Shown: in pieces, positions 1 through 37,476 of the stretch
Layout: the number at the start of each line of letters is the position of its first letter
Numbering within the stretch: the stretch's first letter is position 1
Source of the DNA: a virus
Strand: one strand, 5' to 3'
IMG/VR virus record: IMGVR_UViG_3300048592_000777
Location: 1 to 37,476 of that record
DNA: 37,476 nucleotides
Position numbers and translations under genes: made by a program
Notes under the pieces: generated by a model
What the model saw: only the letters and a program-made list of their open reading frames with translations
Database searches by the model: none
Told to the model about the DNA's origin: nothing

Positions 1-127
1 GCCGAACGCCGCGCGGGCGAGATGCTGCGCGTGACGGCGGAGCGGGGGGAGCGTCGTGGCGCTGGCAACCCGCAATTGTCGCAGGCTTCGACGATTGGAC
101 TCGACGACCTCAACATCACCCGCGACC
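1..127. repeat. terminal direct repeat, left copy
   Basis: The first 127 bases are identical to the last 127 bases of the window (37350-37476). The repeat lies inside one open reading frame that continues without a break when the two ends are joined. A length of exactly 127 bases is the usual overlap left by an assembler with k-mer size 127, so I read it as a circularisation overlap and not as a biological terminal repeat. Confidence 0.97.
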
Positions 128-504
128 AATCCTCCCGCTGGCAGAAGCTTGCCGCCATGCCCGACGAGCACTTCGAGACGGCGGTCGCGACCGCGAAGGC
201 GCAGACCGGAGAAGTCACCACGGCGCACATGTTGCGCGTCGCCGAGGCGCTCGACGATCTCGGCAAGGCCCGCGCGATGGTGGACGCGCAGCGCGCGAGC
301 ACCCCCGAGGACGTCGAACGCGCGCTCGCTGCCAAGCGCGCCTGGGCGGACTTCGACTATCGCCTCGGCAAGCTCACCGAGACGATCGCCGAACTGCGCA
401 CGACGTCACCACCACCCATGCCGCCAGAGCTTTGTCGCACCGCGCGACAACGTTGGCTGACGGTTGCCGAGTTCTTGTCCCATCACATCGAAGGTACGCA
501 ATGA
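1..504 (+). CDS. 3' part of the early gene that spans the contig ends
   Basis: This is the downstream part of one gene whose start is the GTG at 37188; joining the ends gives a 221-residue protein. The reading frame is open from base 1, so the ATG at 22 is internal and not the start. The protein is charged and probably helical: an N-terminal half rich in Ala, Arg and Glu, a segment around TIGLDDLNITRDQSSRWQKL that looks like a helix-turn-helix or ParB-like fold, then more helix. Proteins of this kind (starting with MQLVxYE, then KDIRDKA) are very common in early regions of temperate phages and usually have no assigned function. It ends in an ATGA overlap with the next gene. Function unknown; a DNA-associated role is only inference. 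Confidence 0.9.
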   Translation, partial: AERRAGEMLRVTAERGERRGAGNPQLSQASTIGLDDLNITRDQSSRWQKLAAMPDEHFETAVATAKAQTGEVTTAHMLRVAEALDDLGKARAMVDAQRASTPEDVERALAAKRAWADFDYRLGKLTETIAELRTTSPPPMPPELCRTARQRWLTVAEFLSHHIEGTQ

Positions 505-1034
505 AAACCGAACCCCACATCTCCGCCGACTTCGAGTCGCTGGAGAAGGACTTCCGCAAGACCTTCCGCACCGGCACCGCGCTGAACAGCGACGCCGTGC
601 TGCAGGAGACGCTGCGCGCGCGCTTCCCCGGCCTCGCCATGAGCGACGTGCTGACGCTCGCCGCGCTGAACACCATCCAGAAGATGATCGAGAAGATCAC
701 CAACCCGAAGTCGCCGCGGGACTTTGTCGACTGGCGCGCGATGGGAGACCTGTTCCATGACCTGCCGGCCGTGCGCGTGCCGCGCGTGATCATCGTCGAC
801 GGCAAACCGACCGACGCCTATTCCGTCGGCGCGCTGACGCTGCGCGACTACATGCGCGCGCGCGGCGAGGACCTGCGCGACGAAGGCGAGCGGCTGATCC
901 AGGCCGGCGAGGAAAAAACCCATGCCGCCGAGCAGTACACGGAGCAGGCCCGCGTGCTCGACGTCATCGTGGAGCGAGCGGAAGCCAATGGCCAAGACCC
1001 CGAGACCGTGCGCTGCCAAGCGCCCGGCGCTTGA
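501..1034 (+). CDS. early phage protein of unknown function (177 aa)
   Basis: The ATG at 501 overlaps the upstream TGA in an ATGA, which decides the start over the earlier in-frame ATG at 432. The product is mostly helical and charged, with a central segment (residues about 75-105) containing a VRVPRVIIVDGKP stretch that looks like a small beta element. The C-terminal third is Glu/Arg-rich and probably coiled. I do not recognise a family. It sits in the middle of the early rightward operon, with the HNH gene starting inside its 3' end at 988, so it is co-transcribed with DNA-metabolism genes. Confidence 0.8.
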   Translation: MKTEPHISADFESLEKDFRKTFRTGTALNSDAVLQETLRARFPGLAMSDVLTLAALNTIQKMIEKITNPKSPRDFVDWRAMGDLFHDLPAVRVPRVIIVDGKPTDAYSVGALTLRDYMRARGEDLRDEGERLIQAGEEKTHAAEQYTEQARVLDVIVERAEANGQDPETVRCQAPGA

Positions 1035-1218
1035 CGACCGGACGCTATACCTCATGGCCCGCGCTCAACGGTTTCGCTGCCCGATTTGCAGCGCCGCCCT
1101 CGACCCCGACAGCGAGATCGACCACGTTGTGCCTCGCAGCCTCGGCGGGTCGGACTCCGTGAAGAACCTGCGCCTGGTGCATCGCCGCTGCAATCGCAGC
1201 AGAGGGGCAAAGCTGTGA
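988..1218 (+). CDS. small HNH endonuclease (76 aa)
   Basis: A compact HNH nuclease. A CPIC zinc-knuckle half is followed by the signature DHVVPRSLGGSD, then an Asn (KNLRLVH) and a closing HRRCN, which together give the His-Asn-His metal site and a second cysteine for zinc. The ATG at 988 starts inside the previous gene and gives the expected size for stand-alone phage HNH proteins. It is expected to nick or cleave double-stranded DNA. Phage HNH genes often lie beside terminase, but this one lies in the early operon, so a role in early DNA processing or mobility is as likely as packaging. The stop overlaps the GTG of the kinase gene. Confidence 0.88.
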   Translation: MAKTPRPCAAKRPALDDRTLYLMARAQRFRCPICSAALDPDSEIDHVVPRSLGGSDSVKNLRLVHRRCNRSRGAKL

Positions 1219-1778
1219 CCCTCGTCTCACTCACCGGCCTCGCCGGCGCCGGCAAGAGCACGCTGGCCGAGATCCTCGTCACCGAGCACGGCTTCGAGGC
1301 CATGTCGTTCGCCGAGCCCATCTACGCCGGCCTGGCCGCCATGCTCGACATCGACCAGGAGGAGCTCGAGCGGCGCGATCGCAAGGAGGCGCCCATCGAC
1401 TGGCTCAACAAGAGCCCGCGCGAGCTGCTGCAGGAGCTCGGCACCGCCTGGGGCCGCGACCGCGTCCACCGCGACCTCTGGATCCTCGTCCTCGACCGGC
1501 GCCTGCGCATGTACCAGGCCCTCGGCATGGACCTCTCGCGCGTCGTCATCACCGACGTGCGCTTCGCGAACGAGGCGCAGTACATCCGCGCGCGCGGCGG
1601 CTATATCTGGCAGGTCGTGCGCGGCGCCTCCACCGCGCGGCCGCACGTCTCCGAGGCCGGCGTGCCTTCGCACTGGATCGACGACGTCATCCCCAACACC
1701 GGCACGCTCGACGAGCTGCGCGCGCTGGTGGCCCGCCGCATCGAGCGGCTGATCGAACAGACAAGGACCGACCGATGA
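1215..1778 (+). CDS. deoxynucleoside monophosphate kinase-like protein
   Basis: The product has a P-loop at residues about 7-15 (GLAGAGKST). It also has the features of phage dNMP kinases: an AEPIYAGLAAML region after the first helix, a LELG-type segment (LLQELGTAWGRDRVH), and VVITDVRFANEA, which matches the Walker-B-like strand of the T4 gp1/phage dNMP kinase group. It should phosphorylate deoxynucleoside monophosphates to feed dNTP pools during replication. The GTG at 1215 overlaps the preceding stop (1216-1218); a longer frame upstream reads through the HNH gene and is a shadow. The size (187 aa) is normal for the family. Substrate choice cannot be read from sequence. Confidence 0.85.
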   Translation: MTLVSLTGLAGAGKSTLAEILVTEHGFEAMSFAEPIYAGLAAMLDIDQEELERRDRKEAPIDWLNKSPRELLQELGTAWGRDRVHRDLWILVLDRRLRMYQALGMDLSRVVITDVRFANEAQYIRARGGYIWQVVRGASTARPHVSEAGVPSHWIDDVIPNTGTLDELRALVARRIERLIEQTRTDR

Positions 1779-2371
1779 GCATCAGAGAAGCGGTGCGCGA
1801 CGCGCTGGCCAAACACCCCGAGGGCCTTAGCGCCGTGGATTTGCTGCCCAAGGTCCCCGAGGCGTTGACGCCGCAGCAGATCGCCGTGGCGGTCTGCGAG
1901 CTCACCAAGGCCGGCGCGCTCCTCCGCGACGGCCAGCGCGGGAGCTACGTCTACCGCCTGGCCCCGGCCGGCACGCGTGTACGCATGCACAGCCTGGACG
2001 GCGACGAGGACGAGGGCGACGCCCCGGAGCCCGTGGCCCCGCCGCCCACGCGCGCGCCAACCCCACCCCATCCCAGCGCGGCCCCTGCTCGGGGGCGAGC
2101 CCGCGCGAAACCCGAGGAGACCGGCACCCGCAAACGTGGCGCACCACGCGCGCGGCGCTCCTCGGCTGGATCCCTGCCGGTGACGGTGCAAAGCGCACAC
2201 CCGGTCGACGGCACTCGTGACGCGACCAATGCCGTCGACCGGGACTTACAGATCGCCATCACCGAAGCCGGCGTCCTTGCGCTCCGCCGCGGAGACGCCT
2301 GCCTCTACCTCGACCCCGCAGAAGTGCAGCGCATGACTGCATTTCTGCACCGTACCGGAGCGGTCGCATGA
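1775..2371 (+). CDS. winged-helix-like early protein with a low-complexity linker
   Basis: A 198-residue protein with three parts. Residues 1-60 look like a small winged helix: a GLSAVDLLPKV helix, an LTPQQIAVAVCELTKAGAL helix pair and a short wing ending in GSYVYRL. Residues about 75-130 form a Pro/Ala/Arg/Glu-rich linker, and the last 60 residues form a compact alpha/beta piece with an LALRRGDACLYLDPAE segment. The ATG overlaps the kinase stop by ATGA. The fold suggests DNA binding, perhaps as a regulator or replication accessory, but I cannot tie it to a named family. Confidence 0.78.
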   Translation: MSIREAVRDALAKHPEGLSAVDLLPKVPEALTPQQIAVAVCELTKAGALLRDGQRGSYVYRLAPAGTRVRMHSLDGDEDEGDAPEPVAPPPTRAPTPPHPSAAPARGRARAKPEETGTRKRGAPRARRSSAGSLPVTVQSAHPVDGTRDATNAVDRDLQIAITEAGVLALRRGDACLYLDPAEVQRMTAFLHRTGAVA

Positions 2372-2616
2372 CCGCCCCGCGCCACGTTCACATCGCCGCC
2401 GGCGGCCCGCGGGCCACTGTCTGCGTCGACGGCGAGCCGCTCGAACACGTGCGCGGCTACTCGTTGCAACACAGCGCCGGGGGTCTACCGCAGCTCACGT
2501 TGGACATGGTGCCCGGCAAGGTGACGTGGAGGGGTTCGGCCGCGGTCGAGAAGCTCGTCGACGGCAACCCCGGCGGTGATGGATGCCCTCGCGGCAATCG
2601 ACGGAGCCACGCATGA
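2368..2616 (+). CDS. small early protein, unknown (82 aa)
   Basis: This small ORF is joined to both neighbours by ATGA overlaps (2368 and 2613), which argues for real translation. The N-terminal half looks like a short beta protein (HVHIAAGG, ATVCVDGEPLEHV, LPQLTLDMVPGKV); the tail is Gly/Arg-rich and probably disordered. Similar small proteins with a VxGxxLxxVxxYSL pattern occur in phage early regions, without known function. No catalytic motif or membrane segment is visible. Confidence 0.7.
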   Translation: MTAPRHVHIAAGGPRATVCVDGEPLEHVRGYSLQHSAGGLPQLTLDMVPGKVTWRGSAAVEKLVDGNPGGDGCPRGNRRSHA

Positions 2617-2918
2617 CCGATGATCGCGTCCGGGAGTTGGCGTATCAGCCCGCCGATCCCCAAAGCCCGCTGATGCTCGCATGGGAGAGATACAAGGCGT
2701 CAGAGGAATACACCAACACTCGGACTTGGGCGCTTCATGTCAAGCATGTCGATGGCTCGCTATGGGCGGCGTTTGAACACGGATACCGCACCGCCATCCG
2801 AGAGACAGCCGAGGAATGCGCGAAGGTGTGCGCACAGGCGGCAAAGGATTACGAGGACGGCTTTGCCGATACCGTCGCTCGAAGCTGCGCCGCAGCCATC
2901 CGGGAGCGGTTCAAATGA
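2613..2918 (+). CDS. small early protein, unknown (101 aa)
   Basis: The ATG at 2613 in an ATGA overlap is preferred to the in-frame ATG at 2583, which would lie inside the previous gene. The product contains a WERYKASEEY helix, then a WALHVKHVDGSLWAAFEHGYRTA segment and a helical C-terminal half with two cysteines (EECAKVCAQAAKDY). The pattern of an aromatic-rich centre followed by a charged helix occurs in many phage accessory proteins. Its codons look less GC-rich than those of its neighbours, which suggests a later arrival. Function unknown. Confidence 0.78.
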   Translation: MTDDRVRELAYQPADPQSPLMLAWERYKASEEYTNTRTWALHVKHVDGSLWAAFEHGYRTAIRETAEECAKVCAQAAKDYEDGFADTVARSCAAAIRERFK

Positions 2919-3127
2919 CCCTCGAACTCTGGACCAGCGAAGACGCCGCGGCGTTCCTGCGCTGCGAGCGGCGTCACTTCAACAGCCGCATCAAGCCGCT
3001 GCCGGGCTTCCCGCGGCCGCGTACACTTCCCAGCCTGGTTGACGGCCGCGTGACCCGCTCGCGGCCCCTGTGGATCGCCGCCGAGGTGCGCGCGTGGGCG
3101 GCGGAGAACCTGGAGACGACATCATGA
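2915..3127 (+). CDS. excisionase/AlpA-like small HTH protein
   Basis: A 70-residue protein with the layout of phage excisionase or AlpA-type winged helix-turn-helix proteins: an opening ELWTSEDAAAFLRC helix pair that reads a target, an FPRPR segment typical of AlpA/Xis-like proteins, a wing with a beta hairpin (RVTRSRPLWI), and a short final helix starting AAEVRAWAAE. The start at 2915 overlaps the previous stop by ATGA. It lies 0.6 kb upstream of the integrase, the usual place for a recombination directionality factor, so a role in excision is a reasonable inference. It could instead be only a transcriptional regulator. Confidence 0.72.
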   Translation: MTLELWTSEDAAAFLRCERRHFNSRIKPLPGFPRPRTLPSLVDGRVTRSRPLWIAAEVRAWAAENLETTS

Positions 3128-3318
3128 TGACGATCGACGAAGCCCAGAAGCAGATCGCCGAGATCCTGCGTCAAGTTGAGGTGGGGAGCGGTGCGCTGGT
3201 AAAAGGTGTGCGCATCCGCGACGTGGACATTACCCGGCTTGCCGACCCGCGGCGGCAGATTTCGCGCGCCGTGGAGATCGAGCTCGAACACATTCCGGGA
3301 ACTCATTGGGAAACGTAG
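3124..3318 (+). CDS. small early protein before attP, unknown (64 aa)
   Basis: The ATG at 3124 (with a second ATG at 3127) overlaps the previous stop. The product has an N-terminal helix with Glu, Gln and Ile repeats (DEAQKQIAEILRQVE), then a short beta region around VKGVRIRDVDI and a charged end. No family is recognised. It is the last gene before the 200-bp noncoding stretch in front of the integrase. Co-transcription with the HTH gene suggests a helper role, but this is weak. Confidence 0.68.
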   Translation: MMTIDEAQKQIAEILRQVEVGSGALVKGVRIRDVDITRLADPRRQISRAVEIELEHIPGTHWET

Positions 3319-3520
3319 CCCCGCCGCTTCCCCGCCACCCTCCCACCGCGCCCCACGACATCATGCGCTGTTCGATTCCTGGCGGAGGGACCCCCGTAGG
3401 GGAACACGGCGACACACCATGACACTTTCCCTCTGCGCCGAGTCACACAACGTCACACGGCGACGCGCGATCCCCGCCATAATCCCGCCACTTTTCCCGC
3501 CACTTGGGGAGGCTGGAAGA
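3319..3520. other. candidate attP and integrase control region
   Basis: This 202-bp noncoding stretch lies directly upstream of the integrase. It holds short direct repeats of the kind recombinases use as arm sites: GTCACAC at 3442-3448 and 3452-3458 (10-bp period), and TCCCGCCACTT at 3483-3493 and 3495-3505 (12-bp period). A CCCC-GTA-GGGG hairpin lies at 3392-3402. A CATAAT at 3478-3483 could be a -10 for the integrase, with only a weak -35. The stretch TTCGATTCC at 3371-3379 resembles a tRNA T-loop, as expected for a tRNA-targeting phage, but no full T-stem can be built. The core is therefore not fixed. Confidence 0.4.
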
Positions 3521-4498
3521 ATGGGGAACGTGCGGAAGCGCGGGCGGCGCTGGCGCGCGGAGGCCGAGGCGCTGGGGGAGCGGAAGTCGCGAAGCTTTGC
3601 GACGAAGGCGGAGGCGGTGGCGTGGATGGTCGACGCGGAGCGGCGCATCCGGGCCGGCGAGGGCTTCGCGATCCACGGCCGGACGGTGCGCGACCTGCTG
3701 GAACGCTACGCCGACGAGGAGAGCCCCAAGAAAGCGAAAGGCGCGTGGGAGCGGACGCGGCTCGCGTTCCTGTGCCGCGCCGAGGACCCGCTGGGGTCGA
3801 CGCCGCTTGCGCGCCTGACGCCGGAGGTGATGCAGGCGTGGCAGGACCGCCAGCTCGGGCGGGTGTCGGGGGAGACGGTGCTGCGGGATCGGGCGCTGCT
3901 CTCGGCGGCGTTCCGGCACGCGGCGCGGGTGTGGCGGTGGCTGCCCGGCTCGCCGCTGACCGCCGTGCGAGGTCCGCGCGGCAACCCGCCGCGGGCGCGG
4001 GTGTGCACGCCGGAGGAACTGGCGCGGCTGTGGCTGGTGGCCGGCACGGACCTCGAGCGCGGTCAGGCGCGGGCGGTGGCGGCGTTCGAGCTCGCGATCG
4101 AGACGGGGATGCGCGGGGCGGAGATGAGCGCGCTGCGGCGGGAGGACGTGCACCTGGCGCGGTCTTTCGTCCACCTGCCGCGAACGAAGAACGGCGACGC
4201 GCGCGACGTGGCGCTGTCGCCACGCGCCAAGGCGCTGCTGGCCGAGGTGATGGCGCTGGGGCTGGACCCGGTGTTCGGGCTCAGTGCCGCGAGCAAGGAT
4301 GCGCTGTTCCGGCGGGTGCGGGCGCGGGCCGGGATCGAGGGGCTCACGTTCCACGATAGCCGGCACACGGCCTGCACGCGGATCGCGCGGAAGCTGCACG
4401 TTCTGGAGCTGGCCCGCCAGCTCGGGACGCGGGACCTGAAGACGTTGCTCATTTACTACAATGAGAGCGCCACCGAACTAGCCAAGAGGCTTGAATGA
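3521..4498 (+). CDS. int: tyrosine recombinase (phage integrase)
   Basis: This 325-residue integrase has an Arg-rich N-terminal arm-type DNA-binding region, a core-binding helix domain (about 50-150) and a catalytic domain (about 160-325). The visible catalytic residues are Arg198 (ETGMRGAE), Lys223 in RTKNGD, His278 and Arg281 in HDSRHT, and Tyr312 in LIYYN. The position usually held by the second His (LGH) is Thr303 (LGT), a notable substitution. The ATG at 3521 follows a GGGGAGG ribosome site; upstream in-frame ATGs lie in the noncoding region. It integrates the phage into the host chromosome at attB. The stop overlaps the start of the HNH gene. Confidence 0.95.
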   Translation: MGNVRKRGRRWRAEAEALGERKSRSFATKAEAVAWMVDAERRIRAGEGFAIHGRTVRDLLERYADEESPKKAKGAWERTRLAFLCRAEDPLGSTPLARLTPEVMQAWQDRQLGRVSGETVLRDRALLSAAFRHAARVWRWLPGSPLTAVRGPRGNPPRARVCTPEELARLWLVAGTDLERGQARAVAAFELAIETGMRGAEMSALRREDVHLARSFVHLPRTKNGDARDVALSPRAKALLAEVMALGLDPVFGLSAASKDALFRRVRARAGIEGLTFHDSRHTACTRIARKLHVLELARQLGTRDLKTLLIYYNESATELAKRLE

Positions 4499-4968
4499 CA
4501 GACGAGGCATGGAAGCCGATTCCCTCGGCGCGAGGTTATGAGGCGTCGAGCCTTGGGCGCGTGCGGAGTATCGAAAGACTGGTCTCCAGGAAGAATCAGT
4601 CTGCCGCGCAGCGGAAAGGCAAGGTGTTGAGCGAGCAGACGCAGCGCAACGGGTATCGGACCGTCGTTGTCGGGCGGAACGACCGTGGCGCGCCTCAAAC
4701 CCGAAGCGTTCACCGTCTAGTTGCAGAGGCTTTCTTCGGCCCGTGCCCTGCGGGCTTGGAGGTGTGCCACAACAACGGGGAAAAGGCGGACAACCGCGTC
4801 GAGAATCTGCGCTACGACACTCGCTCAGCAAACCATGTCGAGAAATACAGGCACGGCTGTAGGTCGAACTTCAGCCGGCCGGATGTGCAGAGCAAAGCGA
4901 AGGCGGGGTTCGCCGAAGCGATACGCCGCCGCCGCGAGTCGGCCGAAGAGATCGCCGACCGGCTGTAG
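4495..4968 (+). CDS. NUMOD4/HNH homing-type endonuclease
   Basis: Residues 4-30 carry the NUMOD4 pattern (EAWKPIPSARGYEASSLGRVRS). The centre has an HRLVAEAF segment followed by a VCHNNGEKADNRVENLRY core typical of HNH_3 homing endonucleases such as those in T7-like and Gram-positive phages. The tail is basic and probably binds DNA. It overlaps the integrase stop by ATGA and has less GC-rich codons than the integrase, as expected of a mobile gene. It is expected to cut an unoccupied allele of its target locus. The size (157 aa) is complete for the group and no frameshift is visible. Confidence 0.9.
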   Translation: MTDEAWKPIPSARGYEASSLGRVRSIERLVSRKNQSAAQRKGKVLSEQTQRNGYRTVVVGRNDRGAPQTRSVHRLVAEAFFGPCPAGLEVCHNNGEKADNRVENLRYDTRSANHVEKYRHGCRSNFSRPDVQSKAKAGFAEAIRRRRESAEEIADRL

Positions 4969-4969
4969 C

Positions 4970-5149
4970 CTAGCCCTCTTCCCGCCGCGGCAGGTACTTC
5001 CGCCGCGCCTCGACGAGCACCGGGTACTCGCGCCCGAGCTGCAGCCGGCGCTGCTCGCGGACCTGGGCGGCGGCGCGGAGAATCCAGGCGAAGATGGGGC
5101 CGTCGCGCTTCGGGTTGTACGAGGGGTTGTACGAGGGGGAGCGGGTCAT
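4970..5149 (-). CDS. small leftward accessory protein, unknown (59 aa)
   Basis: A 59-residue ORF starts at the ATG ending at 5149, 5 bases after a strong GGAGG; an in-frame upstream Met at 5188 lacks this site. The product begins with a repeated SYNPSYNP motif, continues with a FAWILRAAAQVREQ helix and ends in a basic tail. It converges with the HNH gene (1-bp gap) and diverges from the 5251 gene, so it probably has its own promoter in the 5150-5250 interval. The small size, the separate transcription unit and the position between integrase and tail genes fit a moron-type accessory gene. Function unknown. Confidence 0.7.
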   Translation of the reverse strand: MTRSPSYNPSYNPKRDGPIFAWILRAAAQVREQRRLQLGREYPVLVEARRKYLPRREEG

Positions 5150-5170
5150 GACCACCTCCGAAAATACCGC

Positions 5171-5204
5171 TTGACACCGTGTCCGCATTGTAGGACACTA
5201 CAGA
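5171..5204 (+). promoter_or_regulatory. promoter with inverted-repeat operator
   Basis: A perfect -35 (TTGACA, 5171-5176) is followed 17 bases later by a weak -10 (GACACT, 5194-5199). A perfect inverted repeat GTGTCC-N8-GGACAC (5179-5184 and 5193-5198) sits between the two elements, where a bound protein would block polymerase. It precedes the rightward trio 5251-5915, and the divergent gene at 5149 starts close by, so one operator may serve both. The small HTH protein at 5694-5915 is the obvious candidate ligand. Confidence 0.6.
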
Positions 5205-5250
5205 CATGGGCAGGGCAATCAGGCTCTCCCAAACTGGCTAGGAGGCCACA

Positions 5251-5505
5251 ATGAGCAAGCAAGTCACCATCACCTACAACGGCGCCTCCAGGACGGTAAA
5301 CAGTGCCGTTGCCGAGTCGCAGATCGCGAAAGCCGAGCAGGCAATCACCCTGCTGCGCGACAAGATGGCTGCCCGGCACGCCGCCCACGCCGCCAAGCCC
5401 ATCACCAGCGACCGCGAGCAGGTTGACGCCGACCGCCAGACCATGGCCGACATCGCGCGCTACGACAGCATCATCGCCGCGTGCCGCAACGCGCTGGGAG
5501 CCTAA
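5251..5505 (+). CDS. small accessory protein, unknown (84 aa)
   Basis: First gene of a three-gene rightward unit; a strong AGGAGG lies 5 bases before the ATG. The product has a short beta hairpin start (QVTITYNGASRTVN), then a long Ala-rich amphipathic helix with Lys, Glu and Arg, a polar loop and a final helix (ADIARYDSIIAACRNAL). It looks like a small soluble helical protein. No family is recognised. Its promoter carries an inverted repeat, so it is probably a regulated accessory gene. Confidence 0.78.
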   Translation: MSKQVTITYNGASRTVNSAVAESQIAKAEQAITLLRDKMAARHAAHAAKPITSDREQVDADRQTMADIARYDSIIAACRNALGA

Positions 5506-5508
5506 GCC

Positions 5509-5697
5509 ATGCGCTACATCGCCTACTCCCGCGACGAGTCCGGCATCGTCTCTCGGCTGCATCAGACCGCCCGTATGGCGGGCGAAATGCGCCGCGTCGA
5601 GTATCCCTACGCAGAGTCGCTGCGCGGCTGGCCGGAGCGCACGGTGTACTGGCAGCACGCGACCGGCCCATCGGTCGGCGTAGCGCCTGCGCGGTGA
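5509..5697 (+). CDS. small accessory protein, unknown (62 aa)
   Basis: The second gene of the unit starts 3 bases after the previous stop. Its 62 residues are mixed alpha/beta with several Tyr, Arg and Trp (a start of RYIAYSRDESGI, then RVEYPYAESLRGW). Its 3' end overlaps the GTG of the HTH gene, showing translational coupling. No catalytic motif or membrane segment is visible. Size and position would suit an anti-defence protein, but nothing in the sequence proves it. Confidence 0.68.
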   Translation: MRYIAYSRDESGIVSRLHQTARMAGEMRRVEYPYAESLRGWPERTVYWQHATGPSVGVAPAR

Positions 5698-5915
5698 GCC
5701 GCCTCCTCCACCAAACCGGCGAGGCCCTCTACGGGCCGCGCTGGCAAACCGCTCTCTCACGCGACCTCGGTGTGTCGGAGCGCACGGTGCGCCGCTGGGC
5801 GGCCGGCACGCACGACGTGCCGGCGGGGGTGTGGGTCGATCTCCTGCGACTGACGCAGGAGCGAGCCGGAGCGTTGGACGAGCTGGCCGAGCCGTTGCGC
5901 GAGGCAGGGGCCTAG
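5694..5915 (+). CDS. small HTH transcriptional regulator (73 aa)
   Basis: A 73-residue helix-turn-helix protein: WQTALSRDLGVSERTVRRW is a textbook HTH in which the LGVSERT turn leads the recognition helix, followed by AAGTHDVPAGVWVDLLRL as the supporting helices. The GTG at 5694 overlaps the previous stop. As the last gene of a unit whose promoter bears an inverted repeat, it may be an autorepressor, which is how Aca-type regulators are placed behind anti-CRISPR genes. Similar small HTH proteins also occur widely in phages without that link. Its stop overlaps the tail end of the opposite gene at 5912. Confidence 0.8.
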   Translation: MSRLLHQTGEALYGPRWQTALSRDLGVSERTVRRWAAGTHDVPAGVWVDLLRLTQERAGALDELAEPLREAGA

Positions 5916-6283
5916 CTCCACCACGCCCCGATCCGCACGCCCGCGTACATCAACCAGGTCCGCCACGCCGGGGCGCCCGAGGCCACCAGCGCCTCGCGGA
6001 AGACCTGGTCGCAGGTGCGGCGGGTGAGGCCGGGGCGGCCGAGCAGGTAGTCGTGGACGACGGCGGCGCGGTTGCCATGCCCTCCGGTCAACCACCAGGC
6101 CAAGGGGATTCTCGGAACCGAGGCGAGATCGGTTTCGAAGCCCTCCGGCACCGTCACGACGTAGCCGAGCAGGTCGGACTCGTACAGCAGCGGCGCGTGC
6201 AGGCGCATGAGCGGGCGCCCGTTGCCGGTCTCGTGGGCTTCCGCGACCTGGTCGATGCCGAGTGGGGTCAGGAAGCGGGCCAT
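5912..6283 (-). CDS. DUF1353 family protein
   Basis: A 123-residue protein matching DUF1353. It has VPEGFETDLASVPRIPLAWWLTGG-type segments, then an AAVVHDYLLGR motif with conserved His-Asp-Tyr, a CDQVFREAL helix and an end with MYAGVRIG. These proteins are common at the end of phage tail-lysis modules; the HDYL and DLASVP motifs suggest a metal or peptidase-like site, but no activity has been settled as far as I know. It is the last gene of the leftward operon and follows the DUF6527 gene by one base. Confidence 0.88.
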   Translation of the reverse strand: MARFLTPLGIDQVAEAHETGNGRPLMRLHAPLLYESDLLGYVVTVPEGFETDLASVPRIPLAWWLTGGHGNRAAVVHDYLLGRPGLTRRTCDQVFREALVASGAPAWRTWLMYAGVRIGAWWS

Positions 6284-6284
6284 G

Positions 6285-6662
6285 TCAGTCTCCCCACGGC
6301 GGCAGCGGAACGATCTGCCCGGCGAGCTTGTGCGTGCAGTCGCCGAGGAACGCGATCTGTCCGTCGGTCACGAAGGAATGGCAGACAGACGGGCGCGACT
6401 CGAAGCTGGCCGGCGACGGTTGCTTGAAGCCCTCCGCCGCCCACGCCTCGTAATCGGCGCGCCCCTTGTCCGTCATCTCGACCCCTCGCACCAGGATCGA
6501 GGGCGAGAACGTCGGCCGTTCGGCGTCGCCGTCCCATGACCAGCACGGGTGAGGCGAATCGGCCGTCTGCACGCGAACCTGATGCGCGCCATCGCACCCA
6601 GGGCACCAGAACAGCAGCATGCCGCCCTCGGCCTGGCGCAGGATCTTGGAGAGCGCGCTCAT
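6285..6662 (-). CDS. DUF6527-like zinc-binding phage protein
   Basis: A 125-residue protein with a CPGC knuckle near the N-terminus (residues 20-23), a WSWDGD core, a RPTFSPSILV motif, and a CHSFVTDGQIAFLGDCTH end that supplies two more cysteines and a histidine. This pattern is very common in tail/lysis ends of phage genomes, where it has sometimes been misnamed ammonia monooxygenase. The four Cys/His positions probably hold zinc. Function unknown. It lies between endolysin and DUF1353 in one tight transcription unit. Confidence 0.85.
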   Translation of the reverse strand: MSALSKILRQAEGGMLLFWCPGCDGAHQVRVQTADSPHPCWSWDGDAERPTFSPSILVRGVEMTDKGRADYEAWAAEGFKQPSPASFESRPSVCHSFVTDGQIAFLGDCTHKLAGQIVPLPPWGD

Positions 6663-6667
6663 GGCCT

Positions 6668-7525
6668 CTACCTATCCGCCAGCGGCTTGTCTGTCTTGGC
6701 CCTGAGCGCCACGTTGCAGGCCGCGTAGAGGGCCACCAGGAGCGCGACGGCGTCGGCCCCGAGGTAGGAGGTCACCCAGGGCGCGACGTGCGGCCACGCG
6801 AGCGCCAGAGCAGCCGCAAGGGTATTCAGGCGCACGGTCCAGCTCCGGCTCGCGCCGCGGATGGCGGACTGAAGGCGGGTGGCGGCGAGGCGGGCGGCTT
6901 CGGCGCGCATCCAACGGACGGCGGCGGCGTACTCCTCCGGCGTGAGCTTCTGCTCCAGCCAGTTGCCGGCCGGCTTGGGCGGCGCGGGCGGCGGCTCGGG
7001 CGTGGGCGGCGCGGGCGGCGGCTCGGGCGTGGGCGGCGCGGCCCCACTGCGGCGGGCGTCGTGGTCTTCGGCGCGGGCTTCGGTCGTCGGGGCAGGGAGG
7101 TCCTCGCTGTCCAGCGCGTGGGCGACGGCAGCGGCCATGTCCTCGTCGCTGTAGAGGCAGCGGCCGTTCTCGTGCAACACGATCGCGCGCACCAGCGCGT
7201 GGAGGCTGGCCGGCAGGCTGACGTTCATGGGCGTGTCCGGGTCCACGCCGACCAAGCGGGAGACGTGGCGCACGTAGGCGTCGGTGTCGTTCTCTCCGCT
7301 GGGCGCCCAGCGGCTGACGATGCCGCGCACGGTGTCGATCCGGTGCGTGCGGTAGTAGGTGAGGAGGTTGCGCGCGAGCGCGCGCAGGCCGTAGTGGGCG
7401 GACTCGAAGCGCGCGAACCGCGGCTCGATGGTCGGGTCGTGCGGGAGCTGGCCGCGCCACCGGAAGGTGCTGACGAATTCCAGGTTACCGGGGTTGCAGT
7501 TGCGTTCGCCGCGGGTCGGGGTCAT
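6668..7525 (-). CDS. endolysin-like protein with proline linker and C-terminal membrane segment
   Basis: The 285-residue product starts with TRGERNCNPGN, the RGxRNxNPGN signature seen in phage lysozyme/transglycosylase-like proteins, followed by a helical domain (to about residue 150) with FARFESAHYGLRAL and a YVRHVSRLVG helix. A Pro/Ala/Glu linker (about 158-184) has a repeated PPAPPTPEP unit. The last 60 residues contain one or two hydrophobic helices (VALLVALYAACNVAL). A muralytic domain tethered to the inner membrane is the natural reading. An AAGGA site precedes the ATG. It follows the small membrane protein gene at 7536, so the pair forms the lysis cassette. Confidence 0.75.
   Translation of the reverse strand: MTPTRGERNCNPGNLEFVSTFRWRGQLPHDPTIEPRFARFESAHYGLRALARNLLTYYRTHRIDTVRGIVSRWAPSGENDTDAYVRHVSRLVGVDPDTPMNVSLPASLHALVRAIVLHENGRCLYSDEDMAAAVAHALDSEDLPAPTTEARAEDHDARRSGAAPPTPEPPPAPPTPEPPPAPPKPAGNWLEQKLTPEEYAAAVRWMRAEAARLAATRLQSAIRGASRSWTVRLNTLAAALALAWPHVAPWVTSYLGADAVALLVALYAACNVALRAKTDKPLADR
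6977..7042. repeat. 27-bp tandem repeat coding for a Pro-rich linker
   Basis: About 2.4 copies of a 27-base unit beginning GGGCGGCGCGGG at 6977 and 7004. In the leftward frame it encodes PPAPPTPEP. The copies look identical, suggesting recent slippage expansion; the length of the endolysin linker may vary among relatives. Confidence 0.85.
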
Positions 7526-7535
7526 GGTGGTCCTT

Positions 7536-7754
7536 TCAGGGCTTCAGCACGTCGTGCTTCGCAAGCCAGATCGTCGCGGCGACCAACAGGGCGCCGAGTA
7601 CCCACAGCGCCTTGCGCACCACGTTCTTGCCGAGCTCGGTGTAGAGCTTCTCGATCGCCTTCTCCGCCGCGCGCTCGGCGATGCGCTCGATCTGATCGTC
7701 GGGAACGACGACGGGGGCGCGGCGCTCGTGGCCGTCCCACTTGCCGGCGCTCAC
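7536..7754 (-). CDS. small single-span membrane protein, putative holin
   Basis: A 72-residue protein with a soluble N-terminal half (KWDGHERRAPVVVPDDQIERI, then an amphipathic AERAAEKAIEKLYTELG helix) and one hydrophobic segment (about 50-66, ALWVLGALLVAATIWLA) ending in a short tail. Small phage proteins with a (W)DGxERR start and one C-terminal membrane span occur next to lysis genes and are often called holins. The start is GTG at 7754, 6 bases after GGAGG. It lies directly upstream of the endolysin gene in the same unit, which supports a lysis role. No separate spanin gene was found. Confidence 0.68.
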   Translation of the reverse strand: MSAGKWDGHERRAPVVVPDDQIERIAERAAEKAIEKLYTELGKNVVRKALWVLGALLVAATIWLAKHDVLKP

Positions 7755-7788
7755 GCACCGCCTCCGGGGTTGGGCGTGGGCTCCACGG

Positions 7789-8268
7789 TCATTGCGCCTT
7801 CAGCGGGGAGAACGGCGCCGGTGGCCCGAACACCTGCGTCCAGAGCGCGCCCGGCTGGAGCTTCACGAGCTGGCCCACCACGACGGCGCACATCCACTGC
7901 TGCTCGTCGTCGTTGTTGATCAGGCCGGCCGAGAGCTTGCTGCCGGGCGGGAAGGCCAACGGTGTACGAAAGTGCACCGACCCGTGGTTGTCGCTGACGG
8001 TCATCACGCCGTTGAGCACGAAATAGCTCGCCCGCGAGCTGGTGGTGAACTTGCTGGAGAACTGCACGTCGGTGATGCCGAAGACGTAGCCCTCCTGGAC
8101 CGTGTACGGCCAGGAGAACGACGCGGCGTTGAGCGCGCCCGTGCCGTCGAGCGACACCGAGGTGTAGGCTGGCACCAGCTGGCAGTGCAGCCACTGCATG
8201 GTCCAGGTCTGCGCGGCGGCCGGCCACGAGGCGAGCAGCGTGAAGGCGAGGATCAGGGCGCGCATCAT
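7789..8268 (-). CDS. exported tail-associated protein with signal peptide (159 aa)
   Basis: The product begins with a clear Sec signal peptide (MMRALILAFTLLASWPAAAQ) and a likely cleavage site after AAA or AAAQ. The mature part is a beta-rich domain with segments such as VFGITDVQFSSKF, SYFVLNGVMTVS and LSAGLINNDDEQQWM and no enzyme motif; two cysteines (residues 29 and 127) could form a bond. The ATG overlaps the fiber gene stop (ATGA) and a second ATG follows at once. A longer frame upstream is a shadow of the fiber gene. A signal peptide is unusual for a virion protein, so it may act in the envelope, for instance in lysis or superinfection control. Confidence 0.82.
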   Translation of the reverse strand: MMRALILAFTLLASWPAAAQTWTMQWLHCQLVPAYTSVSLDGTGALNAASFSWPYTVQEGYVFGITDVQFSSKFTTSSRASYFVLNGVMTVSDNHGSVHFRTPLAFPPGSKLSAGLINNDDEQQWMCAVVVGQLVKLQPGALWTQVFGPPAPFSPLKAQ

Positions 8269-9170
8269 GCGGCCTCCGCGAAGAAATAGCTGCTCGTGGT
8301 GGCGCCGCCGATGGTCACAGTGCCGCCGCCCCCGAACACGGTGCGGATCTCCCAGGTATCGGACGCCACCGACTCTTCCTGAAAGGTTCCCGAGACCACC
8401 AGCGTGCCGGTGCCACTCGCCGTCACCACAGCGAGCTGACGGTGCAGGGTGCCGTTCTTCCATAGGGCGAGGCCGAACTGCACCTGGTCGACGATGCCGG
8501 CCGAGTAGAAGATCGCCGCCGCGCCGCTCAAGCGGCCCTCCACGCCGGTGATCTGCGAGTTGGCGGCGTCGTAGATGCCGCCGCGGTCGTAGCGCTCGGT
8601 GCCGAACGTGACCTTGGTCGCGGTCGAGACGGTGGTCTGGTCGGTGGCGTTCTTGTCGGCGAAGAACCGCCGCACGGCGTTCTTGCTGGCGCTGTAGAGC
8701 GCCGAGCCCGAGCAGCGGATGCGGCAGCGCTCGCCCGGCGTGAGGACCATGGTGGTGGCGCCGTCGATGGTCTCCGACGCGTTGGGGTCGATGGTGACGA
8801 CGCCGGTGCCGGTGTTGACGAGCTCGACGTGCCAGCCGTCGGCGAGCGTGGCCACCGCCGTGACCGAGAGCGTCCACGTGCCGGAGAGCAGCAGCGTGCG
8901 GCCGTAGTCGGAGACCGCGAGCGTGTACGCCGAGGACTTGGTCTCCACCAGCGTGGCGGCGAGCGGCGCGCGGATGATCCAGTTGGTGTTGGCGGCGTTG
9001 CGCTGCTTGAGGACGCCGTTGGTCTCGTCCGCCCACCACATGTGGGCGTAGGTGGTGCTCGGCGCGGAGCTGCCCGCGTTGTTGGTGGCGGCCGCCGCGG
9101 CGAGGTTGTTGAGGTCGGCGCGGACGTTGGCGCCGGTGTCGTTGGCGATCGAGTAGTCGTGCTGGCTCAT
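8265..9170 (-). CDS. tail fiber protein
   Basis: A 301-residue fiber. Its N-terminus (SQHDYSIANDTGANVRADLN, then YAHMWWADETNGVLKQRN) is the widespread phage fiber attachment module that places a short motif at the virion. It continues into beta repeats with VSDYGRTLLLSGTWTLS and GWHVELVNTGTGVVTIDPN, as in C1q-like or trimeric fibers. The C-terminal 120 residues are a beta-rich receptor-tip candidate (VTFGTERYDRGGIYD, LWKNGTLHRQLAVVT). It probably determines host binding together with the J protein upstream. The gene starts 3 bases after the 9174 stop. Confidence 0.88.
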   Translation of the reverse strand: MSQHDYSIANDTGANVRADLNNLAAAAATNNAGSSAPSTTYAHMWWADETNGVLKQRNAANTNWIIRAPLAATLVETKSSAYTLAVSDYGRTLLLSGTWTLSVTAVATLADGWHVELVNTGTGVVTIDPNASETIDGATTMVLTPGERCRIRCSGSALYSASKNAVRRFFADKNATDQTTVSTATKVTFGTERYDRGGIYDAANSQITGVEGRLSGAAAIFYSAGIVDQVQFGLALWKNGTLHRQLAVVTASGTGTLVVSGTFQEESVASDTWEIRTVFGGGGTVTIGGATTSSYFFAEAA

Positions 9171-9173
9171 GGC

Positions 9174-9488
9174 TTATCTCCGCAGGCGCTTGGCGTACCA
9201 GTCGACCCACTTCTGCAGTCGCGGGGTGAGGTTGAACCGCAGGACCTTGGGCGCGACGTCGAGCAGCTCGAAGAGCGCCTCCTCGATGCTCGGCACGTCC
9301 GCCGGCCGGCCGGCGCTGTCGCGGGGCAGCGGCAGGAAGGTCCCGCGCGCCGCATCCCAGCGGTACGCGCCGGGCGCGAGGTCGCACTCGGAGATCTGCG
9401 GCAGGTGCCGGTCGGTGAGCTGGGTGTCGTCGACGGCGTCCATGCCGATGAACACGTCGCGATCGTCGAGCAGGGCGACTCTTCGCAT
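9174..9488 (-). CDS. small tail protein next to J, unknown (104 aa)
   Basis: A 104-residue protein between the J-like tail tip gene (ATG overlapping its stop at 9488) and the fiber. The start RRVALLDDRDVFIGMDAV is a beta hairpin; a GAYRWDAARGTFLPLP segment follows, then a helical end (LRFNLTPRLQKWVDWYAKRL). Similar small proteins accompany fibers in many siphophages and may help fiber folding or attachment, but no function is established that I can name. Confidence 0.8.
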   Translation of the reverse strand: MRRVALLDDRDVFIGMDAVDDTQLTDRHLPQISECDLAPGAYRWDAARGTFLPLPRDSAGRPADVPSIEEALFELLDVAPKVLRFNLTPRLQKWVDWYAKRLRR

Positions 9489-12124
9489 CAGGTGACCTCT
9501 TTGATGGTGACGCCCAGCGCCGAGACCTGCGGCGTGTAGGCGGGATCGTTGGAGTAGAGCCGTGCGCGGAACTGAAAGCCCCGCGCCTGGTATTCAGCGG
9601 CGACCAGGCGCTTCCAGTCGCTCCAGGTCGGCGAGCCGGCCGGGTCGTCGTCGGTCTCGCGCACTTCGATCACCACGTCGACGGCGCTGCCGGCGTCGGG
9701 GCCGTCCCAATCGAGCCAGTCGTCGACGGTGCCGGTGCGGCTGTCGACCTTGTCGGTGATCTGTGCCGCGGTGACGGTCAGCGTGGTGACGATGCGCACG
9801 CGCTTGACCGTGGTGAGGTCCGCGCCGACGGAGAACTCGTACGTCCCCGCGCCGGTGAAGCCGCCGTAGGCGTCGAGGTCCGCCACCGCGTCGAGGCTCG
9901 TGATGGTGTCGAAGAAGCCCGAGCCCGCGAGCTGCAGCTTTGAGGCATCCACCGCCACGCCGGTCTTGGTGCCGGGGAAGGTCGGGCTCTCGGTGATGGT
10001 GCTAAGCGTGGTAAAGGCGAAGAGCAGCGCCTCCTTGGTCTCGATCATGGCGGCCGACTCGCTCTCGCGGCCGCCGGCGTCGCGCGCCTTGACGAGGTAC
10101 GTGCCGCCCTTGAGCGGCAGCACCACGCTGGAGGCCGCGCCATGGAGCGCGTCGCACACCGAATAGGTGTCTTCCCAGCTCTGGCTGGCGGTGGCCTCGG
10201 TGTGGCGCACGAGGATCGCGCCGCCGCGGGTGACGTCGAGCTCCGGGTGCTGATCCCACTGCAGGAACGCGGCGCCGCCGAAGGCCTGCAGCGTGAGGCC
10301 GGTGACGGCGATCGGCCGCCCGGAAGTGCCGACGAGATCCGCGGTCACGCTCACGTACGCGCTCGACACGCCGAGCCGGCTCACCGCCTTGACGCGGAAG
10401 TCATACCGGCCCGGCGCGAGGTCGAGCAGCTCCAGGCGCAGCGCCCGCACCGGCGCCTGCGGCGTCCACGCGCCGGTGCTGCCGGTGAGCCGGTACTCGA
10501 CATGGTACTGGTCGGCGAAGGCCGAGGCCGAGCGCGCCCAGGTGAGCGTGGCGCGGCTCACGACGCCGGCGTAGGTCTCGACGAGGTCCTCGACCATCGC
10601 GGGCACGCCCGGCGGCGTGACGGCCGACGGATCGCCGAGCCCGGTGTCGGGCGCCGGATCGTAGGGCGACTCCTCGGAGGTGTCCCAGTCGTACACGTCG
10701 GAGGCGATCTCGCGCAGGCCGAGGTCCACGCCCAGGATGGGCACGCCCGCCTCGTCCTCTTCCACCACCAGGTCCACGGTGCGCACCCGGAACGGCTTGG
10801 CCGACCACCCGTAGAACGCATTGGTGAGCGCCACGGTGGAGCCGGCGCGCAGGCGGATCGCGGAGAGCTTGCACGGCAGCGTAACGCTGATCTGCTGGCG
10901 GGCGCGCAGGAGGTCGATCTTGGCGATGCGCTGCGCCATGCTGGCCGTGACGGTGAAGGGCAGCTCGATGTCCTTCCACACCTCCTGGCCGGCGTCCTGG
11001 TCGATGAAGGCCTGCGAGCGCACCGGCGGGAAGTCGTCCGGCTGGTAGCTGGAGGCCGGGCCGGCAAAGGTGCCGCGCACGGCGTTGAAGTTCTCGCGCC
11101 GGCTCACGCGGCCCTGGACCTTCTCCGGCGCGCGCAGGTCGTCGTCGGTGAGGGTGACGGCGGGCGCGGTGTACGCGCCGGCCTCGAGGTACCACTCGCC
11201 GCCCACCTTGATCGCGTACCCGGCCATGCTGTTGGCCAGCGCCGCGACGTTGTCCTTCGGGTCCGTGTCGAGCGTGACGGGGCCGTTGCAGGTGTAGCGC
11301 TTCTCGTGGCCGCCGCCGGCGAGCGGCACGAGCTCGTCGCACACGTTGGCCGCGGCGATCCACGACGCCTGGTTGACGGTGCCGCCCATCGCGGTGCGGA
11401 TGTAGTCGGCCACGCACAGCGCGGCGTTGTCCGTCCACGCGGTGGTGCCGCTCCTCGGGTCGTACACCTTGCGGCCGCGGATCACCGCGCTGATCTGCGG
11501 GATGCCGTTCGGGAAGAGATCGGGGTTGGCATACAGCGTGTAGGCGACGTACGTGAGCCCGGTGCCCTTCTCCTGCGCCGTCCACGCGCCATCGCCGAAC
11601 TGCACCAGCGTCGGGTCGGCCTGCCACTGCGTGCCGAGGTACTCGCGCAGGCTGGCGTAGGTCTTGCCGCCGGCGCTCGCCGCGCCGACGAAGAGGTTCT
11701 CCGCCGCGGGCGCGGCGCCGGCCTCGTAGTAACGGCCCACCTCCTCGCCCAGCGCGTTGAGCGTGAGCACGTAGTTGTCGAACCAGTGCTGTTCGATGGC
11801 GTCGCACTGGTGCGCGGCGAAGACGATGGCGAGGTGCATGAAGCGGTCGCCGCCGACGTTGTCGCGCGCGTGCATCCACGCGTACGTGCCGCCCACGCGC
11901 GCGCGGCCGTACACCCACTGGTGCGGGTTGGCGGCCTGGCGGACGGTGACGGTGCGGCCGCTCCAGGTGGCGGCCCGCTGGGCGCCCTGCCTGGGCTTGG
12001 GCGCGAGCGCGCGGCTGATGCCGCCCAGGACCAGGCTGGTGGCGAGGCTGGTGCCGACGGTCACAGCGATCTCCGGCAGCGAGCCGAGGATGAGCGTGCC
12101 CAGGCCCAGGCTGGCGGCGGGCAT
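9488..12124 (-). CDS. tail tip / host specificity protein (J-like)
   Basis: An 878-residue central tail tip protein. It starts with a hydrophobic segment (residues about 10-40, ILGSLPEIAVTVGTSLATSL), as in J-type proteins. A hub region follows (QWVYGRARVGGTYAWMHARD, MHLAIVFAAHQCDAIEQHWF, then LRAGSTVALTNAFYGW) matching the phage tail-tip family that forms a trimeric ring at the baseplate. From about residue 515 come fibronectin-type III domains (PAMVEDLVETYAGVV, YHVEYRLTGSTGAWTPQA, FRVKAVSRLGVSS), and a beta C-terminus. It docks on the receptor and opens the tail. It is shorter than lambda J (1132 aa). Neighbours: NlpC/P60-like gene upstream, fiber downstream. Confidence 0.92.
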   Translation of the reverse strand: MPAASLGLGTLILGSLPEIAVTVGTSLATSLVLGGISRALAPKPRQGAQRAATWSGRTVTVRQAANPHQWVYGRARVGGTYAWMHARDNVGGDRFMHLAIVFAAHQCDAIEQHWFDNYVLTLNALGEEVGRYYEAGAAPAAENLFVGAASAGGKTYASLREYLGTQWQADPTLVQFGDGAWTAQEKGTGLTYVAYTLYANPDLFPNGIPQISAVIRGRKVYDPRSGTTAWTDNAALCVADYIRTAMGGTVNQASWIAAANVCDELVPLAGGGHEKRYTCNGPVTLDTDPKDNVAALANSMAGYAIKVGGEWYLEAGAYTAPAVTLTDDDLRAPEKVQGRVSRRENFNAVRGTFAGPASSYQPDDFPPVRSQAFIDQDAGQEVWKDIELPFTVTASMAQRIAKIDLLRARQQISVTLPCKLSAIRLRAGSTVALTNAFYGWSAKPFRVRTVDLVVEEDEAGVPILGVDLGLREIASDVYDWDTSEESPYDPAPDTGLGDPSAVTPPGVPAMVEDLVETYAGVVSRATLTWARSASAFADQYHVEYRLTGSTGAWTPQAPVRALRLELLDLAPGRYDFRVKAVSRLGVSSAYVSVTADLVGTSGRPIAVTGLTLQAFGGAAFLQWDQHPELDVTRGGAILVRHTEATASQSWEDTYSVCDALHGAASSVVLPLKGGTYLVKARDAGGRESESAAMIETKEALLFAFTTLSTITESPTFPGTKTGVAVDASKLQLAGSGFFDTITSLDAVADLDAYGGFTGAGTYEFSVGADLTTVKRVRIVTTLTVTAAQITDKVDSRTGTVDDWLDWDGPDAGSAVDVVIEVRETDDDPAGSPTWSDWKRLVAAEYQARGFQFRARLYSNDPAYTPQVSALGVTIKEVT

Positions 12125-12547
12125 CTAGCCGATCCTCCACGCTTCGAGCAGGCGCGGGTCGGTGAGCGGCACCGCGCCGAGGCCCTCGGGCACGTAGATG
12201 CACACGCTCGCGCCGTTGCAGACGCCCAGGTGCTTGTCCGTGCCGCCGTCGAAGGTCACGATGTCGCCGCGGCGCGCGTGCGCCACCGCGACCGGCGGCA
12301 CGCCGAAGAGCGCCGTGAACGCCTGCGACCAGGTGCGCCCCCAGCGCGCGATGACGGCGAGCGCGCTCTCGCGGCTGTCATAGCTGCCGGCGACGAGGTG
12401 CCAGAGCGGCTGGCCGACCAGCGCGTCGTGCACCTCGCAGGCGAGCCGCACGCAATCGGTCTCGCCCAGACGATACGGCGCGTCGTGGTAGCGCGCGAGC
12501 ACCATGGCGAGCCGCTCCTCCCAGCCGGGCCGGCGCACGGGCGGCAT
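12125..12547 (-). CDS. DUF6950 / NlpC-P60-like tail assembly protein
   Basis: A 140-residue protein with the features of the NlpC/P60-like proteins at phage tail tips: a catalytic-type Cys in GETDCVRLACEVHDAL, a middle FGVPPVAVAHARRGDIVTFDGG, and a His in DKHLGVCNGASVCIYV. This layout (TDC, RRGD, H-x-G-V) is the DUF6950 subgroup. It may trim peptidoglycan during injection, or be a structural relic. The ATG at 12547 overlaps the upstream stop; the long frame further upstream is a shadow. Order (tail proteins, this, J) is the same as lambda L-K-I-J. Confidence 0.85.
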   Translation of the reverse strand: MPPVRRPGWEERLAMVLARYHDAPYRLGETDCVRLACEVHDALVGQPLWHLVAGSYDSRESALAVIARWGRTWSQAFTALFGVPPVAVAHARRGDIVTFDGGTDKHLGVCNGASVCIYVPEGLGAVPLTDPRLLEAWRIG

Positions 12548-13125
12548 CAGTCCCCGATCTCCCTGTTGAGGTCCGAGCCCCACACGATGCTCACGTCCTG
12601 CAGCGCGGTGATGTGGCGGAAGAACCCGTCGGTCGGATCGGTGAGGCGCTGGTCCTCGTACGTGTAGCGGCGGATGCGCGGGCGCAGGAGGTCCACGAGC
12701 TCGTCCTCGTAGGTGATGGACAGGCGCGCGCGGTCGGCCTCGCGCTCGAAGGTGTTGACGTCCGCGCGGCCTTCGAAGAGCAGGATCGGCTCGTCCTCGA
12801 GCTGCTCCGCTGCGTCGAAGAGGCCCAGGTACAGCCGCCCGGTGAGCCCCTGCCGGAAGCTGCCCAGCGCCACGGCGAGGATGTCCACCACCGCCGCGGC
12901 GGTCACGGTGAGGCCGCGGCTCACGATGTCGTCGCCCTCGGAGACCGGCGAGATCTCCAGCAGCGCACCGCGCCCCTGCCACGTGTAGCCGTTCCAGGAG
13001 AGCTCGCGGATGCCCGTCCACAGCCGCAGCCACCCGGAGCCGAACTCGCCCTCGTACAGCAGCCGCGGGCGCACCGTGCGCGCGGTGACGGCCGACTCGT
13101 TGGTGGCGGTCAGGCCGCGGCTCAC
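12547..13125 (-). CDS. tail tip-proximal structural protein (192 aa)
   Basis: Starts with GTG at 13125 overlapping the upstream stop. Product segments include RPRLLYEGEFGSGWLRLWTG, a WNGYTWQGRGALLEISPVSEG stretch and ADRARLSITYEDELVDLLRP, with a final half resembling baseplate-type beta proteins (RRYTYEDQR, DGFFRHI). Proteins with a WTGIRELSWNGYTWQG-type core occur between tape measure and J in many siphophages of Proteobacteria. Likely part of the baseplate hub, in the position of lambda M/L. The exact family is not recognised. Confidence 0.8.
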   Translation of the reverse strand: MSRGLTATNESAVTARTVRPRLLYEGEFGSGWLRLWTGIRELSWNGYTWQGRGALLEISPVSEGDDIVSRGLTVTAAAVVDILAVALGSFRQGLTGRLYLGLFDAAEQLEDEPILLFEGRADVNTFEREADRARLSITYEDELVDLLRPRIRRYTYEDQRLTDPTDGFFRHITALQDVSIVWGSDLNREIGD

Positions 13126-13742
13126 AGGTACTCCTGCGCCGTGAAGGCCATGCGGTGGATCGCGCCCGGCTCGGCCGGCCAGCCGTTGCGGTTCTCCGCC
13201 ATGTGGAAGACGCCCACGGTGTTGCGCACGGTGATGGGTGCGTTGTCCGCCGGCGACTCGCGCAGTGCGGGCCAGAGGTCGAGCGTGGCGTTGCCGCTGC
13301 CGTCGCTCGTCACGTCGGCCAGCACCATGTGCAGACGCGCCGACGCGGCCGAGCCGAGCTGGATGTAGTCGCCCGCCTTGAGGATGCCCGTGATGGCGCT
13401 GGTCCACCCGTCGGTGAGCAGCGTGGCGCCGGTCTGCGCGGCGCCCTTGACCAGCGGCGTGCCGGTGGCCACGCCCTGCGGTTGCGCCCGGAGCTTGTCC
13501 CCGAGGAGGAAGGTGCCCTCGCGGCCGTTGAGGCTGGTGAGCCAGGCGATCCACGCGCGCGCCTCGGCATCGCGCATCGGCAAGAGGCGCACGTTGACGC
13601 GCCACGTCTGCAGCGGCCAGACCTGCGTCTGCACCGCGCCGGTGAAGGGCGAGCGCGTCACGCCTGCGCCGGCGAGAAAGCCGAAGTCGAACGTGGCCGC
13701 GTAATGGGCCGAGGGCAGCGCGCGCGGGAAGGTGATGGCCAT
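13122..13742 (-). CDS. distal tail-type structural protein (206 aa)
   Basis: The 206 residues start with ITFPRALPSAHYAATFDF and contain VQTQVWPLQTWRVNVRLLPM, LTSLNGREGTFLLGDKLRAQ and a GDYIQLGSAASARLHMVLADV strand region. This resembles distal tail proteins that sit between tape measure and hub and are found beside the VSRGLTAT-type protein downstream. The ATG overlaps the tape measure stop. Predicted beta-rich, no signal peptide. Likely forms the ring that joins tail tube to tip. Confidence 0.82.
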   Translation of the reverse strand: MAITFPRALPSAHYAATFDFGFLAGAGVTRSPFTGAVQTQVWPLQTWRVNVRLLPMRDAEARAWIAWLTSLNGREGTFLLGDKLRAQPQGVATGTPLVKGAAQTGATLLTDGWTSAITGILKAGDYIQLGSAASARLHMVLADVTSDGSGNATLDLWPALRESPADNAPITVRNTVGVFHMAENRNGWPAEPGAIHRMAFTAQEYL

Positions 13743-15502
13743 CAGCCGAGCTCCATGCCGCGCGCCCGGCCGCCCGCGACCGCGTCGCGCGCGATGCGCG
13801 GCACCGCCTTGTACAGCTCGCGGACGGTGCGCTCCACCTGCGCGAGCGCCGCGGCATCCGCGCCCGGCGCGTTGATGACGTAGGTGTTGCCCGCCGCCAG
13901 CGGCGTGATGGTCTGGCCGCTCGCGCCGCCGAAGGCGATCTCCGGCCCGCGCTCGCCCACGATCCCGAACGTGCCCGGCTGGATGAAGCCGCCCTCGGCG
14001 AAGAAGCCGGAGAAGAGCTTGCCGAGGTCCAGATCGTCCAGGAAGCCGGACAGGAAGCCCGCCGCCGGCTCCGTCACGCCCTTTCGCAGCACCAGCCGGC
14101 CGATGTCCTCCGCGATGCCGGAGAGCACGCTGCGCAGGCTCTCGCCGGCGACCACGGCGTCCTCGAACGCGCTGGTGAACGTGAGCCCCAGCTCGCGCGC
14201 CACGTCCTTGTTGCGGCGGGTCTGGTCCTCGAGCTCCTTCATGCCGGCCGCGCGCCCGCCGTTGGCGGCGAGGCCGGCCTCGCGGTCGATGCGCTCCTGC
14301 TCGTCGATCGCGGCGATCTGCCGCTGCAGGTCCGCCTGGCGCTCCTGCTCCTCGCGCCGGGAGCGGTCATCGGCGATGTTGGCGAGCTCGCGGTCGAGCC
14401 GCTCCGCCTCCCCGAGCACCGCCTCGGCGTACTGCACCCAGCCGCGCACGCCCTCTTCCTGCAGCCGCTTCTCGCGGGCCAGGCGCTCGTCGCTCGCGCG
14501 CTTGGCCTCCTGCTCGCGCAGTTTCGCGATGGTGGCGGCGTTGCGGTCGCCCATCGCCGCCTCGGCCTCGGCGGCGGCCGCTGCACGCGCGCGCTCCGCG
14601 GCCGCGCGGGCAGCCTGCTCCTCGGGCGTCGGCCCGGCCGCGGCGGCTGCGGCGGGTGCGGCGCCCAGCCGGCCGCGAAACGCGTTCATGATGATGCCGA
14701 AGTCGCTGTACCGCTCCGGCGAGATCTCCTGCCGTATCGCCTTGAGCGCCGCGGTGATGCTGCCCAGCGCGCCCACCGCGATGCCGCCCACGCCGTCGGT
14801 GCGGCCCAGCTCCTCCAGGAAGTCGCCCCACGCCTTGGAGGCGTCGGAAGTCGCCTTCGTGAAGCCGGTGTTCATGGCCTCGGCGGTGCCGCCGATGCGC
14901 TCCTGCAGGATCCGGAGCAGCTCCTCCTGCGCCTCGTACTGGCGGCCGGAATCCACCAGGTCCTTGATCACGCGCTCCTGCGCGGCGGAGAGCTTGCCGA
15001 TGTTGCGCTCCAGCGCGCCGACGCCCTCCGTGGGCGACTGGATCGCCTTGCCGAGCAGCTGCGCGGCCGCGGGCAGGTCCGTGCCCATGAACGCGGCGAG
15101 GTCCGCCGCCGACCGCAGCGTGCGCTCGAACACCTCGCCCTGGATGTTGCCGAACTTGAGCAGCGTGGCCTGCGCGTTGCGGATGCCCTCGTCGTCGAAC
15201 TGCGTGAGCTCGACGAGCTGCTCGTTGAGACGCTCGAGCTCCTTGATGGTGAGCCCGGCGGAGAGCCCCGTCGCGCGGAGGGTGGCGGCCAGGCGTGCCT
15301 CGGACTGCTCCGCCTCGCTCGCGGCCTGGACGATGGCCCGCACGCCGGCGGTGACCGCCGTCACCGAGAAGAGGCCGGCCAGCGTGGCCTTCAGCCGGCC
15401 GGTCAGCTTCTCCGTGTCCAGCATGGAGCCGCGGAAGGAGGCGAACGCGTCCTTGCTCTGGTCCTCGGCGTCGAGGTACGCGATCGCGCGGTTGTTGGTC
15501 AT
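13742..15502 (-). CDS. tail tape measure protein
   Basis: A 586-residue protein with long helical, Ala/Glu/Arg-rich segments (for example QAARAAAERARAAAAAEAEA and DRSRREEQERQADLQRQIAA), an early hydrophobic stretch (LAGLFSVTAVTAGVRAIV, about 42-60), and tape-measure-type phrases (TLLKFGNIQGEVFERTL, TGFTKATSDASKAWGDFLEE). The end has the usual glycine-rich close: GGFIQPGTFGIVGERGPEIA. It sets tail length and helps eject DNA. It is short for a siphophage (lambda H is 853 aa), predicting a short tail if the usual 1.5 angstrom per residue holds. Start ATG at 15502, right at the end of the preceding gene (1-bp junction). Confidence 0.93.
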   Translation of the reverse strand: MTNNRAIAYLDAEDQSKDAFASFRGSMLDTEKLTGRLKATLAGLFSVTAVTAGVRAIVQAASEAEQSEARLAATLRATGLSAGLTIKELERLNEQLVELTQFDDEGIRNAQATLLKFGNIQGEVFERTLRSAADLAAFMGTDLPAAAQLLGKAIQSPTEGVGALERNIGKLSAAQERVIKDLVDSGRQYEAQEELLRILQERIGGTAEAMNTGFTKATSDASKAWGDFLEELGRTDGVGGIAVGALGSITAALKAIRQEISPERYSDFGIIMNAFRGRLGAAPAAAAAAGPTPEEQAARAAAERARAAAAAEAEAAMGDRNAATIAKLREQEAKRASDERLAREKRLQEEGVRGWVQYAEAVLGEAERLDRELANIADDRSRREEQERQADLQRQIAAIDEQERIDREAGLAANGGRAAGMKELEDQTRRNKDVARELGLTFTSAFEDAVVAGESLRSVLSGIAEDIGRLVLRKGVTEPAAGFLSGFLDDLDLGKLFSGFFAEGGFIQPGTFGIVGERGPEIAFGGASGQTITPLAAGNTYVINAPGADAAALAQVERTVRELYKAVPRIARDAVAGGRARGMELG

Positions 15503-16159
15503 CTACCCCAGCCTCATGTTGCGTTGCATCCGCACCGCGATCCGCGGCACGGCCTCGCCGACGAGCTGCTGCACGCGCAGACGCTTCCGCAGCCGCACCT
15601 GCGGGACGAGCACCGCGATCGGGATCTCCGCCGAGCGCTTGAGCCGGCCGCCGCCCAGGCCCTTGCGGATCGGGCGCCGGAAGCGCGCGGTGAGCGCGGC
15701 GGACTCCTTGATGTTCTCGGCGAACAGGATCACCTTGCCGTTCACCCGCTTGAAGAACGCGTTGCCCTGCTTCATGAGCGCCTCGACGATGCGCTGGAAC
15801 GCGCGCCGGCCCAGCCGCTTGGGCTGGTTGAGCGGGATCAGCAGCCCGGCCCCCTTGCCGCGCACCGTGGCGCCCACCTCGTGCGCCTCCAGCCACGGCG
15901 CCCGGAGCGCGCCCACCTGCGCCGCGGGCAGGCGGTCGGGCCGCGCGGCGAAGAGCTTGTAGGTCATCACCTGCGCGAACGTCTGCCGCTTCAGGTCGAA
16001 CGCGGTGCGCATGTTGGCGCGCAGGCGCTCGCGCAACGGCGGCAGCTCGTCGCGGAAGGCCTGCACCGCGGCGCGCCGCAGCTCGCGGCGCTTCTCCGCC
16101 TCCCAGCGCGCGAACTCGCGCGGATCGAACAGGCCGGTGGTCCGTAAGCTAATTCGCAT
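15503..16159 (-). CDS. phage tail assembly protein, possibly DUF6441-like (218 aa)
   Basis: A very basic 218-residue protein, rich in Arg, with FDPREFARWEAEKRRELRRAA at the start, an AFQRIVEALMKQGNAFFKRVNG middle with beta strands (KVILFAENIKESAALTARF), and an RLRKRLRVQQLVGEAVPR end. Proteins with this layout, between tail chaperones and tape measure, are found in many phages and have been placed in DUF6441; that name is from memory and unverified. The ATG at 16159 lies inside the 3' end of the frameshifted T frame. Charge suggests contact with nucleic acid or the tape measure. Confidence 0.75.
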   Translation of the reverse strand: MRISLRTTGLFDPREFARWEAEKRRELRRAAVQAFRDELPPLRERLRANMRTAFDLKRQTFAQVMTYKLFAARPDRLPAAQVGALRAPWLEAHEVGATVRGKGAGLLIPLNQPKRLGRRAFQRIVEALMKQGNAFFKRVNGKVILFAENIKESAALTARFRRPIRKGLGGGRLKRSAEIPIAVLVPQVRLRKRLRVQQLVGEAVPRIAVRMQRNMRLG

Positions 16160-16418
16160 GGCGCTTCTTCTTGGCGTCGTTGACCGCGTCGCGGATGGCG
16201 ACCAGGCGCGTGATGAGCGCCTCGACGTCGCCCGCGTCGTACACCGCGGCGAGCACCGGCAGCCGCTCGGGGTGCCAGCCTTCCATGAGGTTCCAGAACG
16301 CCAGCGCGTGCGCCTGGTCGGCGTCCAGCGCCGGCCGGACCTCCTCCCAGCACTCGTCCGGGATCTTGAAGAGCGCGCGCGCGTCGGGTGCGAGGTCGAA
16401 CTCGACGCGCGCCCTCAG
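16149..16418 (-). CDS. T-type extension of the tail assembly chaperone, reached by -1 frameshift
   Basis: This open frame has no ATG or usual start of its own near its beginning; it opens at the slippery site (16418-16424) and ends with TAG at 16149-16151. Reading begins LRARVEFDLAPDARALFK, continues with a helical block (ADQAHALAFWNLMEGWHPERL) and ends in a short basic tail (NDAKKKRHAN). Joined to the upstream gene it gives a fusion of about 210 residues (121 + 89), matching the lambda gpGT arrangement. It is separate from the 15503 gene, whose start it overlaps by 11 bases. The downstream position before the tape measure supports a tail chaperone that binds the tape measure protein. Confidence 0.85.
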   Translation of the reverse strand: MRARVEFDLAPDARALFKIPDECWEEVRPALDADQAHALAFWNLMEGWHPERLPVLAAVYDAGDVEALITRLVAIRDAVNDAKKKRHAN

Positions 16419-16424
16419 TTTTTT
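16377..16424 (-). promoter_or_regulatory. programmed -1 ribosomal frameshift site (A AAA AAC) with stem-loop
   Basis: On the leftward strand the heptamer A-AAA-AAC (16418-16424) sits in the reading frame (CGA AAA AAC TGA) with the stop right behind it. After 5 bases (TGAGG) comes a perfect 10-bp GC stem, GCGCGCGTCG (16403-16412) pairing with CGACGCGCGC (16377-16386), with a 16-base loop. A heptamer, short spacer and strong stem are the standard elements of a -1 site. Slipping gives the T extension (16149-16418). The fraction of shifted ribosomes cannot be read from sequence. Confidence 0.9.
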
Positions 16425-16780
16425 CGGTCTTCCTCGAACCGCTTGCGCCGCGCCTCCATCGCCTCCCAGAAACCCTTGACGAGGTCGAGGCGCAGATCCC
16501 GCCGCTCCGCCGCGATGACCGGCCAGAGCGCGAGATCGAAGGGCAGCGCGGACGCGGCATCCGCATCGCCCGGGGCGATGTCCCCGATGGTCAGCGACCA
16601 GCCGAGCAGGCAGTCCACCGGGAGCTGCTCCTCGAACTCGCGCAACGCATCGGCGTCGTCCTCGGGCAGCCGCGCCGCACGCTGGCGCACGGTGAGCTGG
16701 TCGGGCAACTGCACGCGGAACGGCCCGATGTCCATCTGGCGCGACGCCGCCGCCCGCGCCGCGAGATCCGCCGGCGTCAT
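16415..16780 (-). CDS. tail assembly chaperone (G-type)
   Basis: A 121-residue protein starting at ATG 16780, which overlaps the tail tube stop. Segments TPADLAARAAASRQMDIGPF, LPDQLTVRQRAARLPEDDAD and FWEAMEARRKRFEEDRKN give a helical, acidic/basic protein. Its end carries the slippery site, so the same start yields both G (121 aa) and GT (about 210 aa). Position between tail tube and tape measure is exactly that of lambda G. It acts in the cytoplasm, coating the tape measure and recruiting tube subunits. It is not part of the virion. Confidence 0.88.
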   Translation of the reverse strand: MTPADLAARAAASRQMDIGPFRVQLPDQLTVRQRAARLPEDDADALREFEEQLPVDCLLGWSLTIGDIAPGDADAASALPFDLALWPVIAAERRDLRLDLVKGFWEAMEARRKRFEEDRKN

Positions 16781-17433
16781 CAGCTCGTGTAGGTGATGGT
16801 GTCGGCGTCGAGGCCGAGCTCGAGCGAGCCGGTCAGGATACCGTTCTGCGGGTTGGGCTCCGCCTGCAGGCCGAGGTAGCCCGCGCCGTAGATCGTCGCG
16901 CCGCCCACCACCCAGCGGAACGGCGTGAGCGTGCCGGCGCGCGCGATCGCGAGCAACGTCGAGAGCCACGCGAGGTTGGCGTCCCAGTTGAAATCGAACC
17001 CGAGCGTCACCGCCTGGGCGAGCGTCGGCACGTTGCGCCGGCGGGTGTCGCCCACCTCGGTGAAGTCCGCCGTCTCGAAGTTGCCGCCGCCGCCGCCGCG
17101 CACCCCGTCGTACCGGATCTGCGTCATGGTCGTCCAGGCGGTCACCTCCTGGATGCTGCCCACGCCCTCGCCGGCCGGGTAGTCGCTCGTCGAGGTGGTG
17201 TTCACGCCGTCGAGGTTCACGTTGTTCGTGGCCACCGTGCCGGCGCGGATCACGCGGTTGTTGAGCCGCGTCCACCCCGAGGTGATCAGCATGATGTCGC
17301 CGGCGATGACGCCGTGCGAGGCCTCCAGCGTGGCCACGCCGGGGTTGGCGTTGCTGACGGCACTCATGCTCTTGCTGGCGGCCAGCGTCGTGCCGAACGC
17401 GAGCGTCATGCCCTGGATCTTGCGCACTGCCAT
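16780..17433 (-). CDS. major tail tube protein
   Basis: A 217-residue beta-rich protein with segments such as KIQGMTLAFGTTLAASKSMS, NNRVIRAGTVATNNVNLDGV, RRNVPTLAQAVTLGFDFNWD and QNGILTGSLELGLDADTITY. Placement between the terminator-type gene and the G/GT chaperones, together with size, fits the main tail tube subunit of a lambda-like siphophage. An AAGGAA ribosome site lies 6-7 bases before the ATG, as expected for a highly made protein. The stop overlaps the chaperone start. Confidence 0.88.
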   Translation of the reverse strand: MAVRKIQGMTLAFGTTLAASKSMSAVSNANPGVATLEASHGVIAGDIMLITSGWTRLNNRVIRAGTVATNNVNLDGVNTTSTSDYPAGEGVGSIQEVTAWTTMTQIRYDGVRGGGGGNFETADFTEVGDTRRRNVPTLAQAVTLGFDFNWDANLAWLSTLLAIARAGTLTPFRWVVGGATIYGAGYLGLQAEPNPQNGILTGSLELGLDADTITYTS

Positions 17434-17446
17434 GATGGCTTTCCTT

Positions 17447-17893
17447 TCAGGTCAGAACGTCCGGCACACCGGACTGGGTGAACAACACGGCGCGGAAGTT
17501 CATCGCCGCCTCGCCGTGCGGCTTGTCGCCCTCTTCGGCGAGCGAGATCTCCACGCCCTCGTAGGCGAGCTCGACGCCCTGCCCGCCGACGGTGACGCCG
17601 GCCGCGAGCGCGGTCTCGACCTCCTTGGCGACCTGGTCGAGCGTGTCGTCGAGGTCCGCCGCGGCGGCGGCCCGCGCCTCGACGCGGATCTCCACGTCGC
17701 GGCGCACGGTCGGGTCGGCCTCCACGGTCTCCTCCGTGGCCGACTCGGAAAGCGCGTACACCAGCAGGCACGGCAGCTCGGCCGCCTGCACCGGGTACAC
17801 GCGCGACTGGTACACGCGCGAGCCCGTGGTGGCCAGGCCCGTGAGCGCCGTGGCCACCGCCTCCCGGAGCTGCTTGCGGACGTGGTCGGCCAT
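17447..17893 (-). CDS. tail terminator-like protein (U-type)
   Basis: The 148-residue product has a helical start (DHVRKQLREAVATALTGLAT), a middle with VYQSRVYPVQAAELPCLLVYAL, strands RRDVEIRVEARAAA and a helix DLDDTLDQVAKEVETALAAG; it ends with beta elements (NFRAVLFTQSG). This matches tail terminator / minor tail U-type proteins that cap the tube and join the head. It lies between the head-closure gene and the tail tube, which is the lambda order. The stop is 14 bases before the tube start. Confidence 0.85.
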   Translation of the reverse strand: MADHVRKQLREAVATALTGLATTGSRVYQSRVYPVQAAELPCLLVYALSESATEETVEADPTVRRDVEIRVEARAAAAADLDDTLDQVAKEVETALAAGVTVGGQGVELAYEGVEISLAEEGDKPHGEAAMNFRAVLFTQSGVPDVLT

Positions 17894-17897
17894 GGCG

Positions 17898-18188
17898 CTA
17901 CGGCGCCTGCAGCTCGAGCGCGACCATGCCGGTGCCGTCGGGCTGCACGTCGCGGATGGTGTACACGGTGCCGGCGATGGTGAGGGTCTGCCCCACCGCG
18001 ACCGTCGGCATGTCCGCCGCGACCGCCAGCGCGCGCGGGTTGCGCGAGCTGACCCCGGCCAGGCCGAGACTCACCTCGGCGTGGTCGTTGTCGATGATCA
18101 CGCTGACCGCGGCGGGGCCGACGGACCAGGTGGCGGCGGTGCCGAGGACCGCCGCGAAATCGCGGCGGTCCTCTTCGGTCTCGATCAT
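17898..18188 (-). CDS. head-tail joining / head closure-like protein (96 aa)
   Basis: A 96-residue protein starting at ATG 18188 (ATGA overlap). It begins with an acidic helix (ETEEDRRDFAAVLG), has a GPAAVSVIIDNDHAEVSLG beta region and ends with GQTLTIAGTVYTIRDVQPDG, a beta hairpin typical of head-tail joining proteins (Phage_attach group, lambda FII-like). The longer frame upstream is a shadow. It is expected to seal the portal vertex and bind the tail terminator. Confidence 0.82.
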   Translation of the reverse strand: MIETEEDRRDFAAVLGTAATWSVGPAAVSVIIDNDHAEVSLGLAGVSSRNPRALAVAADMPTVAVGQTLTIAGTVYTIRDVQPDGTGMVALELQAP

Positions 18189-18574
18189 CAGGTTGCCGAC
18201 GGCGGCGACATCTTGTCGCGCGCCATCAGCACGGCAGCGGCAAGCACCGGGCCGGTCGTGACGGTGGCGACGAGGCGGACGTGCGAGCGCACCTTGCGCT
18301 TCTCGACCGACAGGATGCCGGTCGTTCCCGCGGTGGTGATGCTCGCGCTTGCCACGGCCGGCGAGAGGTCCGCCGCGCCCGTGCCGCTGCCATCGGTGGC
18401 GTCCTGGAGCTTGAAGACGACGCTGCCGGTGATGGCGCCCGCGTTGTACAGGAAGGCGAGCATGCCCTCCAGGTTCTTGACGGGCAGCCACGGGCCGTTG
18501 TTGGCGCCCGCGGAAAAGGACGTCGCTCGCAGCGCCTCGGCAGGCGTCGCGGCGCTGAATTCGTTACCCAGCAT
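18188..18574 (-). CDS. head-associated structural protein, unknown (128 aa)
   Basis: A 128-residue beta-rich protein with GPWLPVKNLEGMLAFLYNAG and SVVFKLQDATDGSGTGAADL segments and a final RSHVRLVATVTTGPVLAAAV. It sits between the major capsid module and the head closure gene, and its repeated short strands suggest a small jelly-roll or Ig-like fold. Possible roles are head decoration or neck protein; I cannot decide between them. Its start (18574) overlaps the upstream 18564-18785 gene by 11 bases. Confidence 0.72.
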   Translation of the reverse strand: MLGNEFSAATPAEALRATSFSAGANNGPWLPVKNLEGMLAFLYNAGAITGSVVFKLQDATDGSGTGAADLSPAVASASITTAGTTGILSVEKRKVRSHVRLVATVTTGPVLAAAVLMARDKMSPPSAT

Positions 18575-18785
18575 GGTTTGCTCCTTTGCGCACCTTGCCC
18601 TGCACGATCTCGGGCACGCTGTCGGTGGTCATCGGACCCGCGGGAGCGGACGCCGGAGCGTCCGCCACCTCGGCCTTGCCCAGCACGACGAGCTCGCGGA
18701 CCAGGTGGTCCGCGAGCTCGATCGTCGTGCCCGGCTCCTGGCGCGCGCCTGCGATGCAGAACGCGCGCAGCACCTTGACTCGCAT
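18564..18785 (-). CDS. small head protein near capsid gene (73 aa)
   Basis: A 73-residue protein starting VKVLRAFCIAGARQEPG, continuing TTIELADHLVRELVVLGKAEVADA, a pattern seen in short phage head proteins with a (R/K)VLxAF(C) start and an LxxLGxAE helix end. These lie between capsid and neck genes. The rest is Ala/Pro-rich and probably disordered. It is too short for an enzyme. It may bind capsid or help connector assembly. Stop overlaps the next gene. Confidence 0.78.
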   Translation of the reverse strand: MRVKVLRAFCIAGARQEPGTTIELADHLVRELVVLGKAEVADAPASAPAGPMTTDSVPEIVQGKVRKGANHAG

Positions 18786-18795
18786 GACCTGCGGA

Positions 18796-20673
18796 TCAGG
18801 TGATCGACGAGGCGTAGGAGAAGCCGCCCGGATACCGGACGCCCACGTCGCAGGTGTACCAGCCCCGCACCGCGGTGAGGCCGCGGGTGAAGTCGCTGAA
18901 CGGGTTGGTCATGAGCTCCAGCACGCCCCACTCGGCCAGGATCACGCCGGGCCAGTAGCCGAAGAGCATCGTCGCCGCGGACATCTGCGCCGAGCTCATG
19001 GCGGGCATGTCGAACAGCGAGCCCATCAGCATCGACCCGCGCCACAGCCGCTCGGTGCCCGTGCTGGGCAGCTCCGGGCGCGCCATCAGCAGCGCGGCCA
19101 CGGCCGGCGTGGTCACGTAGCCGCAGCCGGGCAGCAGCGCGTTGGCCGCTGCGACGTCGGCCTGGAACTCCAGGATGCCGGCGGCGGCGAGCGACGTGCC
19201 GGTGACCGAGCCGATCCCGGCCGTGTTGACGATGCCCGTCGGCTGCCCCGAGGCGCCAGACCCGCGCAGGACACCGACGTCCACCGCCAGCGCGATGTCG
19301 CGCGCGATGGAGCTCAGCACCAGCGACTCGGCGTCCGGAGTGGACTGCTGCATGAGCTGGTGCGAGAGCTCGGTCAGCGCCGCAACGTTCTTGGGCGCGA
19401 GCGAGAGCTGGCCGAGCGTCGGCTGGCTCTCGGTGATCTGGGTGGTCTCGTCGGCCAGCCAGTACGCCGAGTTGCCGGCGGTCATCTTCGGGATGGTGAC
19501 GTTCCCGACCAGGCCGGAGAGCCGGGTGATGCCCATGCGCAGCGCCACCGAGGTGTTGCGCAGCAGGTCGATGAACGAGCCCGGCTGGTTGTCGGTGGAC
19601 ACCAGGTAGTTCGAGCCGGACACGCCCGCGACGGTCATGTCGCGACGGCCGGGAAGCTCGGCCATCAGCACGTCGAGCGGCACGAAGAACGAGGTCTCGG
19701 CGCGCGGCAGGCGGTGCAGCCGGTTGCTGATCTCCTTGTTGCACTCGAGCTCGAACCCGGCCTTGTCCCAGCTCTTGTTGGAGGCCGCCCGCAGCGCGCG
19801 CATGAGGCTGTAGCGCTTGGTGTCGGCCGCGCTGAGGTCCAGCCGCGTGACCGCGTGGCGGCTGTTCTTGCCGCGCTCGGCAAGGACCTCGACGATGCCG
19901 TCGGCGACCTCGTTCATGTCGGCGCCGGTCTCGATCCACTGGCGCTCGATGCGCTCGTCGATCTTGTTGGCACGGCAGAGGTTGACGATCGCGGCCTTGC
20001 GCTTCTCCTCGATCTGGGTGGCCGAAAACTTCTCGGGCTTCGGCGACTCGGTCGCCTTCGGTTCCGCGACTGCGCCCGCGGCGGCGTTTTGCACATTGGA
20101 CATGGTGTCCTCCGTAGGAGCGGCAACTGCCGCGGGTTTCACTTCAGCGGCCCGGACCATCCGGACCTCGAATCCATCGCTGTCGGCGGCCTGCCGGCCG
20201 AGCCCGACCGTCGGGTCCGCCGGCACCGTCACGATCGAGACCTCATAGGGCTCCCAGTCCGTGGCGGTGAAGACGTTGCGCTTCTTGTCCTCCTCGACCA
20301 CGTGCAGCCGGTAGCCCAGCGAGACGTTGCGCAGGCCGCCGGAGAGCATCGCGCCGACCTCCTGCGCCCGCGCGGTGTCGAAGAGGTGCGCGTCGACCAC
20401 CAAGCGCCCGCCCTCCAGCCGCGCGCCGTCCACGATGCCGATCGGGTCGTCCCAGTTGTGGTTGAAGAGCAGCGGCAGCGCGCCGCGGTCCACGCGGTCC
20501 ATGCGCACCGCGCCCTTGGCGTGCGAGAGCACCTCCTCACCGAACCAGCGCTCCACCGGCTGCTCGCTCGAGGCCGGGAAGGTGAGCCGGGTCACGCCCT
20601 TCTCGGCCCGCAGCTCGATCGACGCGGCCGGCAGGTCGCGCGCGAGCGAGGGCACCTTGATCGTTTCGGTCAT
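18796..20673 (-). CDS. prohead protease - major capsid protein fusion
   Basis: A 625-residue protein in two parts. Residues 1-160 are an HK97-type prohead protease (S78/U35): His72 in LLFNHNWDDPIG, Ser118 in LRNVSLGYR, and Glu144 in EPYEVSIVTVPAD form the likely triad. Residues about 265-625 are an HK97-fold major capsid protein (RAASNKSWDKAGFE, FFVPLDVLMAEL, VTIPKMTAGNSAYWLADET, SGQPTGIVNTAG, GWYTCDVGVRYPGG). Between them lies a charged segment (PEKFSATQIEEKRKAA) that may act as scaffold. A GGAGG lies before the ATG at 20673. Such fusions occur in other phages; cleavage during maturation is expected. A second start lies inside at 20103. Confidence 0.93.
   Translation of the reverse strand: MTETIKVPSLARDLPAASIELRAEKGVTRLTFPASSEQPVERWFGEEVLSHAKGAVRMDRVDRGALPLLFNHNWDDPIGIVDGARLEGGRLVVDAHLFDTARAQEVGAMLSGGLRNVSLGYRLHVVEEDKKRNVFTATDWEPYEVSIVTVPADPTVGLGRQAADSDGFEVRMVRAAEVKPAAVAAPTEDTMSNVQNAAAGAVAEPKATESPKPEKFSATQIEEKRKAAIVNLCRANKIDERIERQWIETGADMNEVADGIVEVLAERGKNSRHAVTRLDLSAADTKRYSLMRALRAASNKSWDKAGFELECNKEISNRLHRLPRAETSFFVPLDVLMAELPGRRDMTVAGVSGSNYLVSTDNQPGSFIDLLRNTSVALRMGITRLSGLVGNVTIPKMTAGNSAYWLADETTQITESQPTLGQLSLAPKNVAALTELSHQLMQQSTPDAESLVLSSIARDIALAVDVGVLRGSGASGQPTGIVNTAGIGSVTGTSLAAAGILEFQADVAAANALLPGCGYVTTPAVAALLMARPELPSTGTERLWRGSMLMGSLFDMPAMSSAQMSAATMLFGYWPGVILAEWGVLELMTNPFSDFTRGLTAVRGWYTCDVGVRYPGGFSYASSIT
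20101..20114 (-). promoter_or_regulatory. internal ribosome binding site inside the protease-capsid gene
   Basis: On the leftward strand CGGAGGACACCATG gives GGAGG 5 bases before an in-frame ATG ending at 20103 (Met191). Starting there would produce a 435-residue protein with scaffold and capsid parts but no protease. The match to a Shine-Dalgarno is as good as that of the gene's main start. This would let the phage make many capsid subunits per protease, but it is inference from sequence alone. Confidence 0.6.
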
Positions 20674-22256
20674 CGCTTGCCTCCAAGAGAGAAGACCCGC
20701 CGGGGCGGGTCTTCGGATGCGTCGCTTTCCTCGGCCTCGGTCTCGGCCTCGGCCTCGTCCGGCTCGGGCGGTTCCGGCGCGGCGTTCTCCGCCGCGGCCA
20801 CGGCCGGATCGGTGTCGAACTGCAGCCCGGCCTCGGCCATGAGGTCGAGCTCGCGGCGGCGCTGCTTGAGCACGTCCTCGATGTCGGCGCCGGCGCCCGT
20901 GGTGGCGATGACGTCGCTCACGGTGATGAACCCCGCGCGCACCGCCTCCTTGTAGGCCTCGACCTCCTTGGTGGGGTCGATCCAGCTCCAGCCGCGCGGC
21001 TTGAAGCGCGCCGCCTCGAACTTGGCCGGGTCCATGGCGTACTCCTCCACGGGGATCGCCGGCACGGCGCGCGCGAGCACGGCCTGCCGCAGCCACTCCC
21101 GGTGGACGATGTCGCGGAAGTTGCGCACCCACCACATCTGCAGCGTGCGCCACAGATCCCGGTCGTCCAGGAGCGCGAGCCGGCTGGAGGAGTAGTTGCT
21201 TTGCGAGTAGTCGCGCGAGAGGCTTTCGTAGCTGACGCCGCAGCCGGCGGCCACCTCGCGCAGCATGGCGCGCATGAAGGGATCGAGCGCGGTGTTGGGC
21301 CGGTTGGGCGCGACGAAGTTGAGCTTCTCGCCGGGCTTGAGGTGCTGCACCAGGCCGGGCGAGATCTCGACCTGCGCGGTGCCGTCGGTCTGCAGCTCGG
21401 CGTTGGGCGCGAGCTCCTCGTCGCTCTCGATGGTGGCCATGTAGGAGGCGGCGCCGCGCGCGGCGACGATCTCCGCCTCGGTATAGCCGTCCATGTCGTT
21501 CAGTTTGCGCACGGCGGCGTGCAGCCACGGCTCGCCGCGGGTCTGCGGCCAGCGCTCCACGATGCGCAGGTGGATGATCTGCTCGGCGGGCACGCGCTCC
21601 AGGCGGTCGCTGCGCTCCAGGCCGACCCGCAGCTCGCCGGGGTGACGCTCGCGGATCCAGTAGGCCACCGGCCGGTAGAAGCGATCCACCTCGACGCCCA
21701 TGCGGATGGTGTTGCCCGGATCCGACGCGCCGACCTGGTACTCGTCGGCCAGCCGCTCCGGCTCGATGAGCTCCAGCGCGAAGGGCACGCGCGAGTCCCC
21801 GAAGGCGCGGTAGTGCTTGCGCAGGAAGATCTCGCCGGCCTCGAACACCTGCCCCATGGCGGCCCGCTCGAGGTCCGCGAAGTGCATGACGCCGCCGGTG
21901 TGGCACGAGGAGCCGCGGCACCAGGCGGCCCACGCATCCTCGATGGCGGCGTTGACGTTCTCCCGCAGCGTGTCGCGCGAGCTCATGACCTGCGCCTGCA
22001 GGCCGACGCCGGCGCCGATGACGTTGTTGACCACGATGACCTTGGCGCGCTTGGCGTAGGCGGCATCGCGCACCAGCGCACGGGAGCGCGCCCGGAGCGT
22101 GGTGAGGCTGGACACGAGCTCGCTGTCGGAGCTGCTGTTCGCGGTGTTCCAGCCGGCGGTCAGCCGCGACTGGCGCGCCGCGGCGTACATCCGCACCGCG
22201 GTCTTGGGCCCCGGCGCGATCCAGCGCGCGATGCTGTGGCGCAGTTTTTCAAGCAC
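20670..22256 (-). CDS. portal protein (lambda B-like)
   Basis: A 528-residue portal. Family features: an early helix-rich region (WNTANSSSDSELVSSLTTLR, SRALVRDAAYAKRAKVIVVN), a centre with YWIRERHPGELRVG and EQIIHLRIVERWPQTRGEPW (the portal_2 signature), and a stem-like helix near LLDDRDLWRTLQMWWVRNF. The last 40 residues are very acidic (EPPEPDEAEAETEAEESDAS). It forms the 12-fold ring through which DNA enters and leaves the head. ATG at 22256 overlaps the 22249 gene; its stop overlaps the protease-capsid start. Order after terminase matches lambda A-W-B-C. Confidence 0.94.
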   Translation of the reverse strand: MLEKLRHSIARWIAPGPKTAVRMYAAARQSRLTAGWNTANSSSDSELVSSLTTLRARSRALVRDAAYAKRAKVIVVNNVIGAGVGLQAQVMSSRDTLRENVNAAIEDAWAAWCRGSSCHTGGVMHFADLERAAMGQVFEAGEIFLRKHYRAFGDSRVPFALELIEPERLADEYQVGASDPGNTIRMGVEVDRFYRPVAYWIRERHPGELRVGLERSDRLERVPAEQIIHLRIVERWPQTRGEPWLHAAVRKLNDMDGYTEAEIVAARGAASYMATIESDEELAPNAELQTDGTAQVEISPGLVQHLKPGEKLNFVAPNRPNTALDPFMRAMLREVAAGCGVSYESLSRDYSQSNYSSSRLALLDDRDLWRTLQMWWVRNFRDIVHREWLRQAVLARAVPAIPVEEYAMDPAKFEAARFKPRGWSWIDPTKEVEAYKEAVRAGFITVSDVIATTGAGADIEDVLKQRRRELDLMAEAGLQFDTDPAVAAAENAAPEPPEPDEAEAETEAEESDASEDPPRRVFSLGGKR

Positions 22257-22812
22257 GGCCGAACCTCACCTGGATGTTGCGGGAGTTGCCCAGACCGCGC
22301 GAGGCGCGCTCGGCGGCGTCCTCGGAGGCGACTATCAGCTTGTACTTGTCGCGCAGCACCAGCAGGTCCGGGATCGAGGTGCGCCGGAGCGACCGCCCCG
22401 CGATGGAGTACTCCTCCTGATCCTTGGTGGCGCGGCTTTCCAGCACCGCCTCGATCGCCTCCAGCACCTTGCGCGCGTGCGTGCGCCCGTCGTGCCCCGC
22501 CGCCGTCGCCGCCGGATCGGGCAGCACCTCGAGCCGCCCCTGGCCCAGGCTCACGCGCTGGCCGGCCTTCTCCACCCACCGGGCCCAGGAGTAGAAGCCG
22601 GACTTCCACGCCGCGGTGTTGGTCGAGGACTCCTGCACGCGATAGCGCGTGGTCTCGTAGGTTAGCGCCGTCAGCGTGATCGGCGTCTGCGCCGGCGCGG
22701 TGAACTCCGGCACCAGGCGGTACTTGAGCGTCCACCCGTCGCTCGCCGGGTAGTCCGGCGCGTCGTCGGTGAAGTCGAGCGTGTCGCCTGCGATGATCTG
22801 GTCGAGCATCAT
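22249..22812 (-). CDS. gpW-like connector or head protein (187 aa)
   Basis: A 187-residue protein in two parts. The first 90 residues look beta-rich (TLKYRLVPEFTAPAQTPITL, VSLGQGRLEVLPDP), and the last 70 carry KVLEAIEAVLESRATKDQEE and YSIAGRSLRRTSIPDLLVLR, close to the helical gpW-type joining motif that precedes portal in lambda-like phages. Proteins of this layout are common next to portal genes. Starts with ATG-ATG at 22812, overlapping the previous stop. Likely helps stabilise the filled head or joins portal and tail. I am confident of the location, less so of the family. Confidence 0.75.
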   Translation of the reverse strand: MMLDQIIAGDTLDFTDDAPDYPASDGWTLKYRLVPEFTAPAQTPITLTALTYETTRYRVQESSTNTAAWKSGFYSWARWVEKAGQRVSLGQGRLEVLPDPAATAAGHDGRTHARKVLEAIEAVLESRATKDQEEYSIAGRSLRRTSIPDLLVLRDKYKLIVASEDAAERASRGLGNSRNIQVRFGRA

Positions 22813-23819
22813 CCGATGTTTCCTCCAGCGCGCTTGAGCGGCGTGGCGCCGATCCTCGTGTCGTCCCGGCTTGCCGTGGCCGCGCCGATGCGCGTCGGCA
22901 CGCTTCGCAGGCTCCGGCCGGCGGCCGGCTCGCCGTACAGCGAACCATCGCCATGCCAGCCCGTGGCCGTCAGGACGTCGTTGGCGGCCACGGCGTTGAC
23001 GTTACCGACCACCGTGACCACGCCCACGCTGGTGACCGTGGCGGCCGCGAGCGTGGCGGCCACCGACCCGACGACGGCGCCGGCGACCGAGCCCGCCGCC
23101 GCGAGCGTGGCCGCGCCAAGCGTGGCGGCAGCGGTGCCGCTCACGCGCACGGTGCCCGATACGCTGGCGATGGCGGCGTCGAGCGTGGCGGAGACCGTCC
23201 CGGTCACCAGGTCTTGCACCGCGCCGCTGCCCGCAAGCGTGGCCGCTGCCAGCGTGACGCTCAGGGTGCCCGCGACGCCGTTGCCGACGATGCCCGACGC
23301 CGAGCTCGTGGCCGCGTCCAGCGTGACCGCAAGCGTGCCGCGGTCGGTGACCGCGCCACTCGCCGCGACGCCGGCGGCGGCCAGCGTCTGCGCGAGGCTT
23401 CCCGAAACCTTGACCTCGCCGGTGACGGCGGAGGTCGCGGCGGCAAGTGTCTGCGCCAGGCTGCCGCCGATCGTGACGACGCCGGTGACTGCAGACGTGG
23501 CGGCCGCCAGGGTTTGCGCGAGGCCCCCCGAGACGGTGGCCGCGCCGCTCGCGGTGACCGTCGCGGCCGCGAGGGTCTGCGCGAGGGTGCCGGTGACCGC
23601 GCCGCCGACGCTGCCCGATGCGGCAAGCGTGGCCGCGGCGAGCGTGACTGAGAGCGTGCCGTTGTCGGTGACCGTCCCGGAGGCCGCCACCGTGGCGGCG
23701 GCCAAGGTAACCGAGAGCGTGCCGGACGCGGCCTCCTGAAACGGCACGAAGCTCCGCCGCCACGCGGGCCGCGGGCGCGCGTACGGGTTGGTGCGGCGGA
23801 TGAGCAGGCGCGTGGGCAT
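22809..23819 (-). CDS. repeat-rich protein with eleven 21-23 residue repeats
   Basis: A 336-residue protein made mostly of tandem repeats (residues about 33-273). The unit is close to G(T/S)L(A/S)xTLAAATxxASGxV followed by 3-5 variable residues; I count eleven copies, alternating between 21 and 23 residues. Threonine, alanine, glycine and valine dominate, with few charges. Such arrays fold as beta-solenoids or elongated fibers in other phage proteins, so a head or neck appendage is likely. The N-terminus is basic (RLLIRRTNPYARPRPAWRRS), perhaps an attachment tag; the last 60 residues are a separate end domain. The start at 23819 is just downstream of the 23822 gene. Confidence 0.75.
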   Translation of the reverse strand: MPTRLLIRRTNPYARPRPAWRRSFVPFQEAASGTLSVTLAAATVAASGTVTDNGTLSVTLAAATLAASGSVGGAVTGTLAQTLAAATVTASGAATVSGGLAQTLAAATSAVTGVVTIGGSLAQTLAAATSAVTGEVKVSGSLAQTLAAAGVAASGAVTDRGTLAVTLDAATSSASGIVGNGVAGTLSVTLAAATLAGSGAVQDLVTGTVSATLDAAIASVSGTVRVSGTAAATLGAATLAAAGSVAGAVVGSVAATLAAATVTSVGVVTVVGNVNAVAANDVLTATGWHGDGSLYGEPAAGRSLRSVPTRIGAATASRDDTRIGATPLKRAGGNIG

Positions 23820-23821
23820 GC

Positions 23822-24322
23822 CTACCAGCGGATCTCGATGACGTTGATCACGCCGCTCACGTTGATGGAGGCCCCCGGCGCGGTCGGGAATCCGATCGCC
23901 GCGCGCGCGTGCTGCGCGGTGTTGGTGTCGCCCACCACCCAGACGATCTGGTCCGGTGTCTCGGCGGTCCACAGCCAGCCGTTTAGGATGTTCTCGGCCA
24001 GCCGCAAGATCGGTTGGGTGCGCGTGGCCGCCGTCATGGGGCCGTAGCGCGCGGTGAAACGCTGCGACGGCTGGCCGAAGAACGGCGTCACGCCGGTAAG
24101 CGCGCTGCCCGCGGCGGAGTTGTCGGTCGCGGTGCGGAACAGCTCGATGGGGAGCTGCTCGCTCGACTCGGAGGCGTCCTGGCCAAGACGGAAGCCGACG
24201 ATGCCCACCATGGAGCGCGCGCCCGCGGTCGCGGCGGCGGCGATCCAGAAGAGGTCTTCAGCCGCGTCGATGGCAACGGCACTGATCGGCAGGGCGTAGG
24301 GGATGGCTCCGGGGATGTGCAT
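23822..24322 (-). CDS. structural protein in the terminase-portal interval, unknown (166 aa)
   Basis: A 166-residue protein with a hydrophobic start (PGAIPYALPISAVAIDAAED), an Ala-rich part (IAAAATAGARSMVGIVGF) and a beta-like end (DQIVWVVGDTNTAQHARAAI). It has no membrane helix of clear length and no signal peptide. It is flanked by the repeat protein and the large 24332 protein, so it probably belongs to the same appendage. Family unknown. Confidence 0.65.
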   Translation of the reverse strand: MHIPGAIPYALPISAVAIDAAEDLFWIAAAATAGARSMVGIVGFRLGQDASESSEQLPIELFRTATDNSAAGSALTGVTPFFGQPSQRFTARYGPMTAATRTQPILRLAENILNGWLWTAETPDQIVWVVGDTNTAQHARAAIGFPTAPGASINVSGVINVIEIRW

Positions 24323-24331
24323 GATCTGGCC

Positions 24332-26326
24332 CTATCGGTGGATGACCTGGTGCCGCTTGCGGTGCAGCGGCATGAAGTCGGACGGTGGCGGCGGGGTGCC
24401 GATGGTGAAGCTCGCGCTGGCGAGGTAGGCGTCGAGCACGGTGCCGGCGTTGGTGACCCGGAGGTCATAGGTGCCGCTCGCCGCGGCGCTGGTGCTGATC
24501 GCCCATTCCACCTCGGTATAGAGGTCCGCCGCGCCGAAGGTGATGGCATCGCTGCCGTTCTCGTCGTCCCACGTGCGGCCAGCGGTGAAATCGCTCGTGG
24601 TCTTGCCGCTCGGCGCGGCGAGCTGCGCGGTGGTCGCCTCGCCGCCGGCGGTGATGTTGGCCGACGGCGCGACATACACCTCGTTGTCCACGGGCGCGGT
24701 GTACGCACGCAGCCGCACCACCACGCCACCGGCCGAGGCTGACGCGCTCGCGGTATACGCCCACGTCGGCGCGGCGTTGACGTTGCTGGTCCCCGTGATG
24801 GCCGCGAAGGTGTCCACCGTGTGCCGGTGGTCGTTGCCTGTCGTGACCGCCGTGGCCGCCTTGTTGGTGCGCGTACCGAACGTCACACCGCTCGCCGTCA
24901 GGCTCTGCGACGATTGCGTTGCACTGTCCACGCGCTGACCGGTTGCCACCAGCACGGCATCGCCCGTGTTCCAGTTCATCGACGCAAAGGTCATCGAGAC
25001 GCCGGTGCCGCTAGTTGAATCGTTGGCGCCCTCGCCCACCACGGCCCAGGTCCCCGAGCCGGACTTCGTGAACCGGCTGATCGTGCCCCGGCAGGTGTTG
25101 CCGTTGGTGATCGAGACCGTGAGCGTGCCCGACTCGGTACCGTCCGCCTCCTTGCCGAAGACGGTGACGCGGCGAGGACCCGTATCGATGCCGAAGCTGC
25201 CGTCGGTGCTGGCGCCGGTCGCGAGCAGCGTCCACCCGCTCGGCGTGCTCGGCGTCTCGCTGTTCGTCGCCCCGCTGGTCACCACGCAGAGCAGGTACTG
25301 CCCGGCCGTGATGCCGGCGGGATAGCTTGGCGCGACCGTGGTGCTGCCGTTCGCGCCCGTGCCGATGGCACCGAACGTGATCGTGTCGTACACCTCCGGC
25401 ACCGTCGCGCCCACCGGCACCGCGGCCCAGCTTCCACCGCCCTGCTTCCACTCCAGCCGCGGCGTGATGTTGGCCGGGCCGTTGGCCTGGTCGATCAGGA
25501 ACCGTGCGCGAAACACCTCCTCCGCGTCGACGTAGGTGTTGGTGTCCTGCACCTCGCGCCACGTCGCGGTGGTCTCGCTGCCGTCGTCGTTGCGGTAGCG
25601 GTAGCCCTCCTGGTCGGTTTCGGTGGCGGGGCCGCCGCCCGGCTCGGCCACCTCGAAGATCACGCCGGCCCACGCGCCTACATCGCTGCCGAGGTCGGTA
25701 GATTGCGCATCGGTGGCAGTCGAGCCCGTGCGGCTGTACAGGTTGACGTTGACGTAGGCGTCGGTCATCAACGTGTTGACCAGCGTCCAACCCGACGGGG
25801 TGGACGGCCCGCCACCGGTGTTGTCTCCGACCGCGAACACCGCAAAGCACTTGGACGCGGACGCCGGCGCGCTGCCGAGCGTCAGCGTGCCGCTGGCCGA
25901 TCCGCTCGACGGGTTGACGTCCGCTCCATTGGTGACCGCCGCCTGCGGGTAGGGAGAGCCGGTGTCGAACTCGTCGTTGGTCTGCGACCACACGACCCAG
26001 GCCGCATACTCGGCGCCGCCCGACGTGGCCGGGTCGAAGGTGAGCGAAATGCTCGACGGCGCGCCGCCGATGTCTGCATGCCACGTCTTGACCTGGAGCG
26101 CGTAATTGGCGTCGCCCTCGAAGCTGTAGAAGGACGACTCCGCGTGGGGCGTCCACGTCAGGCCGCCACCCGGCGCGGCCCACGTCGGCGTGCTCGCGTG
26201 GTTGGCCCGCATGATCAGGCAGGCCGCGTAGAGCCGGCTGTTGGCGGCCGGCGTGAAGCTCGCCGTGTTGTGGCTGTTGAGGTCGCCGGTGCCGCTTGAC
26301 GCAGCTGCGTGAACTGCGACCGTCAT
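24332..26326 (-). CDS. large multidomain beta-rich surface protein (664 aa)
   Basis: A 664-residue protein with no catalytic motif. It appears to hold two related beta domains: residues about 15-240 (NTASFTPAANSRLYAACLIM, GWTLVNTLMTDAYVNVNLYS) and about 325-560 (GAIGTGANGSTTVAPSYPAG, GWTLLATGASTDGSFGID, WNTGDAVLVATGQRVD). Both contain a TPSGWTL phrase and a VVxLRA/VIFEVA-type end. A third region (575-664) has AAPSGKTTSDFTAGRTWDDE and a Ser-rich tail. Proteins like this occur as phage head fibers or adhesins that bind glycans or host surfaces. Start ATG at 26326 overlaps the glycosidase stop. The long frame upstream is a shadow of that gene. Confidence 0.82.
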   Translation of the reverse strand: MTVAVHAAASSGTGDLNSHNTASFTPAANSRLYAACLIMRANHASTPTWAAPGGGLTWTPHAESSFYSFEGDANYALQVKTWHADIGGAPSSISLTFDPATSGGAEYAAWVVWSQTNDEFDTGSPYPQAAVTNGADVNPSSGSASGTLTLGSAPASASKCFAVFAVGDNTGGGPSTPSGWTLVNTLMTDAYVNVNLYSRTGSTATDAQSTDLGSDVGAWAGVIFEVAEPGGGPATETDQEGYRYRNDDGSETTATWREVQDTNTYVDAEEVFRARFLIDQANGPANITPRLEWKQGGGSWAAVPVGATVPEVYDTITFGAIGTGANGSTTVAPSYPAGITAGQYLLCVVTSGATNSETPSTPSGWTLLATGASTDGSFGIDTGPRRVTVFGKEADGTESGTLTVSITNGNTCRGTISRFTKSGSGTWAVVGEGANDSTSGTGVSMTFASMNWNTGDAVLVATGQRVDSATQSSQSLTASGVTFGTRTNKAATAVTTGNDHRHTVDTFAAITGTSNVNAAPTWAYTASASASAGGVVVRLRAYTAPVDNEVYVAPSANITAGGEATTAQLAAPSGKTTSDFTAGRTWDDENGSDAITFGAADLYTEVEWAISTSAAASGTYDLRVTNAGTVLDAYLASASFTIGTPPPPSDFMPLHRKRHQVIHR

Positions 26327-27603
26327 GCCGCATCCACCACGATGATGCGCTCGCCGCCGGTGGCCACGTCGATGGTGCCGGTGTTGGCGGTACTCGCGGT
26401 ATGCGTGCTGTAGGTCCCGGCCGTGGGATCGTAGAGCCGGATGCGGATGTTGCCGGGTGTGAACTCCGACTTGTCTATGGTGACGGTCGTGCTCGATCCC
26501 ACGTAGATCAGCGCGAAGGTCCCGTCGCTCGCGAGCGCGGGGCAGATGCGCGTCGCGCCGCTGCCGAGGCTGCTCGTGACCAGTGTGGCGTCGGGCTTGG
26601 GAACGAGCTTCCACCACTGGAAGGCGGTGAACAGCGCGGCTGCGTAGCTCTGTTCGACCGCACCCGTCGAGCCGAGCGCGGTCTCCCACCCGGTGGCGAA
26701 CTTCCAGACGGGGTTGTTGCCGAAGAACGCCCCGCAGGCCCCGGACAACATCGACTGATAGGTGAGCTGGCGATAGGTCGCCGCGCTGCCGCTTTCGTTC
26801 TCGTAGTTGCCCTCCATCAACACGCCGGGGATCGGCGGATCGAGCGCGTAGGCCCGAGCGGTCATTTCCCACACCCACTCGACGTTGCCCTGATAGCAGT
26901 AAATCCAGTTGACGAGGCGCGAGAAGAAAGTCGTGCTGATCACGTCGGTCAGCAGCTTGTCCGGTGCCGGATGGCCGCTATGCAGCGCAGTTGTTCTGAC
27001 GCTCTCGATGCCGAGGTATATCTGCTTCTGCTTTGTGCGCGACGTGCTGTCGCCGTCGTAATCGCCCAGCCAGAACCACAGAATGTTGTCCTGATCGAAA
27101 CGGTTGCCGAGATATTGCCCGTAGGCGTACAGGTCCGCGTCGCTCTCGGCGTTCATTTCCGTGTACCACCCCTGCCCGCCGCCGCCGAAGCCGAACAGGC
27201 ACGGGTTCATGACCACCAGCAGGTCGCGCGCCTTGGCCTGGTCCACCAGGTAGGTGATGTGGTCCCAGTACGCGGTGACCGGCGACGCGAAGTCGGTCAT
27301 CGGATTGAACGGGTCGTCGCCGTTGGCGTTGCGATACGCCGGCGTCTGATCCGTGTACTCGCGGCTGATCGCCTCCACCATGATCGCGGTGAATCCCTTC
27401 GCCGCACGGTCATCGAGGTACGTGCCAATCTCGCTCGCGGTCAGGTTGCTGCCCGAGGACCAGCCAGCGCATCCGAGAAAGAAGAACGGCGCGCCCTGCG
27501 CGTCGATGAGATAGCGCCCGCTCGAATGGATCGAGAGCGGCCACATGCTCTCAGGCGCCGGCACAAGCGGCGCCTGCACGCGCATCAGGCGGCGCGCAGG
27601 CAT
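26323..27603 (-). CDS. DUF4038-type glycoside hydrolase-like protein
   Basis: A 426-residue protein with the family pattern of DUF4038/GH140-like enzymes. A strand with YLIDAQGAPFFFLGCAGWSS is followed by EIGTYLDDRAAKGFTAIMVE, RDLLVVMNPCLFGFG, then ILWFWLGDYDGD (residues 174-185; Asp181 a candidate acid/base) and GVLMEGNYENESG (Glu264 a candidate nucleophile). The last 90 residues form a beta-sandwich (putative collagen-binding type). No signal peptide is visible, so it probably acts in the virion. It may cut side chains of a capsule or other glycan. Some codons are less GC-rich than its surroundings. Rare content for a head-proximal phage cassette. Confidence 0.85.
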   Translation of the reverse strand: MPARRLMRVQAPLVPAPESMWPLSIHSSGRYLIDAQGAPFFFLGCAGWSSGSNLTASEIGTYLDDRAAKGFTAIMVEAISREYTDQTPAYRNANGDDPFNPMTDFASPVTAYWDHITYLVDQAKARDLLVVMNPCLFGFGGGGQGWYTEMNAESDADLYAYGQYLGNRFDQDNILWFWLGDYDGDSTSRTKQKQIYLGIESVRTTALHSGHPAPDKLLTDVISTTFFSRLVNWIYCYQGNVEWVWEMTARAYALDPPIPGVLMEGNYENESGSAATYRQLTYQSMLSGACGAFFGNNPVWKFATGWETALGSTGAVEQSYAAALFTAFQWWKLVPKPDATLVTSSLGSGATRICPALASDGTFALIYVGSSTTVTIDKSEFTPGNIRIRLYDPTAGTYSTHTASTANTGTIDVATGGERIIVVDAA

Positions 27604-27638
27604 GGCCCCTCAGCGCGGCTCGTAGAAGTCACGGCACA

Positions 27639-28040
27639 CTACGGCGCGAGGCGCACCGCTGGCTGCGCGACAGGCGCCACGGCGTAGGAGTACGCGAAAG
27701 GGCGGCTCGACGCGCTCCCGGGCGTCGTGTACGTGCCGCTGTCGGTGCCGTTGGCCACGCCGCCGGCGCGCGTGCAGGTGAGCACCAGCGTGTACGTGCC
27801 GAAGGTGGTGAGCGAGGCGAGCGGGCACGTCGGCCGCACGCCGCCGCTCACCGCGGGCAGCGTGCAGGCAATGTTGGGCACGCTCACCGGGCCGGCGCTC
27901 ACCGCGACCGCGCAGGCGTCCGGCGCTCCGGCGGCCGGGTACGGATCGGCGACGAGCTGCTGCGCGAGCGCAGGCAGCGCGAGCGCCAGGGCGAGCGCGC
28001 TGAGGATCATCAGCAGCGCCATGCGAGTCGCGGCGCGCAT
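27639..28040 (-). CDS. exported protein with signal peptide and four cysteines (133 aa)
   Basis: The product starts with a typical Sec signal (RAATRMALLMILSALALALA, then LPALAQQ) with cleavage near ALA-Q. The mature part is about 108 residues, with four cysteines (in DACAV, NIACT, PTCPL and LTCTR) that could form two disulfides, as expected in the periplasm. It resembles a small Ig-like or Fn3-like domain (TYTLVLTCTRAGG, TDSGTYTTPG). It lies one base downstream of the 28042 gene. A signal peptide inside a virion cassette is unusual; it may work in the host envelope. Confidence 0.8.
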   Translation of the reverse strand: MRAATRMALLMILSALALALALPALAQQLVADPYPAAGAPDACAVAVSAGPVSVPNIACTLPAVSGGVRPTCPLASLTTFGTYTLVLTCTRAGGVANGTDSGTYTTPGSASSRPFAYSYAVAPVAQPAVRLAP

Positions 28041-28041
28041 C

Positions 28042-28827
28042 TCAGGCGTTCCCGTCGGTGAGGGCGAAGCTGGTGACCGACACCGCCACGCCACTGGTGA
28101 TCGACGTGGTGTTGAGGTTGAGGTCGCTGCCGGAGGTGCCGACGTTGCCGTCCATCACGAACGTCGCCGTCGAGTCGACGCAGCGGAACCAGGTCGCGGT
28201 GCCCGTCGCGTTGGCCGAGGAGTCTTGCGTGATGCTGTTCCAGGTGGCCGAGCCCGAGGACGCCGCCGGCGCGCACGGATCGGAGAACGTCAGCTCGGCG
28301 AGCAGCGTCGTCGCCGCGCCGCCGGTCGCCGGCCGCGAGCCGTCGTAGATCCGCAGCAGCCCGGCGCCGGCACCGCCGTCGACCGCGTCGCGCACGGCGT
28401 TGAGCCGGTTGTTGCGCACCGTGGTCGAGAACGCGAGCGCGAACAGCCAGCCGAACAGGCGCTCGAAGAGCTCTCGCACCATGTCCAGCGGGCCGAGCGT
28501 GAGCGCGTAGCCGGCCTGCGGGTTTGCCGGCGGAGTGGGCTTCTTGAGTAGCGACCCATCCGGTTCCGGGCGCTTGTGCGCCTTCATCTGCTCGATCACC
28601 CAGGTCTGCGCGGCGGTGTCGGCCTCGTCACGCGTGGCCGCGCGGCCGGCGTGCTCGGCAAGCACCTGGCCGTCGCCCTCGTAGGCGTAGAGCCGGGCGC
28701 GCCAGTCGTACCCGTCGCCGGCGGCGTCGGTCTCCTCGACGAAGATCTCCCAGTACGCGGCGTACTCCGCACGCGGGTAGTCGGCAAGGTCGATCAGCGC
28801 CACGTGGCGCGGTTGCTTGGTGCTCAT
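28042..28827 (-). CDS. virion-type protein with a beta-rich C-terminus (261 aa)
   Basis: The first gene after terminase in this strand; AGGAGG lies 5 bases upstream of its ATG at 28827. The N-terminal part is charged (EYAAYWEIFVEETDAAGDGY), with a helical section around RDEADTAAQTWVIEQMKAH and a hydrophobic stretch (FERLFGWLFALAF, about 122-134). The C-terminal 120 residues start LNAVRDAVDGGAGAGLLRIY and continue with PATGGAATTLLAELTFSD, a domain seen in many phage structural proteins near terminase or tail genes. It could be a head decoration or fiber base. Function is not established. Confidence 0.78.
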   Translation of the reverse strand: MSTKQPRHVALIDLADYPRAEYAAYWEIFVEETDAAGDGYDWRARLYAYEGDGQVLAEHAGRAATRDEADTAAQTWVIEQMKAHKRPEPDGSLLKKPTPPANPQAGYALTLGPLDMVRELFERLFGWLFALAFSTTVRNNRLNAVRDAVDGGAGAGLLRIYDGSRPATGGAATTLLAELTFSDPCAPAASSGSATWNSITQDSSANATGTATWFRCVDSTATFVMDGNVGTSGSDLNLNTTSITSGVAVSVTSFALTDGNA

Positions 28828-28916
28828 GACACCTCCTGAGTCGGCCGGGCGGCCGGCGAGTGAACGGTTCTAGACGCGCCGGCCGAGCCGGCTGGGACGT
28901 GCAGACGTTTGCAACC
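28828..28916. other. short noncoding interval after terL
   Basis: This 89-bp interval between the terminase stop and the 28042 gene holds a strong ribosome site and small GC-rich dyads (such as GCCGGCCGAGCCGGC at 28878-28892), but no T-run. I see no promoter of good quality, so the downstream block is probably read through from terL. Confidence 0.5.
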
Positions 28917-30899
28917 TCAGCGCCAGCCGTTGACGAACCCGCCGCGGCGCGGCATCCAGCGGCGCGGCTGCTCCGCGGCCTCGGGCTGCGGCGCCACGGC
29001 TTCCGGCTCGGCGCCCGCGGGGCGATCGAACAGCGTGGCCTGCGTGATCGCGCTCTCCAGCGCCTGCCACTGCGCCTCGCTCTTGATGTCGGTGCGCTGC
29101 GAGCGCGCGGCGTGCAGCGCGAGGATCGTGCAGTCCAGCGCTTCATTCCGCCGGCCGGCCTTGCGCTGCCACACTTTCTTGCCGCGCGGCCCGCCGCGGG
29201 CCGGCGCCTTGACCTCGGCGGTGAGCTGCTCGAAGAAGTCGCGCCGGATGCCCTGGTACCAGTGCATGCGCCCGGGGCCGCTCTCGCGAAGCTGCAGGCG
29301 CCCGCCGCCATCGGCGCCGAGCACCAGGTCCTTCGCCCGCGAGACGCCGACGATGTACGGCTTCAGCCCGTACTTGGCGGCCTTCTGGGTGGCGGTGATG
29401 TCGATCGACCGCTCTGCCGGCTTGCGGAAGATCTCCGCGGTGTCCGTGCTCGAGCCCTTGGTGGCCATCACGCCGCGCCGCCGGCGCGCGCGCGCGTAGT
29501 GATACACCGCGTCCGCGGTGTTGCCGTCGCCGGAGTCGATCGACATCGCGCTCACGCCCAGCTCGCCGCCGTTCACGTGCGCGAAGGTCCGGTCGAGCGT
29601 CAGCGCGTCGAGCTCGGCCCAGACCGGGTCGGCCTTGTCGATCGGCCGGCCGTAGAGCTCGCCCCAGTACAGGATCCAGCACTCCTCGCCGCGGCCCCAG
29701 GCCGCGATCACCACCGCCAGGCGGTCGTGCTGCACGTCCACGCCCACCGTCACCAGCAGACCGCCGGCGGGCACGGTGAACTCCTCGTAGCCCTCGGCGC
29801 GCGCGGCGAGCGCGTCCTCGTCCGGCACGTCGTTCTTGTACGCCCAGGGCTTGCCCAGCGTGCTGTTCCAGAAGTTGATGAGCCCGCCCACGTCACCGGC
29901 GCGCGCATCCGCCTCGGCCTGCAGCAGCTTCTCGACCAGCTTCGGCAGCGTGCTCTGCGGGAAGCCCGACACGAGCTCGTTGATGTAGAAGCCCATCACC
30001 CCGCGGAACTCCGCGGTGGCCACCCAGTGGCCGCGGCGCGCGTTGCGGATGCGCTCCGCATCCGTCCACAGCACCCCGCAGCCCGGGCAGCGGTAGCGCG
30101 CCGTCTCCGGCAGCGCGGTGCCGTACACCGGGTGCGATCGCGCCTGGTCGTGCAGCCAGGTCACGTTCTCCCACTCGAGCGGCGCCGCTTCGCCGCACTC
30201 GTGGCAGGGCACGTGCCACTGCTCCTTGTCGGAGGCCTCCATCGCGAGCGCGATCGCCGAGAGGCCCTCGATCGTCGGCGTGCCGCCCACCAGCACCTTC
30301 TTGTCCTGGTAGGTCTTGCCGCGCTCCTCGAGCAGCGCGATCGAATCGCCCTGCCCCTTCAGGTTCACGTTGCAGTCGTCGGGCTCCTCGACGATCAGGC
30401 GCTTGGCGTTCGTGCTCTTCACGCCGCCGGTGCTGTTCGAGCCCACCAGCTTGATGAAGCCGCCGGGGAACGTCTTCGTGTCCACCCGGTTCGACTTGTC
30501 GCGGCTCTTCAGCACGATCTTCGACTGCAGCGATCGCGTCGCCTCGACCATCGGCTCGAACTTCTCGCTGTTGAAGTCCTTGCCCGTCTTGTCCCGCGGG
30601 AACATCACGATCATCGGCGCCGGGTCGACGTCGATGGTGTACCCGAGGTAGTTGTTGATCACGCCGTCGGTCCACCCGATCTGGGCCGACTTCTGCATCA
30701 ACACCTTCTGGACCTTCCGGTCCGTGAGCGCCTCTAGCGGCTTACGCAACCAGGGCGTGAGCGTCAGCGAGAACTTACCGGGCTTCGCCGACAGGCTGGA
30801 CAGGTAGCGCCGCGACTCCGCCCACTCCGCCACCGTCATCCGCACCGGAGGTGCGAAGCGGCGCATCACCCTCCGGGTCAGGCTCTGCAGTGGGGTCAT
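28917..30899 (-). CDS. terL: terminase large subunit (GpA family)
   Basis: A 660-residue GpA-type terminase. Residues 69-78 (QKSAQIGWTD) form the lambda-like Walker A; VEEPDD at 170-175 is the Walker B and coupling motif. Two zinc-type pairs, CHEC (232-235) and CPGC (271-274), are typical for GpA. Asp388 in VGVDVQ begins the nuclease domain, with further acidic residues near MSIDSGDG. It translocates and cuts DNA at cos. The start is uncertain: ATG at 30899 or 30866, the latter with GGAGGG just before it; both lie inside TerS. Length is close to lambda A (641 aa). Confidence 0.95.
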   Translation of the reverse strand: MTPLQSLTRRVMRRFAPPVRMTVAEWAESRRYLSSLSAKPGKFSLTLTPWLRKPLEALTDRKVQKVLMQKSAQIGWTDGVINNYLGYTIDVDPAPMIVMFPRDKTGKDFNSEKFEPMVEATRSLQSKIVLKSRDKSNRVDTKTFPGGFIKLVGSNSTGGVKSTNAKRLIVEEPDDCNVNLKGQGDSIALLEERGKTYQDKKVLVGGTPTIEGLSAIALAMEASDKEQWHVPCHECGEAAPLEWENVTWLHDQARSHPVYGTALPETARYRCPGCGVLWTDAERIRNARRGHWVATAEFRGVMGFYINELVSGFPQSTLPKLVEKLLQAEADARAGDVGGLINFWNSTLGKPWAYKNDVPDEDALAARAEGYEEFTVPAGGLLVTVGVDVQHDRLAVVIAAWGRGEECWILYWGELYGRPIDKADPVWAELDALTLDRTFAHVNGGELGVSAMSIDSGDGNTADAVYHYARARRRRGVMATKGSSTDTAEIFRKPAERSIDITATQKAAKYGLKPYIVGVSRAKDLVLGADGGGRLQLRESGPGRMHWYQGIRRDFFEQLTAEVKAPARGGPRGKKVWQRKAGRRNEALDCTILALHAARSQRTDIKSEAQWQALESAITQATLFDRPAGAEPEAVAPQPEAAEQPRRWMPRRGGFVNGWR

Positions 30900-31359
30900 A
30901 GACGCTCAGGTTTCTCAGGACGCCCTCGACCACCTCGCGCAGCACGTCGCGTTTCACCTCGTCGAGGTCGAGCTCGGTGCGGTCGGGCAGCATCAGCAGC
31001 TCGGTGCGGATCGCGTCCACGACGCGGCCCCACTGCGGCTCGATCTCCGCGAAGGGCACCAGCTGGCCGCGCTTCTCGGCGATCTCGAGCTCGATGCGAT
31101 CGGCCTGCACGCGCGCCAGCCGATCCTTCTGCGTCTCGCCGCCGGCGGCCTTGTTCACCTCACGGCGCAGCAACCAGGTCAGCGCCTTCGCCGTGTCGAA
31201 GAGGTGCTCGGCGCCCGTCGCCGCGCGCGGCTCGAAGGGCAAACCCTCGGCCTGCCACTCCCAGATCGTCTTCGGCGCCACGCCGAAGATCTCCGCCAGC
31301 TCGGCCTGGTCCACCTTACGCCCGGCCGCCTCCCCGATACTCCGCTCGACGATGCTCAT
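30775..31359 (-). CDS. terS: terminase small subunit (Nu1-like)
   Basis: A 194-residue protein with an N-terminal winged HTH (KVDQAELAEIFGVAPKTIWE, then WQAEGLPFEP) as in lambda Nu1, an AEHLFDTAKALTWLLRREV region, and a long coiled helix (QKDRLARVQADRIELEIAEK, RGQLVPFAEIEPQWGRVVDA) for assembly with the large subunit. It binds the cosB-type site near its own gene. The last 42 codons overlap terL out of frame (30775-30899, 125 bases), which is long. A G-rich stretch lies just in front of the ATG. Confidence 0.92.
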   Translation of the reverse strand: MSIVERSIGEAAGRKVDQAELAEIFGVAPKTIWEWQAEGLPFEPRAATGAEHLFDTAKALTWLLRREVNKAAGGETQKDRLARVQADRIELEIAEKRGQLVPFAEIEPQWGRVVDAIRTELLMLPDRTELDLDEVKRDVLREVVEGVLRNLSVYDPTAEPDPEGDAPLRTSGADDGGGVGGVAALPVQPVGEAR

Positions 31360-31363
31360 CTCA

Positions 31364-31404
31364 CCCCCGAGCCCCGCCCCTGCACCTTACCCCTACACCC
31401 CCCC
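31364..31404 (-). other. G-quadruplex-type motif upstream of terS
   Basis: On the leftward (mRNA-like) strand five runs of at least four G lie within 41 bases: G7 (31398-31404), G4 (31390-31393), G4 (31377-31380), G4 (31372-31375) and G5 (31364-31368), separated by loops of 1-9 bases. The last run is 4 bases before the terS start. Such a motif can fold into a G-quadruplex in RNA or DNA. A role in translation or packaging initiation is inference. Confidence 0.65.
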
Positions 31405-31505
31405 GCAACTGGTCGCAAAACGCGGCCTTTTGATCCGCATACGTTTAGGGCTGGGAAGGACCCGTGAACGGGCGGCTGGCGAGCGCCGGCGGGTGCAAAT
31501 GCGAA
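31405..31505. other. candidate cos region
   Basis: The noncoding DNA between the late regulator and terS is where lambda-like phages carry cos. It holds a CCCGT-GA-ACGGG dyad at 31461-31472, followed by GGCGGCTGGCGAGC (31472-31485), which vaguely recalls the GC-rich cosN of lambda. I cannot fix the cut site. Read ends mapping here would show it. Confidence 0.3.
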
Positions 31506-31524
31506 GGCCCGCGCGGGGCGGGCC
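31506..31524 (-). terminator. GC hairpin after the late regulator gene
   Basis: A perfect 7-bp inverted repeat (GGCCCGC, 5-base loop, GCGGGCC) lies 9 bases beyond the stop of the 31534 gene. On the leftward strand it is followed by TTCGCATTTG, a broken T-rich run. This suits a weak intrinsic terminator, or a pause site at which late antitermination could act. Confidence 0.5.
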
Positions 31525-31533
31525 TGGAGGTGG

Positions 31534-32052
31534 TTACGCGCTGGTGACAACTTTCGCCCCCTTAGCGGAATTGGGGTGATTTTGTCCGGCGCGCGGGCGG
31601 CGTGTCAAGCCTTTTCGGTTGGCCTCCAGGTCGTTGAGGTGCTCCATGAGGCGCACGTGGGCGCTGTGCAGACGGGCGAACAGCGTGGATTTGGCGCATC
31701 CGCAGAGCTGGCAGGTGCGCTCCGTGGTGAGGCGCGCGGCCTGGCGCCTGCTCTCGTCGCGCAGGGTGCGGTCGAGTTCGGCGAACGTGGCGACGCCGCC
31801 GTACACGAGCAGGACCACGCGCTGCAGATCAGCGGGCAACGCTCGCACGCCCTGCTCGAGCTCGATGTGGTCGACGGCCATGCCGGTGGAGGCGTGGCCC
31901 GTGCGTGACCCGGTGCCCCGTGCCCCGCCGATGATGAAGCCCCGGGCATCACGGATGTCTGCGAGGGGGGAGCGGTAGCTGTAGGCCCGCTGGAGCATGG
32001 CGGCTCGCCAGTGCACCCAGTCGAGGAGGCGGTTGTTGATGTGCTCGATCAC
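31534..32052 (-). CDS. putative late regulator (antiterminator Q / RinA-like)
   Basis: A 172-residue protein beginning EHINNRLLDWVHWRAAML. It has a mid-section with a helical DHIELEQGVRALPADLQRVV segment and a C-terminal HTH: ERTCQLCGCAKSTLFARLHS, then AHVRLMEHL. The layout (N-terminal Trp-rich part, sigma-like helix, HTH near the end) matches phage late regulators placed just upstream of the terminase. Two of the three nearby cysteines (CQLCGC) may bind a metal. It probably activates or antiterminates late transcription at the promoter region ahead of terS. The family assignment is from pattern only. Confidence 0.75.
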   Translation of the reverse strand: MIEHINNRLLDWVHWRAAMLQRAYSYRSPLADIRDARGFIIGGARGTGSRTGHASTGMAVDHIELEQGVRALPADLQRVVLLVYGGVATFAELDRTLRDESRRQAARLTTERTCQLCGCAKSTLFARLHSAHVRLMEHLNDLEANRKGLTRRPRAGQNHPNSAKGAKVVTSA

Positions 32053-32351
32053 GCTTCCATACCTCAGTCTAGGTGTGGAAGCAGGTGTGGAAGAAAACGC
32101 CCTTTCGAATCAGACACCTTCCATACCTCCATACCTTCCATACCTGATTTGTGAAAACACGATTCTTTTTCGGCCTACGTCAAGGCGAAACGCTACGTCT
32201 ACGCGCGTGCGCGCACGTATGCGCGCGTGGAAAACCAGTGTGGAAGGTATGGAGGTATGGACAGCCCTTGATTTGCAAGGCGTTTTCTGTCCATACCTCC
32301 GCGCACTGTCCATACCTCGGGGGCACGCACCAGGGGATTCCTGCGAGGGGC
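32053..32351. other. candidate replication origin with CCATACCT boxes
   Basis: This 299-bp noncoding stretch lies between the VapE-type helicase gene and the late regulator. It holds eight exact copies of CCATACCT: rightward at 32057, 32121, 32129, 32138, 32291 and 32310, and reversed (AGGTATGG) at 32245 and 32253. Two AGGTGTGG variants lie at 32071 and 32083. The block 32120-32143 is nearly the reverse complement of 32238-32261, centred at 32190. The centre has an AT-rich run (TTGTGAAAACACGATTC) and a GTGCGCGCAC palindrome. Iterons around an AT-rich core are the normal structure of a phage or plasmid origin. Confidence 0.75.
32055..32317. repeat. CCATACCT iteron cluster with large-scale dyad
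   Basis: The eight exact boxes and two variants fall in three groups: a lone box at 32057, a run of three at 32121-32145, two reversed boxes at 32245-32260, and two forward at 32291-32298 and 32310-32317. AAAACGCC (32094-32101) and GGCGTTTT (32279-32286) mark an outer inverted pair at about the same centre. Two CTACGTC copies (32175 and 32193) lie in the middle. Confidence 0.88.
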
Positions 32352-34433
32352 TTACTCATCGGTCTGGCCCCCTTTCTCGTAGAAGAATCGCTCCGGGCTT
32401 CCGCGCACCTCGCGCTTGACCCAACCCAACTTGCGCAGACAGCGCCCCACGCGCGTGGCCATGGCCCGCTCGTCGAGGCGGTCTCTCGGGATCTTCAGGG
32501 CCTCGGCGAGCAGCTCGCGCATGGTGAGCAGCTCGGTCCGACGGCTTTCAGGCAGCCGGCCGGCGCGCGCGTCCTCGGCGGCCTGGTTGGCGATCTCGGC
32601 GCGCGATCGAACGCCCATGTCGGCGGCCTCGCGGTGGAGGTAGCCTTCGATGACGGCCAGCCACGGGTCGGCGATCTCGCGCCGTTCCTGCTGCGCCTGG
32701 CAGAGCAGCTCCTCCTCCGGCGTGGGGAAGAAACGCTCGCCCGCCTTGACGCGGTGGACGGCCTCGGCGAGGAGCTGGTCGCGATCGCGCCGCAGGCCTT
32801 CGAGGTCGAACCCCGCGCGGTGACAGTGCACCGGCCAGTAGCGCCGGTTGCCGGTGGTGTCGCGGAAGTACTCGTGCTCGTTGGTCGTGCCGGCGAACGC
32901 GCACGACCGCGCGAAATCCTGGCTCCGCTTGCCGTAGGGCAATCGGTAACGGTCCGACGTGCGGCTGAAGAACGTCTTGGCGGTGGTCGACTCAACTTTA
33001 TTGAACGAGTCGAGCTCGGCGATCTCCGCGATCCACTTGCCGCGCAACGCCTCCCAGCCCTCCTTCTGCGAGAGCGAGAACGGCGTATCCATCGCCCACT
33101 CGCCGCCGAGCACGCTGATGGCGGACGACTTGCCCAGGCCGCCGAGGCCTTCGAGGATCAGCACATAGTCGAACTTCACGCCGGGCGAGAGCGCGCGCTT
33201 GACCGCGCCCATGAGCCACATGCGGCCGACGGCGAGGTAGTAGGCTTCCTTGGCCGCGATGTCGGCGGCGGTGTCCTCGGGCGTGACGGCCTCGCCGGCG
33301 CCGCAGTACGTGAGCAGCCAGCGATCGAGCCGCGGCTTGCCATCCCACTTGAGGCCCGTGAGGAACTCGACCAGCGGATTGCGGGCGTTGAGCTTCGCCA
33401 CCGCCTGGACGGCCTCGGCCACCAGCGAGGTCCTAAGCTTCAGCACGCCGGTCCGTGAGGACAGCCAGGCGTGCGTGAACGAATCGTCCGTGTCGGTCCA
33501 CTCGCCCACGCGGCCGCCCTCGAACGGCGGCGGCTTGCCCTTCTTAACGGCGTGCGCGAACGAGTCCTCCCAGATCACGCCGCGCCACTGCTTGTGCTGG
33601 CTGAGGATCTGGATCACGTTGTGCAGCTCGGGGAGGATCGGCCCGTGGCCGTCCTTGCGGATGAGGGTGTGGCTCCACGGCTCCTCGGCCACTGCGGGCG
33701 CAGGGCCGGGCGCAGCCACCGGTTTATGCGCCTGGCCAAGGTGCGCGAACATCCACTCGCGCAGACGCTCGAACGTCCAGCCGTCCTCCAGCGCGCGCGC
33801 GATGTTCCAGCCGTGGGGCAACTCCTCGACGGCAGCATCCACCACGCTGAACGGCACCGCGCGAAACCCGCGCGAGATCTCCGCGATGCGGAAGGCCGCG
33901 CGATAGTTGGGCTGCGCCCCCTTGGGCTTGATCGCGCCGGCGGCCGGATCGCCGCCCTGCACGCGGGTGCGCTCCGCGCCGTGGTCGGGCCAGATCGCCA
34001 CCACGCGATCGCGCAGCACCGACCAGTCCACCTCGTCCACCTTGCGGATGCCGCCCGGCCAGGACACCACCACCCACTCGTCGAAGCCGTGCTGCGCGAG
34101 ATCCGCGCACGCCTCGTCGAACACGATGAGCACTGAGGCCTCCGGCTGCGCGCCGAGGCGATCGAGCCCGTAAAGCGGCCGGAACTTGGGGAACACCATC
34201 CAGCGCCACGCGTGCTCGCCCTGGCCGTTGCGGCACCAGGTGCGCGTGAGCTGCGTCTCCCCGCCGGCGGACGTGCCGAACGTGCAGACATGGCCGAGCA
34301 GGCGCCCCTGCTCGTCGCGGTAATCGAAGATGCGCCGGGGCGCCCCGCGCACCGGATGCGTGAACGCCGCGGCCGGCGCCGTGTCGGGGACAGGCAGGAC
34401 CGGTAACCAGTCGGAGCGCACACGGGTGGTCAC
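32352..34433 (-). CDS. VapE/VirE-type replicative helicase with Toprim-like N-terminus
   Basis: A 693-residue protein. The C-terminal half is the virulence-associated E (VapE) SF3/AAA-like ATPase: P-loop LEGLGGLGKSS (428-438), Walker B IAEIAELDSF (468-477), and a sensor region GTTNEHEYFRD followed by RRYWPV. The N-terminal 240 residues contain VLIVFDEACADLA and VVAIWPDHG, acidic strands like those of Toprim-fold primases. In many temperate phages such proteins replace separate primase and helicase. It starts with GTG at 34433 without a good ribosome site. The origin-like repeats lie just beyond its stop, which supports replication. Confidence 0.88.
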   Translation of the reverse strand: MTTRVRSDWLPVLPVPDTAPAAAFTHPVRGAPRRIFDYRDEQGRLLGHVCTFGTSAGGETQLTRTWCRNGQGEHAWRWMVFPKFRPLYGLDRLGAQPEASVLIVFDEACADLAQHGFDEWVVVSWPGGIRKVDEVDWSVLRDRVVAIWPDHGAERTRVQGGDPAAGAIKPKGAQPNYRAAFRIAEISRGFRAVPFSVVDAAVEELPHGWNIARALEDGWTFERLREWMFAHLGQAHKPVAAPGPAPAVAEEPWSHTLIRKDGHGPILPELHNVIQILSQHKQWRGVIWEDSFAHAVKKGKPPPFEGGRVGEWTDTDDSFTHAWLSSRTGVLKLRTSLVAEAVQAVAKLNARNPLVEFLTGLKWDGKPRLDRWLLTYCGAGEAVTPEDTAADIAAKEAYYLAVGRMWLMGAVKRALSPGVKFDYVLILEGLGGLGKSSAISVLGGEWAMDTPFSLSQKEGWEALRGKWIAEIAELDSFNKVESTTAKTFFSRTSDRYRLPYGKRSQDFARSCAFAGTTNEHEYFRDTTGNRRYWPVHCHRAGFDLEGLRRDRDQLLAEAVHRVKAGERFFPTPEEELLCQAQQERREIADPWLAVIEGYLHREAADMGVRSRAEIANQAAEDARAGRLPESRRTELLTMRELLAEALKIPRDRLDERAMATRVGRCLRKLGWVKREVRGSPERFFYEKGGQTDE

Positions 34434-34487
34434 TACGCGAGCGGCGCGGTGCTACGCTTGGCGAGACATCCGCAACGGAGGGCGCCC
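34434..34487. other. short divergent interval
   Basis: This 54-bp stretch separates the leftward helicase from the rightward zinc-ribbon gene. A CGGAGGG ribosome site for the rightward gene is clear. Promoter elements are poor on both strands; a possible -10 is TACGCT at 34453-34458. Confidence 0.4.
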
Positions 34488-34757
34488 GTGGAGCTCCTCA
34501 TCATCTGGGTCATCGCCGCGCTGCTGGCGGTCGTCATCGCCGGCACCAAGGGCCGCTCCGAGGCGGGCTGGGCGTTCCTCACCCTCCTCCTCTCGCCCCT
34601 GGTCCTGCTCATCCTGCTCGTGCTGCCCAAGCTCGACCCGGAAGCGCCCTCGGCCGACACGCACGTGCGCTGCCCCGACTGCGCCGAGCTCGTCCGGCGC
34701 GAGGCGCGGGTGTGCAAACACTGCGGCCGCTCGCTCACGCCCGCCCCGGCGCGGTAA
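34488..34757 (+). CDS. membrane protein with zinc-ribbon tail (89 aa)
   Basis: Starts at GTG 34488, five bases after CGGAGGG; the longer frame from 34449 has no support. The protein has two hydrophobic segments (LLIIWVIAALLAVVIAG, then WAFLTLLLSPLVLLILLVL), a short linker and a C-terminal zinc ribbon with CPDC and CKHCGRS. The membrane part is inner-membrane-like; the ribbon should face the cytoplasm. It is the only rightward gene between the Cro and helicase genes, so it probably has its own promoter and may be expressed in the lysogen. Superinfection exclusion is possible, but not shown. Similar proteins occur in bacteria. Confidence 0.82.
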   Translation: MELLIIWVIAALLAVVIAGTKGRSEAGWAFLTLLLSPLVLLILLVLPKLDPEAPSADTHVRCPDCAELVRREARVCKHCGRSLTPAPAR

Positions 34758-34779
34758 CCCGCCGGCCCGCCTGACGAAA

Positions 34780-34810
34780 CAATCGTGCACTCCATTGGGG
34801 TGCACGATTG
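34780..34810. terminator. bidirectional hairpin between convergent genes
   Basis: A perfect 11-bp inverted repeat (CAATCGTGCAC and GTGCACGATTG) with a 9-base loop lies between the rightward zinc-ribbon gene and the leftward ribbon-helix-helix gene. The leftward side is followed by TTTCGT. It would end both transcripts, more weakly than a terminator with a long T-run. Confidence 0.65.
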
Positions 34811-34814
34811 CGGA

Positions 34815-35006
34815 TCACGGCCCGTCGGCATCGGGTAGCTTTCTCGCATGCCCATACAGCCACGCGGCGAGGATCACCCGCACCAGGTCGGAGACCGAGC
34901 GCTCGTCCGCGGCGGCCGCGCGCATGATGTCGAGCTCCATCTGCTCGCTCACGCGGATCTTGGGCAGCTCGGCGGTGAGCTTGTCGGGCGTGCGGTGCTC
35001 AGACAT
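34815..35006 (-). CDS. ribbon-helix-helix regulator (63 aa)
   Basis: A 63-residue protein with an Arc/MetJ-type core: a beta strand LPKIRVS, helix EQMELDIMRAAAADERSV and SDLVRVILAAWLYGH. The strand would insert into the major groove as a dimer. The ATG at 35006 overlaps the Cro-like gene's end; the upstream in-frame Met at 35039 is inside that gene. It is probably a second early regulator, co-transcribed with the Cro-like gene, and could act on the operator at 5171 or others. Confidence 0.75.
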   Translation of the reverse strand: MSEHRTPDKLTAELPKIRVSEQMELDIMRAAAADERSVSDLVRVILAAWLYGHARKLPDADGP

Positions 35007-35223
35007 TGGTCGGTGTCTCATGAGGCATGCCGAACACATCCGGGCGCAGCTCGTGGCGCGTGACGGCCCCGCCGGTCAGGCGCTCCACGGCGAGCACGCG
35101 CTCGGGCGGCACCCCGCGCTGGCGCCACCCGGTGATCGCCTGCTTGGTCACGCCCAGCGCATCGGCCAGCGCCTTGGCGCTGCCGACCGCCTCGATCGCA
35201 CGGTCCAGGGGAGTCTGTTGCAT
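34999..35223 (-). CDS. Cro-like regulator (YdaS family HTH)
   Basis: A 74-residue HTH protein: DRAIEAVGSAKALADALGVT and KQAITGWRQRGVPPERVLA are the pattern of YdaS/Cro proteins, with a RLTGGAVTRHELRPDVF end common in this family. It starts at 35223. The likely promoter -10 (TTTACT) ends only 6 bases upstream, so the mRNA may begin at or near the ATG (leaderless). It should repress the lysogenic repressor and open the lytic path. Its stop overlaps the ribbon-helix-helix gene. Confidence 0.87.
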   Translation of the reverse strand: MQQTPLDRAIEAVGSAKALADALGVTKQAITGWRQRGVPPERVLAVERLTGGAVTRHELRPDVFGMPHETPTNV

Positions 35224-35229
35224 CCCTCA

Positions 35230-35258
35230 AGTAAACTCTGTATTTACCTAAGAGTCAA
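35230..35258 (-). promoter_or_regulatory. leftward promoter and operator for the Cro-like gene
   Basis: On the leftward strand TTGACT (35253-35258) and TTTACT (35230-35235) are 17 bases apart, a good promoter. The dyad GTAAA-N7-TTTAC (35231-35247) overlaps spacer and -10. The half-site AGTAAAC (35230-35236) also occurs at the second promoter near 35700. The repressor encoded at 35305 is the natural ligand. Confidence 0.75.
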
Positions 35259-35304
35259 GCGGGGCTTGCTTCCGCCGGTCAACACAGGGTTGCACGATGT
35301 GCCC

Positions 35305-35694
35305 ATGGTTGAAGACGGAATCCATCACGACCGGGTGCTCGAAGCGCTCAAGCGCATCGGCCGGACGCAGGAATGGCTGGCCGAGCAGGTCGGCATCAGC
35401 AAGCAGGCGCTCGGCCAGGGGCTGCAGCGCGGCAGCCTGACGCTCGCCAACACCATCCGCGTGGCGCGCGCCCTGAAATGCTCGCTGGATTGGCTCGTGG
35501 GCCTGGACACCTCCAGCGCTCAGATCGGGGAGGTCATCACCGGCCTGCCCGACGAGCAGAAGCAGGGCACGCTGGACTTCGTGCTCTACCAGATCGACCG
35601 CGCGCCCAACACGCTGCTCGCCGGCGAGAAGGCCGCGGCGTACACCACCATGATCGAGCGCATCAAGCAGGACATGACCACGCGCGACCCGTGA
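35305..35694 (+). CDS. CI-like lysogenic repressor without peptidase domain
   Basis: A 129-residue protein with an N-terminal HTH (VLEALKRIGRTQEWLAEQVG, then ISKQALGQGLQRGSLTL) and ANTIRVARALKCSLDWLVGL, the usual lambda repressor-type helix pair. The remaining 55 residues (SAQIGEVITGLPDEQKQGTL, then TMIERIKQDM) are helical, likely for dimerisation. There is no Ser/Lys protease part, so induction must not depend on RecA-type self-cleavage. It faces away from the Cro-like gene. The ATG at 35305 has no clear ribosome site, which recalls leaderless PRM-type repressors. Confidence 0.87.
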   Translation: MVEDGIHHDRVLEALKRIGRTQEWLAEQVGISKQALGQGLQRGSLTLANTIRVARALKCSLDWLVGLDTSSAQIGEVITGLPDEQKQGTLDFVLYQIDRAPNTLLAGEKAAAYTTMIERIKQDMTTRDP

Positions 35695-35707
35695 AGTAAA
35701 CATTCGC

Positions 35708-35736
35708 TTGACAATGCAGTAAGGCTGGTGTTTACT
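35708..35736 (+). promoter_or_regulatory. rightward early promoter with repressor half-sites
   Basis: TTGACA (35708-35713) and TTTACT (35731-35736) are separated by 17 bases, the same architecture as the promoter at 35230. Flanking half-sites AGTAAAC (35695-35701) and GTTTACT (35730-35736) form a widely spaced dyad, with an extra AGTAA at 35719. It drives the early operon starting at 35763. The repressor gene ends at the first half-site, so repressor would control its own downstream neighbour. Confidence 0.8.
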
Positions 35737-35759
35737 GCCTCCGTCACCCCGACGGAGGC
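35737..35759 (+). promoter_or_regulatory. dyad with ribosome site in the early leader
   Basis: A perfect 9-bp inverted repeat GCCTCCGTC / GACGGAGGC with a 5-base loop lies just before the ATG at 35763, and its right arm contains the GGAGG ribosome site. If the message starts about 7 bases after the -10 (near 35743), part of the left arm is lost, so the dyad may act as a DNA operator and not as an RNA hairpin. Confidence 0.55.
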
Positions 35760-35762
35760 GCC

Positions 35763-36035
35763 ATGCTCACCCGCAAGCCGCACGACCCGTTTCTCGCTCC
35801 CGACCCGGTCGCCCGGGTCTTTTCTCTCGATCACGCCCGGCGTGACAAGGAAGCCCTCCTTGCCGCCGACACCGACACCGAGCGCCGCCACCCCTCCCGC
35901 CTGCTCGACGGCCTGAGCTGGAGCCTCCTCACCGCGCTCATCCTCAGCGCGGCGTGGAACCTCCTCGCGTTCGTCGGGTTTCTCTTCCTGCTTGGGCAGG
36001 TCGTGGAGCGCATCGCGGCGGGAGCGGTGCTGTGA
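35763..36035 (+). CDS. single-span membrane protein, early (90 aa)
   Basis: First gene of the early operon. The N-terminal 50 residues are charged (RKPHDPFLAPDPVARVFSLD, RRDKEALLAADTDTERRHP); a hydrophobic stretch of about 30 residues follows (LSWSLLTALILSAAWNLLAF, then VGFLFLLGQVVE). It should sit in the inner membrane with the soluble part in the cytoplasm. No family recognised. Early and membrane-bound proteins of this kind often alter host entry or division, but this is inference. The stop overlaps the GTG at 36032. Confidence 0.75.
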   Translation: MLTRKPHDPFLAPDPVARVFSLDHARRDKEALLAADTDTERRHPSRLLDGLSWSLLTALILSAAWNLLAFVGFLFLLGQVVERIAAGAVL

Positions 36036-36244
36036 AGCGCGCCGGGTACGAAGTCACCGCCTACGCCTACGAGGCGCTCATGGGCTACCAGCGGCTCCCG
36101 GCCCTCGTCGTGCCCACCGAAGCCGCCGCCCACGCCGCCGCCCGCGCTGCCCAGCAGCGCACCGGCGTGCGGCCCGACATCACGCGCCTGGGCGACGGCC
36201 AGCAGTGGGACGACGTCGCGCGCACCTGGGTGGCGCCGCAATGA
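36032..36244 (+). CDS. small early protein, unknown (70 aa)
   Basis: A 70-residue protein from GTG 36032, overlapping the upstream stop. Pattern: KRAGYEVTAYAYEALMGYQR, a helical Ala-rich middle (VPTEAAAHAAARAAQQRTG) and a beta end (ITRLGDGQQWDDVARTWV). No motif is recognised. An ATGA links it to the next gene. Small soluble early proteins with alternating beta and Ala-rich helix could be host-modifying proteins. Confidence 0.7.
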   Translation: MKRAGYEVTAYAYEALMGYQRLPALVVPTEAAAHAAARAAQQRTGVRPDITRLGDGQQWDDVARTWVAPQ

Positions 36245-36492
36245 GCGGCCCCTTCCGCACCGCCGCGCAGTCGCTCGCCATCGCCCGCGCGATCGCCGAC
36301 GAGCACAACCTCTTCTTCGCGGAGACGCTCGACATGCGCCGCGACGGCTCGCGCGTCACCGTCTGGGTGCTGTACCGCAAGCTCGCCGACGGCCAGAAGG
36401 CGCGGCTGTGCAAACGCAGCTCGCCCGCCGCGCTGCTCACCGCGGTGAAGCACGCCGCCGCCACCCAGCCCACGGCGCCGAGGGCGGCATGA
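36241..36492 (+). CDS. small early protein, unknown (83 aa)
   Basis: The product begins with a helix (FRTAAQSLAIARAIADEHNL), continues with FFAETLDMRRDGSRVTVWVL, a two-strand beta element, and ends with a basic helix around SSPAALLTAVKHAAAT. It resembles short phage proteins with a DNA- or protein-binding hairpin. ATGA overlaps on both sides place it in the operon. Function unknown. Confidence 0.7.
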   Translation: MSGPFRTAAQSLAIARAIADEHNLFFAETLDMRRDGSRVTVWVLYRKLADGQKARLCKRSSPAALLTAVKHAAATQPTAPRAA

Positions 36493-36740
36493 GCACGCTC
36501 GACCCCGTGGCGCGCAAGGTGGTGCTGGCCGCCGCGCGCGAGTACGCCCTGCGCGACGGCGACAGCAGCGAGCTGCGCAACCACCGCGCGATGCTCCTGG
36601 TCAGCTTCATGGCCGGCATCTTCAGCGGCGACGTCGAGCTCGCCAACGCCCTGCGCGGCGTCGTGGGGCTGCCGCAGATGCCCGAGGACCTCCCCGTGAT
36701 CGAGGTCGACATCGACGCCATTCACCGGCGGCGCGCATGA
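36489..36740 (+). CDS. small early protein, unknown (83 aa)
   Basis: A mostly helical protein: PVARKVVLAAAREYALRDGD, then RNHRAMLLVSFMAGIFSGDV, then LRGVVGLPQMPEDLPVIEVD. The middle helix is amphipathic and may bury in a partner protein. Start ATG 36489 overlaps the upstream stop. No homologous family comes to mind. Acidic C-terminus. It could mimic DNA or bind a host factor, but nothing shows this directly. Confidence 0.7.
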   Translation: MSTLDPVARKVVLAAAREYALRDGDSSELRNHRAMLLVSFMAGIFSGDVELANALRGVVGLPQMPEDLPVIEVDIDAIHRRRA

Positions 36741-36940
36741 CCCAGGGCCTGCGCACCCGCGTCCGCATCGGCGCGGCCTACACCGGCGACTACGGCGCGC
36801 AACAGCGTGCCGTGCGTGCCCTGCCCGCCCACGCCCGCCTGCCGGGTGTGCCGCGCCCCTCGCGCCTCGCGCGCGCGGCGGCGCTCGTTCGTTTCGCCGC
36901 GGCCCGAGCGGTCGCCGCGGTGAAGGGGGATCAGCCGTGA
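36737..36940 (+). CDS. very basic small early protein (67 aa)
   Basis: A 67-residue, Arg- and Ala-rich protein: TQGLRTRVRIGAAYTGDYGA, QQRAVRALPAHARLPGVPRP and SRLARAAALVRFAAARAVAA. Predicted helical at the end and very basic, so it could bind nucleic acid. Because high-GC DNA gives Arg/Ala-rich shadow frames, the composition alone is weak. Start and stop overlaps with both neighbours (36737 and 36937) support it as real. Confidence 0.6.
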   Translation: MTQGLRTRVRIGAAYTGDYGAQQRAVRALPAHARLPGVPRPSRLARAAALVRFAAARAVAAVKGDQP

Positions 36941-37188
36941 GTGCCCCTGTCAGCAAAAACCACGGCAGCCGTCCCGCGGCACCACTCCCCGCTGCGGCGA
37001 AACGGCCGGGCGCCCCGGCAACCCCGGGCGGACAGGCGGCGGTCGTTCCCGCGCCGCTGCCTGTCCGCGTGCCCGTCACCGACGAACGCTACCGCGTCCA
37101 GATGGTCTGGGCGATCCACAACCAGGACTGGGCCGACCTCCTTGCCGGGGGCGGCTCCATCCGCATCTACGCAGCCGAGGGGGAATAG
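36937..37188 (+). CDS. small early protein with disordered N-terminus (83 aa)
   Basis: Starts with GTG 36937. The first 45 residues are Pro/Ala-rich and probably disordered (APLPAAAKRPGAPATPGGQA), while the last 40 form a compact piece (VTDERYRVQMVWAIHNQDWA, then DLLAGGGSIRIYAAEGE). The end could be a small alpha/beta fold. The final G of its stop is the first base of the GTG of the junction gene. Confidence 0.68.
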   Translation: MSAPVSKNHGSRPAAPLPAAAKRPGAPATPGGQAAVVPAPLPVRVPVTDERYRVQMVWAIHNQDWADLLAGGGSIRIYAAEGE

Positions 37189-37476
37189 TGCAACTCGTCC
37201 GCTACGAAACGGCGCGGCAGGCGTTGGCAGAAGCACACCGCGTGGACGAGGTGAAGGACATCCGCGACAAGGCGCAGGCGCTGGCGGCCTACGCGCGGCA
37301 GGCGAAGGACACCGACCTGATCGCGTGGGCGACGGAGATCAAGGTGCGTGCCGAACGCCGCGCGGGCGAGATGCTGCGCGTGACGGCGGAGCGGGGGGAG
37401 CGTCGTGGCGCTGGCAACCCGCAATTGTCGCAGGCTTCGACGATTGGACTCGACGACCTCAACATCACCCGCGACC
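37188..37476 (+). CDS. 5' part of the early gene that spans the contig ends
   Basis: The GTG at 37188 shares its G with the previous TAG. The frame is VQLVRYETARQALAEAHRVD, then EVKDIRDKAQALAAYARQAK, and it continues into base 1 of the window after joining (37350 equals base 1). The MQLVxYE / KDIRDKA start is a recognised form of an abundant early phage protein of unknown function. Full length is 221 residues. See the entry at 1-504 for the rest. Confidence 0.92.
   Translation, partial: MQLVRYETARQALAEAHRVDEVKDIRDKAQALAAYARQAKDTDLIAWATEIKVRAERRAGEMLRVTAERGERRGAGNPQLSQASTIGLDDLNITRD
37350..37476. repeat. terminal direct repeat, right copy
   Basis: Identical to bases 1-127. Removing one copy gives the closed circle of 37,349 bp. 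Confidence 0.97.

Follow-up and report, generated by a model that had tools for sequence, protein, structure and literature searches.

A diverged G/G-T tail assembly chaperone with a predicted -1 frameshift in a metagenomic virus

The IMG/VR virus record IMGVR_UViG_3300048592_000777 (37,476 bases, 70% GC), which was analyzed over its whole length and is called the window here, raises the question of how a protein is made from a reading frame that has no start codon of its own. This frame (T, 16149-16418) is missing from a listing of open reading frames with ATG, GTG or TTG starts. An initial annotation explained it by a programmed -1 frameshift out of the preceding frame (G), as in the gpG/gpGT pair of phage lambda. 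The conserved shift site, the conserved -1 frame, the gene order, the predicted folds and weak family matches all agree with this reading, and we conclude with high confidence that this locus of an uncultivated tailed phage encodes a lambda-type tail assembly chaperone whose two forms, G and G-T, are produced through predicted -1 frameshifting. The mechanism is well known and the established picture of phage tail assembly is unchanged. What is gained is the right gene model for a protein absent from the listing, and this protein belongs to a new, strongly diverged family within the known G/GT frameshift class.

Overlapping frames and the shift site

All of the elements described here are on the minus strand, which the initial annotation did not state. 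The tail terminator gene (17447-17893; phrog_4204, 4.8e-20) is followed by the gene for the tail tube, or major tail, protein (16780-17433; PF08813, 5.5e-25; phrog_584, 2.2e-44), whose stop codon overlaps the ATG of G (16780) in the sequence TGATG. G (16415-16780) encodes the 121-aa short form of the chaperone. The end of T overlaps the ATG (16159) of a gene for a DUF6441 protein (15503-16159; PF20039, 2.3e-56; phrog_6367, 3.2e-50), and the tape measure gene (13742-15502; PF06791, 6.5e-14; several tape measure PHROGs) comes next. The window therefore reads tail tube, G/T, DUF6441 gene, tape measure, and has the two overlapping frames between the tail tube and tape measure genes that characterize a lambda-type G/GT locus.

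The 3' end of G reads GAC CGA AAA AAC TGA. The heptamer A AAA AAC (16424-16418) directly precedes the zero-frame stop (TGA, 16417-16415) and is split by the zero frame as CG-A AAA AAC, which is the phase required for simultaneous -1 slippage. As in lambda-type G/GT genes, an X XXY YYZ heptamer near the end of G thus opens into the -1 frame. A five-base spacer (TGAGG) separates it from a stem-loop that is discussed below. The coordinates and codon count first reported for this site were exact when rechecked. AAAAAAC occurs twice in the window, where 0.25 occurrences are expected; the second copy lies at 913-919 on the plus strand.

From 16418 to its stop codon (16149-16151), T is open for 89 codons and translates as LRARVEFDL...KKKRHAN. 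Its first ATG, GTG or TTG is codon 46 of the heptamer-anchored frame (the ATG at 16286), and none occurs upstream in the same open frame back to the previous stop near 16832. The GC content by codon position of T (0.76/0.42/0.96) has the pattern of a real gene, with a third-position value of 0.955, and is like that of G (0.77/0.47/0.91), the DUF6441 gene (0.73/0.48/0.97) and the tape measure gene (0.74/0.50/0.97). When the same stretch is read in the zero frame, its codon-position GC is unlike that of the neighboring genes. T is thus coding and has no start of its own, as expected of the second frame in a lambda-type pair, and its homologues (below) agree with this description.

Conservation of the shift site among relatives

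Searches of Pfam, PHROGs, phage records, viral contigs and genome contigs with the window's G, T and fusion proteins as direct queries gave no match, so the neighboring tail tube protein was used to find relatives. A profile search with it yielded 80 IMG/VR loci; the sole match of a single-sequence tail tube scan (L002) was false. These loci were scanned by rule for an in-phase heptamer with at least 70 open codons upstream, a zero-frame stop within 80 nt, and at least 55 open codons in the -1 frame. Of the 76 loci that could be tested, 73 have this arrangement downstream of the tube gene. Among 458 other 750-nt stretches taken from these loci, 5 have it; the excess after the tube gene is far beyond chance. 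The heptamer is GGGAAAC in 44 of the 73, AAAAAAC in 20, and another sequence in 9.

Several tube loci carry true homologues of the G and T proteins of the window: L049 (T 47% identical, E = 3e-14), L028, L022, L018 and L037, with L040 a weaker homologue by alignment and position. Further T homologues include L101 and L111. A T profile built from four homologues retrieved more members, and together with a DNA pattern search it brought the family to 22 non-redundant members. All 22, which are uncultivated contigs, have an A-run shift site; it is AAAAAAC in 21 and an A9G run in one. Family members keep the order tail terminator, tube, G/T, tape measure. The family has no match among the 50,697 phage records searched, and it defines a G/T chaperone group that is seen in uncultivated phage contigs and is unmatched among the named phages searched.

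These alignments also bear on whether T might instead be a separate gene, translated after termination of G by re-initiation or from a non-standard start such as the CTG at 16418. The tight overlap between the G stop and the T frame would suit translational coupling of this kind. However, the family members examined all lack an ATG, GTG or TTG in the first 14 T codons past the heptamer, and the window has none before codon 46. T homology across the family begins at the shift site itself, with its slippery Lys-Lys codons. Moreover, the zero-frame stop of G lies 3 nt past the heptamer in L018, 63 nt past it in L022 and 42 nt past it in L040, while the shift site and T are kept, so the conserved feature is the shift site and not the stop. 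A homologue carrying T as a separate, self-started gene was looked for in the family and was not found. We regard a separately initiated T as very improbable and favor its translation as a -1 extension of G.

A -1 product could also arise if RNA polymerase, rather than the ribosome, slipped on the A-run. The six consecutive A residues of the window's heptamer are compatible with such transcriptional slippage, as are the nine in L028 and the eight in L016 and L025. Most members, however, have only six A residues followed by C, always in the X XXY YYZ phase, and short A6 runs are poor sites for transcriptional slippage. The GGGAAAC that is used by 44 of the 73 tail tube relatives contains no long run at all. 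This alternative is accordingly judged highly unlikely, and ribosomal slippage is the reading carried forward. L016 (4660-5204) and L025 (4680-5266) contain a different G/T pair after a related tail tube gene, with an A8C run as shift site; their T is short (62-65 codons past the stop) and has no BLAST match to that of the window.

In five annotated phages with related tail tubes (PS-1, Aval, D14P, VarioGold and phiES15), the gene after the tube gene has GGGAAAC or AAAAAAC immediately ahead of its stop codon and is followed by an open reading frame in the -1 frame. Their G proteins belong to Phage_TAC_4.

Sequences flanking the heptamer

The stem-loop downstream of the heptamer (16377-16412) is a candidate pause element. 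Its arms, GCGCGCGTCG (16412-16403) and CGACGCGCGC (16386-16377), pair perfectly over 10 bp around a 16-nt loop, as initially described. At 0.25% of window positions, a perfect stem of at least 10 bp follows within 12 nt, but the same class of stem arises in 267 of 5000 synonymous resamples (5.3%) of the GC-rich T frame. The local folding energy at this site is unexceptional (z = -1.44, and -0.73 against synonymous resampling). Two close relatives, L049 and L101, are no more structured here than their synonymous resamples (z = +0.55 and +0.44). The stem is present where it was reported, but the weight that the initial annotation placed on it was too high.

Across the 22 family members, downstream folding is on average stronger than in synonymous resamples (mean z = -1.2, p = 6e-5, with members that are not independent of one another), and the 60 nt downstream of 39 shift sites fall on average at the 22nd percentile of their own locus. 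Downstream structure is thus a general tendency. The position and strength of the stem vary among relatives, and the conserved element is the heptamer; a conserved stem structure is not upheld, as the values for L049 and L101 illustrate. It is plausible that the window's own stem is functional, and the resampling results lend this idea little weight.

Upstream of the heptamer, 20 of 22 members have a GAGG, AGGA or GGAG in a 12-nt stretch about 5-16 nt ahead of it, where 15.2 are expected from synonymous resampling; one in 200 simulations gave a count as high. A subclade of twelve members (L018, L089, L090, L092, L097, L100, L102, L112, L120, L123, L125 and L126) has in addition, 13 nt before the heptamer, an invariant AGGATACAGCCG[CA] that adjoins AAAAAAC on its upstream side. 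The sequence AGGATACAGCC is common to twelve members, of which seven came from unbiased scans and five from a search for the motif itself, and its codons GAT ACA GCC are invariant. The G proteins of the twelve-member subclade are 51% identical, and mean codon identity at their shared residues is 0.56. When the last codons of G are set aside, ACA accounts for 14 of the 149 Thr codons counted. All 16 exact matches to the 20-mer in IMG/VR are members of the G/T family; six of these are new, and their shift site was read.

These comparisons hint at an RNA-level signal upstream of the heptamer in the subclade. We advance only tentatively the broader proposal that the family's shift signal includes a Shine-Dalgarno-like GAGG or AGGA 7-9 nt before the heptamer, extended to AGGATACAGCCG[CA] in the subclade, which might stimulate shifting alongside or instead of the downstream stem. 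The window has GAGGA only and lacks the subclade motif. Its own codons yield GAGGA in 99% of resamples, so an upstream stimulator is not claimed for the window, and this candidate was rejected there. The family offers a compact collection of sequences for working out by comparison which elements of a bacterial -1 shift signal are under selection: clearly the heptamer, the downstream stem only on average, and possibly the upstream element.

Folds, known systems and tail assembly

AlphaFold2 predicts confident folds for both G (mean pLDDT 96.4) and the T frame alone (86.8). Such folds would be unexpected if the frame break were an assembly error or a decaying gene, an explanation that could be entertained for a single metagenome contig with an error-prone homopolymer. 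The comparative data refute it, since 22 non-redundant contigs share the arrangement, as do sequenced isolate phages whose tail tubes are related, and we assign it a negligible probability. A functional pair of overlapping frames is the reading that we retain.

The model of G has three solved-structure matches only: YqbN (3klu; Z = 5.7, rmsd 4.6, 89 residues), 5ir0 (Z = 5.0) and the HK97 tail assembly chaperone (2ob9; Z = 3.3, 77 residues). The predicted fold is like those of YqbN and the HK97 protein, whereas sequence identity to them is 8-10% and the Z scores are moderate. The best viral matches of the T model are the tape measure/tail assembly chaperones of phages F20, Solomon and 9NA (TM by query 0.73, 0.77 and 0.53; probability 1.00, 1.00 and 0.90). 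These proteins share the predicted fold of T but only about 20% identity, with Foldseek E values of 0.04-0.4 (best 0.036). VIA-align of the T model returned unrelated proteins only (Z up to 4.3), and searches of PDB sequences with G and T profiles gave chance-level matches only.

Neither G nor T of the window is matched directly by a Pfam or PHROG profile, and their link to known chaperones passes through relatives and through these moderately scoring folds. Among 18 relatives of G, three match phrog_313, "Tail assembly chaperone" (best 1.3e-4). The Pfam profile of Phage_TAC_4 (PF08748) matches neither the window's G nor its relatives above cut-off, and hhalign of the G family against a TAC_4 alignment gives a weak link (37% probability over 45 columns). 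PS-1 and the other four Phage_TAC_4 phages resemble the window in having G after a PF08813 tube gene, T in the -1 frame, and GGGAAAC or AAAAAAC directly before the G stop, yet the protein sequences are barely related. Each of these fold and family matches is moderate, and they agree with one another and with the gene order.

The arrangement is also that of lambda gpG/gpGT, in which a short product and a -1 extended product are encoded between the tube and tape measure genes with the heptamer near the end of G (PMC5009743). The window differs from lambda in that its heptamer is A AAA AAC with a stop codon directly after it, its T has 89 codons, profiles of known G or T families do not match its G and T directly, and a DUF6441 gene separates T from the tape measure gene. 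In the lambda model, the unshifted G, present in excess, binds the tape measure protein, and the scarce G-T connects it to the tail tube protein; G-T frameshifting is a widely conserved phage mechanism (PMC5009743).

If the window's locus works in this way, most ribosomes would terminate at the TGA that adjoins AAAAAAC and so yield G. We infer that a minority would shift back by one base at A AAA AAC and go on to read T, making a 210-aa G-T fusion. The Lys and Asn tRNAs would probably slip in tandem, and the downstream stem may assist. By analogy to lambda, G may coat the tape measure protein, which would be the partner of the G domain. G-T may in addition bind the tail tube protein through its T domain, so that tube assembly could start.

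Searches of phages, plasmids and viral contigs with the DUF6441 protein gave no match. There is also a weak match (5e-4) between PF20039 and the N-terminal portion of the window's tail terminator, and a DUF6441 gene occupies the same place between chaperone and tape measure in L040.

Follow-up and report, generated by a model that had tools for sequence, protein, structure and literature searches.

The window, that is, the whole stretch of 37476 nucleotides analysed, corresponds to the IMG/VR virus record IMGVR_UViG_3300048592_000777. It carries a glycosidase gene among the virion genes of a phage, and its features are as follows:

1..127, + strand: terminal direct repeat of 127 bp, first copy, identical to 37350–37476
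3206..4498, + strand: tyrosine integrase (PF00589)
18796..20650, − strand: apparently fused prohead protease–major capsid protein (PF04586 and PF05065 in one open reading frame; start approximate)
20670..22256, − strand: portal protein, lambda family
22249..22812, − strand: conserved gene adjoining the portal gene, at the border of a variable terminase–portal island
24332..26326, − strand: Ser/Thr/Gly-rich protein of 664 amino acids, the gene after the glycosidase gene, whose stop codon its ATG overlaps
26323..27603, − strand: GH140-like glycosidase gene (PF13204 and PF12904), 426 amino acids, ATG to TGA
27606..27611, − strand: Shine–Dalgarno-like GAGGGG before the glycosidase gene (from the sequence)
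27639..28094, − strand: small protein with a signal-peptide-like N-terminus (hydropathy 2.8), directly upstream of the glycosidase gene
28042..28827, − strand: virion structural protein (phrog_3758); L012 and L015 also encode a homologue upstream of their glycosidase
28917..30899, − strand: terminase large subunit, GpA type (Pfam and PHROGs)
37350..37476, + strand: terminal direct repeat of 127 bp, second copy

The record closes on itself through the 127-bp repeat and also includes genes for a tape measure protein, a distal tail protein and tail fibre J. On the basis of this repeat, the integrase, the lambda-type portal, the GpA terminase, the protease–capsid protein and the tail genes, the source is a temperate siphophage, and its genome is probably complete. 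The glycosidase gene was located within a 6.1-kb stretch between the large terminase and portal genes, in agreement with the virion region named in the sequence-only reading. The corresponding interval of phages with related portals was empty (L138 and L146), short (L143) or filled with 8 kb of other genes (L145), and the terminase–portal stretch is thus a variable island. The island of L145 (1685–9420), a phage whose portal protein is 61% identical to that of the window, encodes proteins of 966 and 748 amino acids with no Pfam match. As regards the host, portal homologues from Lysobacteraceae were only about 35% identical at most, and the glycosidase matched 2 of 297 genomes of this family.

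The stop codon of the glycosidase gene and the ATG of the next gene share a 4-bp ATGA overlap (26323–26326). Homologues of the encoded 664-residue neighbour also adjoin the glycosidase in L012, L015, L022 and L034; the model of this neighbour (pLDDT 36) was too low in confidence for use. No docking motif common to the glycosidase and its neighbouring proteins was found. The small protein with a strongly signal-peptide-like N-terminus (27639–28094) is encoded amid virion genes, and L015 likewise has a small, secreted-looking open reading frame in that interval.

Within the glycosidase gene the following features were delimited:

27541..27603, − strand: Arg/Pro-rich N-terminal tail of 21 residues, modelled with low confidence (pLDDT 49–61)
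26608..27522, − strand: catalytic TIM-barrel domain, residues 28–332 (Pfam PF13204 and the eight barrel strands of the model)
27469..27471, − strand: Cys45 codon, a position occupied by Asp or Glu in nearly all relatives
27061..27063, − strand: predicted catalytic Asp181 codon, at the end of strand 4, equivalent to Asp187 of BT1012
26812..26814, − strand: predicted catalytic Glu264 codon, at the end of strand 7, equivalent to Glu284 of BT1012
26374..26595, − strand: C-terminal beta-sandwich, residues 337–410 (Pfam PF12904 and model strands)

The Pfam family PF13204 (Apiosidase/DUF4038) was matched with an E value of 6e-51 (174.4 bits against a curated cut-off of 26.5), and phmmer retrieved the PDB entries of BT1012 (3kzs, 2e-19), 4qfu (1e-18) and 8t9w (1e-14); these E values are far beyond chance. 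PF12904 scored 22.7 bits, marginally above its cut-off of 22 (E 9e-5); the C-terminal beta-sandwich is also backed by strands in the model and by a match to 8t9w and 5msy over the full length. No family matching the glycosidase was found in PHROGs, and no NCBIfam model matched it or the Bacteroides GH140 controls. A signal peptide was not found: peak N-terminal hydropathy was 1.23, compared with at least 1.85 for the homologues from exopolysaccharide (EPS) operons, taken at their best start codon. Other viral copies carry similar short basic N-terminal tails, and that of the window glycosidase is a candidate docking peptide.

An AlphaFold2 model built from an alignment of 27 viral sequences had a mean pLDDT of 91.8 and a pTM of 0.89. 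It shows an eight-strand barrel in which Asp181 directly follows strand 4 (174–179) and Glu264 lies at the end of strand 7 (260–264), the arrangement of clan GH-A. GH140 structures headed the Foldseek search (E 2.9e-29), and VIA-align gave Z 46.7 for 8t9w (rmsd 2.0 over 387 residues) and Z 42.9 for BT1012, the next fold being well below, at 28.5. The best match in BFVD was much weaker (8.5e-12, TM 0.52), which means that this database lists no close viral structure. The GH140 fold occupies residues 22–426 and leaves about 21 residues for docking. Asp181 was invariant in the 27 viral sequences and in all five groups compared; the position of Glu264 is nearly universal across the groups, with Glu in 25 of the 27 viral sequences and Asp in the other two. 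For BT_1012, a catalytic role of Asp187 and Glu284 and sugar binding by Trp63, Trp149 and Tyr287 were proposed in 2014 (PMC4032388). Asp181 and Trp48 were equated with Asp187 and Trp63 of BT1012 by counting through the phmmer alignment, and Glu264 and Tyr267 with Glu284 and Tyr287 through the conserved E-x-x-Y motif. The comparison with characterised GH140 structures that the sequence-only reading had suggested thus bears out its family assignment, its pair of acids and its C-terminal beta-sandwich, and the hydropathy values agree with the missing signal peptide.

To find viral relatives, viral contigs were scanned with the single glycosidase protein, with no match; a scan of IMG/VR with an alignment gave 34 loci. 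In the tree, 14 sequences, the window glycosidase among them, form a clade (support 100/99). This clade includes L046, a phage-derived contig binned as an Arenimonas MAG, in which the glycosidase is followed by the small terminase, large terminase and portal genes; its glycosidase is identical to that of the viral contig L019 over the stretch compared. Relatives with the glycosidase in virion modules include L012, L015, L022, L035, L037 and L046. The portal or terminase types nearby include those of lambda, HK97/PF04860, Mu, P22 and SU10, and the gene has therefore moved between unrelated phages, yet kept to head or structural modules. Deeper viral relatives are fused proteins of 670–2050 amino acids, in which the glycosidase domain is joined to fn3 and GHL15 (L021), to fn3 and a polysaccharide-lyase-like region (L024), to a beta-helix and PL14 (L029) or to LamG (L034 and L038), an architecture that would be expected of virion depolymerases.

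Two matches from INPHARED, MT835628.1 (L002) and MT835684.1 (L003), both faecal records named "Bacteriophage sp.", were rejected, as they look like bacterial contigs. One of them carries SusC/SusD, GH2, a GH78-type rhamnosidase and GH130, the other a two-component regulator and GH95, and their proteins cluster in the tree with the GH140s of pectin loci. Given this gene content and grouping, no INPHARED phage is known to have such an enzyme.

The nearest cellular homologues are DUF4038 proteins about 30–36% identical over most of their length, among them those of Shinella, Sinorhizobium, Agrobacterium, Roseateles sp. XES5 and others (33–36%). Their annotated loci are EPS operons, with genes for a polysaccharide pyruvyl transferase, a flippase, a glycosyltransferase and export. 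A pyruvyl transferase HMM matched ten loci, namely nine of the eleven EPS-clade loci (L004–L009, L011, L047, L053, L056 and L057) and a Rhodococcus locus (L010), and no other locus searched; since it was trained on the pyruvyl transferases of loci that it then matched, what carries weight is the lack of matches at other loci. The two remaining EPS-clade loci (L009 and L011) gave no pyruvyl transferase in the flank covered, which was only about 3 kb. A secreted DUF4038/GH140-like protein recurs in pyruvyl-transferase EPS operons of Rhizobiaceae, Brucellaceae, Dechloromonas and Acetobacteraceae. No study of its role appears to exist, and the literature searched gave no description of its function. 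In the Hyphomonadaceae genome of L054, a homologue lies within an open frame of 1493 amino acids (G027:C19:135678-136889), and another copy is present on contig C21.

Bona fide GH140s, on the other hand, adjoin SusC/SusD, GH28, GH78 and GH172 genes. A branch with 100/97 support divides these pectin-locus proteins from the phage and EPS proteins, and the window glycosidase falls outside the pectin clade. The grouping of phage and EPS proteins with each other is weak (74/68); an origin of the phage enzyme from the EPS clade, which was considered, is unproven on this support, and the same value counts against reading the enzyme as an EPS depolymerase.

The active-site positions are distributed along the same division. 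Position 235 is Tyr in all 27 phage and all 11 EPS proteins, and Gln in 22 of 24 pectin-type proteins. Position 136 is mostly Tyr in phages and EPS proteins, Trp in the pectin type and Leu in the window; position 182 is mostly Tyr in phages, as in the window, and Arg in 16/24 pectin-type proteins. Ser49 of the window stands against Glu in 14/24, and position 262, mostly hydrophobic (Leu in the window), against Asp in 18/24. The pectin-clade cleft signature Q75, W136, Q235 and D262 is thus absent, the window having M75, L136, Y235 and L262. Judged from these alignments, the predicted catalytic machinery is common to phage, EPS and pectin enzymes, and the putative sugar-contacting shell differs. 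The residues common to the phage and EPS clades (Y235 and mostly Y136), unlike those of the pectin GH140s, speak for an EPS depolymerase.

The window glycosidase retains Asp181, Glu264, W48, H211, Y235 and Y267, and departs at five of 52 conserved positions (D45C, E80S, Y136L, G179L and T209S), all of them close to the C-terminal ends of barrel strands in the model. Elsewhere in the viral clade, the cleft shell is largely kept. Since conserved cleft residues have changed in the window copy, its substrate may differ; the departures could reflect changed specificity or, less likely, lost activity, and in this respect they count against a depolymerase.

The protein, a clan GH-A-like glycosidase, is probably a depolymerase of host EPS or capsule carried on the virion. 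The enzyme, lacking a signal peptide, would be made in the late virion operon and anchored on the particle, with its short basic N-terminal tail or the ATGA-coupled neighbour as a possible means of attachment; it may then open the host EPS during approach or release, with cleavage through Asp181 on strand 4 and Glu264 on strand 7. An enzyme that is made late and not exported would be of use outside the cell only as part of the virion or once the cell has lysed. The main rival is therefore a soluble cytoplasmic depolymerase, freed at lysis, that releases the progeny from EPS and has no part in the particle. A stand-alone two-domain protein with no signal peptide fits it, and the mere 21 or so extra residues available for docking count against a virion depolymerase. 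Nevertheless, the gene lies inside head and structural genes, and in the deeper relatives the domain is one part of a long fusion protein that also has fn3, LamG or beta-helix modules; this position and these fusions, together with the spread over phage types, favour a virion location, and release at lysis alone is considered unlikely. A non-hydrolytic glycan-binding protein (adhesin) derived from an enzyme could be read from the cleft, where the near-universal Asp45 is lost together with E80, Y136 and G179, but the catalytic pair and the four other residues kept in the window, as well as the shell kept in the rest of the viral clade, make it improbable.

An auxiliary metabolic gene aiding the lysogen in feeding on polysaccharide would be in accordance with the integrase of a temperate phage and with the location in a variable island; moreover, soil viral glycosidases, e.g., a chitosanase, have been described as such genes (PMC9485262). 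Against it stand the late structural operon with its ATGA overlap and the missing signal peptide, which leaves no obvious export from the lysogen, and we regard this explanation as very improbable. The least probable is an apiosidase or pectin side-chain enzyme acting on plant glycans. It agrees with the PF13204 family, the fold and the catalytic pair, which are as in BT1012; however, the protein lies outside the pectin-locus clade across the 100/97 branch, differs in the active site at positions 235, 49, 182 and 262, and has its cousins in EPS operons and not in pectin loci. As the closest bacterial cousins are in slime-making gene sets, the cutting of host slime is most likely, and not plant digestion; a bacterial EPS like those produced by the operons of these cousins is a more likely substrate than plant pectin. 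Of the proposal that the protein is a depolymerase for a capsule or plant-like EPS, the depolymerase idea is thus retained and the plant-glycan link is not, for the reasons of kinship, branching and active site given above; the hint at a plant-associated host is likewise not supported, the kin pointing to bacterial EPS.

Beyond a virion-borne depolymerase in this one phage, it may be proposed, tentatively and with less than even confidence, that GH140-like enzymes make up a mobile class of phage EPS depolymerases that has been overlooked; they would share a branch with hydrolases of (pyruvylated) EPS operons and attack the same kind of polymer, and the operon hydrolase would thus predict the phage weapon. 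Phage depolymerases are known as a class, and a GH140-like phage depolymerase would be a new variant: PHROGs, BFVD, INPHARED and the literature searched yielded no phage GH140, and that literature no link of GH140 with phage function. If the depolymerase reading is true, a fold known from the digestion of plant pectin would be a phage tool against bacterial slime, and viral genes otherwise annotated as "auxiliary" for plant polymers would be host-range determinants. It would also suggest what the DUF4038 protein, so far unstudied, does in the EPS operons of rhizobia and Brucella, and would open a source of EPS-removing enzymes.

Compared with known systems, the GH140 apiosidases (BT1012, 5msy/3kzs; 8t9w; BVU_2644, 4qfu) have the same two-domain architecture and barrel Asp/Glu pair, with structural matches of Z 42–47 over about 387 residues, and W63 and Y287 of BT1012 correspond to W48 and Y267 of the window. 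They are only about 23% identical to the window protein, which has no signal peptide, and they belong to a pectin utilisation locus, in contrast to a phage virion module. Where they have Gln, Trp and Arg in the cleft, most of the viral clade has Tyr (positions 235, 136 and 182, respectively), with Leu at 136 in the window. The EPS-operon DUF4038 proteins (Shinella, Sinorhizobium, Agrobacterium, Brucella, Dechloromonas and Rhodovastum) are the closest cellular sequences and have Y235, the W146 loop and the GNNP motif in common with the window; unlike it, they show a signal-peptide-like N-terminus and adjoin pyruvyl transferase, flippase and glycosyltransferase genes. Typical phage depolymerases are trimeric and multidomain, and usually beta-helical, whereas the window protein is a TIM barrel with a beta-sandwich and has no matching PHROGs family or close BFVD structure. 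With virion-associated tailspike depolymerases, of which KP34gp57 is an example (PMC10653864), it shares a gene in the virion module, a glycan-cleaving fold, the absence of a signal peptide and modular relatives.

Follow-up and report, generated by a model that had tools for sequence, protein, structure and literature searches.

Facing iteron arrays 3' of a VapE helicase gene as a candidate replication origin in a temperate tailed phage

On a virus contig, iteron boxes occupy the space that separates a VapE-type helicase gene, on its 3' side, from a small neighbouring gene, and this raises the question of what these repeats do and which protein reads them. The contig, of which the entire 37,476 bp were analysed (the window), is classed as linear and has genes for an integrase, a Cro-like regulator, small and large terminase, major head, tape measure and tail fibre proteins. 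From this gene content the phage is temperate and tailed. The best explanation of the boxes, which we hold with high confidence, is that they form a phage replication origin read by the winged helix at the C-terminus of VapE. The genes near the boxes are as follows.

30775-31359, Nu1-like small terminase gene, starting about 700 bp from the boxes
31534-32052, minus strand, small gene on the far side of the boxes
32352-34433, minus strand, VapE-type primase-helicase of 693 aa, proposed replication initiator (PF05272, E 2e-66)
34815-35039, ribbon-helix-helix gene upstream of VapE (weak match, E 0.07)
34999-35223, minus strand, Cro-like regulator gene upstream of VapE (PF14549, E 5e-11)

The 8-mer CCATACCT is found in eight exact copies at 32057-32317, spanning 261 bp, and is absent from the rest of the window; 0.14 copies are expected by chance in the whole window and no shuffle gives eight. 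Two one-mismatch copies, CCACACCT, are on the minus strand at 32071-32078 and 32083-32090, both filling conserved slots. The count, the positions and the chance expectation agree with the sequence-only reading made earlier, which had reported eight exact 8-mers and two variants as far beyond chance and had placed them beside a VapE-type helicase gene, as the PF05272 match bears out. The central blocks that it described as near-perfect inverted copies (32120-32143 and 32238-32261) are reverse complementary at 23 of 24 positions, and both are contained in a 68-nt inverted repeat (32083-32150 and 32231-32298) that is 72% complementary. The first box is 34 bp past the VapE stop codon and the facing arrays flank a 90-bp core. 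Drawn with the VapE gene at left, the boxes read < < (38 bp) >> core <<< (39 bp) > > <, the final pair of > being the CCACACCT variants. Its parts, by 9-mer, are given from the VapE end.

32056-32317, proposed replication origin, whole
32309-32317, plus strand, accessory outer iteron TCCATACCT, exact
32290-32298, plus strand, outer inverted iteron in the conserved 38/39-bp slot, exact
32279-32287, minus strand, arm motif GAAAACGCC of this arm, matching the arm consensus
32253-32261, minus strand, inner iteron of the VapE-proximal array, exact
32245-32253, minus strand, inner iteron of the VapE-proximal array at 8-bp pitch, exact
32236-32244, minus strand, degenerate third inner iteron TCCACACTG, 9 bp beyond the preceding box
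32137-32145, plus strand, inner iteron of the VapE-distal array, exact
32128-32136, plus strand, inner iteron of the VapE-distal array, exact
32120-32128, plus strand, inner iteron of the VapE-distal array, exact
32093-32101, plus strand, arm motif GAAAACGCC, second conserved outer-arm element, matching the arm consensus
32083-32091, minus strand, outer inverted iteron, variant TCCACACCT, in the conserved 39-bp slot, one mismatch
32071-32079, minus strand, accessory outer iteron, variant TCCACACCT, one mismatch
32056-32064, plus strand, accessory outer iteron TCCATACCT, exact

The arm motif, with a consensus of approximately CTGAAASCC, is located between the outer and inner boxes and recurs in 34 non-redundant origins. 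Symmetry of the left and right arms beyond this shared motif is slight (52% vs 48%, permutation p 0.005). The 9-mer TCCATACCT is a mirror repeat, reading the same backwards; this is probably incidental because the sister iteron TCCTAACCT has no such symmetry.

A scan of a sequence collection for paired TCCATACCT reported at least 119 stretches. Among the matches listed, the facing-array clusters accompany a VapE gene, start within approximately 50 bp of its stop codon and have a single geometry. Since these loci had been chosen by motif, a second set of VapE relatives was fetched by protein alone. Facing tandem arrays were then called by a scan blind to iteron sequence, at scores above the 99th percentile of upstream controls (approximately 1% expected). 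Arrays of 8–9 bp iterons facing across a 60–120 bp core are present 3' of VapE in 128 of 200 loci, in answer to the suggestion of the sequence-only reading that box clusters be sought beside VapE in other phages. The protein-selected loci have a called array in 93 of 165 cases (28 of 43 when made non-redundant), with about a third of the non-redundant ones having no called array within 800 bp. Boxes and geometry are thus conserved beside VapE in many phages, rather than being lost where the helicase is kept. Among the matches listed, the pitch is 9 bp for 212 of 315 neighbouring same-strand boxes, 11 being the next commonest, and in 117 of 121 cases a spacing of 38 or 39 bp separates the outer inverted box from the inner array. 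Core length varies between loci and the geometry is otherwise near constant. The window conforms, with its CCACACCT variant at 32083-32091 sitting in the conserved outer slot.

The iteron sequence varies by lineage while the geometry stays fixed. Lineage iterons include TCCATACCT, TCCTAACCT, TCCCAACCT and GTCCYACC, as well as GTCCCAAT, GTGGTCAC and GGTCCGGG, among others. In many Pseudomonas loci the arrays are approximately 370–460 bp downstream of the VapE stop codon, which suggests an intervening gene after VapE; phage Haddon has one annotated gene of this sort. In annotated Staphylococcus, Paenibacillus, Corynebacterium, Bacteroides and Rhodobacter phages the gap that follows VapE contains iterons of other sequence, and four clear cases are listed here.

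L293 3833-4172, Staphylococcus phage, post-VapE repeats TGATGCAACA
L294 3782-4063, Paenibacillus phage, post-VapE repeats CGTCAACA
L295 3806-4081, Corynebacterium phage, post-VapE repeats similar to TTGTGACAAC
L296 3791-4070, Bacteroides phage, post-VapE repeats CGTTTACC

The array scan called none in Variovorax phage VarioGold and Burkholderia phage Mica. Two stretches (L093 2531-2871 and L105 4111-4545) carry six same-direction CCATACCT boxes, and the sequence examined around them gave no match to VapE. Many lone box pairs from the collection scan are also without a VapE match, and are probably mostly chance occurrences at that pattern length. A literature text search for the CCATACCT 8-mer gave only unrelated matches among the matches listed, and searches of the literature on VapE, or virulence-associated protein E, and replication origins gave nothing on this layout.

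The core has two distinct parts, corresponding to the AT-rich run and palindrome that had been noted between the central blocks.

32141-32170, AT-rich core stretch, candidate unwinding element, 70% AT
32200-32229, alternating purine/pyrimidine (Z-DNA-prone) core tract, a strict run of 30 bp containing the palindrome GTGCGCGCAC (32207-32216)

The AT-rich 30-mer ties for the highest AT content in the window, where the mean is 29.6%. The VapE-distal half of the core is 58% AT and the VapE-proximal half 35%. This asymmetry is conserved at the end away from VapE, where the last tenth of 66 non-redundant cores averages 70% AT. The strict alternating run is the longest anywhere in the window. In the same 66 cores the longest alternating run, with one break allowed, has a mean of 25.7, against 9.5 in shuffles and 9.7 in windows from the same loci, and 95% of these cores reach p 0.05 or less against shuffles. 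The tract is not a universal mark of VapE origins, since the Staphylococcus, Corynebacterium and Rhodobacter examples have none. Hairpin or cruciform potential of the core was also considered; it is modest against dinucleotide shuffles (mean z -1.3 in the 66 cores, -0.57 in the window) and is therefore not separable from the alternation. It is conceivable, if somewhat doubtful, that the alternating tract is a working part of the origin that, under negative supercoiling, forms Z-DNA or a cruciform beside the AT-rich stretch and in this way permits or guides the opening of the DNA by VapE. If so, it would be a conserved non-B-DNA element of a large phage origin family, and it raises the question of the part played by non-B DNA in origin opening.

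The AlphaFold2 model of VapE (mean pLDDT 90.6) has a TOPRIM primase-like N-terminus, the VapE AAA+ helicase and a C-terminal winged helix. The nearest solved structure is PriRep1 (7pds), with Z 35 over 415 residues and a profile E of 7e-97; the match, from residue 249 to 691, covers the helicase and winged helix. Going by the entry titles, PriRep1 is a SaPI protein. The SaPI5 primase-helicase is the next structure match after it (Z 12), and residues 10 to 235, approximately, match TOPRIM primases. The parts relevant to recognition of the iterons are listed here.

32355-32549, minus strand, codons of the C-terminal winged helix (residues 629-693, approximately), from the secondary structure of the model
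VapE residues 671-675 and 683-687, wing strands holding the candidate specificity residues K673 and F683, from the model and column scans

The TOPRIM motifs (residues 101-156, approximately) look degenerate, with FDE and DHG in place of the EGE and DCD of most relatives, and the N-terminus is shorter than in most relatives. Degenerate motifs are also present in loci L018, L101, L124, L128 and L134. Primase activity may have been lost in this clade of VapE.

Since the repeat sequence changes together with single residues of the helicase tail, a putative protein-DNA recognition code can be read from these loci. The first of two unbiased column scans compared 51 non-redundant proteins across 751 alignment columns, divided into those with CCATACC/CCACACC and those with CCTAACC/CCCAACC iterons. 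Residue 683 ranks first of the 751 columns, with a p of 5e-10, followed by the next column overall at 2e-6 and the next C-terminal column at 0.003, all of these column p-values ignoring ancestry. It is Phe, His or Ser in 34 of 34 proteins of the CCATACC/CCACACC class and Tyr in 14 of 17 of the CCTAACC/CCCAACC class, the other three of which lack Tyr683. Ancestry is taken into account in a switch test, using independent pairs on supported branches of a tree built without the C-terminus. The iteron class changes 11 times on this tree, and residue 683 follows it in 8–9 of 9 independent switches, with none opposite (p 0.004). The direction is F to Y with CCATACC to CCTAACC/CCCAACC. The clade of the window shows both states: Phe accompanies CCATACC in the window and L134, and Tyr accompanies CCTAACC in L128. 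In a second scan, of 70 Pseudomonas-type proteins, residue 673 is first of 738 columns (p 3e-17, ancestry ignored), being R in 47 of 47 with GTCCC and K in 22 of 23 with GTCCT/GTCCA. There are only four independent switches at this residue, of which three agree, and it is not significant alone. In the predicted wing hairpin, residues 673 and 683 fall on its two strands. On this sequence evidence VapE is the likely iteron binder, via its C-terminal winged helix. The N-terminal domain had been proposed as the part to footprint; the co-variation points instead to the C-terminal domain, and the N-terminus is primase-like and apparently catalytically degenerate.

The correlation of residue and iteron could also arise by linkage, with recombination carrying the neighbouring origin along with the 3' end of vapE, in which case it would have no bearing on binding. 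Joint exchange is possible, as the two are adjacent in most loci. However, linkage would be expected to lift many C-terminal columns, and only 683 stands out from these in the first scan. Likewise, the Pseudomonas arrays are several hundred bp past the stop codon, yet 673 ranks first. Linkage is therefore an improbable source of the correlation. It is similarly improbable that VapE binds the iterons only for expression control or plasmid-like partition, with replication starting elsewhere. The co-variation supports recognition rather than initiation and so fits such a role, but replication has been demonstrated for SaPI and PICI elements that share this arrangement (PMC6092414), and the core has both an AT-rich stretch and a tract prone to non-B structure. 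Autoregulation by VapE through these sites could occur as well.

VapE is the only neighbour gene that accompanies the boxes throughout. The sequence-only reading had named as candidate binders the helicase and the ribbon-helix-helix or Cro-like protein, and of these the helicase is favoured: of 201 loci, 1 has a relative of the ribbon-helix-helix gene and 51 have a relative of the Cro-like gene. An operator cluster through which such a regulator controls early genes is suggested by the presence of both genes upstream of VapE, but the boxes go with VapE, are 3' of it and co-vary with residues inside it, making an operator very unlikely. A cosB-like packaging site for the small terminase, whose gene starts nearby, is least credible of all, since only 18 of 201 loci have a small terminase relative within 3.5 kb and the boxes track VapE, and in VarioGold the annotated cos end is approximately 1.6 kb from the post-VapE gap, although that gap has only weak iterons.

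The conserved boxes, their geometry, their position next to VapE and the co-variation favour the candidate phage replication origin of the sequence-only reading. Its proposed check of GC skew at 32190 is uninformative, the cumulative extremes being at 3,503 and 28,911, away from the boxes. For an origin recognised by VapE, we infer the following course of initiation. The phage's own VapE-type initiator helicase would bind the origin, its C-terminal winged helix reading each 9-bp iteron and the wing hairpin (673, 683) reading the middle bases. A pair of assemblies in opposite orientation, plausibly hexamers, would sit on the inverted arrays, each array having its outer inverted box at 38–39 bp. 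Driven by ATP, VapE would next melt the core, with the AT-rich end as the most likely place, and the alternating tract may aid opening or absorb supercoiling.

Several known replicons bear comparison. The alpha protein of P4 is a primase-helicase that also binds iterons at its origin, which needs two separated regions, ori and crr. In contrast, the window has a single iteron cluster, though the record may be a fragment. In lambda-type origins and Rep iteron plasmids the iterons adjoin an AT-rich unwinding element and the initiator is not itself a helicase. The only initiator candidate in the window is the VapE helicase, with the iterons 3' of its gene rather than within it, and no Pfam match to a Rep initiator, as expected for a Rep-type iteron plasmid, was found among the neighbouring ORFs scanned. 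The helicase Cch2 of SCCmec binds direct repeats downstream of its own operon via its C-terminal domain, at a putative origin for which the available part of the account gives just three 5-nt iterons and describes no facing arrays (PMC7581432).

The sequence-only reading knew of no standard name for the layout, and there is a close precedent in the SaPI and PICI origins. PICI origins have two iteron sets around an AT-rich region, and a rep-ori segment replicates a plasmid in test (PMC6092414). Recognition by SaPI Rep is through the C-terminal domain (PMC7581432, PMC6092414). As in SaPI/PICI (Pri-Rep/Rep), the proposed initiator helicase gene in the window is followed directly by two iteron sets flanking a putative melting region, and its VapE is homologous to Pri-Rep, PriRep1 being the nearest structure. 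The phage differs in being tailed and temperate with its own head, tail and packaging genes; a satellite has no full set of these, and large terminase, major head, tape measure and tail fibre genes are all in the window. Judged from descriptions of SaPI/PICI origins, the window also differs in the fixed outer inverted boxes at 38–39 bp, the second arm motif and the alternating tract beside the AT-rich stretch. By analogy, the proposed origin would work like a SaPI/PICI origin with a homologous initiator, though it belongs to a tailed phage and has further conserved features of its own. The organisation of PICI origins was stated to be shared with no other known bacterial replicon (PMC6092414), a claim that no longer holds. 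The extension of this origin plan to tailed phages bears on the source of the satellites' replicons.

VapE is a common phage gene, named for an association with virulence and often annotated as a hypothetical protein or simply as a helicase. If the origin reading is true, a VapE gene marks the phage initiator and the next few hundred bases the origin. This would apply across the Proteobacteria and, with a few examples to go on, also in Firmicutes, Actinobacteria and Bacteroides. The many natural iteron variants with matched proteins, together with two single-residue correlates, would make origin recognition by initiator helicases directly testable.

Three other genes of the window have features of their own. 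The small gene at 31534-32052 has no convincing Pfam match and has relatives in 4 of 201 loci; its sole match is phrog_4300 (E 1e-6), for which function is unassigned. The Cro-like gene has a stronger match to PF15943, the YdaS toxin family, than to P22 Cro. An ORF of 1,045 aa (18796-21933, minus strand) matches both head maturation protease and major head protein families, which suggests a fused protease-capsid protein.
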